A DNA stretch of 49,231 nt from the NCBI GenBank assembly GCA_012839895.1, contig DUML01000010.1, positions 1 to 49,231 of the forward strand, in the 5' to 3' direction. The notes under the pieces were generated by a model. That model was not told where the DNA came from. It saw nothing but the letters and a program-made list of their open reading frames with translations, and made no database searches. Numbering within the stretch: position 1 is the first letter of the stretch; the number at the start of each line of letters is the position of its first letter. The translations under genes were made by a program, and so were the position numbers. The DNA is from Peptococcaceae bacterium (lineage in GTDB: Bacteria > Bacillota > Desulfitobacteriia > Desulfitobacteriales > Syntrophobotulaceae). This document shows positions 1 to 49,231 of this stretch, piece after piece.

Positions 1-876
1 TCTTTTTTGGGCAATTATAGCCTCCATTTTTTGCTTTAACTTTTCTTCATAGACGGAAACAATAATTTGAAGGTCTTGTAAGAGAGGAATGGTAAGCTCT
101 GCAGCAGCCGAAGGAGTTGGAGCCCTCAGGTCAGCTACAAAATCGGCAATAGTGTAATCAATTTCATGGCCTACGGCCGAAACTACAGGCACATTAGAAT
201 TATAAATAGCCCTGGCAACTTCTTCTGTATTAAAAGCCCACAATTCCTCCAAAGAACCACCTCCCCTACCCACAATGATAAGGTCGATGTTTCCATAGCT
301 ATTGGCTCTTGCGATAGCCCGAGCTATTTCCTTAGGCGCAGCCTCGCCTTGAACAGCAGCAGGGACAACCAGCAAAGAAACCAAAGGATTACGTCTCCTG
401 GCAATATTCAAAATATCCCGAAGGGCTGCACCCGTAAGGCTAGTCACAATGGCAATGCAAGAAGGATATTTAGGTAAAGGCTTTTTATTAATTGCTGAAA
501 ATAAACCTTCGGCAGCCAATTTGTTTTTAAGCTGTTCAAAGGCTAAATAAAGTGCACCAATCCCGCTGGGATAAATCTCTTCGGCATATAACTGGACGGT
601 GCCGTCTCTCTCATATAGGCGGATATTACCGTAAATTAAGACCTTCATCCCATTTTGCGGTTTCAAGCCTGTTGTTAAAGTTTTAGCCCTAAACATCACA
701 ACTTTCAGGCTGGCTTGGTGATCTTTAAGAGTAAAATACCAGTGGCCGGAAGGAATATGGTCTTTAAAATTGGAAATTTCACCGGTAACCCAACAATTCC
801 AAAGGCTGTCTTGCTTGCTTAAGGCTTCATTAATCTCTCTATTAATTTCGGAAACAGAAAAAACTTTTTCCGGCAA
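1..876 (-). CDS. xseA: Exodeoxyribonuclease VII large subunit, C-terminus cut by window edge
   Basis: Reading the minus strand from 876 gives about 292 residues of XseA, the catalytic large subunit of the single-strand exonuclease that chops DNA to oligonucleotides. The N-terminal OB-fold region (about 1-100, including GHWYFTLKD) is followed by the catalytic domain with GRGGGSLEELWAFN near residue 203 and SAVGHEIDYTIADF after it; both are family signatures. The C-terminal coiled coil lies beyond base 1. There is no ATG; I prefer the TTG at 874-876 because a GAAGCGAGG Shine-Dalgarno lies about 9 bases upstream. An in-frame TTG at 895-897 is the alternative. An in-frame stop upstream of the 897 site limits the choice. 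It lies downstream of the corA terminator, so it likely has its own promoter, which I could not pick out. Confidence 0.93.
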   Translation of the reverse strand, partial: MPEKVFSVSEINREINEALSKQDSLWNCWVTGEISNFKDHIPSGHWYFTLKDHQASLKVVMFRAKTLTTGLKPQNGMKVLIYGNIRLYERDGTVQLYAEEIYPSGIGALYLAFEQLKNKLAAEGLFSAINKKPLPKYPSCIAIVTSLTGAALRDILNIARRRNPLVSLLVVPAAVQGEAAPKEIARAIARANSYGNIDLIIVGRGGGSLEELWAFNTEEVARAIYNSNVPVVSAVGHEIDYTIADFVADLRAPTPSAAAELTIPLLQDLQIIVSVYEEKLKQKMEAIIAQKR

Positions 877-945
877 AAAAACATACCTCGCTTCCAAGAG
901 AATAGTTGTTAAAGGTTCTACTACCCATTAGTCTAGCCCCCTGAC

Positions 946-980
946 GAAAAAGCCCTGTACTATCTGACATGTACAGGGCT
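946..980 (-). terminator. Rho-independent terminator of corA
   Basis: A perfect 10-bp inverted repeat (951-960 with 971-980, loop of 10) reads on the minus strand as AGCCCTGTAC...GTACAGGGCT followed by TTTT. It sits 13 bases past the corA stop and separates corA from xseA. Confidence 0.85.
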
Positions 981-992
981 AGCACTTTGGGT

Positions 993-1946
993 TCAGAGAA
1001 TGTTCTTGCGAATAAGCAAGTAAGTTGCAATTCCGGTAACCGTTATAATAATGGCGACAACTATAATAAAGCCGTAAGGATTTGCTTCTCCAAAAGGTAC
1101 TTTAACATTCATACCCCAAAAGCTTGCTATCATCGTCGGTATCGCGAGAATAATGGTCATAGATGTCAAGAACTTCATAACCATATTCAAGTTGTTGGAA
1201 ATAATTGATGCAAAAGTTTCGGCCATTCCCGACAAAATTCTGCTGTACATTTCAACCATTTGAACAGCCTGGTTATTTTCAATAATTACATCTTCCAACA
1301 AATCTTCATCTTCTTCGTAAATTTGAATTAGATGGCGGCATTGATTATTGGATCTGATCCTGAGGAGCCTATCCATTACAATGCCATTGGAGCGTAAGGA
1401 AGAAGTAAAATAAGTTAAAGCCTGTTGGAGATCCATGAGTTCAAACAGTTCTTTATTTTTCATGGATCGGCGCAGATCGCCTTCAATTTGCTCGCTTAAA
1501 CGGCTGATTTGCCTTAAATATCTAAGATAATAAGTTGCGGACTTATAAAGAATTTGGAAAAGAAACCTTGTTCTCTTGGCAGTATTGAAAGAGCGGCGGT
1601 TGTATTCATTAAATTCCAATACAACTGGGTTATTTTCCAAACAAACTGTAATAATATTCTGAGCAGTAATAATAATACCCAGCGGGAGGGTATCATAGCT
1701 GGTCTCACTAAGCATTACTGGAATATTTATTAAAATCAAAACACAATCTTCTTCAATCTCAATACGCGGCCGTTCTTCTTCGTCAAGTGCTGCTTTTAAA
1801 AAGTCTAGCGGTGTATTTGTTTTCTCCGCGACCAACTGCAATTCATCTTGAGTAGGGTTTACAAGGTTTATCCAAGTATTTCTGACCAGTTCCTCTATGC
1901 CAAGTTCAAAATAATTAACTCCATCATTTTTATAGATTCTGAGCAC
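993..1946 (-). CDS. corA: CorA-family magnesium/divalent cation channel
   Basis: This 317-residue protein has a long charged cytoplasmic N-terminal part and two C-terminal membrane segments (about 258-277 and 291-312). The signature GMN sits at residues 278-280 at the end of the first helix (SFWGMNVKVPFG), as in CorA channels that let Mg2+ or Co2+ into the cell as homopentamers. Length and layout match the family. The start is GTG at 1944-1946, supported by a run of seven G five bases upstream. The gene is monocistronic: it has its own promoter about 210 bases upstream, a structured leader and a terminator. Whether Mg2+, Co2+ or another ion is the substrate cannot be told from sequence; some CorA homologues act as exporters. 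Confidence 0.93.
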   Translation of the reverse strand: MLRIYKNDGVNYFELGIEELVRNTWINLVNPTQDELQLVAEKTNTPLDFLKAALDEEERPRIEIEEDCVLILINIPVMLSETSYDTLPLGIIITAQNIITVCLENNPVVLEFNEYNRRSFNTAKRTRFLFQILYKSATYYLRYLRQISRLSEQIEGDLRRSMKNKELFELMDLQQALTYFTSSLRSNGIVMDRLLRIRSNNQCRHLIQIYEEDEDLLEDVIIENNQAVQMVEMYSRILSGMAETFASIISNNLNMVMKFLTSMTIILAIPTMIASFWGMNVKVPFGEANPYGFIIVVAIIITVTGIATYLLIRKNIL

Positions 1947-1965
1947 TGTTTCCCCCCCTATTTAT

Positions 1966-2061
1966 TTAGCAGGAAAAGTCTCAGAATCCAAGCCTGTCTT
2001 GATAACCGGTCTTAATCCGTGTTATTAAAAACCTGGAGAAAACAAGACGTTTCCCTGCTAA
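1966..2061 (-). promoter_or_regulatory. Structured RNA leader of corA, possible ion-sensing element
   Basis: The corA 5' leader contains two arms, 2045-2061 and 1966-1981, that pair over about 16 bp with one bulge. Between them lie a smaller hairpin (ATAAC-A-CGG with CCG-GTTAT, 2003-2024) and a CAAG/CTTG stem. GTCTTG at the inner edge of the first arm can instead pair with CAAGAC in the middle, so two exclusive folds are possible. I did not recognise the M-box or other known riboswitch cores. The element ends 20 bases before the GTG start and has no T-run, so control, if any, may act on translation or RNA stability. Confidence 0.5.
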
Positions 2062-2154
2062 GTATTAAATTACTATTACCTCCATAGGAACTATCCCCGT
2101 CCAGTTTTCTCACCTTCTTCCCCCAAAACAACTTGTTAGAAACAATCTATAAAA

Positions 2155-2183
2155 AATATACTCTTTAATGTAACAGAAGTCAA
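2155..2183 (-). promoter_or_regulatory. Sigma-A-type promoter of corA
   Basis: On the minus strand TTGACT (2178-2183), 17 bases, then TATATT (2155-2160). A start near 2147 would give corA a leader of about 200 nucleotides, long enough to hold the structured element. Confidence 0.75.
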
Positions 2184-2250
2184 ACAGTAATCTTTATTAG
2201 AAAGGATTAAAGCTAAAGACTAAAACCAATTCCATTTAGCCCTCTAAGTT

Positions 2251-2287
2251 GAAAAGACCGGTTTCCTTGAGCGGAACCGATCTTTTC
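2251..2287 (-). terminator. Terminator-like hairpin after nfnB
   Basis: A long inverted repeat (GAAAAGA...TCTTTTC arms, 2251-2287, G+C-rich core GGTTTCC/GGAACC) lies about 30 bases past the nfnB stop. The U-tract is only the TTTTC of the stem itself, so it may act in either direction and also shield the corA promoter region. Confidence 0.65.
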
Positions 2288-2318
2288 AATGATTAGGGTA
2301 TTGTTTTACCTTCTTAAT

Positions 2319-3707
2319 TTACTTTGTCTTCAAATATTCATTGATAGAAGCAGCGGCAGTTTTGCCTGCTCCCATAGCCAAAATAACAGTTGCGGCTCCG
2401 GTTACAATATCCCCACCGGCATATACTCCCGGTATAGATGTAGCCAAAGTTTTTTCATCGACAAGGATATTGCCTGACTTTTTAAGCGCCAAACCTTCGG
2501 TTGTTGTAGTAACCAATGGGTTAGGTCCTTGACCAATGGCTACGACAACTGTTTGAACCGGAAGATCAAATTCAGAACCTTCAATGGGGATGGGGCGACG
2601 GCGACCGGAAGCATCAGGTTCACCCAACTCATATTTAAGGCAAGTCATACTCTTAACGTTACCGTTTTCATCGCCATTTATTCTAATGGGGTTGGTTAAA
2701 ATTTTAAATTGAATGCCTTCTTCTTGAGCATGATGAACTTCTTCAACTCTCGCCGGCATTTCTTTCATGGAACGGCGATAAACAATATAGACATCCTTAG
2801 CTCCTAAACGCAAAGCGGTCCTGGCTGCGTCCATAGCTACATTGCCTCCGCCCAGAACTGCCACTTGTTCTCCTACTTTAATAGGAGTTGCATACTGTGG
2901 GAAATTATAAGCTTTCATCAGATTAGATCTGGTTAAAAACTCATTAGCGGAATAAACTCCGTTGAGGTTTTCCCCTGGGATATTCATGAAGTAAGGAAGA
3001 CCGGCTCCGGTTCCAATGAAGACCGCATCATAGCCGTTTTCCAATAATTCATGAACAGAGGTTACTTTACCGACAACCTGGTTAACCAGTATTTCAACGC
3101 CCATATCTTTAAGGCTATTTATCTCTTTCTGCACAATAGCTTTAGGAAGACGAAACTCCGGAATACCGTACATTAATACACCGCCAGCTACATGGAGGGC
3201 TTCAAAGACGGTAACAGCATGGCCTTCTCTAGCCAATTCCGCAGCACAAGTTAAGCCGGCAGGACCAGCACCGATAATAGCAACTTTTTTACCCGTGGGA
3301 GCGGGTTTTGTAAATTTAGTTGTCCCGTGAGCCATTTCATAATCGGCAGCAAAGCGCTCTAAACGGCCAATAGCGACCGGTTCCCCTTTAACCCCAAGAA
3401 TACATTGCGCTTCGCATTGGGTTTCCTGAGGACAGACTCTACCGCAAATAGCGGGCAAAGAATTTTTACGTTTAATAACTTGTGCTGCCTCCAGGAAATT
3501 CCCCTCAGCAATTTGTTTAATAAATTGAGGGATTTCCACTCCAACAGGACAACCTTCCACGCACTTGGGTTTTTTGCATTGAATACAGCGTTTAGCTTCT
3601 TCAACAGCAATTTCTTGAGGATAACCCAAGGCTACTTCATTAAAGTTTTTAGCTCTTGCCACTGCATCTTGACAGGGCATCTCATGCCGTGGTGCTTTCG
3701 AAGCCAT
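2319..3707 (-). CDS. nfnB: NfnB: large subunit of NADH-dependent ferredoxin:NADP+ oxidoreductase (GltD-like)
   Basis: This 462-residue protein has the N-terminal iron-sulfur region (CIQCKKPKC, then CGRVCPQETQCEAQC; about residues 40-105) and two Rossmann motifs, IGAGPAGLTCA for FAD and LGGGNVAMDAAR for NADP(H). It resembles the glutamate synthase small subunit, and many databases call it GltA/GltD. The gene directly upstream is the NfnA partner and no glutamate synthase large subunit is present, so NfnB is the better reading. NfnAB uses flavin-based electron bifurcation to couple NADH and reduced ferredoxin to NADP+ reduction in the cytoplasm. It is separated from nfnA by one base and followed by a hairpin at 2251-2287. 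Start ATG at 3707. Confidence 0.9.
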   Translation of the reverse strand: MASKAPRHEMPCQDAVARAKNFNEVALGYPQEIAVEEAKRCIQCKKPKCVEGCPVGVEIPQFIKQIAEGNFLEAAQVIKRKNSLPAICGRVCPQETQCEAQCILGVKGEPVAIGRLERFAADYEMAHGTTKFTKPAPTGKKVAIIGAGPAGLTCAAELAREGHAVTVFEALHVAGGVLMYGIPEFRLPKAIVQKEINSLKDMGVEILVNQVVGKVTSVHELLENGYDAVFIGTGAGLPYFMNIPGENLNGVYSANEFLTRSNLMKAYNFPQYATPIKVGEQVAVLGGGNVAMDAARTALRLGAKDVYIVYRRSMKEMPARVEEVHHAQEEGIQFKILTNPIRINGDENGNVKSMTCLKYELGEPDASGRRRPIPIEGSEFDLPVQTVVVAIGQGPNPLVTTTTEGLALKKSGNILVDEKTLATSIPGVYAGGDIVTGAATVILAMGAGKTAAASINEYLKTK

Positions 3708-3708
3708 A

Positions 3709-4551
3709 TTATTTGCCCTCCTTTGCGCATTGGCATTTAAAATTATTATAGACTAACGCCTCTTCGTTTCTGAAAAAGGCAGCACGTTTCATGGCCAAAT
3801 CAAAGTTGACTTTATGACCGTCAAATTCAGGTCCGTCGACACAAGCGAACTTGGTTTCCCCGCCAACATCCAGACGGCAAGCACCGCACATGCCGGTACC
3901 GTCAACCATAATGGGATTCATGCTGACAATGGTTTTAATACCCAAAGGCTTCGTAAAATTAGCCACTGATTTCATCATTACTATAGGGCCAATCGCCCAA
4001 ATAGCATCAACTTTTTCTCCTCTGTCTAAAACGGCCTGAATCCCGTGGGTAACAAAACCTTTAATTCCATAAGATCCATCATCAGTAGTGATAACAACTT
4101 CATCACTTACTGCTCTCATTTCCTCTTCCAAAATAAGTAAGTCTTTGCTTCTGGCACCAAGGATCGAAATTACTTTATTTCCAGCTTCTTTCAAACCCCG
4201 GGCAATTGGGTGAACAGGAGCGATTCCAACACCCCCGCCAACACAAAGTACTGTACCATATTTTTCAATTTCAGTAGGTTGTCCAAGAGGACCTACAAAA
4301 TCGAGAAAAGCGTCCCCTTCTTGCATGCGAGTAATAAGTGCGGAAGAATAACCAACCTCTTGAATTACTATGGTTATTGTCCCTTTTTCGGGATTAAAGT
4401 CCATAATAGTCAAGGGAATCCTTTCGGAGTCTTCCTTTTGCCGGACAATGACAAATTCACCTGGTTTAGCTTTTTTAGCCACAGCCGGAGCTTGAACTTC
4501 AAGCAAAACAATTGATTCAGCCAGTTGCCTTCTTTTTACGATACTGTACAA
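3709..4551 (-). CDS. nfnA: NfnA: small FAD/NAD-binding subunit of ferredoxin:NADP+ oxidoreductase
   Basis: This 280-residue protein is of the ferredoxin-NADP reductase/dihydroorotate dehydrogenase electron-transfer type. It has an N-terminal FAD domain, an NAD domain with CVGGGVGIAPVHPIARG, and a C-terminal [2Fe-2S] site at Cys222, Cys225 and Cys237 preceded by VDGTGM, whose Asp217 is a candidate fourth ligand. Family knowledge: NfnA binds NAD(H) and an unusual cluster with one Asp ligand. It is first in a two-gene operon with nfnB. The start is TTG at 4549-4551, fixed by GGAGGAGAG upstream. SudB, the sulfide dehydrogenase subunit, is the same family and is the main alternative name. Confidence 0.9.
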   Translation of the reverse strand: MYSIVKRRQLAESIVLLEVQAPAVAKKAKPGEFVIVRQKEDSERIPLTIMDFNPEKGTITIVIQEVGYSSALITRMQEGDAFLDFVGPLGQPTEIEKYGTVLCVGGGVGIAPVHPIARGLKEAGNKVISILGARSKDLLILEEEMRAVSDEVVITTDDGSYGIKGFVTHGIQAVLDRGEKVDAIWAIGPIVMMKSVANFTKPLGIKTIVSMNPIMVDGTGMCGACRLDVGGETKFACVDGPEFDGHKVNFDLAMKRAAFFRNEEALVYNNFKCQCAKEGK

Positions 4552-4606
4552 TTTCTCTCCTCCTCAATCGACAGTATTTTATAAAATCTGCAATCCCCCG
4601 CTATCC

Positions 4607-4636
4607 ATATTACAAATTAAATGTCAATTCTGTCAA
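4607..4636 (-). promoter_or_regulatory. Sigma-A-type promoter of nfnAB
   Basis: Minus strand TTGACA (4631-4636), 18 bases, TAATAT (4607-4612). A second TTGACA lies at 4622-4627 but has no good -10 at proper spacing. The leader to nfnA is about 50 bases. Confidence 0.75.
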
Positions 4637-4705
4637 GTGAAAAAATTCATAAGCTTCTTACTTTTTGGGGACATAAATAAGTATCTTGAACGAATATTAA
4701 AGATG

Positions 4706-5650
4706 TTAAGCTAAGAGAGTTTCACAACAGAGACAAGCGACACCATAAGCATTATCACTGCTATATTCTGGTTTGGCCCAGTAGAAGCTGGCTTGGGAAT
4801 TAAGCTTTCTGGTAATTTCTTTACGGAAATAAGCATTTGATGCTACTCCGCCTACCAGCAAAACATGATGCAAGTTTGTTTCAGCAATAGCCTTCTCCAG
4901 TACCTTGCTTATAGTCCTTACAATACATCCTTCTACTGCTCTGGCAAGATCCGCAGGCCGTTTTTTTTCTTCGATCAAACGTTGAACAGCGCTTTCTACC
5001 CCGGAAAAACTCATTTCATACCCTTTTACAGAAGAAGGCAGCAGAGAAGCGGAACCGGGAGCAGCCTTTTGTGCCAATTTTTCTAATTCTTTTCCGGCCG
5101 GAAATGGAAGTCCAAGCTTTACTCCTACCCGGTCAATAAATTGACCGGCATGCAAATCACTGCTTTGGCCTAAAATGGTGATCTCATATTTTCCTGGCGT
5201 AGTTTTGGCAACTTTTAAAACTTCGGTTGTCCCACCCGAAATATGTACTGCCAGAAAATTTTGCTGGTCTAAGCCTGATGCTGATACTTCACCGGCAGCC
5301 AGATGTCCTTCCTGGTGACTTGTAGTAACAAGCTGGATCCTTAAAGCACTGGCCAAGGAGGACGCAATAGCCTTGCCAGCAGTAAAAACAGGCATATAAG
5401 AGCCTTCTATTGGTCTGGGAGCAGTACTTACGCCTATGCCTTTAAGCTCAGCCCAAATATCAGGCGGAACTGTTTCCAGCATTTGTGGCAGAACCTGTAT
5501 ATGTTGAAAAAACGCTTCAGATTGGGCTAATCCTTTTTCTCCATGTGGTACTTGCAGTAGTTGGCGTTTTTCCCAGACAAGGGCTTTTTTATCATCAACG
5601 ACCGCCAAAGAAGTAGTATACGCACTTGTATCAATGCCCAAAAAAAGCAT
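4706..5650 (-). CDS. TsaD/Kae1-like paralog (peptidase M22 family), function unassigned
   Basis: This 314-residue ASKHA-fold protein resembles the tRNA threonylcarbamoyl transferase TsaD. It keeps the metal-binding HxxxH (SHQEGH), the phosphate-loop-like GIDTSAYTTSLAVV at the start, HISGGTTEVL in place of the usual SGGHT, and SDNAYG near the end. It is shorter than typical TsaD (about 335-340) and several signature positions differ. It is therefore probably the Clostridia paralog, often annotated O-sialoglycoprotein endopeptidase, rather than the essential enzyme. It lies 33 bases downstream of nusB and likely ends the Asp23-nusB operon. Start ATG with AGGGG seven bases upstream. Confidence 0.75.
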   Translation of the reverse strand: MLFLGIDTSAYTTSLAVVDDKKALVWEKRQLLQVPHGEKGLAQSEAFFQHIQVLPQMLETVPPDIWAELKGIGVSTAPRPIEGSYMPVFTAGKAIASSLASALRIQLVTTSHQEGHLAAGEVSASGLDQQNFLAVHISGGTTEVLKVAKTTPGKYEITILGQSSDLHAGQFIDRVGVKLGLPFPAGKELEKLAQKAAPGSASLLPSSVKGYEMSFSGVESAVQRLIEEKKRPADLARAVEGCIVRTISKVLEKAIAETNLHHVLLVGGVASNAYFRKEITRKLNSQASFYWAKPEYSSDNAYGVACLCCETLLA

Positions 5651-5683
5651 ATCCTATCCCCTTAAAATCATTATAGATATCCC

Positions 5684-6094
5684 TTATTTTTCAGAAGCAT
5701 CCATTAGTTTATCAAGAATCCCGTTAATAAAGCGAGCCGAGTCTTCTCCCCCAAATTTTTTGGCTATTTCAATGGCTTCATTTATTGTCACCCTTTGGGG
5801 TGTTTCCGGACAATAAAACATCTCATAGATCGCTAGCCGCATCAGATTCCGGTCTACTATACTCATCCTATCCAAAGACCATTCATGTGCAGTTTGGGCA
5901 ATCTTAAGATCAATTTCTTCTCTCTTGGCCAAAGTACCCTCTACCAAACGCCGGATGAATTCAAAATTCTTGGCGGAAACCGCAAATTCCTCGCACCAAT
6001 TGCGAATTATTCCGGGAAGATCATTTTTATCGCCTGTAACATCTATTTGATACAAAACTTGAAGCGCAGTTTCGCGTGCCAGCCTTCTACTCAT
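5684..6094 (-). CDS. nusB: Transcription antitermination factor NusB
   Basis: This 136-residue all-helical protein is of normal NusB length. Markers are SRRLARETALQVLYQID at the N-terminus and INEAIEIAKKFGGEDSARF near the C-terminus. NusB binds boxA RNA with S10 (NusE) and promotes antitermination of rRNA operons. The ATG has GGAGG seven bases upstream. It is preceded by DUF2273 (42-base gap) and followed by the TsaD-like gene, an order common in Clostridia where the Asp23 genes precede nusB. Confidence 0.95.
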   Translation of the reverse strand: MSRRLARETALQVLYQIDVTGDKNDLPGIIRNWCEEFAVSAKNFEFIRRLVEGTLAKREEIDLKIAQTAHEWSLDRMSIVDRNLMRLAIYEMFYCPETPQRVTINEAIEIAKKFGGEDSARFINGILDKLMDASEK

Positions 6095-6136
6095 TTGACA
6101 GCCTCCGGTGAAAAATGAATATTTCTCATCTTGGAT

Positions 6137-6400
6137 TTATCTTTTCTTCCAGTGAATAATTCTATGTACTAAATTAGTCAACCAAAGGGGCAGCCCTCCC
6201 TGATCCCAACACTTTCCACAATAAAAACCAAGGAAGGACAAGGAAAAAAGAAGAATTGTTTGCCAAAACCCCAAAATAATAAACAGCACAGCCAAAAGAA
6301 AACCAATCCCCAACCCCAGTGATTTGCCGGGGTGATTTTCCCAACACCACTGTAAGAGCCAAACCAGCTTAGCCCCAATTTTACCCCAATTATTTTCCAT
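6137..6400 (-). CDS. DUF2273 small membrane protein
   Basis: This 87-residue protein has two closely spaced hydrophobic segments (about 28-46 and 48-62) between a Trp-rich N-terminus (WLLQWCWENHPGKSLGLG) and a basic C-terminus. This matches DUF2273, found next to Asp23 and AmaP in Bacillota. The function is not established; the context suggests it helps tether Asp23-type proteins to the membrane. GAGGAG precedes the ATG. In this window the neighbouring AmaP seems to lack its own membrane hairpin, which would make this protein the likely anchor. Confidence 0.8.
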   Translation of the reverse strand: MENNWGKIGAKLVWLLQWCWENHPGKSLGLGIGFLLAVLFIILGFWQTILLFSLSFLGFYCGKCWDQGGLPLWLTNLVHRIIHWKKR

Positions 6401-6427
6401 TGCGATACTCCTCGACAGCGGCTAGGT

Positions 6428-6763
6428 TTACTGGGCCGGTGTCAGCATTTTCACCTCTTTAACCTTTATTCCCGCATATTGCTGAACAGCTTGAGTGATT
6501 TTGGTCTGAAGACTGCTAAAAACTTTCTCTGCATTTGAATTAGCAGTTAATTGGTAGGAAATAAGTATTACTAAACCTTCGGGTTCTAGGTCAATCTCAG
6601 ATTTTAACCTTTTTAGACTTTTTAAACCAACAGTGCTGAGCCTGATCAAGTCTTGAAGAGCAGTATAGCTGATCATAAACCGGCCGGCTCCTGTGCTGCC
6701 GAGAACAAAATAGTTATTCTGCAGTTCTTTCTTTTTCCAAACCCCTAATAAATTGCGAATCAT
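6428..6763 (-). CDS. amaP: Short AmaP-like protein (Asp23-type domain, no membrane anchor seen)
   Basis: This is a protein of about 111 residues whose C-terminal half (LEPEGLVILISYQLTANSN onward) looks like the Asp23/AmaP domain. AmaP proteins are usually about 180 residues and begin with two membrane helices that hold Asp23 at the membrane. Here the frame begins right after a terminator and shows no hydrophobic hairpin. ATG at 6761-6763 is chosen because AGAGG lies six bases upstream; the in-frame TTG at 6769 sits directly on that site. It stands between asp23 and DUF2273. Either a reduced AmaP or a soluble relative is possible. Confidence 0.6.
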   Translation of the reverse strand: MIRNLLGVWKKKELQNNYFVLGSTGAGRFMISYTALQDLIRLSTVGLKSLKRLKSEIDLEPEGLVILISYQLTANSNAEKVFSSLQTKITQAVQQYAGIKVKEVKMLTPAQ

Positions 6764-6778
6764 CCGCAACCTCTTTCT

Positions 6779-6804
6779 AAAAAGCCCCCCTGATTAGGGA
6801 GGGC
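6779..6804 (-). terminator. Terminator between asp23 and amaP
   Basis: Minus strand AGCCCTCCCT, a 4-base loop, AGGGGGGCT, then TTTT (6779-6804). It lies about 95 bases past the asp23 stop. It should end most asp23 transcripts and let limited read-through into amaP, DUF2273, nusB and the TsaD paralog. Confidence 0.8.
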
Positions 6805-6899
6805 TGTTTCATTTCTTCAAGTTCACAATATTCAAGTTCAAATAGTAAAATATTTTATAGTACTGATAGAAAATGTATTTTTCGTAATTTTTAGTAATT

Positions 6900-7289
6900 C
6901 TAATTTTCCTTGGCTTCCCTGTTTTCCTGAGAATTTTTAAACGCTATCCCTTGAATATGGACATTAATTTCTAAGACATGAAGACCGGTCATCCCTTCAA
7001 TTGCTTCTTTGACAGCATCCTGAACTTTTTGGGCTACCTCAGGTATGGAAACGCCATATTCCACGGCTAAATATAAATCAACAGTAGCTTCTTGTTCTCC
7101 AACTTCAACTTTAATTCCTTTGGAGACATTTTTACCTCTACTTAGCATGTTGGCTAAGTCTCCAACAAAACTTCCGCTCATCTCGGCTACACCCTCGACC
7201 TCGGAAGCAGCCATGCCGGCAATTACTTCTATCACTTCATCCGCAATTCTGACAGAACCAAGTGAACTTTCTATTTTTGTATTTACCAT
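6900..7289 (-). CDS. Asp23/Gls24 family envelope stress-response protein
   Basis: This 129-residue acidic protein carries the Asp23 (DUF322) domain: SLGSVRIADEVIEVIAGMAA at the start and VDLYLAVEYGVSIPEVAQ in the middle. Members are abundant cytoplasmic proteins held at the membrane by AmaP and are linked to cell-envelope stress. It is followed by a strong terminator, fitting higher expression than the downstream genes. An extended -10 promoter-like sequence lies at 7341-7349. The tail after HVLEINVHIQGIAF is short and charged. Confidence 0.9.
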   Translation of the reverse strand: MVNTKIESSLGSVRIADEVIEVIAGMAASEVEGVAEMSGSFVGDLANMLSRGKNVSKGIKVEVGEQEATVDLYLAVEYGVSIPEVAQKVQDAVKEAIEGMTGLHVLEINVHIQGIAFKNSQENREAKEN

Positions 7290-7340
7290 TTGTTAATCAC
7301 ACCTCAATTTAATTTTCCAACTCTAACCTGCTTACCTGAT

Positions 7341-7349
7341 ATTATAACA
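7341..7349 (-). promoter_or_regulatory. Possible extended -10 promoter of asp23
   Basis: Minus strand TGTTATAAT just past the spoIIIAH stop. No good -35 box is seen, so the call rests on the TGn extension. Confidence 0.45.
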
Positions 7350-7353
7350 ATCT

Positions 7354-7989
7354 TTAGGCTCTGGATGCAACTTCTATTCTTTCTTCAGGCAATCCGGTTA
7401 TCGCAGCGGTTATTCTCATGATTTGAAAATAATCCTCATATTTAAGTTCTTCAGCCAGGACAGTAACAGTAACCTTAGTTGGGTTTACTTCGGAGACAAC
7501 ATCCTTATAACCCCGCATCTTCAAAACATTTTCAATTTCCCTTTCTTGACTCATTTTATTGCACAATTCCAACCAACGCTTTTCAGCCTCGGCTCGAACT
7601 TCTTTCTGATCTGAATTTAATAAGGGTTTTAGCATTTCTCTTTTTTCATCCTGCACCTGTTCTCTCTTGATTCGATAATTCACAAAATAGTTTTGCCCGC
7701 TGTCAGTGGTTAATTCAATTATTTCGCTTGTAAAAGCTATCGGATCAGCAGGAGGAAATGTTGTTACCTTGATGTTAATCTCTTCAGATTTGGATATTTC
7801 AGTTTTGGATGCTGTCCTTGTAACCTCGGCAATGTTTTCATAATTACTCCTGCCAAAGGCTAGCCAAAGGATCAAAGCAACTATTATAGTAGCCCAAATA
7901 GCCAAACTGCCGGCTAAAATTTTGGGTAACTTTGTTTTCCTTATATCTTGGTTTTTTTTTACATTTTGTCCTTTATTCAAGTATAACAA
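7354..7989 (-). CDS. spoIIIAH: Stage III sporulation protein AH
   Basis: This 211-residue protein has a short cytoplasmic N-terminus, one membrane helix (about residues 24-46) and an extracellular C-terminal ring-forming domain of the YscJ/FliF type. In spore formers it sits in the mother-cell membrane and joins SpoIIQ of the forespore across the inter-membrane space to form the feeding-tube channel. I chose TTG at 7987-7989 because GGGAGGGG lies six bases upstream and the length then fits the family. The reading frame is open further upstream, but that part overlaps spoIIIAG. It is the last gene of the operon. SpoIIQ is not in the window. Confidence 0.92.
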   Translation of the reverse strand: MLYLNKGQNVKKNQDIRKTKLPKILAGSLAIWATIIVALILWLAFGRSNYENIAEVTRTASKTEISKSEEINIKVTTFPPADPIAFTSEIIELTTDSGQNYFVNYRIKREQVQDEKREMLKPLLNSDQKEVRAEAEKRWLELCNKMSQEREIENVLKMRGYKDVVSEVNPTKVTVTVLAEELKYEDYFQIMRITAAITGLPEERIEVASRA

Positions 7990-7990
7990 T

Positions 7991-8551
7991 TTACACCCCT
8001 CCCAGAGGTGCAACACTAATCTTGGAGGGCGAAATATTGAGGAGAGTTTTAACCGCTTCAAAAATTTGTTCCTTAATTTTAGGATCATTGGCTCCTTGGG
8101 CTATTACCAATACACCGGCGATTTCAGGCCGCTGTTCAACAACTACTACTGGATTGGAATTACCGGCTAAAACCAATTTATTGCTTTCCGTTACCTCTTC
8201 GGTTTTCCGTACTCCCCCTTCGCGGTCAGTTTCTTGTGAAGTCCTTTTTGTTGTACTCTGGTCTCGGGCGTATTCTTTATATAAACCAGAAGTATAAGTA
8301 ACCAAAACCTTGGTCTTGCCTACTCCTTTAATGCTTTCCAAATTACTGGCAATCTTTTCTTCCAAGCTTTTTTCTAAAGCCTCAATAGCGGAACTTTCTA
8401 CAGGAAGAGCCGCAGCAAACTCCGTCTCCTCGTTTACTGAAAGCGCCGGCTCTTTCTCTTGAGAAGTAAAAATCATAATGGCAGCAGCAATAATTAATAA
8501 AACAATTAGAAAAAGTAATTTTTCCTTTGACATTTCTTTGATAACAGCCAT
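7991..8551 (-). CDS. spoIIIAG: Stage III sporulation protein AG
   Basis: This 186-residue protein has one N-terminal membrane helix (about 11-28) and a C-terminal ring-building domain. Typical features are SLEEKIASNLESIKGVGKTK and, near the end, a region ending KISVAPLGG. Family knowledge: SpoIIIAG forms a large oligomeric ring in the mother-cell membrane as part of the SpoIIIA-SpoIIQ complex. ATG at 8549-8551 is selected for its GGAGG; an upstream ATG at 8584 in the same frame would overlap spoIIIAF by 20 bases and has no clear ribosome site. Confidence 0.92.
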   Translation of the reverse strand: MAVIKEMSKEKLLFLIVLLIIAAAIMIFTSQEKEPALSVNEETEFAAALPVESSAIEALEKSLEEKIASNLESIKGVGKTKVLVTYTSGLYKEYARDQSTTKRTSQETDREGGVRKTEEVTESNKLVLAGNSNPVVVVEQRPEIAGVLVIAQGANDPKIKEQIFEAVKTLLNISPSKISVAPLGGV

Positions 8552-8564
8552 ACCTATTTCCCTC

Positions 8565-9161
8565 CTATGTTTCTTCCCTAACAATTATTATTTCTTCCGG
8601 AATTTGCATAAAGGCAGATACTTGTTTCTTGATTTCTTGGGCAAGCGGCGAATCGCCAAGCTCCTGTTCAGGAGTATTAGAATCGCCAATTCCATCGATT
8701 ATAACCGGCTTTACCGGTGATATACTGATATTGTCCTGACTAAAAAAAATGTTTACTCCTAAGATTTGCGGATAATCCGCGAATCCTCCCATTTTCTCCT
8801 CTAAAGTTACATCCACCTCACATTTTTTTACCCCCTCAATAGCTTTAACCAAAACACTGATCTGGTTAACTAAAATTTTTCTATACTGTTCCCGAATGGC
8901 TTCTTTACCCGAAAGAGCTTCTCCTTCCCCAGCTAAAACCGGCAAATCGGATGACTGAGTGGAGAACCAAGCCGGTATTTCATTTTCCAAGTTTAAGCGT
9001 AGCAAATCAGCCAATGGATTAAGGACTGCCGCAATAACAAACAAACCCATGACCAGTTGGACAAAACTTTTCATTTTATTACTCGGCAGGAGCATTTCCA
9101 GAAAAGCTGCCAAAAGTAGAATAAAAGCCAAATTTCTAATAAGCGCTTTTAAACCCTCCAT
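8565..9161 (-). CDS. spoIIIAF: Stage III sporulation protein AF
   Basis: This 198-residue protein has two N-terminal membrane helices (about 9-25 and 31-50, LVMGLFVIAAVLNPLADLL) and an extracellular domain of about 140 residues with the ring-building-like EVDVTLEEK region. It is part of the mother-cell SpoIIIA channel complex. Length agrees with the B. subtilis protein (about 206). It lies 28 bases after spoIIIAE and 13 bases before the chosen spoIIIAG start. Confidence 0.9.
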   Translation of the reverse strand: MEGLKALIRNLAFILLLAAFLEMLLPSNKMKSFVQLVMGLFVIAAVLNPLADLLRLNLENEIPAWFSTQSSDLPVLAGEGEALSGKEAIREQYRKILVNQISVLVKAIEGVKKCEVDVTLEEKMGGFADYPQILGVNIFFSQDNISISPVKPVIIDGIGDSNTPEQELGDSPLAQEIKKQVSAFMQIPEEIIIVREET

Positions 9162-9189
9162 GCAATCACCTCAAACCTACTGCAATTCT

Positions 9190-10377
9190 TTAACGGAGCA
9201 TAACAGCCAAGTTTCCTGCACCGACAATAATAGCAATAGCCATAAAAAACATAATACCAACTGAAGCTACTGCAACAAAAATAAATAAAAGTCCTTTAGA
9301 CATTTCCTGCAGACTATCCGCCAATTCCCGCTCTCCTAAAGGCTCAACAAGAGCGGAAGAGATTTTAAAGGTAAACATCATAGCCACGATTTTAATTACC
9401 GGGGAAAGGGTAATAAAGACAATAGCAAGCAAAGCAATAAGGCCTAAAGCATTCTTAAGCAGCAAACCGGATGCTACCACCAGTTCAACTGCATCCTTAA
9501 AAAATTTCCCTACTACCGGAATAAGGTCTGCAGAGTATTTCGCCGTTCTTAGGGTAACACCATCCGCTACCCCGCCTGCAATACCTTGAATGGACATTAT
9601 TCCTATAAATACCGTTAAAACCAAGCCAATGCTAAGCTTACCCCCAAATTCCAAAAGAGAAGCAAACCTGTTGAGTTTGAAGTTGGGTGAGACATTATTT
9701 AAAAGTTTTAAGACAATGCTAAAAAAGAATAAAGGGAGAACAATATTCTTCATAACTGAGGCCAAAAAAACTAAACTACCCATGACAATCGGCTTAAATA
9801 AAGCCGTACTGGTTAGGTTGCCCATGGCCAAAAGAACAGCGTACATAACTGGTAAAGTGGCTTGCATAAAGGAAACCATGTTTTCGATAGCTTGATTGCC
9901 AATATCTAAAGCTATCCGGAAAGAGGTAATGGCCAAACCGAAAAGCACGAGATAAACAAGAAGCCGGGCAACTTGCCCAACCTGGCCGCTAAAAGCTAAA
10001 TGAAGCTGGTTGAGAACTGCGCATAAAACTGCCAGGACAAGCATTTGTCCTATGAGTGGCGCGTTAATAACAACTTCTTTCAGGATGGCTTTCAAAATGT
10101 TTTCACCAAGGTTTTGAGGACTTAGATTAATCTTGCCGGTTCTTAAATCTTCAAATATTTGACTTAATGAAAAGTCCGGTAAGGCTTTCTGTACGTCTTT
10201 ATCAAGCTCTTTAAGCATTTCTTTTATTTGAGACAAATCAATTTCTTGTGATAAATCCACCAGCTCACCGACAAAGGGTAAGCTGTTTTCCTGCTCCTCT
10301 GCCCAAGACATCCCTGGACAAAAGCAAGCTCCGACTAAGAGAATTAAAACAATCCAGACTAGAGTTTTTCTGGTCAC
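9190..10377 (-). CDS. spoIIIAE: Stage III sporulation protein AE
   Basis: This 395-residue polytopic membrane protein begins with a cleavable-looking signal peptide (about 1-26, ending in MSWAEEQ). An amphipathic, charged segment rich in leucine follows (about 40-90), then seven or so membrane helices. This is the SpoIIIAE pattern. Family knowledge: it is essential for sigma-G activity and is the largest integral membrane part of the SpoIIIA complex. It is 12 bases downstream of spoIIIAD. Confidence 0.93.
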   Translation of the reverse strand: MTRKTLVWIVLILLVGACFCPGMSWAEEQENSLPFVGELVDLSQEIDLSQIKEMLKELDKDVQKALPDFSLSQIFEDLRTGKINLSPQNLGENILKAILKEVVINAPLIGQMLVLAVLCAVLNQLHLAFSGQVGQVARLLVYLVLFGLAITSFRIALDIGNQAIENMVSFMQATLPVMYAVLLAMGNLTSTALFKPIVMGSLVFLASVMKNIVLPLFFFSIVLKLLNNVSPNFKLNRFASLLEFGGKLSIGLVLTVFIGIMSIQGIAGGVADGVTLRTAKYSADLIPVVGKFFKDAVELVVASGLLLKNALGLIALLAIVFITLSPVIKIVAMMFTFKISSALVEPLGERELADSLQEMSKGLLFIFVAVASVGIMFFMAIAIIVGAGNLAVMLR

Positions 10378-10389
10378 TTTCCGCTCACC

Positions 10390-10782
10390 TCACCCTAGCA
10401 GGTTTATGATGGATTCCATGATAGCTACGATAATTGGTATTGCCAAAACTATCACAAAAATTTTAGCGGCTATCTCCACTTTGGTTGCCAAAGCATTTTC
10501 CCCGGCATCCTTACAGATTTGCGAACAAAATTCAGCCAGATAAGCGACCCCAACAATTTTCAAAACAATAAACAAGTAATAAGAATTAACATTTACTTGT
10601 TCGGCCAGCTTTTCAAGAAGATCGACTACCAGCCGGACCTTATCAATAATTAAGACGAAAATTATTATCCCGGCCAAAATACTTAGTTGCAGGGCAATTT
10701 CCGGCTTTACTTGTCTAAGAACGGTCCCTATTACGGTCACAATTATTGCTATACCTACTACTTGGGCAATTTCCACAGACAT
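10390..10782 (-). CDS. spoIIIAD: Stage III sporulation protein AD
   Basis: This 130-residue membrane protein has four predicted helices and the motif VAYLAEFCSQICKDAGENA, which is diagnostic for SpoIIIAD. It is a small partner of SpoIIIAC and SpoIIIAE in the mother-cell membrane. The gap to spoIIIAC is 6 bases, suggesting translational coupling. Confidence 0.94.
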   Translation of the reverse strand: MSVEIAQVVGIAIIVTVIGTVLRQVKPEIALQLSILAGIIIFVLIIDKVRLVVDLLEKLAEQVNVNSYYLFIVLKIVGVAYLAEFCSQICKDAGENALATKVEIAAKIFVIVLAIPIIVAIMESIINLLG

Positions 10783-10788
10783 AGCCTC

Positions 10789-10986
10789 CTAATACAAATT
10801 AAAAACTTCTTTTACCAAAGCAAAAAGATCAGCTATTCCTTGGACTACTATATAAAGGACAACAACTACACCGGCAAGAGTGACTAACTGTGCCTGCTCT
10901 TTTTTATCTATGGCATTAAGAATAGCAACTAAAATTCCAACTAGAATCCCTATACCTGCTACTTTAATTAATAAACTAAAATCCAT
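10789..10986 (-). CDS. spoIIIAC: Stage III sporulation protein AC
   Basis: This 65-residue protein has two hydrophobic helices (about 5-22 and 33-55), matching SpoIIIAC in size and pattern (GIGILVGILVAILNAIDKKE). It is a component of the SpoIIIA complex in the mother-cell membrane. Confidence 0.92.
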   Translation of the reverse strand: MDFSLLIKVAGIGILVGILVAILNAIDKKEQAQLVTLAGVVVVLYIVVQGIADLFALVKEVFNLY

Positions 10987-11004
10987 ATACTCTCCTCCCC
11001 TTCC

Positions 11005-11514
11005 CTAAATGATGCAGATCACCACAGCCAAGCCACCTAGAAAACCAAGATACGACCACATTTTTGCTTTCTTTTCGGCTTGTTGACTTACTTGGTTATC
11101 AATTAAACTCAGGTGCTTTTGAGCCAGCTCCAATTGTTTATGTTGCTCATTGCGATCTGACCTTCCTAAGCCTTTGCCAATTTCTTTAATTATTTTCCAA
11201 TCGTCCTCGGTTAAACAGGTCTTTATTTTTTGTTCACAAATAGTTGATTCCCACGCCGAAGCCGCATTTTCCCCTTTTCTCAACTTTTCTTCCGCAATGG
11301 CAAAAAATTCTCGCCAAGGGGGCTCTGCTCTATCTTTTAAAACCCGAAATGCTTCAGGCAAAGGGGTCACCCCCCAAAAGATTTCAGTGTCCAACAAAGC
11401 TAAAGCGTTGATCATCGCTCTAATTTCTTTAGGCCTTTTTCGGATTTGCGCGGCTTTCCATAAACCTAAACAACCAAAGCCTATAATTAATATCCAGTAG
11501 CCAAATTTTAACAT
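11005..11514 (-). CDS. spoIIIAB: Stage III sporulation protein AB
   Basis: This 169-residue protein has an N-terminal membrane helix, a soluble helical middle and a C-terminal helix (WSYLGFLGGLAVVICII), the SpoIIIAB layout. The soluble part resembles GspF domains, so it may act as a platform with the ATPase SpoIIIAA, as in secretion systems. TPLPEAFRVLKDRAEPPWREF in the middle (two short blocks around TPLPEAF and EPPWREF) is typical. Confidence 0.92.
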   Translation of the reverse strand: MLKFGYWILIIGFGCLGLWKAAQIRKRPKEIRAMINALALLDTEIFWGVTPLPEAFRVLKDRAEPPWREFFAIAEEKLRKGENAASAWESTICEQKIKTCLTEDDWKIIKEIGKGLGRSDRNEQHKQLELAQKHLSLIDNQVSQQAEKKAKMWSYLGFLGGLAVVICII

Positions 11515-11537
11515 TTGTATTTCCTCCCCACCAGAAA

Positions 11538-12602
11538 CTAAACCTTAAACTCCCTGCTAACTCTGCTTAAGGAATATATTTCTTTACCTATCTCTTTACC
11601 TGTTAAGAGATCATAAACACCTTCAACCGTACCTGGCCCTTGAGCCCTGCTTAAAAGTACAGCTCGGTCAAATGTTTGACTAAGCAAAAGTTCTTTAAAT
11701 TGCCTTCTTTGGCTTAACTCTTCCAAAGATCCGGCATGAGCTGTGGCTAAAACTTTAACCCCACAGCGCGCCGCCTCTTTCAAAGCAGAAACATCCTCTG
11801 CTCCACCCAATTCATCCACGGCTATAACCGAAGGAGCCATTGATCTAATCAGCATATTTATACCCAAGACTTTGGGACACCTGTCTAAAACATCAGTTCG
11901 ACAACCAAGATCAAAACGGGGAATGCCTTGCCACATCCCGGCAATTTCACTTCTTTCATCAACTACACCAACGGTTTGGCCGACTAAACCAAGAGCCGGA
12001 ACGCCTTCACTCAACTGCTTGACAAGAAGCCTTAAAATTGTGGTCTTACCGGCCCGGGGCGGGGAAATCAAAAGCGTGGACAGAAAATTTTTGTTTTTAT
12101 CAAGCAGAAGTTTAAGCAGACCAAGCACCTCGCATTGCGGTTGTCTGGCCAAGCGAATATTTATGGCCGAAATATTTCGCATTATCCTTATTTTTCCATC
12201 TTCAACTACAGTTTCACCGCTAAGCCCTACTCGATGGCCACCCGGGAGAGTTAAGAAACCTTGTCTTAACTCTTCCTCAGCCGCATACAATGAGCTGTAA
12301 GTCATTTTTTCCAGGGTACTTTGCAAATCTTCCCTGGTCACAAGGTAGGAATTATCTTTAAAACCTATTTGGCCTGCAGGAGTAACAAAGTATTCATTGT
12401 AAGCTGTGCGGAGCAACAAAGGCTGCCCGACCCTCAAGCGAATTTCTTCAATACTCTCCTTTTTACTCCAGGCCTTAAACAATGGTAGCAAAACCTTTCC
12501 TAATTGGTCGCTTAGCCAGTGAATTACTTCTTTTTCCGCATTGTTTCTTTGTTCATGTTCCTTCTTAATACTGACCAAGCCCGGAGAAAATTTATTTTTC
12601 AT
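11538..12602 (-). CDS. spoIIIAA: Stage III sporulation protein AA, secretion-type ATPase
   Basis: This 354-residue AAA/RecA-like ATPase resembles secretion ATPases. Walker A is ISPPRAGKTTILR, Walker B VIAVDELGG, and GVVDERSEIAG is also conserved. It is thought to power or regulate the SpoIIIA-SpoIIQ channel from the mother-cell cytoplasm. ATG at 12600-12602 is chosen because GGGGG lies seven bases upstream; an in-frame start at 12638 would place the putative sigma-E -10 inside the gene. It is about 45 residues longer than the B. subtilis protein, mostly at the N-terminus. Confidence 0.93.
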   Translation of the reverse strand: MKNKFSPGLVSIKKEHEQRNNAEKEVIHWLSDQLGKVLLPLFKAWSKKESIEEIRLRVGQPLLLRTAYNEYFVTPAGQIGFKDNSYLVTREDLQSTLEKMTYSSLYAAEEELRQGFLTLPGGHRVGLSGETVVEDGKIRIMRNISAINIRLARQPQCEVLGLLKLLLDKNKNFLSTLLISPPRAGKTTILRLLVKQLSEGVPALGLVGQTVGVVDERSEIAGMWQGIPRFDLGCRTDVLDRCPKVLGINMLIRSMAPSVIAVDELGGAEDVSALKEAARCGVKVLATAHAGSLEELSQRRQFKELLLSQTFDRAVLLSRAQGPGTVEGVYDLLTGKEIGKEIYSLSRVSREFKV

Positions 12603-12623
12603 TTTTTCTACCCCCTGTATTAG

Positions 12624-12631
12624 AAGGTATG
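12624..12631 (-). promoter_or_regulatory. Possible sigma-E -10 element of the spoIIIA operon
   Basis: Minus strand CATACCTT resembles the sigma-E -10 CATACAnT, as expected from regulation of spoIIIA in B. subtilis. A convincing -35 at 13-15 bases is not visible, so this is tentative. Confidence 0.35.
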
Positions 12632-12671
12632 TCCCCAAAATTATTTTTAGAATTATTTCCTTTTAAGGAAA

Positions 12672-12698
12672 TAAAAAAAACGACCTGGAACGGTCGTT
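12672..12698 (-). terminator. Terminator of efp
   Basis: Minus strand AACGACC, six-base loop, GGTCGTT followed by a run of eight T (12672-12698). About 100 bases past the efp stop. It separates efp from the spoIIIA operon. A second palindrome (TTATTTCC/GGAAATAA, 12653-12674) overlaps its T-run. The remaining 12703-12797 stretch shows no gene. Confidence 0.9.
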
Positions 12699-12797
12699 GG
12701 GTTTATTTCAGAAGTCATAAATTTTATGTTAACATAACTATGTTCTATTAACAGAACTGGTTTTTATGTTTAAATATTTTCCCGTTGAAGAGCCCTA

Positions 12798-13355
12798 TTA
12801 AGCTCTGGAAACATATGTTCCGGTCCTTGTATCAATTATCAAAACATCGCCTTCATTAATAAAGAAGGGGACTTGGACGGTGGCACCGGTTTCAACAACA
12901 GCAGCTTTTGATCCTCCAGTTGCTGTATCACCACGAATCCCGGGTTCAGTCTCAATAACTTTGAGTTCTACCGTGTTAGGAAGATCGACCCCAATCACTT
13001 CGTTATTAAAAAGCAGGACACCCAGATTCATGTTTTCCTTAAGCCACTTTACATTATCACCAATTTGAGCTTCGTTTAGCGTTATTTGCTCATAACTTTC
13101 ATTATCCATGACCACATATTGATCCCCGTCTTTATAAAGATATTGCATCTCCCGGCGATCGAGTCTGGCTCTGGCTACTCTTTCGCCGGCGTTGAATTTA
13201 CGTTCAATAATACCGCCGTTTCTGATATTTTTCAATTTAGTCCGCACAAAGGCAGAACCCTTACCTGGTTTGACATGTTGGAATTCCACTATTTGGAATA
13301 TGTCACCATCAACTTCGATTGTTAGGCCGGTTTTAAAGTCATTTGAAGAAATCAT
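12798..13355 (-). CDS. efp: Translation elongation factor P
   Basis: This 185-residue protein has three OB-like domains. It begins [10 protein letters not shown] and contains [17 protein letters not shown], with Lys32 at the loop tip that is modified in many bacteria. EF-P enters between the P and E sites and relieves stalling at proline runs. The ATG is preceded by AGGAGG. It follows the proline-specific peptidase gene, a conserved order in Bacillota (aroQ-pepQ-efp). Confidence 0.96.
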
Positions 13356-13402
13356 TTTGTTGATCCTCCTGTTTTAGTATTGTGATTTGTCTGTTTCATT
13401 TC

Positions 13403-14470
13403 CTAATCAATAATAATGAATTGTTTTGAGGCCTGTGTCAAGACTTCAACACCATTTTTTGTCACCAGTACCATATCTTCGATGCGGACTCCCCCCCATC
13501 CGGGAATATATATTCCAGGTTCAACAGTCATAATCATCCCCGGCTCGATTATTTGCTTTTCTGTGATACTAAACCTTGGAGACTCATGGATTTCCAAGCC
13601 TACTGAATGCCCCAGCCCATGCCCAAAATATTCGCCGTACCCGTAATTTTTTATTATTTCCCGGGCAACCGCATCTACTTCCTGACCGCTCATCCCCGGC
13701 TTAATTGCCGCCAGAGCAGCTAGTTGCGCTTCTAAAACGATATTATAAATCTCCTGCTGCTTGGGTTCCGGCTTACCCAGAATAACTGTTCTGGTCAAAT
13801 CCGAACAATACCACTGATATTTAGCCCCAAAATCTAAAGTTAAGAGTTCACCCCGCTCAAGCCTTTTCCCGCTGGCTGTCCCATGGGGTAAAGAAGAACG
13901 TTTACCGGAAGCCACAATAAACTCGAAAGATTTACCGCTGGCTCCCCGCCTGCGCAGAGCTAACTCTAAATTCAAGGCGATTTCTTCTTCCTTATGTCCC
14001 ACCCTAATGTTTCCCAGAACTTCAGCCAAAGCCTCATCCGTAATCCTAACAGCTTGACGGATTGTTTCAATTTCGGCAGGTTCTTTAACTTGCCTTAGCT
14101 CCTTAAGTATCGCAGAAGCATCAGCCAAGGTCTGATTCTCTAAAGCCTTTATTATTTTGCGATACTCAGCCCAAGTAATGACATCTTCTTCAATCCCAAT
14201 GATTTTAAGGTTTAGGGTTAGTTTTGCCAGAACTTCTTCCAAATTATTATCGACACGGACAATTTCAAAGCCTTTGGCTTCACCAGCGGCTTGTTCCAAA
14301 TACCGGAAATCTGTAAGCAAATAATTATTGTGAAAGGTGAGCAAAAGCCAAGCATCTTCACTGGTAAAGCCGCTTAGGTAATATATATTGGGCAAGGACT
14401 TAATAAGAAGAGCATCATAACCTTTTTCTTCCAGTTTCTGTCGTACTTTAGCTATTCTTATTTTCTTCAA
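13403..14470 (-). CDS. Xaa-Pro aminopeptidase/dipeptidase (M24 family)
   Basis: This 355-residue M24B metallopeptidase has the pita-bread ligands in LDFGAKYQWYCSDLTRT (two Asp), GHGLGHSVGLEIHE (His) and two Glu in EPGMIMTVEPG and GVRIEDM. It cleaves peptide bonds next to proline in the cytoplasm. The start is uncertain because the reading frame overlaps aroQ. TTG at 14468-14470 gives the family length but its AAGGGG is directly adjacent. An ATG at 14521 in the same frame would overlap aroQ by about 74 bases. PepQ and YqhT-type aminopeptidase are both possible names. Confidence 0.9.
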   Translation of the reverse strand: MKKIRIAKVRQKLEEKGYDALLIKSLPNIYYLSGFTSEDAWLLLTFHNNYLLTDFRYLEQAAGEAKGFEIVRVDNNLEEVLAKLTLNLKIIGIEEDVITWAEYRKIIKALENQTLADASAILKELRQVKEPAEIETIRQAVRITDEALAEVLGNIRVGHKEEEIALNLELALRRRGASGKSFEFIVASGKRSSLPHGTASGKRLERGELLTLDFGAKYQWYCSDLTRTVILGKPEPKQQEIYNIVLEAQLAALAAIKPGMSGQEVDAVAREIIKNYGYGEYFGHGLGHSVGLEIHESPRFSITEKQIIEPGMIMTVEPGIYIPGWGGVRIEDMVLVTKNGVEVLTQASKQFIIID

Positions 14471-14927
14471 CCCCTTGTTGTAAGTTTTTCTCCTGGCGAT
14501 ACTTCTGAAACTCCAAAGCATAAGCTAAGGCTAAGAGATAACTGTCTGTTCCTAGACCGCTGATTTGCCCCAAGCAGGCACCGGCAATTAGTGAACGGGA
14601 GCGAAATCCTTCCCGGGCATAAATATTTGATAAGTGTACTTCCAAGGCAGGAACATTAACCCCTTTAATGGCATCATAAAGGGCATAACTTGAATGAGTC
14701 CAAGCTCCGGGATTAATAATGAGAAAATCGCTGGGTTTAAGCTCCCCTATCCAACTAACCATTTCTCCTTCATAATTAGTTTGCCGGCATTCAACTTCAA
14801 TACCATTTTCCCTGCCCATTGCCTCCAGCCTGGCGTTTAGCTCTGCCAAGCTTGTTCGGCCATAAATTTCAGGTTCCCTTCTTCCCAGAAGGTTAAGGTT
14901 AACTCCATGGAAAACATAGATTTTCAT
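14448..14927 (-). CDS. aroQ: Type II 3-dehydroquinate dehydratase
   Basis: This 159-residue enzyme is the third step of the shikimate pathway and a dodecameric type II dehydroquinase. Markers are NLNLLGRREPEIYGRTSL (active-site loop with Arg and Tyr), INPGAWTHSS and EVHLSNIYAREGFRSRS (catalytic His and Arg). HGVNLNLL carries Val where HGPNLNLL is usual. The C-terminal tail of about 14 residues extends past the usual end and overlaps the next gene by 23 bases. An AGGAG lies upstream of the ATG. The other shikimate genes aroE, aroK and aroB are about 10 kb upstream on the same strand, beyond pilus locus A. Confidence 0.94.
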   Translation of the reverse strand: MKIYVFHGVNLNLLGRREPEIYGRTSLAELNARLEAMGRENGIEVECRQTNYEGEMVSWIGELKPSDFLIINPGAWTHSSYALYDAIKGVNVPALEVHLSNIYAREGFRSRSLIAGACLGQISGLGTDSYLLALAYALEFQKYRQEKNLQQGVEENKNS

Positions 14928-15039
14928 GCGCTTCTCCTTTTTTAGTATAGTGATATTTTAGAAATATAATGTAAAAGCTACAAGAATATATAGCAAATTT
15001 TAATCAGACGTTTAGAAATAACCCTTAGCAGAGCGATTT

Positions 15040-15483
15040 TCACTCTTTAGAGCCCCCTCCTTCTCCTTCCCGACGAGGAGAATTAACAATATTAATATTG
15101 CTGATCATAATTGTAGTCTCAATAATACCGCTTTGGGGATGTTCGACTTTCCGGATTTCAATTCTGGGAATAATCATGTGAACTTCGTGGGGTACTTTAG
15201 GTTCTCCGTTTCTTGTTACCCGGAATTGAGCTCCTGCAATATCAATTAGGACTTCATCACATCTATTGTCGCCGGAACACGAACTCCTTAACTCGCCACA
15301 GCACTCCGACGATTCTACTCTTTTTGTTTCAGGTAGGCGAATTTTCTGACCAACCTGGAGACAACAAGGATCAATTCCTGGATTAACCTCTACAAAATCC
15401 TGCCAGGAACACCCCTTGTGTTGCGCTAGCCGGTAAAAGTTATCCCCTGGTTTAATAATATATTCATTCACTTTTAACACCAT
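15040..15483 (-). CDS. Small Cys-rich LysM-domain protein
   Basis: This 147-residue protein has a LysM domain at about residues 7-51 (EYIIKPGDNFYRLAQHKG to VGQKIRLPE), then a segment with four of its seven Cys (61, 62, 69, 75), and a C-terminal domain of about 70 residues I do not recognise, ending in a Gly/Glu-rich tail. LysM domains bind GlcNAc-containing glycans. There is no signal peptide, so it might be a spore-coat type protein or a cytoplasmic-side partner. It follows pilO of locus A by 38 bases and may be cotranscribed with it. Its role in the pilus is not known. Confidence 0.7.
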   Translation of the reverse strand: MVLKVNEYIIKPGDNFYRLAQHKGCSWQDFVEVNPGIDPCCLQVGQKIRLPETKRVESSECCGELRSSCSGDNRCDEVLIDIAGAQFRVTRNGEPKVPHEVHMIIPRIEIRKVEHPQSGIIETTIMISNINIVNSPRREGEGGGSKE

Positions 15484-15521
15484 CCCTCAAATCCATATTA
15501 TGGAATTAAGGGATGTCAGGT

Positions 15522-16031
15522 TCATCGCCAAAGAATTTTCAAGTAGAGCACAGTTTCCGTTGGCTTTAAATCCAGTTCCTCAATTAAAAACGGATAAGTT
15601 TTAAGATTTGTTAGCTCATTTATGGCTTTAAACACCGGCTCCCGATCCCCTTGGACATAAACCTTAACAACAGCTTCGTTTAATTCGCCGTCTACACCTT
15701 CGGTAAGATGACTGATGGTTATTTCTTCAAATGTCAGGGAGTTAACCGAAAAACAATCTTGCAAAGCGGAAAGAGCGGCAGGAAGTTGAAAACCTTCCGG
15801 AATTAATGCTATTCGTTCTTGTACTTCACTCTCCAATAAACTTATTTTTTGCTCTAAAGAAACTTTGGCTGTTAAATCGTTATGTATTTTTTGGCTTAGG
15901 GGAAACGTTACAGCTACAGAAGTTATTATCCCCAAAAATAATACAGCAAGCAATCCGCCAAGAATAATTTTTTGGACTGAAAACTTATCAAGGGCTCTGC
16001 CAATTTGCCCTTCGAGCTTAAAATTAATCAA
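15522..16031 (-). CDS. pilO: PilO/GspM-like pilus alignment protein, locus A
   Basis: This 169-residue bitopic protein has a short cytoplasmic N-terminus, one membrane helix (about 21-44, IILGGLLAVLFLGIITSVA), a coiled coil (about 48-75) and a small ferredoxin-like C-terminal domain. This is the PilO pattern. It would pair with the PilN part of the upstream fusion and link the inner platform to the growing pseudopilus. The gap to the upstream gene is 12 bases. Confidence 0.8.
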   Translation of the reverse strand: MINFKLEGQIGRALDKFSVQKIILGGLLAVLFLGIITSVAVTFPLSQKIHNDLTAKVSLEQKISLLESEVQERIALIPEGFQLPAALSALQDCFSVNSLTFEEITISHLTEGVDGELNEAVVKVYVQGDREPVFKAINELTNLKTYPFLIEELDLKPTETVLYLKILWR

Positions 16032-16043
16032 AAAATTCTACCC

Positions 16044-17390
16044 CTATCTTTGAACACTGACTGCAAAAGCAATCCTTCCATTTTGATACTTATAATCAGT
16101 CAAATAAGGTTCTCGCCAACCCTCGGCTGTCAAAGCGGCAATAACTTGCGTAATATCAGCATTTTCAGAGCATTCCGCCCAAAGGTAAAGCGTCCTTTGC
16201 TTATAATTAAGGCGCATAAGTTGCAAATTAGAAGGCATTAAGGCTATAGCTTTTTGTATTCTTTCCAAATCACTGCTGGAAAGCTCTTGTTTGTTTCGCC
16301 ATTCTTTCCAGGCCATCTGGGCTTCATCGCTAAGCAACTTTTCCTGCTTGCTTTGCAGAAGAGCAAGCTCTGCTTGCAGAGAAAGATAGTCTTTAGCTAA
16401 AGGGGCCCAGAGTAAAATCACCGTTAAACCACATATAAGCCCAAAAGCTCCAAGTATGGCTACGATTGCTTTAGCCTTTTGGCGACGGCGGAAGATATTA
16501 TAGAAATCTACATTGAGTTTTGCAGTAATTCTCAATTTCTCACCCAAAAGGGCATAAACTTTAAAACCCTGTTCTTTAACGAGCTGAGCCCAATTCCCAT
16601 TGAGGTTCTCCGGCATATTTAAGCGTTGTTGAACAAAGCCGGCCTTTTGTAGCAATTCCGCCACTTTTTCGGTAAGCATACTGCTGTCAGTGCTTAAATA
16701 CTCCACAGGAAGGTCCAAATCATTTAAACCCAAATAAACATGATACTTATTAAGCTCAACTTGATCTATGTCTAATTCCCTGATTATTTCCGGATATCCA
16801 TCCCTGTAGAAAACTAACTGGATTCTATTCTCCTCTACCTCTTGAAGATGGAGAATTTTTTTCTTGCCACTTAATTCCAAGAATTTTCCTAGAGCATTTG
16901 CCGCATATTCCACTCCTTGCAAGACATACCCTGCCCTTTGCAAGCAATTGGCATAGGAAGCAATAACTTCTTTTTTGGCGGCAGTAACTCGTACAGTGAG
17001 ATACTCCGGCTGTTTTTCTTCTTTAACCCCGTAGGAATAAACCAAACCATCCGCTAAAAGAGGAACCTCATGTTGAAGAAAATAATGCAAAGCGGAGTCC
17101 CTTTCTCGGCGCTTGATCCAGGGTAATTTAAATTCCCTGTAAAAACCGTTTTCCAAAGGAATCAACAAATACGCAGGAATTTTTCCTTTCCTCTTGAGCT
17201 GAGAGCGGTAAGAACATAAGACATCCTGCAACACAGTAAATTTGGAATTATCCCCCCGGCCAGGAAGCTTTAAAGGATAAATATGAAAAGAAATCTGAGG
17301 GGGTCTCTTACCCCAGTTTGATTGCCAAGACAGGAACCGCACTTCCTGCTCCGTTATTTCAATAATTAAAATTTTTCTTCCCTTAACCAT
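16044..17390 (-). CDS. PilM-PilN fusion (GspL-like), locus A
   Basis: This 448-residue protein combines a cytoplasmic actin-like PilM domain (about 1-290, with NALGKFLEL), a basic stop-transfer stretch RRRQKAK, one membrane helix at about 306-328, and an external PilN-like coiled coil and small domain (about 330-448). In type IV pili PilM and PilN are separate proteins, while GspL of type II secretion joins them as here. It anchors the assembly ATPase to the membrane platform. It lies between the prepilin peptidase and pilO genes, 10 and 12 bases apart. The N-terminal domain is divergent, so PilM ligand residues for the PilN N-terminus may be lost. Confidence 0.75.
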   Translation of the reverse strand: MVKGRKILIIEITEQEVRFLSWQSNWGKRPPQISFHIYPLKLPGRGDNSKFTVLQDVLCSYRSQLKRKGKIPAYLLIPLENGFYREFKLPWIKRRERDSALHYFLQHEVPLLADGLVYSYGVKEEKQPEYLTVRVTAAKKEVIASYANCLQRAGYVLQGVEYAANALGKFLELSGKKKILHLQEVEENRIQLVFYRDGYPEIIRELDIDQVELNKYHVYLGLNDLDLPVEYLSTDSSMLTEKVAELLQKAGFVQQRLNMPENLNGNWAQLVKEQGFKVYALLGEKLRITAKLNVDFYNIFRRRQKAKAIVAILGAFGLICGLTVILLWAPLAKDYLSLQAELALLQSKQEKLLSDEAQMAWKEWRNKQELSSSDLERIQKAIALMPSNLQLMRLNYKQRTLYLWAECSENADITQVIAALTAEGWREPYLTDYKYQNGRIAFAVSVQR

Positions 17391-17400
17391 AATTCAATCC

Positions 17401-18156
17401 TTAAGTCAAGAAAAATAATATGTCCCTAAGTTTGCTACCGAATAATAGCACGATCACCGCCCCGCCAGCCAAAAAAGGCCCAAAAGGAATGGGGTCTTTG
17501 AAATCCTTCTTGTAGACAATTATTCTTAAGCCCCCAATTATAACTCCTAACAGGCTGGCGAAAAACACAGCACTGAAAATTCCAGGGACTCCAAGATACA
17601 AACCTAAAGCAGCCACAAATTTCACATCGCCCCAGCCCATGCCTTCGGGATAAAAATAGGCAATGAGGGTAAAGACCCCGCCGGCTGTCCCCGCTCCCAG
17701 CAAACTCAGCCAAAATAGGGGATCTTTAGTCAACAAAGGATTGATTAACCCTATCAGGACTATTCCTAAGACTAAAACATCAGGCAAACGAAAAGTAGCA
17801 ATATCAATGAAAGCCAAAGCGATTAAAAAAGCGACAAAGGCCAAATCCAAAATAATTCCTATCATGTTTCGTTCCGTACGGAATAAATAAACCAAAACAA
17901 ATAGCAGTCCGGTTAAAATCTCCACCGCCGGATATCTTAAAGATATTTTAAGGCCACACCTACTGCATTTCCCCTTCAAGAGCAAAAAGCTTATTACTGG
18001 AATCAGTTCCCAAAAACGCAGGATATGACCACATTCCGGGCAATGGGAACCCGGACTGACAATCGACTCCCCCCGGGGAACCCTCCAGATTACCACGTTG
18101 AGAAAACTTCCGAAGACAAGACCAAGCACACCAAAGAATAATACATATAAAAGCAT
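17401..18156 (-). CDS. pilD: Prepilin peptidase/N-methyltransferase
   Basis: This 251-residue polytopic membrane enzyme has a zinc-binding loop with two CxxC pairs (CPECGH and CSRCGL, about residues 38-66), N-terminal FGSFLNVVIWR, and the two catalytic Asp in DIATFRLPD and GWGDVKF. It cleaves class III signal peptides after Gly and methylates the new N-terminus. It is the only prepilin peptidase in the window, so it likely processes the pilins of both loci. The gap to the upstream prepilin is 23 bases. Confidence 0.95.
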   Translation of the reverse strand: MLLYVLFFGVLGLVFGSFLNVVIWRVPRGESIVSPGSHCPECGHILRFWELIPVISFLLLKGKCSRCGLKISLRYPAVEILTGLLFVLVYLFRTERNMIGIILDLAFVAFLIALAFIDIATFRLPDVLVLGIVLIGLINPLLTKDPLFWLSLLGAGTAGGVFTLIAYFYPEGMGWGDVKFVAALGLYLGVPGIFSAVFFASLLGVIIGGLRIIVYKKDFKDPIPFGPFLAGGAVIVLLFGSKLRDILFFLT

Positions 18157-18179
18157 GATTTTCTAAAACTCTCCTTAAT

Positions 18180-18641
18180 TTATAGCGAAGACCACAGGAC
18201 ATTACTCAAAGTGCGGTCATATACAACCACTTCGGCCGCAGATCCGTCGCTGGTCAGGTAAATCATTATCACATGCTGAGGGGGGTCCAAATTAGTTCCG
18301 GAACTAAGGGCAGCTATCCCAAATCCTTTTTGCTCCTCGGGGACAGCCTGTTGAGTGACACTTCGATCCAACTTGTGAAAATATTCAGGGATAAATCCTG
18401 AGCCGCTGATTGCTCCCTCTTCGGCCTTTAAATCACCCAAACGAGGATAAAAGCCATGCTCGATCTGATAACGGTCCAAAGCAGCTTTAATTTCTCTTCC
18501 CGTCGCAATATCGGCTCTTTCCCTGGCTGCTTCCGAGCTGGCTGATAGTCTGGGCAAAGCTACGGCTGCCAGTATCGAGAGAATGACGACCACCAACATC
18601 ACTTCCAGTAAAGTAAACCCTTTCTCCTCTTTAAAGTTCAT
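18180..18641 (-). CDS. Prepilin, GspG/PilA-like, locus A
   Basis: This 153-residue prepilin has a 7-8-residue leader ending KG, cleavage before FTLLEVMLVVVILSILAA, Glu at position 5 and a hydrophobic helix of about 20 residues. KAALDRYQIEHGFYP is typical of GspG-like major pseudopilins. It lies between pilC and the prepilin peptidase and may be the main subunit of locus A. The ribosome site is GGGGGG, five bases upstream. Confidence 0.88.
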   Translation of the reverse strand: MNFKEEKGFTLLEVMLVVVILSILAAVALPRLSASSEAARERADIATGREIKAALDRYQIEHGFYPRLGDLKAEEGAISGSGFIPEYFHKLDRSVTQQAVPEEQKGFGIAALSSGTNLDPPQHVIMIYLTSDGSAAEVVVYDRTLSNVLWSSL

Positions 18642-18660
18642 GTTTGCCCCCCTTTCTTAA

Positions 18661-19830
18661 TTACCTAATTTGGGTACTAACGTCAAAAATGGGTAAAAGA
18701 ACACCAATTGCTACAAAACCCACTATCCCAGCCATTCCCACTATTAAAACAGGCTCTAAACGGCTGTTAAAGCGCTGGATTTTTTCTTCCAATTCTCGGC
18801 CAAACATAACTGCTAAATAAAGCAGCATTTCGCTCAGTCGCCCGGCTTCTTCAGCAACCTCCAGCATCTTTATAGCTTCAGCGGGAAAATAATTACACCT
18901 GCCAATAACAAAAGACAACCTTTGCCCTTCCTTTACTGCCAGTTTTAACTCACCAATAATTTTGCTCAGCTCTCCGTTATTATCAAAAGTATCCTCCAAT
19001 AATTCCAAAGTCTCAATGAGCGGCAAGCCGACCTTTAATAACCTGCCAAAAAGCGCACAAAATTGCCGCAAATCTTTATAGTGTCTGATTTTCTCCGTTC
19101 CGGGGAAAATCCAAGCTTTGGGCGCCCCTGGCCAGATTTGCTTCAGAAGAATCATTATTAGAACCAAGCCCAACCACAGGGGCATACTTTCGCCAATGAA
19201 AAATAATAATTCGGTAATTAGGGGCAATTCGGCTTGGAAGCTTTCAAAAATTGATTGATACATAGGTAAAACTACAATGCTAAGGAAATAAATAATTAGC
19301 AGGGCAGCGCCAAGGAGCAATAAAGGATAGAAGAGAACTGTTTTTATTTTTTGTTCCAAAAAATATTCTTCATCTAATTGGTCGGCTGCCTCCAGCAAGC
19401 ATTCAGCTAAAGTTCCGCTTTTTTCTCCCGCTTTAACCATGGCTTCCAGAAAAATACCAGGTTGGGGAGCAAATTCTTTCAGCCCCCAAGAAAAGTCTTT
19501 ACCGGCAAGGACAGCTTGCTTAACTCTTAGCCAGTGGTTTTTACGGGAAGTATTTGTTTCCTTATCTCCAATAATATCCAGAATGGTAAGCAGAGGTAGA
19601 CCTGCTTCCAACAGAATACTAATCTTGCGCGTTATTTTGGTCCAATATGATTTTGCTTGGCGAGAATTAAGTCTGACAATTAATTTCCCTAATACTGACC
19701 GGCGAATGCTAACAGGATATAAATTTTGCTGGCGCAAATACTTAAGAACTAAAGCAGCTTCTTTTTCTTCTCGCACTCCCCGCAAAGTTTGACCTTTATT
19801 ATCAAGGGCTTTCCATTTCCAATGTGCCAT
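18661..19830 (-). CDS. pilC: PilC/GspF platform protein, locus A
   Basis: This 389-residue inner-membrane platform protein has two GspF domains (about 58-180 and 260-385) and three membrane helices (about 160-180, 205-230, 360-385). Motifs include GKDFSWGL, MVKAGEKSGTL and MLEVAEEAGRL. It seats the ATPases PilB and PilT and guides pilin entry. It starts 5 bases after pilT. Confidence 0.93.
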   Translation of the reverse strand: MAHWKWKALDNKGQTLRGVREEKEAALVLKYLRQQNLYPVSIRRSVLGKLIVRLNSRQAKSYWTKITRKISILLEAGLPLLTILDIIGDKETNTSRKNHWLRVKQAVLAGKDFSWGLKEFAPQPGIFLEAMVKAGEKSGTLAECLLEAADQLDEEYFLEQKIKTVLFYPLLLLGAALLIIYFLSIVVLPMYQSIFESFQAELPLITELLFFIGESMPLWLGLVLIMILLKQIWPGAPKAWIFPGTEKIRHYKDLRQFCALFGRLLKVGLPLIETLELLEDTFDNNGELSKIIGELKLAVKEGQRLSFVIGRCNYFPAEAIKMLEVAEEAGRLSEMLLYLAVMFGRELEEKIQRFNSRLEPVLIVGMAGIVGFVAIGVLLPIFDVSTQIR

Positions 19831-19835
19831 TTGCC

Positions 19836-20864
19836 TTATCCTTGAAGCCTTTCCCGCGCCAACTGAGGAGATATAAGTCCTTTTTTCATCAGTTCTTCCA
19901 CAGCTTTTTCCATAGTCTGCATCCCAAGCTGGCTGCTGGTTTGAATTACATTTTTAATTTGGTGCGTTTTCCCTTCCCGAATCATATTCCGAACTGCCGG
20001 AGTAGCCAAAAGAACTTCGTAAGCTGCAACCCTACCGGGCTGATTAAGTAGAGGGAACAACTGCTGGGCTACTACCCCTTGCAAGACAGACGCCAATTGA
20101 ACCCGGATTTGGTTCTGCTGATGGGGTGGAAAAACATCGATAATCCTGTCAATTGCTTGAGCGGCATCATTGGTATGAAGGGTACTGAAAACCAAATGTC
20201 CAGTTTCCGCCGCAGTAACAGCCATAGCTATTGTTTCCAGATCTCTCATTTCACCGATGAGTATAATATCGGGATCCTGACGCAAGGCTGCTCTTAAAGC
20301 ACTTGCGAAAGACTCGGTATCCTGACCGACTTCTCTTTGATTAACCAAGCATTTGCGATGCTGGTGCAAATATTCGATAGGGTCTTCGATGGTAATAATA
20401 TGGCCGGAACGGGTATTATTAATTAAATTAATCAGAGAGGCAAGTGTTGTGGATTTGCCACTGCCGGTAGGGCCGGTTACTAAGACCAGGCCGCGATGCA
20501 AGGTAGTAAAATTGGTGACAGCAGCCGGCAACCCTAATTCTTCCGGGGAGCGGATATGAAAGGGGATAAGTCGCATCACAATCCCGATACTCCCCCTTTG
20601 GCGAAAAATATTAACCCTGTATCTACCCAGCCCAGCAATACCGTAAGAGAAATCTAATTCTCCCTTTTCTTCAAATACTCTCTGTTGTTTATTATTGGTA
20701 AGTACATTAAGGAAGGCAGCCAAATGTTCCTTTGTTAAAGTTTCAGTGCCTAAAGCTTTCATTTCGCCATCTATTCTAAAGACTGGAGGACTGCTTACGG
20801 TAAGATGCACATCTGAAGCTCCTACTTCCCCCGCCTTTTTTAACAGTTCTTCCAACAACACCAT
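19836..20864 (-). CDS. pilT: Twitching-motility/retraction ATPase PilT
   Basis: This 342-residue hexameric ATPase has Walker A GPTGSGKSTT, Walker B DPDIILIGEMRD, His-box sequences (STLHTNDAAQAIDRI) and the retraction-specific motif AVRNMIRE (usual AIRNLIRE) near residue 280. It depolymerises type IV pili. The start is the second ATG of two overlapping ones; GGAGG lies seven bases before it. It is the only PilT-type gene in the window. A 140-base gap with no obvious gene lies between pilB and pilT. Confidence 0.96.
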   Translation of the reverse strand: MVLLEELLKKAGEVGASDVHLTVSSPPVFRIDGEMKALGTETLTKEHLAAFLNVLTNNKQQRVFEEKGELDFSYGIAGLGRYRVNIFRQRGSIGIVMRLIPFHIRSPEELGLPAAVTNFTTLHRGLVLVTGPTGSGKSTTLASLINLINNTRSGHIITIEDPIEYLHQHRKCLVNQREVGQDTESFASALRAALRQDPDIILIGEMRDLETIAMAVTAAETGHLVFSTLHTNDAAQAIDRIIDVFPPHQQNQIRVQLASVLQGVVAQQLFPLLNQPGRVAAYEVLLATPAVRNMIREGKTHQIKNVIQTSSQLGMQTMEKAVEELMKKGLISPQLARERLQG

Positions 20865-21004
20865 ACATTGTCCTCCCTGGTTTCATGATATTTCAAAATA
20901 TGTAGCTAATTAACCTCATAAAATCGGGATTAATAATGTGACAACAATTTCATACGTATCATCTAATAATCTAAACTTAATTATTAAATATTCTAGTAAA
21001 AATA

Positions 21005-22681
21005 TCAAATTCCTGCTATTAAACGCATAGCTTCTTCCAAGGAAGTATAGCCTTCAACAACTTTCAACAATGCATCTTCTTGCAGAGTTATCATCCCCAA
21101 GGCGCGGGAAGTTTTCTCCAACAAGGCGGAACTGCTTTTTTTAAGCACCAGTTCTTTAATTTCCTGATTATAAGGCAAGAATTCATGAATACCAATCCTA
21201 CCGAGATAACCGGTTCCACGGCACTTTGGACAACCTTTGGCGCCATAAATAACTTCAACGTTTTGCAAATTAAAGGTTTCTTTCATCTGGGCTGAGACCG
21301 GGCGAGGCTCACGGCAAAAGGGACATAACTTGCGTAAAAGCCTTTGGGAAATTACTCCGCAGATCGAAGCAGCTACTAAATAAGGGTCAATATCCATATC
21401 TAAGAGGCGAGCCAAAGCCTCGGCCGCAGTATTGGTATGTACAGTAGACAGTACCAGATGGCCGGTAAGAGCTGCAGCCGTTGCAATCCGAGCGGTTTCC
21501 TTATCTCGGATTTCCCCGACCATAATAATATCCGGGTCCTGCCTCAAAATTGCTCTAAGCCCTGCGGCGAAATCAAGCCCTATCCTGGTGTTTACTTGAG
21601 CCTGGTTTACCCCGGGCAGCCTGTACTCAACCGGGTCTTCAATGGATACAATGTTTAAGGTTTCAGACTGCAGTTCGCGGAGCAAAGCATACAATGTAGT
21701 GGTTTTGCCGCTTCCTGTTGGACCGGAAACTAGAATTAAACCAAAAGGCAGCCGTAGAAGTTTTCTTACTCCCTCTTCCACTTCTGGGCGCATTCCTAAT
21801 TCAGCCAGGGATCGTCTGGCCGTCTCCTGATCCAAAATCCTTGTAACTATTTTTTCCCCATAAACTGTTGTCAAAGAAGAAACCCGGATATCGACTGTTT
21901 TGGAAGCAACCTCCAGCATAATCCTACCATCTTGAGGTAGGCGCCTCTCAGTAACATCCATCCCGGCCATCAGTTTAAGCCTGGCAACAACACTCCTAGC
22001 CATCCCCAAAGGCAAGGTTGCCTTAACTTCCAAAAGGCCGTCAATTCGAAACTTGATCTTAAAGCAATTCTCCTGGGGTTCCCAATGTATATCACTGGCT
22101 TGTTCTTTTATTGCTTGACGGAATAAGGAATCCACTAATCTAATAACCGGAGCTTCCCGGCCGGCATCCTCCTCACTAATTTTCCAACTGCTATATGAGG
22201 CCAGGGTAATTTCGGAATCCGGAGTGGAATTATTAACAGTAAAACAATTCCGAATAGCTAATTTAATCTCCTCTGCTCCCGCCAGGTATGGTTCCACCTG
22301 ATACCCGGTGTAGAAACTGACATCATCCCAGGCTTTGCGGTTAACAGGATTAGCCATGGCCACCAAGAGCCTTCCTTCTTCTAGGGCATAAGGGATTAGG
22401 GTATATTTTAGAGCTAACTCTTCGGGGATAAGCAAAGCTATGTCCGGCTTTATTTGCCAAGAAGACAAATGAACTCTCTTAATGCCAAGGAAGGCGCTTT
22501 TTTGATTCAAAACTTCCTCTTCTGGCAAATAGTCCGGCAAAAGATCGTCTATAGCCTCCCCCAAGCTAATTTTCTTCTGTAATACTTCTTTATCTTCCGG
22601 CGATATTAGCATTTGCAGCAATAAATAGTCCAAAAATTCTATCGCCCATATATCCTGGTTAACATTTTTTTGTGCAAGCAT
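21005..22681 (-). CDS. pilB: PilB/GspE assembly ATPase, locus A
   Basis: This 558-residue ATPase has a GspE N-terminal (MshEN-like) domain (about 60-160), Walker A GPTGSGKTTT, Walker B DPDIIMVGEIRD and the zinc-binding tetracysteine CPFC...CPKC (about residues 461-492). It powers pilin polymerisation. The start codon shares a base with the upstream stop (TAATG). It is a paralog, not a copy, of the PilB at 36251-37948. Confidence 0.95.
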   Translation of the reverse strand: MLAQKNVNQDIWAIEFLDYLLLQMLISPEDKEVLQKKISLGEAIDDLLPDYLPEEEVLNQKSAFLGIKRVHLSSWQIKPDIALLIPEELALKYTLIPYALEEGRLLVAMANPVNRKAWDDVSFYTGYQVEPYLAGAEEIKLAIRNCFTVNNSTPDSEITLASYSSWKISEEDAGREAPVIRLVDSLFRQAIKEQASDIHWEPQENCFKIKFRIDGLLEVKATLPLGMARSVVARLKLMAGMDVTERRLPQDGRIMLEVASKTVDIRVSSLTTVYGEKIVTRILDQETARRSLAELGMRPEVEEGVRKLLRLPFGLILVSGPTGSGKTTTLYALLRELQSETLNIVSIEDPVEYRLPGVNQAQVNTRIGLDFAAGLRAILRQDPDIIMVGEIRDKETARIATAAALTGHLVLSTVHTNTAAEALARLLDMDIDPYLVAASICGVISQRLLRKLCPFCREPRPVSAQMKETFNLQNVEVIYGAKGCPKCRGTGYLGRIGIHEFLPYNQEIKELVLKKSSSALLEKTSRALGMITLQEDALLKVVEGYTSLEEAMRLIAGI

Positions 22682-23112
22682 TATTCAAACAACTCCCCAT
22701 ATCTTAAAAGCACTAAAACTCCCTTTTCATCCCAGGCCAAAACCCCGTACCTGCCCTGTATAGCGCCCTCACATTGGGAACGGGAATAAATAGTATACTC
22801 TTCCTCATCATCCTTTTTGCTAACTTCTACTTCAATCTTCCCGCTATTCAAGACCTTTAACCCACCTGGCCAAGAGGGATCTTGGGCAAGCTGCGAGCGA
22901 GCCCATTCCAAACCGCTGTCAGCTAAATAAAGAGCCTTAACCCTTTGGGCTTCATATCTAATAATCCGCTCCTGTGAACCAGCTTTAGCCAGGACTTCAT
23001 AACCCACTGAAGAAAGGAAAAACAGTACTAAGAGAATGAGTAAAGAAACATAACCCCTTTCCCCGTGGCAGCTTAATCCAAAGAAATTTTTTGTTTGATT
23101 ATTCTTTCCCAA
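22681..23112 (-). CDS. GspK/PilX-like minor pseudopilin, locus A
   Basis: This 143-residue protein has a leader of about 20 residues ending GERG, then YVSLLILLVLFFLSS. It lacks the Glu5 of most pilins, as GspK does. ALYLADSGLEWARSQL is the GspK/PilX signature. The protein is about half the length of GspK of diderm bacteria, whose extra domain is missing. TTG at 23110-23112 is the start, with GGAGG seven bases upstream, giving a 40-base overlap with the upstream gene. Confidence 0.8.
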   Translation of the reverse strand: MGKNNQTKNFFGLSCHGERGYVSLLILLVLFFLSSVGYEVLAKAGSQERIIRYEAQRVKALYLADSGLEWARSQLAQDPSWPGGLKVLNSGKIEVEVSKKDDEEEYTIYSRSQCEGAIQGRYGVLAWDEKGVLVLLRYGELFE

Positions 23113-23561
23113 TAGACTGCCTCCTTCCCCTCCCCGGCTTGGAGGCTAATTCTCCAAAGCCCTTTTTGCAGTTCGAAACAATTAAAAGCATTAAGCCCGC
23201 TGGCTACGGGATTGGGGACAGTAAGATGCTCCCGGTAAAGATCCAGTATTCCATTCCAATCCTTATCGGCAAGGTAATATTTGTCCTCAATCATTTGCTC
23301 CTCTTGCCTATAACTAACAGTAAGCACACCATTATTCCAAGTAATCCTTTCCGCACCTTGCACTGCTGATGCTAGGACTTGTCCTGCCCGTAAAAGTGCG
23401 TATTCCCGTTCGGACTTCAATTTGAGTTCATTGGCCAATTGATAATGGTTAATAAAAAACAGCAGAACAATCCCCGCTATTACCCCTGTAAGAACTAAAG
23501 ACAGTAATACTTCCAGTAAGGTAAGCCCAAAATCTTTAACCTGCTCTCTCTTCCTGAACAT
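23073..23561 (-). CDS. GspJ/PilW-like minor pseudopilin, locus A
   Basis: This 162-residue prepilin has an 11-12-residue leader (MFRKREQVKDFG), then LTLLEVLLSLVLTGVIAG with Glu5, then a beta-rich domain. It fits GspJ/PilW in position between I- and K-like genes. ATG at 23559-23561 has GGAGAG eight bases upstream. It overlaps the I-like gene by 26 bases, implying coupled translation. Confidence 0.8.
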   Translation of the reverse strand: MFRKREQVKDFGLTLLEVLLSLVLTGVIAGIVLLFFINHYQLANELKLKSEREYALLRAGQVLASAVQGAERITWNNGVLTVSYRQEEQMIEDKYYLADKDWNGILDLYREHLTVPNPVASGLNAFNCFELQKGLWRISLQAGEGKEAVYWERIIKQKISLD

Positions 23562-23937
23562 AAAACAAGCTCTCCAAATAATAATCCCGACCCTCTCCCC
23601 GTTCCATCCACTCAACCCGCACCGTAATTAGTAACAAATCTATAGAATCCCATTCCATTTTGATAGTTCGCCAATAATTTCCCACTTTTTCCTTTTGGAC
23701 AACACCTAAATAAGCATAGCGGAAAGAATTATCTTCCTTCAACTTAGCTAAAATTTCATCCATTGCCGAAGTTCCGAGGTTTACAGCCTGCAAATAATTG
23801 CTGCTTTGTCCGTTGGCTAAAGCAGCGGTGTTAATAACTCCTAAAATGACGGCAAATCCTAAACCAAAAATAAACAAGCCCACAAGAATATCCAATAAAA
23901 GATAGCCTTGATCACTGGTTTTAAGAATCTTTAACAC
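23536..23937 (-). CDS. GspI/PilV-like minor pseudopilin, locus A
   Basis: This prepilin of about 133 residues has a leader ending SDQG, then YLLLDILVGLFIFGLGF. Position 5 is Asp rather than Glu. A short C-terminal domain with two Trp-containing strands follows. GTG at 23935-23937 is the suggested start; an upstream TTG at 23964 is possible. It is one member of a G-I-J-K block. Confidence 0.75.
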   Translation of the reverse strand: MLKILKTSDQGYLLLDILVGLFIFGLGFAVILGVINTAALANGQSSNYLQAVNLGTSAMDEILAKLKEDNSFRYAYLGVVQKEKVGNYWRTIKMEWDSIDLLLITVRVEWMERGEGRDYYLESLFYVQEERAG

Positions 23938-23989
23938 AATTATAGCCAACTCCCCAATTAGCAATGTTTATCCAAATACCTTTGCCAAC

Positions 23990-24337
23990 TCATTTAAGAC
24001 ACACTTTCCCGTGCTCTAATTCATAACTTAACGCTGCCTCATAGGGATACTCAGGAATCTGTTCCAAATACGGCCCTCGCCATTTTTCTTCTCCTGGCGG
24101 CCTTTGAACAAGGGACTGGATATCGGCCGGGTAGCTTCCCACATCCAAATAATACAGTTGAACAGCTCTTTCAATCTGCAAGAGATTGGCTTCATGCACT
24201 TTGGCCTTAACGGTTTTTTCGCTGGCAGTAAAGCTTGGTATAACCATAAAAGATAAAAAACCCAGAATTACAAGTACCAGCATTACTTCCCAGAGGGTAA
24301 AGCCTTTATCTCGGTAAAAGTTTAGCCGAAAAAGCAT
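23990..24337 (-). CDS. GspG-like pseudopilin, locus A
   Basis: This 115-residue prepilin has an 11-residue leader ending DKG, then FTLWEVMLVLVILGFLSF with Glu5. The C-terminal half has QLYYLDVGSYPADIQSLVQ and WRGPYLEQIP, which is the GspG pattern around the calcium loop. ATG at 24335-24337 has GGAGGAG six bases upstream. It is the first gene after a terminator-like hairpin that ends the aro operon. Confidence 0.85.
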   Translation of the reverse strand: MLFRLNFYRDKGFTLWEVMLVLVILGFLSFMVIPSFTASEKTVKAKVHEANLLQIERAVQLYYLDVGSYPADIQSLVQRPPGEEKWRGPYLEQIPEYPYEAALSYELEHGKVCLK

Positions 24338-24374
24338 TGGTTCTCCTCCGCTGTTAATGTCGGTAAACTCGACG

Positions 24375-24417
24375 AAAAAAAATAATAGTAAACTATGCAA
24401 TAACATAATTTACTATT
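24375..24417 (-). terminator. AT-only terminator-like hairpin between aroB and locus A pseudopilins
   Basis: Two 14-base arms (24384-24397 and 24404-24417) match at 13 positions with one G-U pair and a six-base loop; a run of eight T follows on the minus strand. The hairpin has few G-C pairs, so termination may be partial. No clear promoter is visible in the 38 bases before the next start codon. Confidence 0.6.
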
Positions 24418-24445
24418 TTTTCTATTTTTCCTTCTTTTTGAATCA

Positions 24446-25525
24446 TTATTTTATAATTTTTTTCCAAGCAACAACAATTTCCCCGTCTTCGCAATCAGCA
24501 ACTGCCATGGCTTTGCCAATGCCAACCGGCAAAACTAACACTTTATTCCCCGCTTTATTTTTCTTATCCCCAGCCATCAGTTCCAGTAAAACATAGGGGT
24601 CGCAGCTTGTAACCCAGGTTGGTAATTCCAATTTGTTTAAGATATTTTCAATTCTAGCAAGTTCACCGGCACTTAAGAGCCCCCGGTTATAACTTATGTA
24701 AGAGGCAGCCAAAAGCCCCAAACTAACTCCTTGACCGTGTGTTATCCCTCTAAAACCCTGGTCGGCCTCCAAAGCATGGCCAAAACTATGCCCAAGGTTG
24801 AGAAGAACCCTTTGGTTTTTTTCCCGTTCATCTTCAGACACAATTTTAACCTTCACAGCTAAAGATTTCATGGCTATGTTTTGTAAAACAACCAAATCTT
24901 TATTCTTAATAGCATCAACCTTTTCTTCAACTAAATCCAACAATTCCGGATCACCAACAAGGGCATGCTTAATTGTCTCGGCCAGTCCATTTTGAATTTC
25001 AACCCAGGGAAGGGTTTCTAAGGTAGTAAAATCTGTCCAGACAAACTGAGGAGAATAAAACGATCCCAAAAGATTTTTGCCGGCAGGATGATTAACTGCC
25101 ACTTTGCCGCCTATGCTGGAATCAATTTGCGCCAGGAAAGTTGTGGGGATATGAATATACCTTATACCGCGCATAAAAATACTGGCAAAAAAACCTGCCA
25201 AATCGCCTATTACTCCTCCTCCCAAAGCAATTACAATTGTAGCCCGATCTGCCCGGCAACGCAAAGCCTGCTCGGTTAATTTACTGATTCTAGCAAGAGA
25301 TTTTTCCTCTTCACTGTCCGGGACAGTAATCAAATCAGTACGAAAATATTTCAACCCTTCCAAAAGCTGTTCCGCATATAAATCAGCTACAATGGGATTA
25401 GTAATGATTAAATAATGTCCGCTGGCACCGTAAGTTTTATCCAAAAAAGCGCCTAACTCCTTAAGAGGAGCGCCTAAATGCAAGAAATAGCCGGGATCTT
25501 TGCCAACCTTAATTGTCTGGTGCAT
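24446..25525 (-). CDS. aroB: 3-dehydroquinate synthase
   Basis: This 359-residue NAD-dependent enzyme converts DAHP to 3-dehydroquinate, the second shikimate step. Motifs are GGGVIGDLAGFFAS, PTTFLAQIDSSIGGKVAVNH and NLGHSFGHALE with metal-binding His. ATG at 25523-25525 is chosen for normal length; AAGGTGG is 11 bases upstream. It overlaps aroK by 17 bases. Confidence 0.95.
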   Translation of the reverse strand: MHQTIKVGKDPGYFLHLGAPLKELGAFLDKTYGASGHYLIITNPIVADLYAEQLLEGLKYFRTDLITVPDSEEEKSLARISKLTEQALRCRADRATIVIALGGGVIGDLAGFFASIFMRGIRYIHIPTTFLAQIDSSIGGKVAVNHPAGKNLLGSFYSPQFVWTDFTTLETLPWVEIQNGLAETIKHALVGDPELLDLVEEKVDAIKNKDLVVLQNIAMKSLAVKVKIVSEDEREKNQRVLLNLGHSFGHALEADQGFRGITHGQGVSLGLLAASYISYNRGLLSAGELARIENILNKLELPTWVTSCDPYVLLELMAGDKKNKAGNKVLVLPVGIGKAMAVADCEDGEIVVAWKKIIK

Positions 25526-26060
25526 TCGTAAGTTGACCACCTTTCCATATGGTGAGTATTTCGGCAGCAATTGTTGCTAAATCCTTGTCTGTTGTGTCAA
25601 TAATAATATCTGCCTGATTATAAATTTTTAACCGTTCATGCCAAAGCTGTTCAATTTCAATATCTTTTTTGAGAAGCAACGGACGATCTTGACGGCGCTT
25701 GACCCTGCTTAAAGCCACATGCAATGGCACATAAAGATGAATGAGAGTCCCCAGTTCATGTAAAATCTGCCAGTTTTCTTCCGCTAAAACCGTACCTCCG
25801 CCTGTTGCAACAACAGTTTGGGTTCGGCCGACTAATTTTTTTACTACCAGGTTTTCTTCCGAACGAAACCTCAGCTCGCCATGCTTGCGAAACAGTTCGG
25901 CAATCCTTAATCCGGTAACCTGTTCAATTTCTTTATCAGTATCTACAAAACTCCAGCCGAGTTGGCGAGCTAAAATCCTGCCAACACTGCTTTTGCCCGC
26001 AGCCATAAACCCAATTAAGATAATATTTTTTTTGTTCAACTCTTGATTAGATTTGTCCAT
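25509..26060 (-). CDS. aroK: Shikimate kinase
   Basis: This 183-residue kinase has Walker A GFMAAGKSSVGR, shikimate-binding DTDKEIE and ATGGGTVL, and lid Arg in DRPLLLK. It phosphorylates shikimate at the 3-hydroxyl. ATG has GAGGT nine bases upstream. It lies 7 bases after the GspH-like pilin gene and overlaps aroB. Confidence 0.95.
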   Translation of the reverse strand: MDKSNQELNKKNIILIGFMAAGKSSVGRILARQLGWSFVDTDKEIEQVTGLRIAELFRKHGELRFRSEENLVVKKLVGRTQTVVATGGGTVLAEENWQILHELGTLIHLYVPLHVALSRVKRRQDRPLLLKKDIEIEQLWHERLKIYNQADIIIDTTDKDLATIAAEILTIWKGGQLTNAPDN

Positions 26061-26067
26061 CTATCAG

Positions 26068-26520
26068 CTACCTCACAATTTCTATCCTTGTTCTGCCCAT
26101 AACCGGAGCTATAATGATTCTTCTTTCTAAACTACCTGCTTTGAGTATTATGGTCATCCCGACTGTAGGCGCCCCGGTAGGTAAAAGGGTAAGTTCGGAA
26201 GAGTTGCCGGCAAAACTCACTCCTTCCGCCAGGGAAACAGTCCGAATATATTGTCCTTCTTTAAAAATCATATACTCATTGGTAGCCGGAAAGAACTTTA
26301 TTCTGTACCAAGCATTAGTTGCCATGGCCGCTTGTTGCGTTTCTCTTAGGTCTTCCAAAAGCCTGGTGGCCGAGAGTTCAATTCCTCTTTTCTGGAGATC
26401 GGAAGGAATCTTCAGATACAAAAGAAAACCCGCTCCGGCTAAGATAGCCACTACCAGCAAGATTTCAAGTAATGTATACCCTAAATTATTTTGTAAACAT
26501 CTTCCCTGCCTCTCAATCAT
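26068..26520 (-). CDS. GspH/FimT-like minor pseudopilin between aroE and aroK
   Basis: This 150-residue prepilin has a 14-residue leader ending NNLG, then YTLLEILLVVAILAGAGF with Glu5. The C-terminal domain ends in GRTRIEIVR, as in many GspH proteins. Its ATG overlaps the aroE stop by four bases (ATGA), and aroK follows 7 bases later. It must therefore be cotranscribed with shikimate genes and is separated from the other pseudopilins by aroKB. Confidence 0.85.
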   Translation of the reverse strand: MIERQGRCLQNNLGYTLLEILLVVAILAGAGFLLYLKIPSDLQKRGIELSATRLLEDLRETQQAAMATNAWYRIKFFPATNEYMIFKEGQYIRTVSLAEGVSFAGNSSELTLLPTGAPTVGMTIILKAGSLERRIIIAPVMGRTRIEIVR

Positions 26521-27332
26521 TTTCTAGTTTGCTCCTCTAACGCCTTCTGCATCACTTCTATAGGCGCTTTAATTCCCAACCAGTATTCCCAAGCTAAAGC
26601 GCCCTGATAAAGAAGCATCGGCAAACCATTTAAAGTTTTACAACCATAAAAAGCGGCTTGAGCCAAAAAAGGAGTAACTGCCGGCTTATAGATTAAGTCA
26701 ATTACCCAGGCCGAAGGACGAATCCCCCGAAGTTCGATAGGAATTTTTTCCCCTTGCATCCCGATTGGGGTAGTCTGAATTAATAGATCTACTTCCTGCA
26801 GCCAGTCTCCAGCATGCAGGCCCCCCCAAGCCGCCTTACCCCCCAAAGTGGCAATCTGCTTGGCCAGTTTTTCAGCCTTGTTTTCTGTACGGTTTAAGAT
26901 AAGTATATTAACTCCCCGCCGAGCTAAAGCAACAGCAAGAGCTTTGGCTGCACCTCCTGCCCCTAAGATGACAGCCTTCTTCAACCGCCAATTAAAGCCT
27001 TGAGAACTTAAAGACCGGCAAAAACCCTCTCCATCGGTATTGTGACCCAGTAAAACTCCCTTTACAACCTTGACGGTATTGACAGCGCCAATGTCCCGGG
27101 CCTCAGGGCTAAGCTCAGTTAAAAAAGGTATAATCGCTTCTTTTAAAGGGTAAGTCACATTCCACCCCGAGTAATTATGCTCCAAAAGGTAATTGATACC
27201 ATCTTGAATCCCGGCAAGGGTAACAGGAAAACGATCATAAACGGCGTTAAGCCCCAATGCTTTAAACCCCGCTTCATGCATGAGCGGAGAAAGGGAATGT
27301 TCAACAGGGTAACCTATTATGGCATATTTCAT
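26517..27332 (-). CDS. aroE: Shikimate 5-dehydrogenase
   Basis: This 271-residue NADP-dependent enzyme has GYPVEHSLSPLMHEAGF, the catalytic Lys in NVTYPLKE, HNTDGEGF, and the Rossmann motif GAGGAAKALA followed by LNRT, which favours NADP. It reduces 3-dehydroshikimate. It is the first gene of the aroE-gspH-aroK-aroB group; the upstream gap to yqeG is 53 bases. Confidence 0.95.
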   Translation of the reverse strand: MKYAIIGYPVEHSLSPLMHEAGFKALGLNAVYDRFPVTLAGIQDGINYLLEHNYSGWNVTYPLKEAIIPFLTELSPEARDIGAVNTVKVVKGVLLGHNTDGEGFCRSLSSQGFNWRLKKAVILGAGGAAKALAVALARRGVNILILNRTENKAEKLAKQIATLGGKAAWGGLHAGDWLQEVDLLIQTTPIGMQGEKIPIELRGIRPSAWVIDLIYKPAVTPFLAQAAFYGCKTLNGLPMLLYQGALAWEYWLGIKAPIEVMQKALEEQTRK

Positions 27333-27385
27333 AGCGTTCCTCCCATCTCCTAAGCAGTTAGCGGCCTCAAACTCACTAAGCTTAA

Positions 27386-27904
27386 TTACATTTTTCTTTT
27401 GTTATTGTCCGTATAGTTTGCTTTACGGCCAACCAATCTTTCCAGAAAGCGGAGTACCTTGGTCCCGAGAAATTCTTTTTGATTAATGGGTGAAACCAAA
27501 ATTGTTTTCATACCCATTCTGTTCCCGCCAAAGACATCCGTAAATAATTGATCGCCAATCACAGCGATCGCCGTCAGTTCTATCCCTAATTCCTCCATCC
27601 CTAATAAAAATGCTTTTTTGCTGGGTTTAGCCGCATTATAGACATAGAGAACCCCTAAAACATCGGCTACAGCCGAAACACGGTCAGGCACAGAATTATT
27701 GGATACTATACACGCTTTAATCCCAGCAGCTTTAATTTTTTCAAACCAATCAATCACTTCGCTGCTTAAAGACTTGTCATTCCAAGGAGCAATTGTATTA
27801 TCCAAGTCAAGAATTAGACCTTTAATACCTTCAGCTCGGAAAAGCTCAACAGGGATGTCTTGTAAAGACTCATACTGAAAATCGGGGCGTAGCATTCCGA
27901 TCAT
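27386..27904 (-). CDS. YqeG-family HAD phosphatase
   Basis: This 172-residue IIIA-type HAD protein has LILDLDNTIAPWND (nucleophile DxD), VSNN, KPSKKAFLLGM and VIGDQLFTDVFGGNRMG, covering the four HAD motifs. Related proteins include mitochondrial phosphatidylglycerophosphate phosphatase, so a lipid phosphatase role is possible but unproven. Its own promoter lies at 27942-27971. The C-terminus is short and basic. Confidence 0.88.
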   Translation of the reverse strand: MIGMLRPDFQYESLQDIPVELFRAEGIKGLILDLDNTIAPWNDKSLSSEVIDWFEKIKAAGIKACIVSNNSVPDRVSAVADVLGVLYVYNAAKPSKKAFLLGMEELGIELTAIAVIGDQLFTDVFGGNRMGMKTILVSPINQKEFLGTKVLRFLERLVGRKANYTDNNKRKM

Positions 27905-27941
27905 TAAATATTTCCTCTGCTTTCCTTTTTTTTACCTAAAT

Positions 27942-27971
27942 ATTATATCTTAGTAAATAAATACAGGGCAA
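27942..27971 (-). promoter_or_regulatory. Promoter of yqeG, overlapping a small hairpin
   Basis: Minus strand TTGCCC (27966-27971), 18 bases, TATAAT (27942-27947). The -35 lies in a GGGCAACTGCCC inverted repeat (27966-27977) that may serve as a weak terminator for sigK. Confidence 0.65.
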
Positions 27972-28014
27972 CTGCCCAGCCAGCATTTTCCTTTTCTATG
28001 ATATTTATCTCGGC

Positions 28015-28761
28015 TCACTTTGGCTTATGGTCTTTCATTTCTTCAGTCAGTTTTTGCACAGCCTTTTTCTCAATGCGTGAAACGTAAGAACGGGATATTC
28101 CCAACAGTTTAGCGATTTCTCTTTGGGTTTTTTTAGGGCTGTTCATCAAGCCAAAACGCAATTGAATAACCATTCGTTCCCGGGGAGTTAAACACTTTAG
28201 CTTTTCCAGAACTTTTTTCTGTTCAAATTCACTTTCTACCTGGTCAGAAATGGCATCAGGATCTGTACCCAAAACATCAATCAGATTAATACTATTTCCT
28301 TCCTTATCAGTCCCAATGGGATCATACATTGAGACTTCACCCCTGGACTTTTTAAGGGAACGCAAATACATCAAAATCTCGTTTTCAATGCAGCGTGCCG
28401 CATAAGTGGCCAAACGAGTCCCCTTCTCGGCATTGAAGGTATTAATCCCTTTAATTAGACCTATAGTGCCAATGGAAATCAGGTCATCACTGTCTTCACC
28501 TGTTCCGTCATATTTTTTAACTAAATGAGCTACCAAGCGCAAGTTATGCTCAATTAGTTTATTTCTAGCGTTTTCCACCAGAACCGGATCTGGCGGTTCT
28601 TTAGTCTCATCTTTATAATCGGCCAAAATCTGAAGATATTCCGCTTCTTCCTTTTCTCCCAAGGGCTGAGGAAAAGCGTTATTATTAATATATGAAACCA
28701 GCAGGGTTATCCCTTTAATTACAGATAAAGCTACTCCAACCAAGAAAACCTCAGTAAGCAT
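28015..28761 (-). CDS. sigK: Pro-sigma-K, late mother-cell sporulation sigma factor
   Basis: This 248-residue protein starts with a hydrophobic pro-sequence (about 1-20) before VSYINNNAFPQPL, the region where SpoIVFB cuts pro-sigma-K in B. subtilis. Region 2 has NLRLVAHLVKKYDGTGED and SIGTIGLIKGI; region 4 has TQREIAKLLGISRSYVSRI. The gene is uninterrupted, with no skin-type prophage. Compared with B. subtilis it carries an acidic insertion of about 15 residues (DYKDETKEPPDP) before region 2. It drives late spore-coat genes. Confidence 0.95.
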   Translation of the reverse strand: MLTEVFLVGVALSVIKGITLLVSYINNNAFPQPLGEKEEAEYLQILADYKDETKEPPDPVLVENARNKLIEHNLRLVAHLVKKYDGTGEDSDDLISIGTIGLIKGINTFNAEKGTRLATYAARCIENEILMYLRSLKKSRGEVSMYDPIGTDKEGNSINLIDVLGTDPDAISDQVESEFEQKKVLEKLKCLTPRERMVIQLRFGLMNSPKKTQREIAKLLGISRSYVSRIEKKAVQKLTEEMKDHKPK

Positions 28762-28794
28762 TATCCCGTCACTCCTTTGCCTGCTCTGTTATAA

Positions 28795-28821
28795 TAACTA
28801 TGCGCCGGAGAGAGGAATACT
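28795..28821 (-). promoter_or_regulatory. Possible sigma-E promoter of sigK
   Basis: Minus strand AGTATT (28816-28821), 13 bases, CATAGTTA (28795-28802), resembling the sigma-E pattern that drives sigK in other spore formers. The leader to the ATG is about 30 bases. Confidence 0.45.
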
Positions 28822-28872
28822 GCCTATCCAAATCTGAAAATTTAAAGCATAACCCGCTTTACCAAATTAAAA

Positions 28873-28889
28873 TGGCTTAATTCTAGCCA
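28873..28889 (-). terminator. Weak terminator-like hairpin after pilMNO, locus B
   Basis: TGGCT, seven-base loop, AGCCA followed by TTTT on the minus strand, about 70 bases after the pilO stop. The short stem makes this uncertain. The rest of 28825-28955 is AT-rich without a gene. Confidence 0.4.
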
Positions 28890-28955
28890 AGCTTTTATCA
28901 CATAAATCATAGATTATATAAAGTATACAAATTACATAAATAAAATAAAAAAATA

Positions 28956-29498
28956 TTAGGGAGAAGACTGCTCATGATAAAAATAAGCGATAAAATGCAT
29001 ATTTGCCGACACACCCTCTGTTCCTGGACGAATACTGATATTGTCCAAAGCAAAAATATAATCTGTATTACGCAATAGGCTCCTAACCAGAGCATACACT
29101 TGATGCTCCGGCCCTTTACAAGTAAAGTCAATACCCATGGTATAATAACCGTCTTCTTCCTGTAAAGGACTATAATTAAGGCTTAAGGGGCTTAAGCCAA
29201 ATCTCTTAGCCATATTATAAATAGTTAGCATCATATCAGGCTTGTCGGCATAGATAGGGATTTCCTGCTCAAGTTTAGCAGCTTGGGTGTTTAACACAAC
29301 CACTTGGCTTTTAAGGCTGGAAAGAATCTTGGAATTATCCTCCAATTTTTGTAGATAAGCTTCCCTAGCAGTAAGGTAGGCAGTCTTATCCTTGAGAATA
29401 CTTAATTGAGGTAAAAATAAGTATTGGACATAAGCGTAAAGCACCCCAAATAGGACTAAAGCCAGAAGAATTAGAATTTGATTCTTTTCTTTACTCAT
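28956..29498 (-). CDS. pilO: PilO-like pilus alignment protein, locus B
   Basis: This 180-residue protein has a membrane helix (about 9-28), a coiled coil (about 35-78) and a ferredoxin-like C-terminal domain (about 90-175), as in PilO. It follows pilN by 11 bases. It presumably forms the PilM-PilN-PilO alignment complex on the inner membrane. Confidence 0.85.
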   Translation of the reverse strand: MSKEKNQILILLALVLFGVLYAYVQYLFLPQLSILKDKTAYLTAREAYLQKLEDNSKILSSLKSQVVVLNTQAAKLEQEIPIYADKPDMMLTIYNMAKRFGLSPLSLNYSPLQEEDGYYTMGIDFTCKGPEHQVYALVRSLLRNTDYIFALDNISIRPGTEGVSANMHFIAYFYHEQSSP

Positions 29499-29509
29499 GC
29501 TTTCTACTC

Positions 29510-30055
29510 CTAGCGAGCCATTTTTAAGGTTAAGTTTAAAGTTTTAACCTCATCAGTCAAAGAAACAGAATTAAGGTCAAAATCTACGAATAAACCGGAA
29601 TCCCGAAAGCTTGCCCAAAGTTTTGCCACATCAACAGGCCCGGGCAAAACTAAACCAATTTGCACCGAATAGTCGGCATTTAAATTATAAGAAGTTATTA
29701 CTGTGCCAGCAGGCAAAAGCGCGGTAATTTGTTCAAGAACGATTTGTGGGTCTTTTGCTCTAGCTTCAGCTGAACGGAGGAAGCTTTCCATCCCGGCTAT
29801 TTCAGCCTGCAGCCGTTCAAGCTCCAAGAGAACGGCTTCAACTTCATGATAATCCTTGATCCTTCCTTCAACTTTAACCAAGTCATGCTGTAGTTTATAC
29901 TGCCAAAGCCAAGGAAAAACACCAACTAAAATTACTAAGATCAAAAGCATGGCAAAGAATATATTCCCTAACCTGCGCTTCTGGGAAGCCTGCCGCTTAC
30001 CACTTTGTTCTATTCTCCACCTTTGGGCATAGTTTAATTGTGTTCTCTCTTTCAT
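29510..30055 (-). CDS. pilN: PilN-like pilus assembly protein, locus B
   Basis: This 181-residue protein has a basic N-terminus (QASQKRRLGN), a membrane helix (about 30-50), a coiled coil and a small external domain, as in PilN. The cytoplasmic N-terminus is about 28 residues and lacks an obvious copy of the conserved INLLP motif that PilM normally binds. It lies 9 bases after pilM. Confidence 0.82.
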   Translation of the reverse strand: MKERTQLNYAQRWRIEQSGKRQASQKRRLGNIFFAMLLILVILVGVFPWLWQYKLQHDLVKVEGRIKDYHEVEAVLLELERLQAEIAGMESFLRSAEARAKDPQIVLEQITALLPAGTVITSYNLNADYSVQIGLVLPGPVDVAKLWASFRDSGLFVDFDLNSVSLTDEVKTLNLTLKMAR

Positions 30056-30064
30056 CTAATCCCT

Positions 30065-32155
30065 CTAATCCTCCCGTAAGGCTAAACCAAAAAGACTTCC
30101 GTACCTTTGCCATTCAAGCGATTCAACTTTACCTTTAGCCACGACCTCCGGTTTCCATCCCTCCGGAAAGCCGACAATAGTCTTAACACCCAAGCTCTCT
30201 GCCAAAACCTCGGCTAAATAGGGAAAAGTACAGTAGTCACCGGTTAAATAAATGGCGCTAACTCCCGAGCCATAATGACGGGCGGCAAAAAAACTAAGCA
30301 ATTCCGCCAAGGTTGTCAAGACCGGTTCCAAACAGCTTTCCAATTGCTCTTGGAGATTTCCTGTTTGCTGAAAAGCCTTGTCTCCGGTCAAACTTAAGAG
30401 AGTCTTATCTATATCCAACGTATCGGAAGAACTGTCCCTTTGTCCGTCTCCATGATGTTCAAGTTCCTTGGATAAGTCCGGGTTATTTTGAGACACCTCC
30501 AACTCTTGTTGAGGGACATCAATCACCAAATTGTGTTTCAGTTTTTCTTTAGGGACAAAAAGGTCTTCCAGGGTAAATTCTTCGCTATCTGACTTGATGT
30601 AGTTAATATTTAAAGCTGCCGACCGGAAGTTTTCTTGAGAGCGGTCAAGTTGTTCCAAAGGATCCGGTTCATCTGCCGGTTTCGGCGCATCCCTTTGCTC
30701 AGACTGGACATTAACACTTAACCAACCCTCTTGGCTTTCTTGGCTTTCCTTTCCTTCATAGGTCGGCTTTTCCATAGGCAAAGAAAAATCCAACTGCGGC
30801 AAAGTTTTTGTCAATTCGGTAAAAATATCGTCATCCAGACGTAAAAGCTCTTCCTCCAAAGCATCTTGCTCTTGTTGGGACTCTTGGTTTTCCTCCGTCT
30901 TTACCCTCAGCAAGTCTGATTGTTGGGCATAGTCTTCTTCTGGTAAATATTCAAGATAGTTATCACTGTTCCAAGTCTTGATTTCCATTAAATTATCTAA
31001 GTTCTTTGTTCCGAGTTCGCTATCAGCTTCTGAGCCTGTCGGTTCCAACAACTTCTTCAATTCCTCAGATTGCAATGAATTGATTATTTCATCCAAATAC
31101 CGATCCCGTTCTTGGAAAGAAGACGCATCTGAGCTTTCCAAGGTTGCTTCACTTTCAGGCCGGTATTTCTCTTCAGACAAGTATTCCTCTTCCGACAGAT
31201 CTTCCTCATTAGGCTTATATTTCTCTTCAGGCCGATATTCCTCTTCAGAACGGTATTCCTCGCCCTGGTCATTTTTGAGTAAGGGAACATCCTGAGAGGC
31301 TTCTTCAGCTGAAAAAAGCTCAACTTCATCCTCCAGGTAAGAGGAGAGGTATAACTTGATTTCTTCCTCCTCTGCAAGGGCTGTCAAGGCAGTCTTTACT
31401 TCCGGAGAAATCTCTTCTTTTTCTTGAAGCTCAAGGGGTTCTCCCCGGACGTAATTTTTAAGTTGTTCCAAGACTTCCCGACAGGCGAATTCCTGCTCGG
31501 AATAAAGAAAGAACAAACCTTTTTCCAATAGGACAAATTCAACCCTATCCGCATGCATTGAGACAATAGCCAGGTCAGCTGCAAAAGGAGCAGATTCGGC
31601 CTTATTATCGTCCTTGTAGGTGTTACCTGCTACTATGCTGGAATAAAGTCTGGCCAGGCAATCAGCAGTCAAATCAATAACAGCCGGCTCAAAACTGAGA
31701 TACTCACACAATGATAAAATATTCTGCATCCTATCCTTGGGGAAAGCCGCCAAAAGAACATCCATCATCGGTTTTTCCCCGTCTCTGTATTTCCTTAAAA
31801 GTCGATAATCTATAATATAGTTTTGCACATTAATAGTAAAATACTGATCAATATTATTGGTGACCAATTTCTCCAAATCTTCCGCCGCCATCTGTGGAAG
31901 ACTAATCACTCTGGTTATTAGGCCGGAACTGGAAAGAGCCAACTTTAATTTCCTCAATGGGACCCTTTGTCTAGTTAGCCAGTTTTTAATAGCGGCAAAT
32001 TCCTCCGGAGTAAGACTTTGAGCTTCACCCTTCTCATCCTCACGGAACCGATACTCCGCAAGAAACAAAATTTTCATTTTCTGACTCTTCCCTACTGCGA
32101 TCTTGGCCACAGTAATATTTTGCATGGTAAGTACAGCCAGCCATTGTTTTTTCAT
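30065..32155 (-). CDS. pilM: PilM-like protein with a long acidic repeat-bearing insertion, locus B
   Basis: This protein of about 696 residues has PilM/actin-like sequence at both ends: about 1-250 and the last 110 (LLSFFAARHYGSGVSAIYLTGD, with the phosphate-loop-like LTGDYC). Between them lie about 330 residues rich in Glu, Asp, Ser and Gln with no globular pattern, including six tandem six-residue repeats (residues about 300-335). Ordinary PilM is about 350 residues. ATG at 32153-32155 is my choice; a GTG at 32197 adds 14 residues. It is first of the pilMNO operon and is divergent from the minor-pilin block. Confidence 0.75.
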   Translation of the reverse strand: MKKQWLAVLTMQNITVAKIAVGKSQKMKILFLAEYRFREDEKGEAQSLTPEEFAAIKNWLTRQRVPLRKLKLALSSSGLITRVISLPQMAAEDLEKLVTNNIDQYFTINVQNYIIDYRLLRKYRDGEKPMMDVLLAAFPKDRMQNILSLCEYLSFEPAVIDLTADCLARLYSSIVAGNTYKDDNKAESAPFAADLAIVSMHADRVEFVLLEKGLFFLYSEQEFACREVLEQLKNYVRGEPLELQEKEEISPEVKTALTALAEEEEIKLYLSSYLEDEVELFSAEEASQDVPLLKNDQGEEYRSEEEYRPEEKYKPNEEDLSEEEYLSEEKYRPESEATLESSDASSFQERDRYLDEIINSLQSEELKKLLEPTGSEADSELGTKNLDNLMEIKTWNSDNYLEYLPEEDYAQQSDLLRVKTEENQESQQEQDALEEELLRLDDDIFTELTKTLPQLDFSLPMEKPTYEGKESQESQEGWLSVNVQSEQRDAPKPADEPDPLEQLDRSQENFRSAALNINYIKSDSEEFTLEDLFVPKEKLKHNLVIDVPQQELEVSQNNPDLSKELEHHGDGQRDSSSDTLDIDKTLLSLTGDKAFQQTGNLQEQLESCLEPVLTTLAELLSFFAARHYGSGVSAIYLTGDYCTFPYLAEVLAESLGVKTIVGFPEGWKPEVVAKGKVESLEWQRYGSLFGLALRED
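31151..31258 (-). repeat. Six tandem 18-bp repeats inside pilM
   Basis: 108 bases made of six imperfect 18-base units, translating as EYRSEE, EYRPEE, KYKPNE, EDLSEE, EYLSEE and KYRPES. The frame and the acidic-aromatic pattern are kept, so the protein repeat appears to be under selection. Confidence 0.85.
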
Positions 32156-32325
32156 CCGCCCAAATCTCCCGTCCTCTGAGATCATAACCTTTTTCACAAT
32201 TATTGTTGAACTGCAAAGGATAAAAACCTCGGAAAAAAATGGTTCTTCATTTTTCTCTCAGTTTACTATATCTGAGCTCAAAATACAATTCAGGAGATTT
32301 TTTAGTGTTTTGAGGGGAAAAGCTT

Positions 32326-32360
32326 TATAATAATTGTTTTTACTAGTACAATTAAATTGT
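32326..32360 (+). promoter_or_regulatory. Possible promoter and operator-like palindrome for the minor-pilin block
   Basis: TATAAT (32326-32331) without a good -35, then a perfect 13-base palindrome ACAATTAAATTGT (32348-32360), about where transcription would begin. The 192-base gap 32198-32390 between divergent operons must also hold the pilM promoter, for which only a weak TATAGT was found. Confidence 0.4.
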
Positions 32361-32390
32361 TATCGTAACCTGTTAAAGAGGTTAGGAAAA

Positions 32391-32843
32391 ATGCTGGCGT
32401 CCAAGGGATTTTTCAGAAAAATTAAGGAAATTAGGGGCTTTACCTTACTGGAGATAATGATAGTGATCTCCGTATTGGGTATTATTATGCTTATCGCTTT
32501 CCCTAATTTTCGTAGTTTAAGGATCGACCAAGCACTTTACACCGAAGCCACCAAAATCAAATCTGACTTCCGTTATCTGCAGCAAATTGCTTTTGATACC
32601 CAAAATACCTGCCAGATGATATACGGTGAAAACAATTATACACTAAAATTAACCTCTTCACCTGACATCCTTAAAAATGAAAACTTGGAGAACAACGTCC
32701 GATTTCTCAACTCCGGTACAATTACTATCGGCGGCGACGGCCTACCGAAAGGGACAAGCTTTCCGCTTACCCTGACTTTAGTTAAAGACAATATAAAGAC
32801 AGAAATAAAAATTCATTCCGGTGGGAAGATAGAAATCCTATGA
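32391..32843 (+). CDS. GspH/FimT-like minor pilin, locus B
   Basis: This 150-residue prepilin has a leader ending EIRG, then FTLLEIMIVISVLGIIMLI with Glu5. SDFRYLQQIAFDTQNTCQM and a C-terminal SGGKIEIL fit the GspH type. ATG at 32391 is preferred (GGAAAA just upstream, leader of normal length); the frame is open to 32334. It overlaps the next gene by four bases. Confidence 0.8.
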   Translation: MLASKGFFRKIKEIRGFTLLEIMIVISVLGIIMLIAFPNFRSLRIDQALYTEATKIKSDFRYLQQIAFDTQNTCQMIYGENNYTLKLTSSPDILKNENLENNVRFLNSGTITIGGDGLPKGTSFPLTLTLVKDNIKTEIKIHSGGKIEIL

Positions 32844-33229
32844 AAAGAATGTTAAACAATAAAGAAGCAGGTTTCACTTATATGTCTTTAATCATTGGCA
32901 TGACCCTGTTATTGCTGGGATTAAACTTTTTCACGACTCTCTTCAGAGCTGCCCGGACCAGTGTGCTAACAGCTAAAGAAGAAATGGCTATGGCCACTGT
33001 AGCTCAAAACATGGCCCAAGTTTACCTGGCCACAAATGATGAAATCACTGCCGAAAATCAAGGCAAAGAACAGGGGTATGAAACTGTTGACTTAAGTATT
33101 TCGGCAGGCCCTGAAAAGGATCTAAAAACCGTTACTATTACTGTTAATTCCAAAATTTACGCCGATCCAACAAGCCCTCAATATATTGAGCCTTATGTAC
33201 TGGTTTTTTATACTCCTGCCTTGGAATAA
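32840..33229 (+). CDS. GspI/PilV-like minor pilin lacking Glu5, locus B
   Basis: This 129-residue prepilin has a short leader (MKRMLNNKEAG), then FTYMSLIIGMTLLLLGL. Position 5 after the cleavage Gly is Ser rather than Glu. Members of this set without Glu5 are usually tip subunits. Its start overlaps the upstream stop (ATGA). Function is inferred from position. Confidence 0.7.
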   Translation: MKRMLNNKEAGFTYMSLIIGMTLLLLGLNFFTTLFRAARTSVLTAKEEMAMATVAQNMAQVYLATNDEITAENQGKEQGYETVDLSISAGPEKDLKTVTITVNSKIYADPTSPQYIEPYVLVFYTPALE

Positions 33230-33262
33230 TTTTAAGCCCACAAAGGTTTGGTGTAATAACCT

Positions 33263-34489
33263 ATGAAACAAAACAAAAACACCGGATTTACAATTTTAGA
33301 AATCCTGGTAACCTTAGGGATCTTAAGCATTATCCTTATGTCCGCTACTACCCTTTTAACTTCCAATATCAAAGCTGTCCAGGCAGTAGATAAAAATGTG
33401 GAGCATACACAAAACCTAAGAATTGCCACCAACCAAATTCTCGATAGGATCAAAAAAGATAATGCCGTCAAAGTCCAATATGAAGCCGGTGTATTAATAA
33501 TTAATGACAAGCCCTTGTTAGATACAACAATAAAAACTACTAACAGCAATTCTTCCCAACTCTGGCTTTATCCTAACGGCAACACTGCCGAATTAAGAGA
33601 CGCAACTGGTAATAACCAGGTTCTGGCGGAGTACATTGAATATATCACTATTGATGATGAACCTAACGGGAAGCCTTACCTCAATATTAAAATAAAAGTT
33701 GCTGAAATTGAAGAAGCTGTCCTGTCCATACCAAAAACCTTTGCTTTTTCTTCGGAAATACCCGATAGTCCGGACGATCCCAATGCTTTCTGGGGAAAAT
33801 ACATTACCTTTTCCCACCGTCTGGAAATTCAAGATGCAACCATCAACGGACCTGATGTCTATGTCTATGTGGCTAACCGTAATGGCTCAACTCTCCAAAT
33901 CCACAACAGCACAACGAAGATTAAGACTGCCAGGGTTTATGTTGAAAAACACCTTGTTATCCATGATGCTGTCTTGGGCAAAGATGACGGCTCATCCATC
34001 TTTTATGTTGACGGCAATGTTACTTTTGTCAATCAAGCTAAGATTATTGGCAAAGTTTATTATACAGGCAATGTTAATCATGACAAGGAAGACGACAACC
34101 TGCACAAAGTTGATTCCATTGACTTCCCTGAAATTTCTATGCCCGATCCTAAGCCTGAAGCCTGGTTTGCGGAAAACGGCTTTACTGCCGATCCCACGCC
34201 CCGCAATAATATGAAATACAGTGGTAATGACTATATCCTTCTTGATAATGTCACCGCTGGCAATGTCTGCATCTATACTTCTTATACAGGAAACGCAATA
34301 GAATTACGCAACCACGCCACCAATGTCAGCGGGATATTGTACGCTCCTTATGGCACGGTCTTAATCCGCAGCGGGGCTACATTCAGCGGTTTAATCGTCG
34401 CCGATGAGATTATTATTGAAAACAGCAATACTACGGTAAATTTCCAAAGCTTTGATACTAGTGATTTGCCCTTTCAAATTCAAGATTAA
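33263..34489 (+). CDS. Large minor pilin (GspJ/PilW position) with a beta-helix-like head, locus B
   Basis: This 408-residue prepilin has an 8-residue leader ending NTG, then FTILEILVTLGILSII with Glu5. A PilW-like domain (about 30-160) is followed by about 220 residues of short repeated V-x-V strands with Asn and Gly turns (for example YVYVANRNGSTLQIHN and GTVLIRSGATFSGLIVAD), the look of a right-handed beta-helix. This C-terminal part is unlike ordinary GspJ. It could be a surface-exposed adhesive or substrate-binding tip. Confidence 0.75.
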   Translation: MKQNKNTGFTILEILVTLGILSIILMSATTLLTSNIKAVQAVDKNVEHTQNLRIATNQILDRIKKDNAVKVQYEAGVLIINDKPLLDTTIKTTNSNSSQLWLYPNGNTAELRDATGNNQVLAEYIEYITIDDEPNGKPYLNIKIKVAEIEEAVLSIPKTFAFSSEIPDSPDDPNAFWGKYITFSHRLEIQDATINGPDVYVYVANRNGSTLQIHNSTTKIKTARVYVEKHLVIHDAVLGKDDGSSIFYVDGNVTFVNQAKIIGKVYYTGNVNHDKEDDNLHKVDSIDFPEISMPDPKPEAWFAENGFTADPTPRNNMKYSGNDYILLDNVTAGNVCIYTSYTGNAIELRNHATNVSGILYAPYGTVLIRSGATFSGLIVADEIIIENSNTTVNFQSFDTSDLPFQIQD

Positions 34490-34521
34490 ATCAATTTACT
34501 GCAGCAGGGAGGAAAAAATAG

Positions 34522-34956
34522 GTGAAACATCCCAAAGACAAAGGCTCTATTTATATTACAGTCATGATCATCTTGGCTGTACTCCTAATGCTGCTCACCA
34601 TGTTAATGATAATTACAACCAAAGACATCCGAACTACACATCTTTATAGCCAGGGAATCCGCGCCTATTATCTTGCCCACAGCGGTCTGGCTCAAGGCCT
34701 AGCCTATGCTAAAAGCAATCCGGAAGAAAACCAAACAGAAGTCATTGAAAATCCTTTCCCCGCCCAGTACCCTGCCTATCACCGTTTGGAATGGCAGGTG
34801 GAGTATAACAAAGACGAAGATAACTATATAATTACTGCTACCGGCTACTATCATTACAATAAGAAAATAACTATCCAGCGCCGGCTGGAGGCTATTGTCC
34901 GCATAGAGGACGATTTGGTAGAAATACTTAGCTGGCGGCAAAAATATAAAGAATAA
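34522..34956 (+). CDS. GspK/PilX-like minor pilin, locus B
   Basis: This 144-residue prepilin has a 7-8-residue leader (MKHPKDKG), then SIYITVMIILAVLLMLL without Glu5, as in GspK. AYYLAHSGLAQGLAYAKSN is the PilX/GspK signature. GTG at 34522 is the start, with GGGAGG upstream. It is the last gene of the plus-strand block and converges with pilC. Confidence 0.8.
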   Translation: MKHPKDKGSIYITVMIILAVLLMLLTMLMIITTKDIRTTHLYSQGIRAYYLAHSGLAQGLAYAKSNPEENQTEVIENPFPAQYPAYHRLEWQVEYNKDEDNYIITATGYYHYNKKITIQRRLEAIVRIEDDLVEILSWRQKYKE

Positions 34957-35063
34957 GGCTTTCTTTTTACAGATTTTCGGAAAGGGTAAAAAGTGTACAA
35001 TCTGTATTTGTTCCGAAGATAGTAAAGACTTTCTTTTTACAGATTTTCGGAAAGGGTAAAAAG
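34955..35063 (+). repeat. Direct 39-bp repeat; one copy is the 3' end of pilC
   Basis: Bases 34955-34993 and 35025-35063 match at 38 of 39 positions, 70 bases apart. The right copy encodes the last codons of pilC (LFTLSENL and stop). Each copy also contains an internal inverted repeat (CTTTTTAC/GTAAAAAG). The left copy begins at the stop codon of the PilX-like gene. Confidence 0.9.
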
Positions 35064-36239
35064 GGGTAAAGCCACGGAAATAACCATTAGCCCGACAAAA
35101 ATACCGATAATAATAGTGAATGCCGGCTCAACTAAAGCTACCATCCTACTGATGCCTATTTCTACCTGCTTATCATAATACTCCCCAATTTCCTCCATTA
35201 AATTGTCTAGCTGACCGGTTTCCTCACCTATGGTCATCATCTGAATAACCATCTCATCAAAAAATTTTTCTTCTCTGAAGGCAGAGGCCAGCCCTTTGCC
35301 TTTTATTATTTGCTCTTTAGCCCGTAAAAGCGCCTGGCGAGAAACCTCATTCCCTAAAACTTTTTCCAAATTATCCAAAATGGGGATAATAGGAATAGAA
35401 GCCTTCAAAAACAAAGCCATAGTCCGGCAAAACCTTGCTGTAATTACGTTTTTGAGAGTTTTGCTCACCAAAGGGATTTTCAACTTTGTAGCATCAATTA
35501 TTAATCTATATTTAGGGATTCCTTGCAAACGCCAATATAAACCACCCAGAGCCACAAAACCTAAAACTAAAAATAAGCCTCTACTGGATAAAAAGGCGGC
35601 TGAGCCAAGCATTATCTTTGTCAAGAAAGGCAACTCACCGCCTGTTTCAGTGATGAGGCCGCTGATTTCCGGTAGAATAAAATTTAAAAAGAAAACAATT
35701 AAGCCGATCATTACCACCGTAAGCAGCAAAGGATAAATGGAGGCACTGGCAATCTTTTTGCGGATAAAATTCTCCCGTTCATAATACTGAGCCATATTAA
35801 TTAAAACGCTATCCAGCTGCCCGCTCTCTTCCCCGACTTTCACCAAATTAATCAACAAAAGTGGCAAAGAAGCGCCACAGGCTTGCATGGCAGCCGATAA
35901 AGAACTGCCCTTGCTCACTTCCGTAATCAGAGAAGCAATAACCTTTTTGAGTTTCTTATCCTTAGTTTGAACTCTTAAAATCTCCAGCCCTTTAACTAAG
36001 TTGGTTCCGGTACGGATTAGCATCCCCATCTGGGTACAAAAAGCGGCAATGGTTTCATAGCTTAATTTGGTCTCAATAGCCTTATTCATCCAATTAAAGA
36101 TTTTTCCAGACTTCTTGAGCTCAATTAATTGCCACTTATTGTCCAGAATAATCTTCTTGGCCGCTTCCTGATCAACGGCCTCCAGGACCCCTATTTGCAA
36201 ATTATAATGTTCATCAATAACCTTATAACTAAACTGCAT
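35037..36239 (-). CDS. pilC: PilC/GspF platform protein, locus B
   Basis: This 400-residue protein has two GspF domains (about 65-190 and 270-390), helices at about 165-190, 210-235 and 370-393, and motifs LVKVGEESGQL and MMTIGEETGQL. It is 11 bases downstream of pilB. Only moderately similar to the locus A PilC by eye. Its last codons are within a duplicated segment. Confidence 0.94.
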   Translation of the reverse strand: MQFSYKVIDEHYNLQIGVLEAVDQEAAKKIILDNKWQLIELKKSGKIFNWMNKAIETKLSYETIAAFCTQMGMLIRTGTNLVKGLEILRVQTKDKKLKKVIASLITEVSKGSSLSAAMQACGASLPLLLINLVKVGEESGQLDSVLINMAQYYERENFIRKKIASASIYPLLLTVVMIGLIVFFLNFILPEISGLITETGGELPFLTKIMLGSAAFLSSRGLFLVLGFVALGGLYWRLQGIPKYRLIIDATKLKIPLVSKTLKNVITARFCRTMALFLKASIPIIPILDNLEKVLGNEVSRQALLRAKEQIIKGKGLASAFREEKFFDEMVIQMMTIGEETGQLDNLMEEIGEYYDKQVEIGISRMVALVEPAFTIIIGIFVGLMVISVALPLFTLSENL

Positions 36240-36250
36240 ACCTTTCCCGC

Positions 36251-37948
36251 CTATTCATTGCCAAAGGTAACCCTTAAGAGCTCCTCCACAGTGGTAACAC
36301 CTTGGAGCACCAGTTTAACCGCGGCTTTTCTCAAAGGAAGCATTCCCAAGGAAAAAGCGTATTCCCTTAATTCATCGGTGGTTGCCCTGTTGTCAATTAA
36401 ACTGCGTAAGCCGGAATCTACCGGCATAATCTCAAAAATACCCTGCCTGCCCTTATAACCGCTGAAGTGGCAGTAATTACAACCTTTACCCCTTTTAAGA
36501 CGGATTTTTTGGCCGGGATTAACCCCTAAAAGCTTCAAATCAGTATAATCTGCCTCGTATTCTTCCTGGCAATTTGGGCAAACAGTGCGTACCAGCCTCT
36601 GGGAAATAACCCCGACCAAAGCAGCTGAAATCAAAAAAGGCTCAATTTTCATATCCACCAACCTGGTAACGGCACTGGCAGCATCATTGGTATGGATGGT
36701 AGATAGAACAAGATGTCCTGTTAAAGCTGAACGGACCGCAATCTCAGCCGTTTCCGTATCACGCATCTCCCCGACCATAATAATATCCGGGTCTTGCCTT
36801 AAAATTGCCCTTAAACCCGTGGCAAAAGTAAGTCCGGCCTTGGTATTGACCTGAATCTGATTAATACCTTTAAAAATAAATTCCACTGGGTCTTCCAAGG
36901 TGACAATGTTTTTATCTTCGGAATTTAGTTGATTTAACATGGTATAAAGGGTAGTGGTTTTCCCGCTTCCTGTAGGGCCGGTTACCAGAACTATACCGTA
37001 AGGTTTTTTAATTAATTCCTCAAATTGCTCCTGCTGGAACTGATCCAAACCAAGCTTTTCCTTTTCCAGAATAACATTAGCCCGGTCGAGAATACGCAAA
37101 ACCACTTTCTCGCCAAACATGGTAGGTACAATTGAAACCCGTAGATCAATCAAACGATCCTGGGTTTGGAAAGTGATCCTGCCGTCCTGGGGCAGCCTGC
37201 GTTCGGCAATATTTAAGTCCGACATAATTTTGACCCGGCTCACAACCGGGCCGGACATGGAAATAGGTGTACGGAGAATTTCCCGCATCACGCCGTCAAT
37301 CCTGTAGCGCACCCGCAACTCATCCTCAATAGGCTCGATATGAATATCGCTGGCATAATTATTGACGGCATTCTCAATTACCGTATTCAAAAATCTAATA
37401 ACCGGGGTTTCTTCATCTTCCATCCCCGCAGGCACGGAAGCTGTCATCAGTTCCACGGCCGCCGCCACCGGTGAAACCTGGCGGGCATATTCCCTGGCGG
37501 CTTTTTCCGCCTCACTGCGCCCATAATGACGGTCGATAGATTTTAAGATATCGGCCTTTCTGGCGAGGACCGGCCTAATAAGCATTCCCGAAGCCAGCCG
37601 GATATCATCCAAGGCGAAATAATTTGTAGGGTCATTTACAGCAACAACCAACCTGTTATTATTTACATCTACAGGCATTACCTCATATTTACGAGCCACG
37701 GCTTCCGGCAAAAGCTTCAATACTTCCTCAGCTACAACAATCCGATTAAGGTCAATAATCGGAATATTTAGCTGCTGTTTCATAGTTAAGAGAATGTCTT
37801 CTTCTTTAACATAACCCAAATGGATGAGGGCTTCCCCCAATTTCAGACCCAAGCTTTTTTGCCTGTCTAAAGCTTCCTGCAACTGCTGCTCCGTAATAAC
37901 CCCGCCGGCCAGCAAAATTTCACCCAATTTTTTTCTCATTAAAGCCAT
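36251..37948 (-). CDS. pilB: PilB/GspE assembly ATPase, locus B
   Basis: This 565-residue ATPase has an N-terminal MshEN/GspE-N domain (about 1-150), Walker A GPTGSGKTTT, Walker B DPDIIMVGEMRD, and tetracysteine CPNC...CNYC (about 450-480). It drives pilus extension. GGAGG precedes the ATG. It is distinct from the locus A PilB in its N-terminal half. Confidence 0.96.
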   Translation of the reverse strand: MALMRKKLGEILLAGGVITEQQLQEALDRQKSLGLKLGEALIHLGYVKEEDILLTMKQQLNIPIIDLNRIVVAEEVLKLLPEAVARKYEVMPVDVNNNRLVVAVNDPTNYFALDDIRLASGMLIRPVLARKADILKSIDRHYGRSEAEKAAREYARQVSPVAAAVELMTASVPAGMEDEETPVIRFLNTVIENAVNNYASDIHIEPIEDELRVRYRIDGVMREILRTPISMSGPVVSRVKIMSDLNIAERRLPQDGRITFQTQDRLIDLRVSIVPTMFGEKVVLRILDRANVILEKEKLGLDQFQQEQFEELIKKPYGIVLVTGPTGSGKTTTLYTMLNQLNSEDKNIVTLEDPVEFIFKGINQIQVNTKAGLTFATGLRAILRQDPDIIMVGEMRDTETAEIAVRSALTGHLVLSTIHTNDAASAVTRLVDMKIEPFLISAALVGVISQRLVRTVCPNCQEEYEADYTDLKLLGVNPGQKIRLKRGKGCNYCHFSGYKGRQGIFEIMPVDSGLRSLIDNRATTDELREYAFSLGMLPLRKAAVKLVLQGVTTVEELLRVTFGNE

Positions 37949-37977
37949 GGTACGCCCTCCTTCCTCTTTTGTTTACA

Positions 37978-37986
37978 ATTATAACA
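37978..37986 (-). promoter_or_regulatory. Extended -10 promoter of pilBC
   Basis: Minus strand TGTTATAAT. The -35 is poor (ATTCTA at 17 bases). It would give pilBC expression separate from pilA. Confidence 0.5.
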
Positions 37987-38080
37987 AAATAGAGTAACTT
38001 TAGAATAAAATAATAACACTCTGTAAAAGTTTTACTTAATTCAACACTTCTGTCATAGTGGCAAAATCCTATACATAAGG

Positions 38081-38104
38081 AAAGGGTGTCAAAAAACACC
38101 CTTT
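38081..38104 (-). terminator. Hairpin after pilA
   Basis: AAAGGGTGT/ACACCCTTT nine-base stem with a six-base loop, about 35 bases past the pilA stop; no strong T-run follows, so it may stabilise the pilA message rather than end it fully. Confidence 0.6.
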
Positions 38105-38138
38105 AAAAGTAAAAGCTATTAAATAGAAGATTCCTTAA

Positions 38139-38675
38139 TTATGGAGTAATAACAACAGTTTTGTCAGTTAGTAGCTTTCCACCAGTACCATAAGCAAATA
38201 TAGATACTTTTTCCACTTTTGAATTTTCATTAGCTGCCTTAACAGTAACAAGCACCGCTCCTTCAGCATTAGGTATTGTCGTTGATAAATCAGGGGGTTC
38301 ATTATTATTATGCGGTTGTAGTACAACAACAGAAGAATTTGCTGAAATTGCGTCCGTATCAGGAGCTGATACAGCATTCGCCGCTTCACTTGTTATCGGG
38401 TTTACTAATTGTTTGCTAGTATCCGTAAACGTAAATGCATTTACAATTTCAGCAACAACATCTGACTGTTTAACCTTATTAGCTACCCATTTATCTATTT
38501 TGCTTTCAACATAAGCTTGAACCACTCTTACATTGGTATCCAACCCTGCTTCCTTTGCTTGAGATTTGATAGTACCAATCCTCGGTACCAACACAATCGC
38601 CAAAATCCCAATTACCGCAATAACAATCATTAGTTCGATTAGGGTAAAACCTGAATCTTTTCTCCTTCCCATCAC
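38139..38675 (-). CDS. pilA: Major type IV pilin, locus B
   Basis: This prepilin of about 178 residues has a leader ending DSG, then FTLIELMIVIAVIGILAI with Glu5. The head has an alpha-helix (VRVVQAYVESKIDKWV) and beta-rich, Asn/Thr-rich C-terminal sequence with no Cys. It is probably the major subunit because it has its own strong promoter, a 3' hairpin, and precedes pilB. The start is GTG at 38675 or ATG at 38672, both next to a GGATGG site. Aromatic residues are few. Confidence 0.9.
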   Translation of the reverse strand: MMGRRKDSGFTLIELMIVIAVIGILAIVLVPRIGTIKSQAKEAGLDTNVRVVQAYVESKIDKWVANKVKQSDVVAEIVNAFTFTDTSKQLVNPITSEAANAVSAPDTDAISANSSVVVLQPHNNNEPPDLSTTIPNAEGAVLVTVKAANENSKVEKVSIFAYGTGGKLLTDKTVVITP

Positions 38676-38747
38676 TTTTAACCATCCTTTCTCCTCTAAA
38701 AAATAAAATCCACACTTTTACTTTTAAAACTAATAATATCTCCCTTA

Positions 38748-38776
38748 AATATACAGAGGCCAGTCCTATTCGTCAA
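38748..38776 (-). promoter_or_regulatory. Sigma-A-type promoter of pilA
   Basis: Minus strand TTGACG (38771-38776), 17 bases, TATATT (38748-38753). The leader is about 65 bases. Confidence 0.78.
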
Positions 38777-38810
38777 TAAAAAAATATACAATTTTTTCAA
38801 AAGTTTTTCC

Positions 38811-39065
38811 TTAAACTTCCATGAATTGTATGACAATTGGCAGTTTTTCGATGTTTTTTTTCAAGTCGGGCCAGCAATATTTGGTTGTTTGGATCAATAC
38901 TTCCCCACTGCCACGATCTAAAGTAGTAACTGTTCCTAGGTGTCCAAGCCCCTCTACATACTTGACCAAAAGCTGAATATCAGGGCGGGAAACCTTGGCT
39001 TTAAGCAAAAAATCGCTATCTTGCCAGGGGTCTTCCGCAGAGCTTAATTGCTTGTTTTTCTCCAT
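38811..39065 (-). CDS. DUF4911 protein
   Basis: This 84-residue protein matches DUF4911, small proteins found next to U32 peptidase genes in Clostridia: SRPDIQLLVKYVEGLGHLG in the middle and a C-terminal IVIQFMEV. No function is known. It lies 165 bases after the U32 gene, and that gap shows an imperfect AATAGG/CCTATT hairpin but no gene. Confidence 0.8.
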   Translation of the reverse strand: MEKNKQLSSAEDPWQDSDFLLKAKVSRPDIQLLVKYVEGLGHLGTVTTLDRGSGEVLIQTTKYCWPDLKKNIEKLPIVIQFMEV

Positions 39066-39219
39066 AAAGACGGTCTCCTTTACAGTAAAATTCTGGAATA
39101 AACCAAAACGCCTCTTAATAGGACCTTTGGCCTATTTTGCTAGTCCCAATTTTAATATTTTCTTTTCACTTTTTCTTTTAGTTTTCTTTTTTGTTTTCGA
39201 GGTTTTCTAAGAATACTGT

Positions 39220-39241
39220 CTAAAGCCTTACTAAAGCCTTG
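39220..39241 (-). repeat. 11-bp tandem duplication at the U32 stop codon
   Basis: CTAAAGCCTTA and CTAAAGCCTTG are adjacent on the plus strand; the second contains the U32 stop (CTA, read as TAG). 10 of 11 bases agree. Confidence 0.8.
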
Positions 39242-40526
39242 CTTTACGCAAAATGCTATAGGGCTTTAATGGTTTGGGAACTTCTATTCTTAACTTCTGT
39301 TGGGGGTGGCGGGCTACTTCCACCGGGTTGCCTTCTTCATCCCATAGGGCACTGACTTGAAAAGTCCAGGGATCTTCACCCGGAGAGAGGACTTCCACTT
39401 CTTCCCCCACTCTAAAGTTATTGCGTTGTTCAATCCAGGAGTAATTAGTGTCAAAAGGCTGCTCTGCTGTTAGGACCTCTGCTAGGTCTTTTGTTGTTAA
39501 GTCCTTAGAGCTGCTTGTCTTTATTGGCTCCTCCAAAACCTTGGCTACAAAGCTGTATTCCCGGATGTAATTAGATGTTTCCATATTCTGAGCCTCCGCA
39601 CCGGGTTTGCCAAATAAGAAGCCCGTCGAATAAGGGCGGTGACTAACTTTATCCATTTCCTCAAGCCACTGGGGAAGTTTTACTTTGAACTTTTTAAGAC
39701 CCTGCTCCCAAAGAGTATCGACAGCTTCCCGGTAAACTTTAACCGTGCTGGCTACATAATAGGCGCTTTTCATTCTACCTTCAATTTTATAGCTGGCCAG
39801 GTTCAGACCTTGCAGCAAGGGTAAATGAGGCAAAAGGCAGAGGTCATGGGAATTAAAGATATAACTGCCGCGGGCATCCTCCTCCAGGGAGAAATATTGA
39901 CCCGGCCTTTTTTCTTCCACCAGGGCATAACCCCAGCGACAAGGATGAGTGCATTCTCCCCTGTTGGCATCCCGACCTGTAAGGTAGTTCGATAGCAAAC
40001 AGCGCCCGGAATAGGACATGCACATAGCCCCATGGACAAAAATCTCCAAATCCCCCTTAACCTTAGCCTTCAGGCTTGTAATCTCTTCCAAGGTAAGCTC
40101 TCTGGCCAGCACTACCCGTTTTACCCCTTGGGAAAACCAAAAATTGGCGCTTAATGAATTAGTACAGTTAGCCTGCGTACTGAGATGGACAGGGAGTTCC
40201 GGCACTATCTCCCGGGCTACAGCCAAAACCCCGGGATCGGAAACAATTATCCCGTCAACATCGATTTCGCGAAGGTACTTCAGGTAAGGGTTTAAGGAGG
40301 AAAAATCCTTTTCATGGGCAAAGATATTAACGGTTATGTAAATCTTTTTTTGCTGCTGATGGCAATATTCTACTCCTTTACGCAGTTCTTCTTCCGTAAA
40401 ATTGCCGGCATAAGCCCTTAAGCCAAAGTTGCTACCTGCAGCATAAACAGCATCAGCTCCGTAGGCGAGAGCAAACTGCAATTTTTCCAGGTTTCCGGCC
40501 GGAGCTAGAATTTCAGGTTTATTCAT
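39231..40526 (-). CDS. U32-family peptidase/RNA-hydroxylase-like protein
   Basis: This 431-residue protein has the U32 signature region EIFVHGAMCMSYSGRCLLSN with conserved Cys, followed by RGECTHPCRW. N-terminal EILAPAGNLEKLQFAL is typical. Some members (RlhA, TrhP) hydroxylate cytidine or uridine in RNA with prephenate-derived chemistry, others were reported as collagenases. Here the single-domain length fits the Bacillota YrrO/TrhP group, so tRNA hydroxylation is a fair guess. It has a promoter at 40619-40647. Confidence 0.85.
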   Translation of the reverse strand: MNKPEILAPAGNLEKLQFALAYGADAVYAAGSNFGLRAYAGNFTEEELRKGVEYCHQQQKKIYITVNIFAHEKDFSSLNPYLKYLREIDVDGIIVSDPGVLAVAREIVPELPVHLSTQANCTNSLSANFWFSQGVKRVVLARELTLEEITSLKAKVKGDLEIFVHGAMCMSYSGRCLLSNYLTGRDANRGECTHPCRWGYALVEEKRPGQYFSLEEDARGSYIFNSHDLCLLPHLPLLQGLNLASYKIEGRMKSAYYVASTVKVYREAVDTLWEQGLKKFKVKLPQWLEEMDKVSHRPYSTGFLFGKPGAEAQNMETSNYIREYSFVAKVLEEPIKTSSSKDLTTKDLAEVLTAEQPFDTNYSWIEQRNNFRVGEEVEVLSPGEDPWTFQVSALWDEEGNPVEVARHPQQKLRIEVPKPLKPYSILRKARL

Positions 40527-40618
40527 GATGACCTCCCATTAATACTCTAGTTGGTTAACAACAAAATCTGCTTAAGTATAAGGCAAAAAGGACCAAACTT
40601 ATTAAACGGACTAAATTT

Positions 40619-40647
40619 ATTATAAGCCCGAATGGCTCCAAGGCCAA
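40619..40647 (-). promoter_or_regulatory. Promoter of the U32 gene
   Basis: Minus strand TTGGCC (40642-40647), 17 bases, TATAAT (40619-40624). Leader about 85 bases. The 40650-40768 stretch shows nothing else that I can identify. Confidence 0.65.
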
Positions 40648-40768
40648 ATCTTCACTGTTTTTCATTCTTTCATTATACATCGTTTTCATAAGGGACATTT
40701 TCCTTGATGAATTTTACCATGAGTTATCCCATCATTATTGCAGTTAATAACAAATACTTCCTCTCCCC

Positions 40769-40797
40769 TTGCCAAAATTAATAAACTGTAGTAAAAT
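40769..40797 (+). promoter_or_regulatory. Promoter of the T-box/trpB transcript
   Basis: TTGCCA (40769-40774), 17 bases, TAAAAT (40792-40797). The start would fall near 40804, giving a leader of about 427 bases before trpB. Confidence 0.7.
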
Positions 40798-40803
40798 TTT
40801 TTT

Positions 40804-41130
40804 AAAATTCATTGAAATGAATTGAGAAAAGCATTGAAGAGAAATAGTAAATCCAAAGCGGTAGTCTTAGCGAGCCGGAGACGGTGGGAGTCCGGTACAA
40901 TCCCTTGGATCGAATGGGTCTCGGAGCTGCCAGCCGAAAGAGCGCAAAGCCTTTAGTAGGTGAGGCCGGGGGTTTCCCGTTATAGGAACAGGATATCGAG
41001 CTGACTTAATATTTGTTGGCTCCGTATCTGGAACGAGGCATCTCGCCGTTTTAGATTCGGCTGGATGTAAAGCAAGGTGGCACCACGAAAGCAAAGCCTT
41101 TTGTCCTTACAGGCAAAAAGGCTTTTTTAT
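40804..41130 (+). promoter_or_regulatory. Tryptophan T-box riboswitch with terminator
   Basis: The T-box sequence AAGGTGGCACCACG is at 41074-41087. Stem I has AGCGAGCC, and the specifier loop reads GAA-TGG-G with TGG (Trp) at 40915-40917. The terminator is at 41094-41128: AAAGCC...GGCTTT with a T-run. Uncharged tRNA(Trp) should bind, favour the antiterminator and turn trpB on. Confidence 0.92.
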
Positions 41131-41230
41131 TTTCTCCTCTACAAATTCTTAATATTACGCTCTTGCCCATCCTCTGACTTTTCTCATTCACTTTACAGAA
41201 TTCCAAATACTTTTACGGGAGGTTTTCACA

Positions 41231-42415
41231 ATGAGTACTGAAAAAAAGGGTTATTTTGGTGAATACGGCGGGAGTTTTGTTCCCCCCGCTCTCCAAGCTG
41301 TTCTGGATAATTTAGCTGAAACTTTTGAAAAGTATAAGGACGATCCGGATTTCAACAACGAACTGGCTTATTACCTGAAAGAGTATGCGGGCCGTCCAAA
41401 TCCCCTGTACTATGCCCGGAAACTATCCGAAAATTTAGGCGGGGCAAAAATTTACCTGAAACGGGAGGATTTAAACCATACCGGTGCCCATAAAATTAAC
41501 AACACTATTGGTCAGGCGCTTCTGGCAAAAAGGATGGGCTTAAAAAGGATTATTGCCGAAACCGGCGCCGGCCAGCATGGAGTGGCTACAGCTACAGCCT
41601 GTGCTCTGTTTGACATGGAATGTGTCATTTATATGGGGGAAGAAGATACTAAACGTCAAGCCCTCAATGTCTTTAGGATGGAACTATTAGGTGCCAAAGT
41701 CGTAGCCGTGACCAAAGGTACCCGAACCCTTAAAGATGCCGTCGATGTCGCTTTAGAAGATTTGGTACAAAATCACCAGGATACTTTTTATATGCTGGGT
41801 TCTGCCGTCGGCCCTCATCCCTACCCTACTATGGTTAAGCATTTCCAGTCCGTTATCAGCCGGGAAGCCAAAGCTCAAATCCTGGAAGCTGAAGGCAAAC
41901 TGCCGGATGCTGTCCTGGCTTGTGTTGGCGGCGGCAGTAATGCTATTGGTATGTTTGCCGAATTTATCCCCGAAAAAAATGTCCGCCTGATTGGTGTGGA
42001 ACCGGCCGGTAAAGGCCTGGAAACTGGAAAGCATGCCGCGCCTATTTGTGCCGGTAAACCTGGAGTCATCCACGGCTTCAAGTGCTATGTTATGGCTGAT
42101 GAACAAGGTGAACCTTTACCTACCCATTCTATCTCCGCCGGCCTGGACTATCCGGGAGTAGGTCCTGAACACTCTTACCTGCACGATATCGGCCGGGCCG
42201 AATATGTAAGTATTACGGACGAAGAAGCCCTGGAAGCTTTTCATACTCTCTCCCGGACCGAAGGTATTATCCCCGCCCTGGAAAGCGCCCATGCCGTTGC
42301 CTATGCCCTTAGAATAGCTCCTCAGATGAATAAAGACCAAATTCTGATTGTTTGCCTTTCTGGCCGCGGTGATAAAGATGTGGGCCAAATCTATGAAATG
42401 TTGCATAAGAAATAG
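41231..42415 (+). CDS. trpB: Tryptophan synthase beta chain, standalone
   Basis: This 394-residue PLP enzyme joins indole and L-serine to give tryptophan. Catalytic Lys lies in [10 protein letters not shown], the Gly-rich phosphate site in [10 protein letters not shown], and the conserved Glu in [14 protein letters not shown] lies seven bases before the ATG. There are no other trp genes near it. The T-box links it to tRNA(Trp) charging. The sequence looks like TrpB1 by length. Confidence 0.96.
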
Positions 42416-42459
42416 AAATTGAAGAAGTGTAAGAATTATTTTAGAGTTTAAAATATAAG

Positions 42460-42504
42460 ATCCCTATCTCCTTCTGTAAGATGAAGAAGATAGGGATATT
42501 TTTA
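42460..42504 (+). terminator. Terminator of trpB, possibly shared with mltG
   Basis: ATCCCTATCT/AGATAGGGAT hairpin (42460-42498) followed by ATTTTTATT. Its T-run reaches the 3' end of the convergent mltG gene; on the minus strand the hairpin is followed by a weaker T-rich stretch. Confidence 0.88.
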
Positions 42505-43539
42505 TTGCTGATACCTGTTTACATTCTGCAAATGCTCATTATAGGTAGTAGCAAAAGCATGGGTGCCATCATTTTTGGCCACAAAATAAAGATAATCGGT
42601 TTGAGCCGGGTACAAGGCGGCATTTAAGGAGGCATGCCCCGGATTAGCAATAGGTCCCGGGGGTAAACCAGGATATTTATAAGTATTATATGGAGAATCG
42701 ATTTCCGTATCTTCAATTGACAAGACCGGCTTAACCTCACCTAAAATGTACTGGACTGTAGCACAGGACTGGAGAGGCATCCCTAGGCGCAAGCGATTCT
42801 CAAAAACCCCAGCAATTATTGCTCTTTCTTCCTGCTTCACAGCTTCTCTCTCCACTATGGAAGCTTTGGTCACCCAGGCATAGACAGATGTATTTAATTC
42901 CTCTAAGCGAGCTTTAACTTGGGCTGTTAATTCCTTTTCAAACCTTTCCAAAAAGCGATTAATAACCTCTCTGGGAGTAGATTGACGGTCGAAAAAATAA
43001 GTATCCGGGAAAAGAAAACCTTCCAAGCGCGTCTCCCCGTCAGGAACATCTTTTAGGAAACTATAATCTTTAGTCCCAAAGGACTGCATAGCCTGGTAAA
43101 GCTCTTTCTCCGTACCTAAACCGTTCTTTGCCAAGGTACTGACGATCTCCGCCACTGTATAACCTTCCGGAATAGTCACTTTAATGTAATCCGGTTCAGG
43201 CCCTTGAAGTAAAATATCTAAGATTTCCCGGGAACTAAGTGCCGGAGACAAATAATACATACCGGCCTTTAACTTGGCATCGGCTTTTTCCACCCGGCAA
43301 AGTTGACGAAAGGCTTCCGCACTGCGGATGATTCCCATTTCTTCTAAAGCTTTGGCGATTTGTGAGGCACTCATACCCTCTTGCAAAACAAAAACTTGTT
43401 CTTGCCCGGAATCTGCTACCGGTTTAAGGTTTTCTGACCACCAAAAACCTAAGCAAATTGGCACCAGAACTAAAAAAATTACAACCGTATAGAGACCAAC
43501 CCTCTTCCGGGCAGGGGTACTGCGACGTCTTCTTCCCAT
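42502..43539 (-). CDS. mltG: MltG-family endolytic murein transglycosylase
   Basis: This 345-residue protein has an N-terminal basic stretch and membrane helix (about 14-32), a LysM-like domain (about 45-110) and a YceG domain with the catalytic Glu in ASIVEREAV and an Arg-rich ENRLRLGMPLQSCATVQY. It cuts nascent glycan strands next to the membrane and controls chain length. It is downstream of the DUF1292 terminator. Confidence 0.92.
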   Translation of the reverse strand: MGRRRRSTPARKRVGLYTVVIFLVLVPICLGFWWSENLKPVADSGQEQVFVLQEGMSASQIAKALEEMGIIRSAEAFRQLCRVEKADAKLKAGMYYLSPALSSREILDILLQGPEPDYIKVTIPEGYTVAEIVSTLAKNGLGTEKELYQAMQSFGTKDYSFLKDVPDGETRLEGFLFPDTYFFDRQSTPREVINRFLERFEKELTAQVKARLEELNTSVYAWVTKASIVEREAVKQEERAIIAGVFENRLRLGMPLQSCATVQYILGEVKPVLSIEDTEIDSPYNTYKYPGLPPGPIANPGHASLNAALYPAQTDYLYFVAKNDGTHAFATTYNEHLQNVNRYQQ

Positions 43540-43588
43540 TTTACTTCTCTCTTTCTCTTAATTTAACATTTTGAGCTTGGTCACCTTC

Positions 43589-43594
43589 ATTATA
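43589..43594 (-). promoter_or_regulatory. Possible -10 box of mltG
   Basis: Minus strand TATAAT, just past the DUF1292 terminator; the -35 (TTTCTT) is weak. Confidence 0.4.
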
Positions 43595-43613
43595 ACCTTT
43601 TTTGCAACAATAA

Positions 43614-43642
43614 GAAACTCACGAATTTCTTCCGTGAGTTTC
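43614..43642 (-). terminator. Terminator after the DUF1292 gene
   Basis: A ten-base perfect stem, GAAACTCACG/CGTGAGTTTC, with a nine-base loop, followed by TTATTGTT on the minus strand. Confidence 0.8.
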
Positions 43643-43705
43643 AAATGTTGTTAGCTTTACTATTAATACCTAGAAAGGTTATGTCAAATGCTTAGGTGCC
43701 TATTT

Positions 43706-44011
43706 CTATTCTTCCTCGTCTTCCATATCTTCCATTTCTTCCCAGGCATCGGCGACTTTTTCCCATTCTTCATCGTCTTCAATATCAACCAACATTTCTT
43801 CACCATTTTCATCCTTAACAACTTTCAGGATGACAGCTTCAGCTTCGTCTTCTTCTACTTCTTCCATTGGCAGAAGAACATAATAGGTATTGCCTTCCAC
43901 TTCCAGAGTAGCTAAGTGCATGAACTCATGTTCATTCCCGTCGTCGTCATTTAAGACAACAACATCATAAACTTCTTCCATTTCATCTTGTTTATTAATT
44001 TCATCTGTCAT
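43706..44011 (-). CDS. DUF1292 (YrzB-like) small acidic protein
   Basis: This 101-residue highly acidic protein matches DUF1292: VVVLNDDDGNEHEFMHLATL, then YYVLLPMEE and a Glu/Asp-rich tail. The family is common next to ruvX and ireB in Bacillota, with no known function. It has its own strong promoter (44042-44070). The AT-rich 44071-44111 stretch separates it from ruvX. Confidence 0.88.
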   Translation of the reverse strand: MTDEINKQDEMEEVYDVVVLNDDDGNEHEFMHLATLEVEGNTYYVLLPMEEVEEDEAEAVILKVVKDENGEEMLVDIEDDEEWEKVADAWEEMEDMEDEEE

Positions 44012-44041
44012 ATGATTTCACCTCTTAAAAAATATAATGTA

Positions 44042-44070
44042 ATTGTACCTTTCCAGGTAAAGATTGTCAA
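44042..44070 (-). promoter_or_regulatory. Sigma-A promoter of the DUF1292 gene
   Basis: Minus strand TTGACA (44065-44070), 17 bases, TACAAT (44042-44047), near-consensus. Confidence 0.82.
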
Positions 44071-44111
44071 ATAAGAATAATAAGATTTTAAAAATATATT
44101 TGGATATTTAA

Positions 44112-44519
44112 TTAGTTTCGCCGGCTGTCCAAATATCCCTGTAGAATAAATACCGCAGCCATCTTATCTATGACTTTTTTTCTCTTAGCTCGGGAAAGGT
44201 CTGCTTCCAGTAAAACCCGGGTAGCTCCCATCGTACTTAGGCGTTCATCCCAGAGAATAATTTTTAAGGAAAACTTCTTTTTTAAGACCTCAGCAAATTC
44301 TTCCGTCAACTTAGCTCTTTCCCCCAGGGAACCGTTCATATTCCGGGGATAACCGAGAACAATTTCTTCAACATCATAATCTGCAATTATTTGAGCCAGT
44401 TCCTCCATTTCCCCCGGAGATCTTTTAATTACTTTCAAAGCCTGCGCAGTGAGAGCCAAAGGGTCGCTCATTGCTACCCCAATTGTTTTCTCCCCCAAGT
44501 CAAGACCCATTATCCTCAA
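44112..44519 (-). CDS. ruvX: RuvX/YqgF-family nuclease
   Basis: This 135-residue RNase H-fold protein has IMGLDLGEKTIGVAMSD (catalytic Asp), VLGYPRNMNGSLGERA and DERLSTMGA. It is reported to process rRNA 5' ends (pre-16S) or Holliday junctions. TTG at 44517-44519 has GGGAGG eight bases upstream, giving the family length (about 138). A longer ATG start at 44570 would overlap the upstream gene. Confidence 0.9.
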   Translation of the reverse strand: MRIMGLDLGEKTIGVAMSDPLALTAQALKVIKRSPGEMEELAQIIADYDVEEIVLGYPRNMNGSLGERAKLTEEFAEVLKKKFSLKIILWDERLSTMGATRVLLEADLSRAKRKKVIDKMAAVFILQGYLDSRRN

Positions 44520-44551
44520 GCTTCTAACCTCCCAACAACAGTATGTACTAA

Positions 44552-45496
44552 TCAGACGATTTTCAAACAAAAATGGGGACAGACTCTACCGCAATAGCCG
44601 CAAAAAACACATCTTTCCTGTTTGACAGTGGCTTGACCATCACTAAGGTTTAGCGCTCCTTGGGGACATATATTAACACAGTTTCCGCAGCCTTGACACC
44701 AATCAGCAATATATAGTTTTCTTTCTCTTTGCCTAATTTTTTGACGAAGTTCCGGGCTGATCTCTTGCCCGTCTAAGACAGCAAGATTAAAATCCACTTC
44801 AGCAGTTGAAGACATTCCTAAAGCCATAGCCTGGACACCAGGGATACTGCGGATAAACTTCAGAGCTTTTTCCGGTTCACCGGTTAAATGCCCTCCCCCG
44901 AACACTTTCATGGCATAAAGGCCTATTCCTAATTGGGAAGCAAATTCCAAGGCTTGCAACATTTCATGCAAACTGCCGTCAATAATTCCTAGGCCCTTGT
45001 AGTTTAACAGCGGATGGATGATATCCAGCCCTGGTTGCAACGCTCCGCCTCGAACACCCTGGACAGCATGCGTAGATATCCCAATAAAGCCTACTAAGCC
45101 CTTAGCCTTGGCATTTTGCAATTCTTCCCAAGCTCCGGCATGGCCTTGTAAAGTTAAATGGTTTTCCTGTTCATGCAATAAAAAAATATCAATAAAATCA
45201 CGGCCAAGCTCCCGTCTGGCTTTTTCCAGACTATGTTTCAGTTCCGCCTCAGTGACAGAGTAAGACTTGGTGACTATCTTCAATTCCGGGTATTCTTGAA
45301 GAACCGGCTTAAGCTGCGCGTAATTGTCATATATTTCGGCAGTATCAATCCAATTAACACCCTTTTGAACAGCATAGCGCAGGATTTCTCTACCTTCTTT
45401 TTCGGAAACCCGGCCTTGCAATGGAGAGATTGCCAAGCTGCCAAAGCATACTTCCGAGACTTCCGGCCCCCAGAGCCCAAGTTTTACTCTGCGCAA
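44552..45496 (-). CDS. Aldo/keto reductase fused to a 2[4Fe-4S] ferredoxin
   Basis: This 314-residue protein has an AKR barrel with DTAEIYDNY, TKSY and LLHEQ, giving the Asp/Tyr/Lys/His set, then a ferredoxin domain (about 255-314) with CQGCGNCVNICPQ and CVFCGYCGRVCPHFC, the ligands of two [4Fe-4S] clusters. This fusion is common in anaerobes, with unknown substrates. TTG at 45494-45496 has GGGGAG seven bases upstream. Upstream sequence in frame (to 45571) has no ribosome site. Confidence 0.88.
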   Translation of the reverse strand: MRRVKLGLWGPEVSEVCFGSLAISPLQGRVSEKEGREILRYAVQKGVNWIDTAEIYDNYAQLKPVLQEYPELKIVTKSYSVTEAELKHSLEKARRELGRDFIDIFLLHEQENHLTLQGHAGAWEELQNAKAKGLVGFIGISTHAVQGVRGGALQPGLDIIHPLLNYKGLGIIDGSLHEMLQALEFASQLGIGLYAMKVFGGGHLTGEPEKALKFIRSIPGVQAMALGMSSTAEVDFNLAVLDGQEISPELRQKIRQRERKLYIADWCQGCGNCVNICPQGALNLSDGQATVKQERCVFCGYCGRVCPHFCLKIV

Positions 45497-45644
45497 AATA
45501 ACTCTCCCCTGTTTTACTAAAACTGATTTTTCCCTAAGCAATAAACGAACCCCCACTCTGTGTGAGGGCAAAATTCAATTATCAGTGTTACCAGCAAAAA
45601 CCCAAATTGGCAACACCGGCTGGCACCTCATTGTCAAACCTTCG

Positions 45645-45902
45645 TTAAGAATTCAGGTCTTTCAGATAATGGCCGACCAACTCTTCTAACAATTCATATC
45701 GCTCTAATTTACGAATCTTGGTTCTAGCCTGATTATGACTGGTAATGTACACAGGATCACCGGACATGAGATAACCGACAAGCTGATTAATCGGATCATA
45801 CCCTTTTTCCTGCAGTGCAGCATAAACCTGTTGCAATATCTCCCGCGCCGAATTTTCGCTCGTCTGGGATTTAAACATCATAGTTTCTTCCATTCTACTC
45901 AA
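45645..45902 (-). CDS. ireB: IreB-family regulatory phosphoprotein
   Basis: This 85-residue protein matches IreB (DUF965): [20 protein letters not shown], then [20 protein letters not shown]. In enterococci it is phosphorylated on a Thr in the N-terminal part by the kinase IreK and regulates cephalosporin tolerance. TTG at 45900-45902 has GGGGG eight bases upstream. It is usually downstream of alaS and next to ruvX, as here. Confidence 0.93.
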
Positions 45903-45949
45903 GGTTTATACCCCCTTTCTATTTACCAGTTTATTTTAATATTATTCTA

Positions 45950-45979
45950 CATATAACAGCCATTACCTGTCGGTATCAA
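45950..45979 (-). promoter_or_regulatory. Possible promoter of ireB
   Basis: Minus strand TTGATA (45974-45979), 18 bases, TATATG (45950-45955), with a TG just upstream of the -10. It lies past the alaS stop; no terminator hairpin was seen there. Confidence 0.4.
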
Positions 45980-46005
45980 AAAAAATGAGGCAAAAGCACT
46001 ATTTA

Positions 46006-48633
46006 TTATTCTAAATAACTGCTTACGATAGAAGGCACTTTATCCAAGGCTTCAACCAATTTAGCGGGATCTTTCCCCCCGGCTTGAGCCATGTCGGGGC
46101 GTCCGCCGCCTCCACCGCCGGTAATCTGGGCAACTTCCTTAATAATTTTTCCAGCATGAAGACCTCTTAAACCTGGAGGGTTAACAACCGCCACTAAGTT
46201 CACTTTAGCCCCTGCAATCGCTCCTAACACGATAACTCCTTCTCCCATTTTATCCCGAAGCAAATCAGCAGTTTGTCTTAAAGTATCCATATCCGGAGCT
46301 TGAACCTGAGCGGAAAGCACTTTAATCCCTTGCAGGTCTTTGATTTTCGTGAGGAGATTGTCGGCTTGATATTTAGATAATTTAGCCGTAAGTTGCTGGA
46401 CTTCTTTTTCTAAATCTTTAACTTCTGTAATCAAGGCTTGAACTTTCTTGACGGTTTCTTGAGGCTGGGCTTTAAGCAATGTACTGATCTCCGCTAATTG
46501 GTTTTCCAGGTCTCGCAAGTAGCGCAAAGCTTCAAACCCGGCAACTGCTTCAATTCTTCTTAATCCTGCCCCAATGCCGCCTTCCGAGATAATTTTAACC
46601 AAACCAATCTCGCCTGTATTGTGCACATGAGTACCGCCACAGAGTTCCTTGCTGTAGTCGCCCATTTCGACTACTCGCACCGTTTCACCGTATTTTTCGC
46701 CGAAAAGCGCTATAGCTCCCTTGGCCCTGGCTTGGCTCATGCTCATTTCCCCGACCTGAACAGGAAGATTGGCTAACACCTGGTTATTTATTTCATCCTC
46801 AACAGCTTGGATTTCTTCAGTTGTTAATGCTTGAAAGTGTGAAAAGTCAAAACGCAAACCCTTGGCACTAACTAAGGAACCCGCTTGTTGGACGTGTTCA
46901 CCCAAAACTTTCCGTAAGGCACTGTGCAACAAATGGGTAGAACTATGATGGATAGTGACTGCCTTCCGGCTGTCAGCTTTAACCACAGCTTGAACTTTAT
47001 CGCCAAGGTTTAAAACCCCGCTTTTGACCAGCAAACGATGGCTGATGGTTCCATTGGGCAGTTTTCTCACTTCAAGAACTTCGGCTTCGGCCTTATCGCT
47101 GCGAATAATTCCCTCATCGGATACTTGGCCGCCGCTTTCGGCATAGAAGGGGGTTTTATCCAATAAACAGACTACTTCTTCGCCAGCACCGGCACTGGCA
47201 ATCTCTCCCTCAGCCGTAAAAAGACCTTCAATGTGAGCATTCACAAGCAGTTTTTGATAACCGAAGAATTTTGTAGGTCCTAAGGCTTTGGCTTTTTCTA
47301 GGAGTGCTGTATTTTCCAACTCGGCTTTCATTTGCTTGGACTGTTCTTTGGCCAAGCGGCTGTGTTCAGCGGCAGCTTCCCGGAAGGCTTCCATCTCCAC
47401 TGAGATTCCTTCTTCAGCCAGGATTTCTTCGGTCAGTTCCACCGGGAAACCATAAGTCTCATACAAGTAAAAGGCATCTTTTCCGCTTAATTTTTTCTGC
47501 CCCGTCTCTTTAAGCGCTTTGACTTTTTCCTGCAGAATTAATGTTCCTTGTTCCAAAGTAGATTGGAAATTTTTCTCTTCCAGGCGCAAATGATTAACAA
47601 TGAAATTTTCATTTTCCTTTAATTCCGTATACCACCCGGCATAATTAGCTTGAATTACCCGGAATAGCTGTTCCAAGAAGGGTTTTTCTATGCCTATCAA
47701 GCGCGCATAGCGGACAGCCCGGCGCAGGATGCGCCGAAGGACATAGCCCCGTCCTTCACTGCTGGGCCGAATACCGTCAGCCAACATAAAGGAAACCGCC
47801 CGGGCATGGTCTGCTACCACTTTGAGAGCAATATCAGTCTTGGGATCGGCTTTATATTTAACCCCGGCCAATTCTGCCGCCTTATTAATGAGAGGCAAAA
47901 ATAGGTCCGTATCAAAATTTGATTCTACTCCCTGCATTACGGAAGCGATCCTTTCCAAACCCATTCCGGTATCTATATTTTGTTTGGGAAGGGGCGTTAG
48001 GGTTCCGGCTTCATCCCGGTTATATTGCATGAAGACCAGATTCCAAATCTCCAGAAAACGGTCGCAATCACAACCGATAGCGCAGTCATCTCGACCGCAA
48101 CCCCGGGTCTCTCCTAAATCCACATATATTTCAGAACATGGACCGCAAGGTCCAACCGGGCCGGCAGCCCAAAAATTGCTCTCATCGGCAACAATTCTTT
48201 CCGGATTAATACCCGCTACAGTAATCCAAAGATTGCGGGCTTCTTCATCTTCAGGATGAATAGTAACCCATAATTTCTCTATAGGAAGTTTTAGGACTTC
48301 AGTGACATATTCCCAAGCATAACTAATGGCTTCTTTCTTAAAGTAATCTCCAAAAGAAAAATTCCCCAGCATTTCAAAAAAAGTATGGTGACGAGCTGTT
48401 TTACCAACAGATTCCAAATCCGGGGTACGGACGCATTTTTGAGCGGTAGTCGCCCGGGGAAAAGGCGGCTCTACCTGCCGCATAAAATAGGGTTTAAAAG
48501 GTACCATCCCAGCCACGGTTAACAACAAAGTCGGATCATCCTTAGGAATGAGGGAGGCGCTGGGTTGAATAGTATGGCCTTTTTGTTCAAAAAATTTTAA
48601 AAACATTTCTCTTAATTGGTTTCCGGTATACAT
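46006..48633 (-). CDS. alaS: Alanyl-tRNA synthetase
   Basis: This 875-residue enzyme has the class II catalytic core (N-terminal 250, including HTFFEMLGNFSFGDYF), the editing domain with HHSSTHLLHSALR and CGGTHVHNTGEIG (zinc ligands), and a C-terminal DHHA1 domain with GGGGGRPDMAQAGGKD. It attaches alanine to tRNA(Ala) and hydrolyses mischarged Ser and Gly. Length is normal. The promoter leaves a leader of about 65 bases, too short for a T-box. Confidence 0.98.
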   Translation of the reverse strand: MYTGNQLREMFLKFFEQKGHTIQPSASLIPKDDPTLLLTVAGMVPFKPYFMRQVEPPFPRATTAQKCVRTPDLESVGKTARHHTFFEMLGNFSFGDYFKKEAISYAWEYVTEVLKLPIEKLWVTIHPEDEEARNLWITVAGINPERIVADESNFWAAGPVGPCGPCSEIYVDLGETRGCGRDDCAIGCDCDRFLEIWNLVFMQYNRDEAGTLTPLPKQNIDTGMGLERIASVMQGVESNFDTDLFLPLINKAAELAGVKYKADPKTDIALKVVADHARAVSFMLADGIRPSSEGRGYVLRRILRRAVRYARLIGIEKPFLEQLFRVIQANYAGWYTELKENENFIVNHLRLEEKNFQSTLEQGTLILQEKVKALKETGQKKLSGKDAFYLYETYGFPVELTEEILAEEGISVEMEAFREAAAEHSRLAKEQSKQMKAELENTALLEKAKALGPTKFFGYQKLLVNAHIEGLFTAEGEIASAGAGEEVVCLLDKTPFYAESGGQVSDEGIIRSDKAEAEVLEVRKLPNGTISHRLLVKSGVLNLGDKVQAVVKADSRKAVTIHHSSTHLLHSALRKVLGEHVQQAGSLVSAKGLRFDFSHFQALTTEEIQAVEDEINNQVLANLPVQVGEMSMSQARAKGAIALFGEKYGETVRVVEMGDYSKELCGGTHVHNTGEIGLVKIISEGGIGAGLRRIEAVAGFEALRYLRDLENQLAEISTLLKAQPQETVKKVQALITEVKDLEKEVQQLTAKLSKYQADNLLTKIKDLQGIKVLSAQVQAPDMDTLRQTADLLRDKMGEGVIVLGAIAGAKVNLVAVVNPPGLRGLHAGKIIKEVAQITGGGGGGRPDMAQAGGKDPAKLVEALDKVPSIVSSYLE

Positions 48634-48704
48634 CTTCTTCCTCCTTAGATGGAAGGCTCATAACGAGCTTTAGAATTAAGGTAAAACTTGTTAACACTTC
48701 TCTA

Positions 48705-48734
48705 AGTATAGCCAAAACAGAAGTTCACTGTCAA
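48705..48734 (-). promoter_or_regulatory. Sigma-A promoter of alaS
   Basis: Minus strand TTGACA (48729-48734), 18 bases, TATACT (48705-48710). Confidence 0.75.
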
Positions 48735-48768
48735 CAAGACTTTCTTATTCCTATGAAACAGGTTAAGA

Positions 48769-49231
48769 TTATAGCGTCCGGGGGGAGACCAAATAATTAT
48801 AGATTTCGCGAAAAATAATCTTGAGGATAGCAGCCAAGGGGACGGCAATAAACATTCCAATTAGACCACCCAGTTCTCCCCCGGCCAAAAGGACAAAAAC
48901 AACCCACAAAGGGTGCAAGCCGACTTTGTCACTCATCAAACGCGGATTAATAAAATTGCTGTCAATTTGCTGAATAATAAAAATCACCAACGTAACTTTC
49001 AGTGCCATAAGCGGGCTTTTGCTTAGAGCGAGCAAAACCGAAGGAATTGCTCCCAATATAGGTCCAAAATATGGGATGAGATTGGTGAGACCGCATATTA
49101 CCCCGATTATCAAGGAGTACTCCATCCCAATTAATTTTACCCCGAGCCCAATTAACAAGCCCACAATAACGGCGTCAATAATATTACCTTGTATGTAACG
49201 TTGAATTATATAATCAATTTCCTGCAGGAAA
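48769..49231 (-). CDS. AI-2E-family (PerM-like) membrane protein, N-terminus cut by window edge
   Basis: The C-terminal 153 residues of an AI-2E family transporter. They hold four hydrophobic segments and the family motifs IPYFGPILGAIPSVLLAL and INPRLMSDKVGLHPLWVVF. The reading frame is open to the window end, so about 200 N-terminal residues are missing. Members include AI-2 exporters and Na+/H+ antiporters, and neighbours do not decide. Its placement upstream of alaS is common in Clostridia. Confidence 0.9.
   Translation of the reverse strand, partial: FLQEIDYIIQRYIQGNIIDAVIVGLLIGLGVKLIGMEYSLIIGVICGLTNLIPYFGPILGAIPSVLLALSKSPLMALKVTLVIFIIQQIDSNFINPRLMSDKVGLHPLWVVFVLLAGGELGGLIGMFIAVPLAAILKIIFREIYNYLVSPRTL

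Follow-up and report, generated by a model that had tools for sequence, protein, structure and literature searches.

A lineage-specific, apparently degenerate PilM with a long acidic arm and a conserved putative docking motif

The window analysed here, a 49,231-nucleotide stretch of the genome of a Peptococcaceae bacterium (contig DUML01000010.1), encodes on its minus strand a pilM-like gene (30065..32155, 696 aa) followed by pilN (29510..30055) and pilO (28956..29498), the order expected for the PilM family. pilM is a single unbroken open reading frame that starts at an ATG at 32155 (MKKQWLAV) common to its relatives; an in-frame GTG lies upstream at 32197 and is not conserved. The assignment draws on a match to PF11104 (PilM_2; 44.3 bits, above the curated cut-off of 27), on an alignment of the window protein with 11 relatives and on the fold match of a short homologue. 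The pilN product scores marginally below the cut-off for PF05137 (22.7 versus 22.8 bits) and is identified also by its position and by an N-terminus, KERTQLNYAQRW, that is kept in relatives, and the pilO product matches PF04350 at 30 bits (cut-off 22). After pilO, in the window and in most relatives examined, comes a gene for a SigK-like, sporulation-type sigma factor (28015-28761), a linkage that may be functional or merely historical. A second pilus-type cluster about 6 kb from the first (15522-22681) encodes PilT, PilB, PilC, a prepilin peptidase, a small PilO-like protein and a 448-aa weak PilM match that may be a PilM-PilN or GspL-like fusion. Another PilM-family match in the window genome (C19) was considered as a second PilM of this type and rejected, being a 717-aa FtsA-like protein.

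We searched 60 related genomes for relatives of this PilM and compared two families of the order, the window's own (f1), whose named members are Peptococcaceae MAGs, Gracilibacter sp. and Candidatus Dichloromethanomonas elyunquensis, and a sister family (f2). A PilM match was obtained in 19 of 25 f1 genomes, with no match in the other six; a search of genome contigs with the window PilM sequence alone found no relative, and a search with an alignment as the query found nine loci. The window protein keeps both halves of an actin-like core, an N-terminal block (aa 1-222, 31490..32155) and a C-terminal block (aa 609-696, 30068..30331), both on the minus strand and both recognised from identity within the family, which averages 53% and 54%, respectively, between pairs of f1 proteins. 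An alignment of f1 and f2 PilMs with nine canonical PilMs from their phylum showed that both families lack the subdomain 2B stretch GG..T...AE..K and most of the nucleotide signatures, among them the position of K26, the ATP-binding lysine of Thermus PilM, with f2 proteins retaining part of the second phosphate signature. None of the signatures G[LI]D[IV]G..K, D[IM]GA..T and GG.A is present in the window PilM: DxG..K and D[IM]GA..T have been lost from the N-terminal core, and the GG.A adenosine signature of the C-terminal core is replaced by a TGEYC-like sequence. Since subdomain 2B and the nucleotide signatures are lost while the core fold is kept, and since the protein passes the Pfam threshold and falls below that of NCBIfam TIGR01175 (72.2 bits, cut-off 133), it is, judged by its sequence, a degenerate, lineage-specific PilM rather than a canonical ATP-binding one.

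Canonical type IVa PilMs (Thermus 2ych, Pseudomonas 5eou/5eox, Myxococcus 3jc8) share with the window protein the fold core, the pilM-pilN-pilO gene order and the role of cytoplasmic partner of PilN, whereas the window protein differs from them in the loss of the nucleotide signatures and 2B and in its long acidic arm with a conserved motif. The 2B-less PilMs of the sister family (321-458 aa), roughly 35-45% identical to the window-family PilM over the matched core, have undergone the same loss of 2B and of most nucleotide signatures but possess a short linker and no motif. Several of them (L016-L032) also have an additional acidic segment, variable in itself, around residue 50. The cytoplasmic domain of GspL in type II secretion is an actin-like PilM counterpart with no clear nucleotide role; it is fused to its membrane part and has no acidic arm. 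A PilM-like core fold is supported by the AlphaFold model of a 389-residue short homologue, which matches the PilM structures 5eox, 5eq6 and 2ych at Z 15.5-15.6 (5eox 15.6, 2ych 15.5). FtsA, which has an actin-family fold, ties at Z 15.5, but gene context and sequence here are those of PilM; FtsA is an ATP-binding protein that anchors FtsZ. A PilM that has lost ATP binding may remain functional, since Thermus PilM K26A, which does not bind ATP, retains its binding to PilF and stimulates PilF together with PilN (PMC6325625).

Between the two core blocks, marked by FFLYSE (to aa 222) and LEPVL (from aa 609), lies an acidic, low-complexity insert of 386 residues (aa 223-608, 30332..31489, minus strand), with 27% D/E, 10% K/R and a net charge of about -66, which in the alignment lies where canonical PilM has 2B. 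A sequence-only reading of this DNA had described a PilM whose actin fold is split by an acidic insertion of about 330 residues. The size holds up, as f2 homologues have 18-95 residues at this site, mostly 47-50, leaving an excess of about 330; the segment does interrupt the PilM core, but it takes the place of 2B, and the nucleotide signatures have been lost as well. The accompanying picture of PilM as a usually compact protein is apt for canonical PilM but not within f1, where the comparison of insertion lengths proposed by that reading revealed a segment of 92-515 residues at the identical site in all 14 PilMs measured. Because the same site is occupied in every one of these proteins, the insert is a trait of the family and not an artefact. 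An assembly or annotation error that joined two genes has a practically negligible probability, given that the same architecture recurs in 14 genomes, each in one frame (in two relatives a stop is flagged near one match). No folded domain was predicted in the insert from a shallow alignment, and pLDDT there is mostly 25-45. The two AlphaFold models, of the full PilM and of the 389-aa homologue, were built from nine sequences each and are weak (mean pLDDT 57 in one and 43 in the other), so that low pLDDT in the insert says little about disorder; from the composition together with these values, we infer that the arm is disordered. In searches of open-licence papers, no title or abstract pointed to a PilM with an arm of this kind.

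Within the insert, aa 299-334 (31154..31261, minus strand) consist of six degenerate tandem repeats of 18 bp, each encoding six residues (EEYRSE EEYRPE EKYKPN EEDLSE EEYLSE EKYRPE). The repeats noted in the sequence-only reading are real, for their TRF score of 90 lies above every value obtained when the insert was codon-shuffled 300 times (95th percentile 45, maximum 65). To call them clean was too strong, as the array has 73% matches, a level of likeness between units that disfavours recent slippage, and the proposed slippage-driven variation between strains finds no support in an array that is degenerate and private to one genome: it is absent from the relatives, some of which carry other, unrelated short arrays. 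Being imperfect and unshared, it has the look of a local expansion of some age in the window genome rather than of a clean slippage site. A rival account holds that the whole arm is a neutral expansion, in which the linker left after the loss of 2B grew by local duplication and its one conserved motif is under weak structural constraint. The mean pairwise identity of only 25% among f1 inserts outside that motif, their fivefold range in length and the different private repeats of several family members all suit this account, which is probably right for the insert outside the motif. As an explanation of the arm as a whole it is very unlikely, leaving unexplained seven invariant residues that are encoded with varied synonymous codons across the family.

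Those residues (E526, F527, L529, E530, D531, L532 and P535, invariant among the aligned f1 PilMs) belong to EFTLEDLFVP (aa 526-535, 30551..30580, minus strand), a short linear motif with the family consensus E-F-x-L-E-D-L-[FY]-[VI]-P that we propose as a docking peptide from its invariance, its genome counts and its identity, which averages 87% between pairs of f1 proteins against 25% for the remaining insert sequence. A scan with the strict pattern F-x-L-E-[DE]-L-[FY]-[VI]-P gave exactly one match per genome in 16 f1 genomes, always in pilM and encoded by many different synonymous codons, and a single match among the 58 remaining genomes of the order (74 in total); a reversed control pattern gave 3 matches in the 74 genomes, and adding nine more genomes of the class to the strict-pattern scan left its outcome unchanged. 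The strict pattern is missing from three more PilM-bearing f1 genomes, all of one divergent genus, and the two divergent-genus PilMs examined have the weaker forms EPKLEALFIP and EPELDELFV. In eight f1 genomes, PilM is the only credible protein with an in-frame match to the relaxed pattern FxLE[DE]L[FY], with one exception (FGFEEFY in a 279-residue frame), the other matches being out of frame or in spurious short frames. In one relative (G021; L044:8074-10023, minus), PilM and PilN form one 649-residue open frame in which the motif is kept as DFVLEDLFVP, and a TGA is flagged near the start of the search match. Taken over the family, the conservation profile is, as far as alignments can tell, that of a short docking motif on a tether.

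We therefore favour, at a probability of about 0.62, a lineage-specific, degenerate PilM whose flexible tether presents a conserved docking motif to a putative partner. This PilM has kept its fold core and its position in pilM-pilN-pilO while losing subdomain 2B and the nucleotide-binding signatures, and in one bacterial family a fast-evolving, acidic and probably disordered arm stands in place of 2B. The arm, whose sole family-wide conserved element is EFxLEDL[FY][VI]P, would serve the cytoplasmic PilM platform as a tether and offer the motif peptide to a putative receptor protein, leaving its length and sequence nearly free and the motif constrained. The suggestion of a flexible tether or docking site made from the sequence thus fits the data, narrowed to the ten residues at aa 526-535 and away from the repeats. 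For a docking function, presumably toward a single receptor, a pilus motor or platform protein, PilM itself and the chromosomal ParM (cParM) system are the candidate receptors, although the conservation of the motif could instead reflect a structural role within PilM.

Two special cases of docking can be weighed. The motif may bind inside the pilus machine, to PilB or PilC, to PilN or to PilM itself in a neighbouring subunit, where it would replace contacts of 2B, a possibility that we hold tentatively and at less than even odds. It is consistent with the conservation of the motif in pilM only within f1, with its location in the segment that replaces 2B and with the contacts that PilM makes with the assembly ATPase (PilF in Thermus, PMC6325625) and with PilN. 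The sister family argues the other way: it has pilus genes and an equally reduced PilM, yet its linker is short and the motif is missing, and some 2B-less PilMs must therefore do without the motif; moreover, the PilN N-terminus is conserved in both families, and the motif is therefore no obvious replacement for it. Neither of the two AlphaFold models shows the motif docking on PilM, a result that proves nothing in models of this weakness.

The other special case arises from the one match to the strict pattern outside PilM, an EFTLEDLFVP identical to the window motif in a 139-residue protein of an f2 genome. This protein adjoins a ParM-like actin gene and occupies the place of the adaptor cParR, and the actin is a close homologue of Dh-cParM1 (8x1i), a chromosome-encoded, filament-forming ParM (PMC12270681). 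The motif might accordingly dock on the cParM system, or on a receptor shared with cParR at which pilus platform and cParM meet, though we regard this as unlikely. f2 cParRs carry F[ST]LExLF in the same linker, and in eight f2 genomes this pattern lies in frame only in cParR among credible proteins; the window PilM, for its part, fits the FxLExLF motif of the cParR-type tail. A cParR profile built without the 139-residue protein finds the PilM motif in every f1 insert (shuffle p <= 0.003), and one that includes it ranks f1 PilMs at the top of 398 ORFs. In two lineages, G007 and the divergent genus (G010/G020), PilM and cParR each contain some version of the motif, but most f1 cParRs have no significant motif where PilM has one, and genomes with the motif in both proteins are therefore rare. 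All f1 genomes that have PilM also have cParM, the Dh-cParM1 homologue, at 73-79% identity to the G045 query, and the presence of cParM thus does not discriminate; pilM and cParM are not genetically linked. Furthermore, cParR was reached through the scan with the PilM motif, in which the first hit alone is within chance (control 3/74 genomes), and the core match spans only about five residues, so convergence is possible. What weight is left by these two cases falls to some other protein or to a structural role.

The cParR of Dh-cParMR-1 (PMC12270681) resembles the PilM arm in having a linker with an F[ST]LExLF motif but is not homologous to PilM, having a DNA-binding-type N-terminus and a C-terminal VIGxEDDE. 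This last element is shared by cParR tails across the order, is duplicated in some genomes (L081, L095, L096, L125) and is a candidate ParM-binding tail, of which our searches of the cParM paper (PMC12270681) brought up no description; its strict pattern was found beside cParM and never in pilM, which speaks against PilM docking on cParM in the manner expected of cParR. A second shared element, PilM LLxxLIGLE against cParR LLxxVIGxEDDE, was dropped because the loose form, present in some PilM inserts, is absent from the window PilM and from PilMs with short inserts, and the strict pattern misses pilM. Likeness to the C-terminal peptide of FtsZ and to the sliding-clamp motif was also considered and set aside, as the key residues do not match up. 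A cParM is encoded in the window genome as well (L110:1393-3011, minus, G000:C116); it is 78% identical to the G045 protein and followed by a 170-aa cParR with no clear FxLExLF, and a further cParM-cParR pair lies at L063:170-1695 (+).

As a cytoplasmic scaffold, PilM couples the motor to the pilus platform, and a natural PilM with neither nucleotide signatures nor 2B beside ordinary pilN and pilO offers a test of what those features are for. It is rather improbable, in our judgement, that the PilM arm carries the cParR docking motif and that the pilus platform is physically coupled to a chromosome-encoded actin in f1; if it did, cParM would gain a function outside segregation, and an actin adaptor and a pilus scaffold would, unusually, use one and the same short motif. 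If PilM and cParR had a common receptor, two previously unconnected systems would likewise be linked and a role of chromosomal ParM would become testable. Whichever partner it serves, the conserved motif provides a ten-residue handle for finding the partner of PilM in this family.
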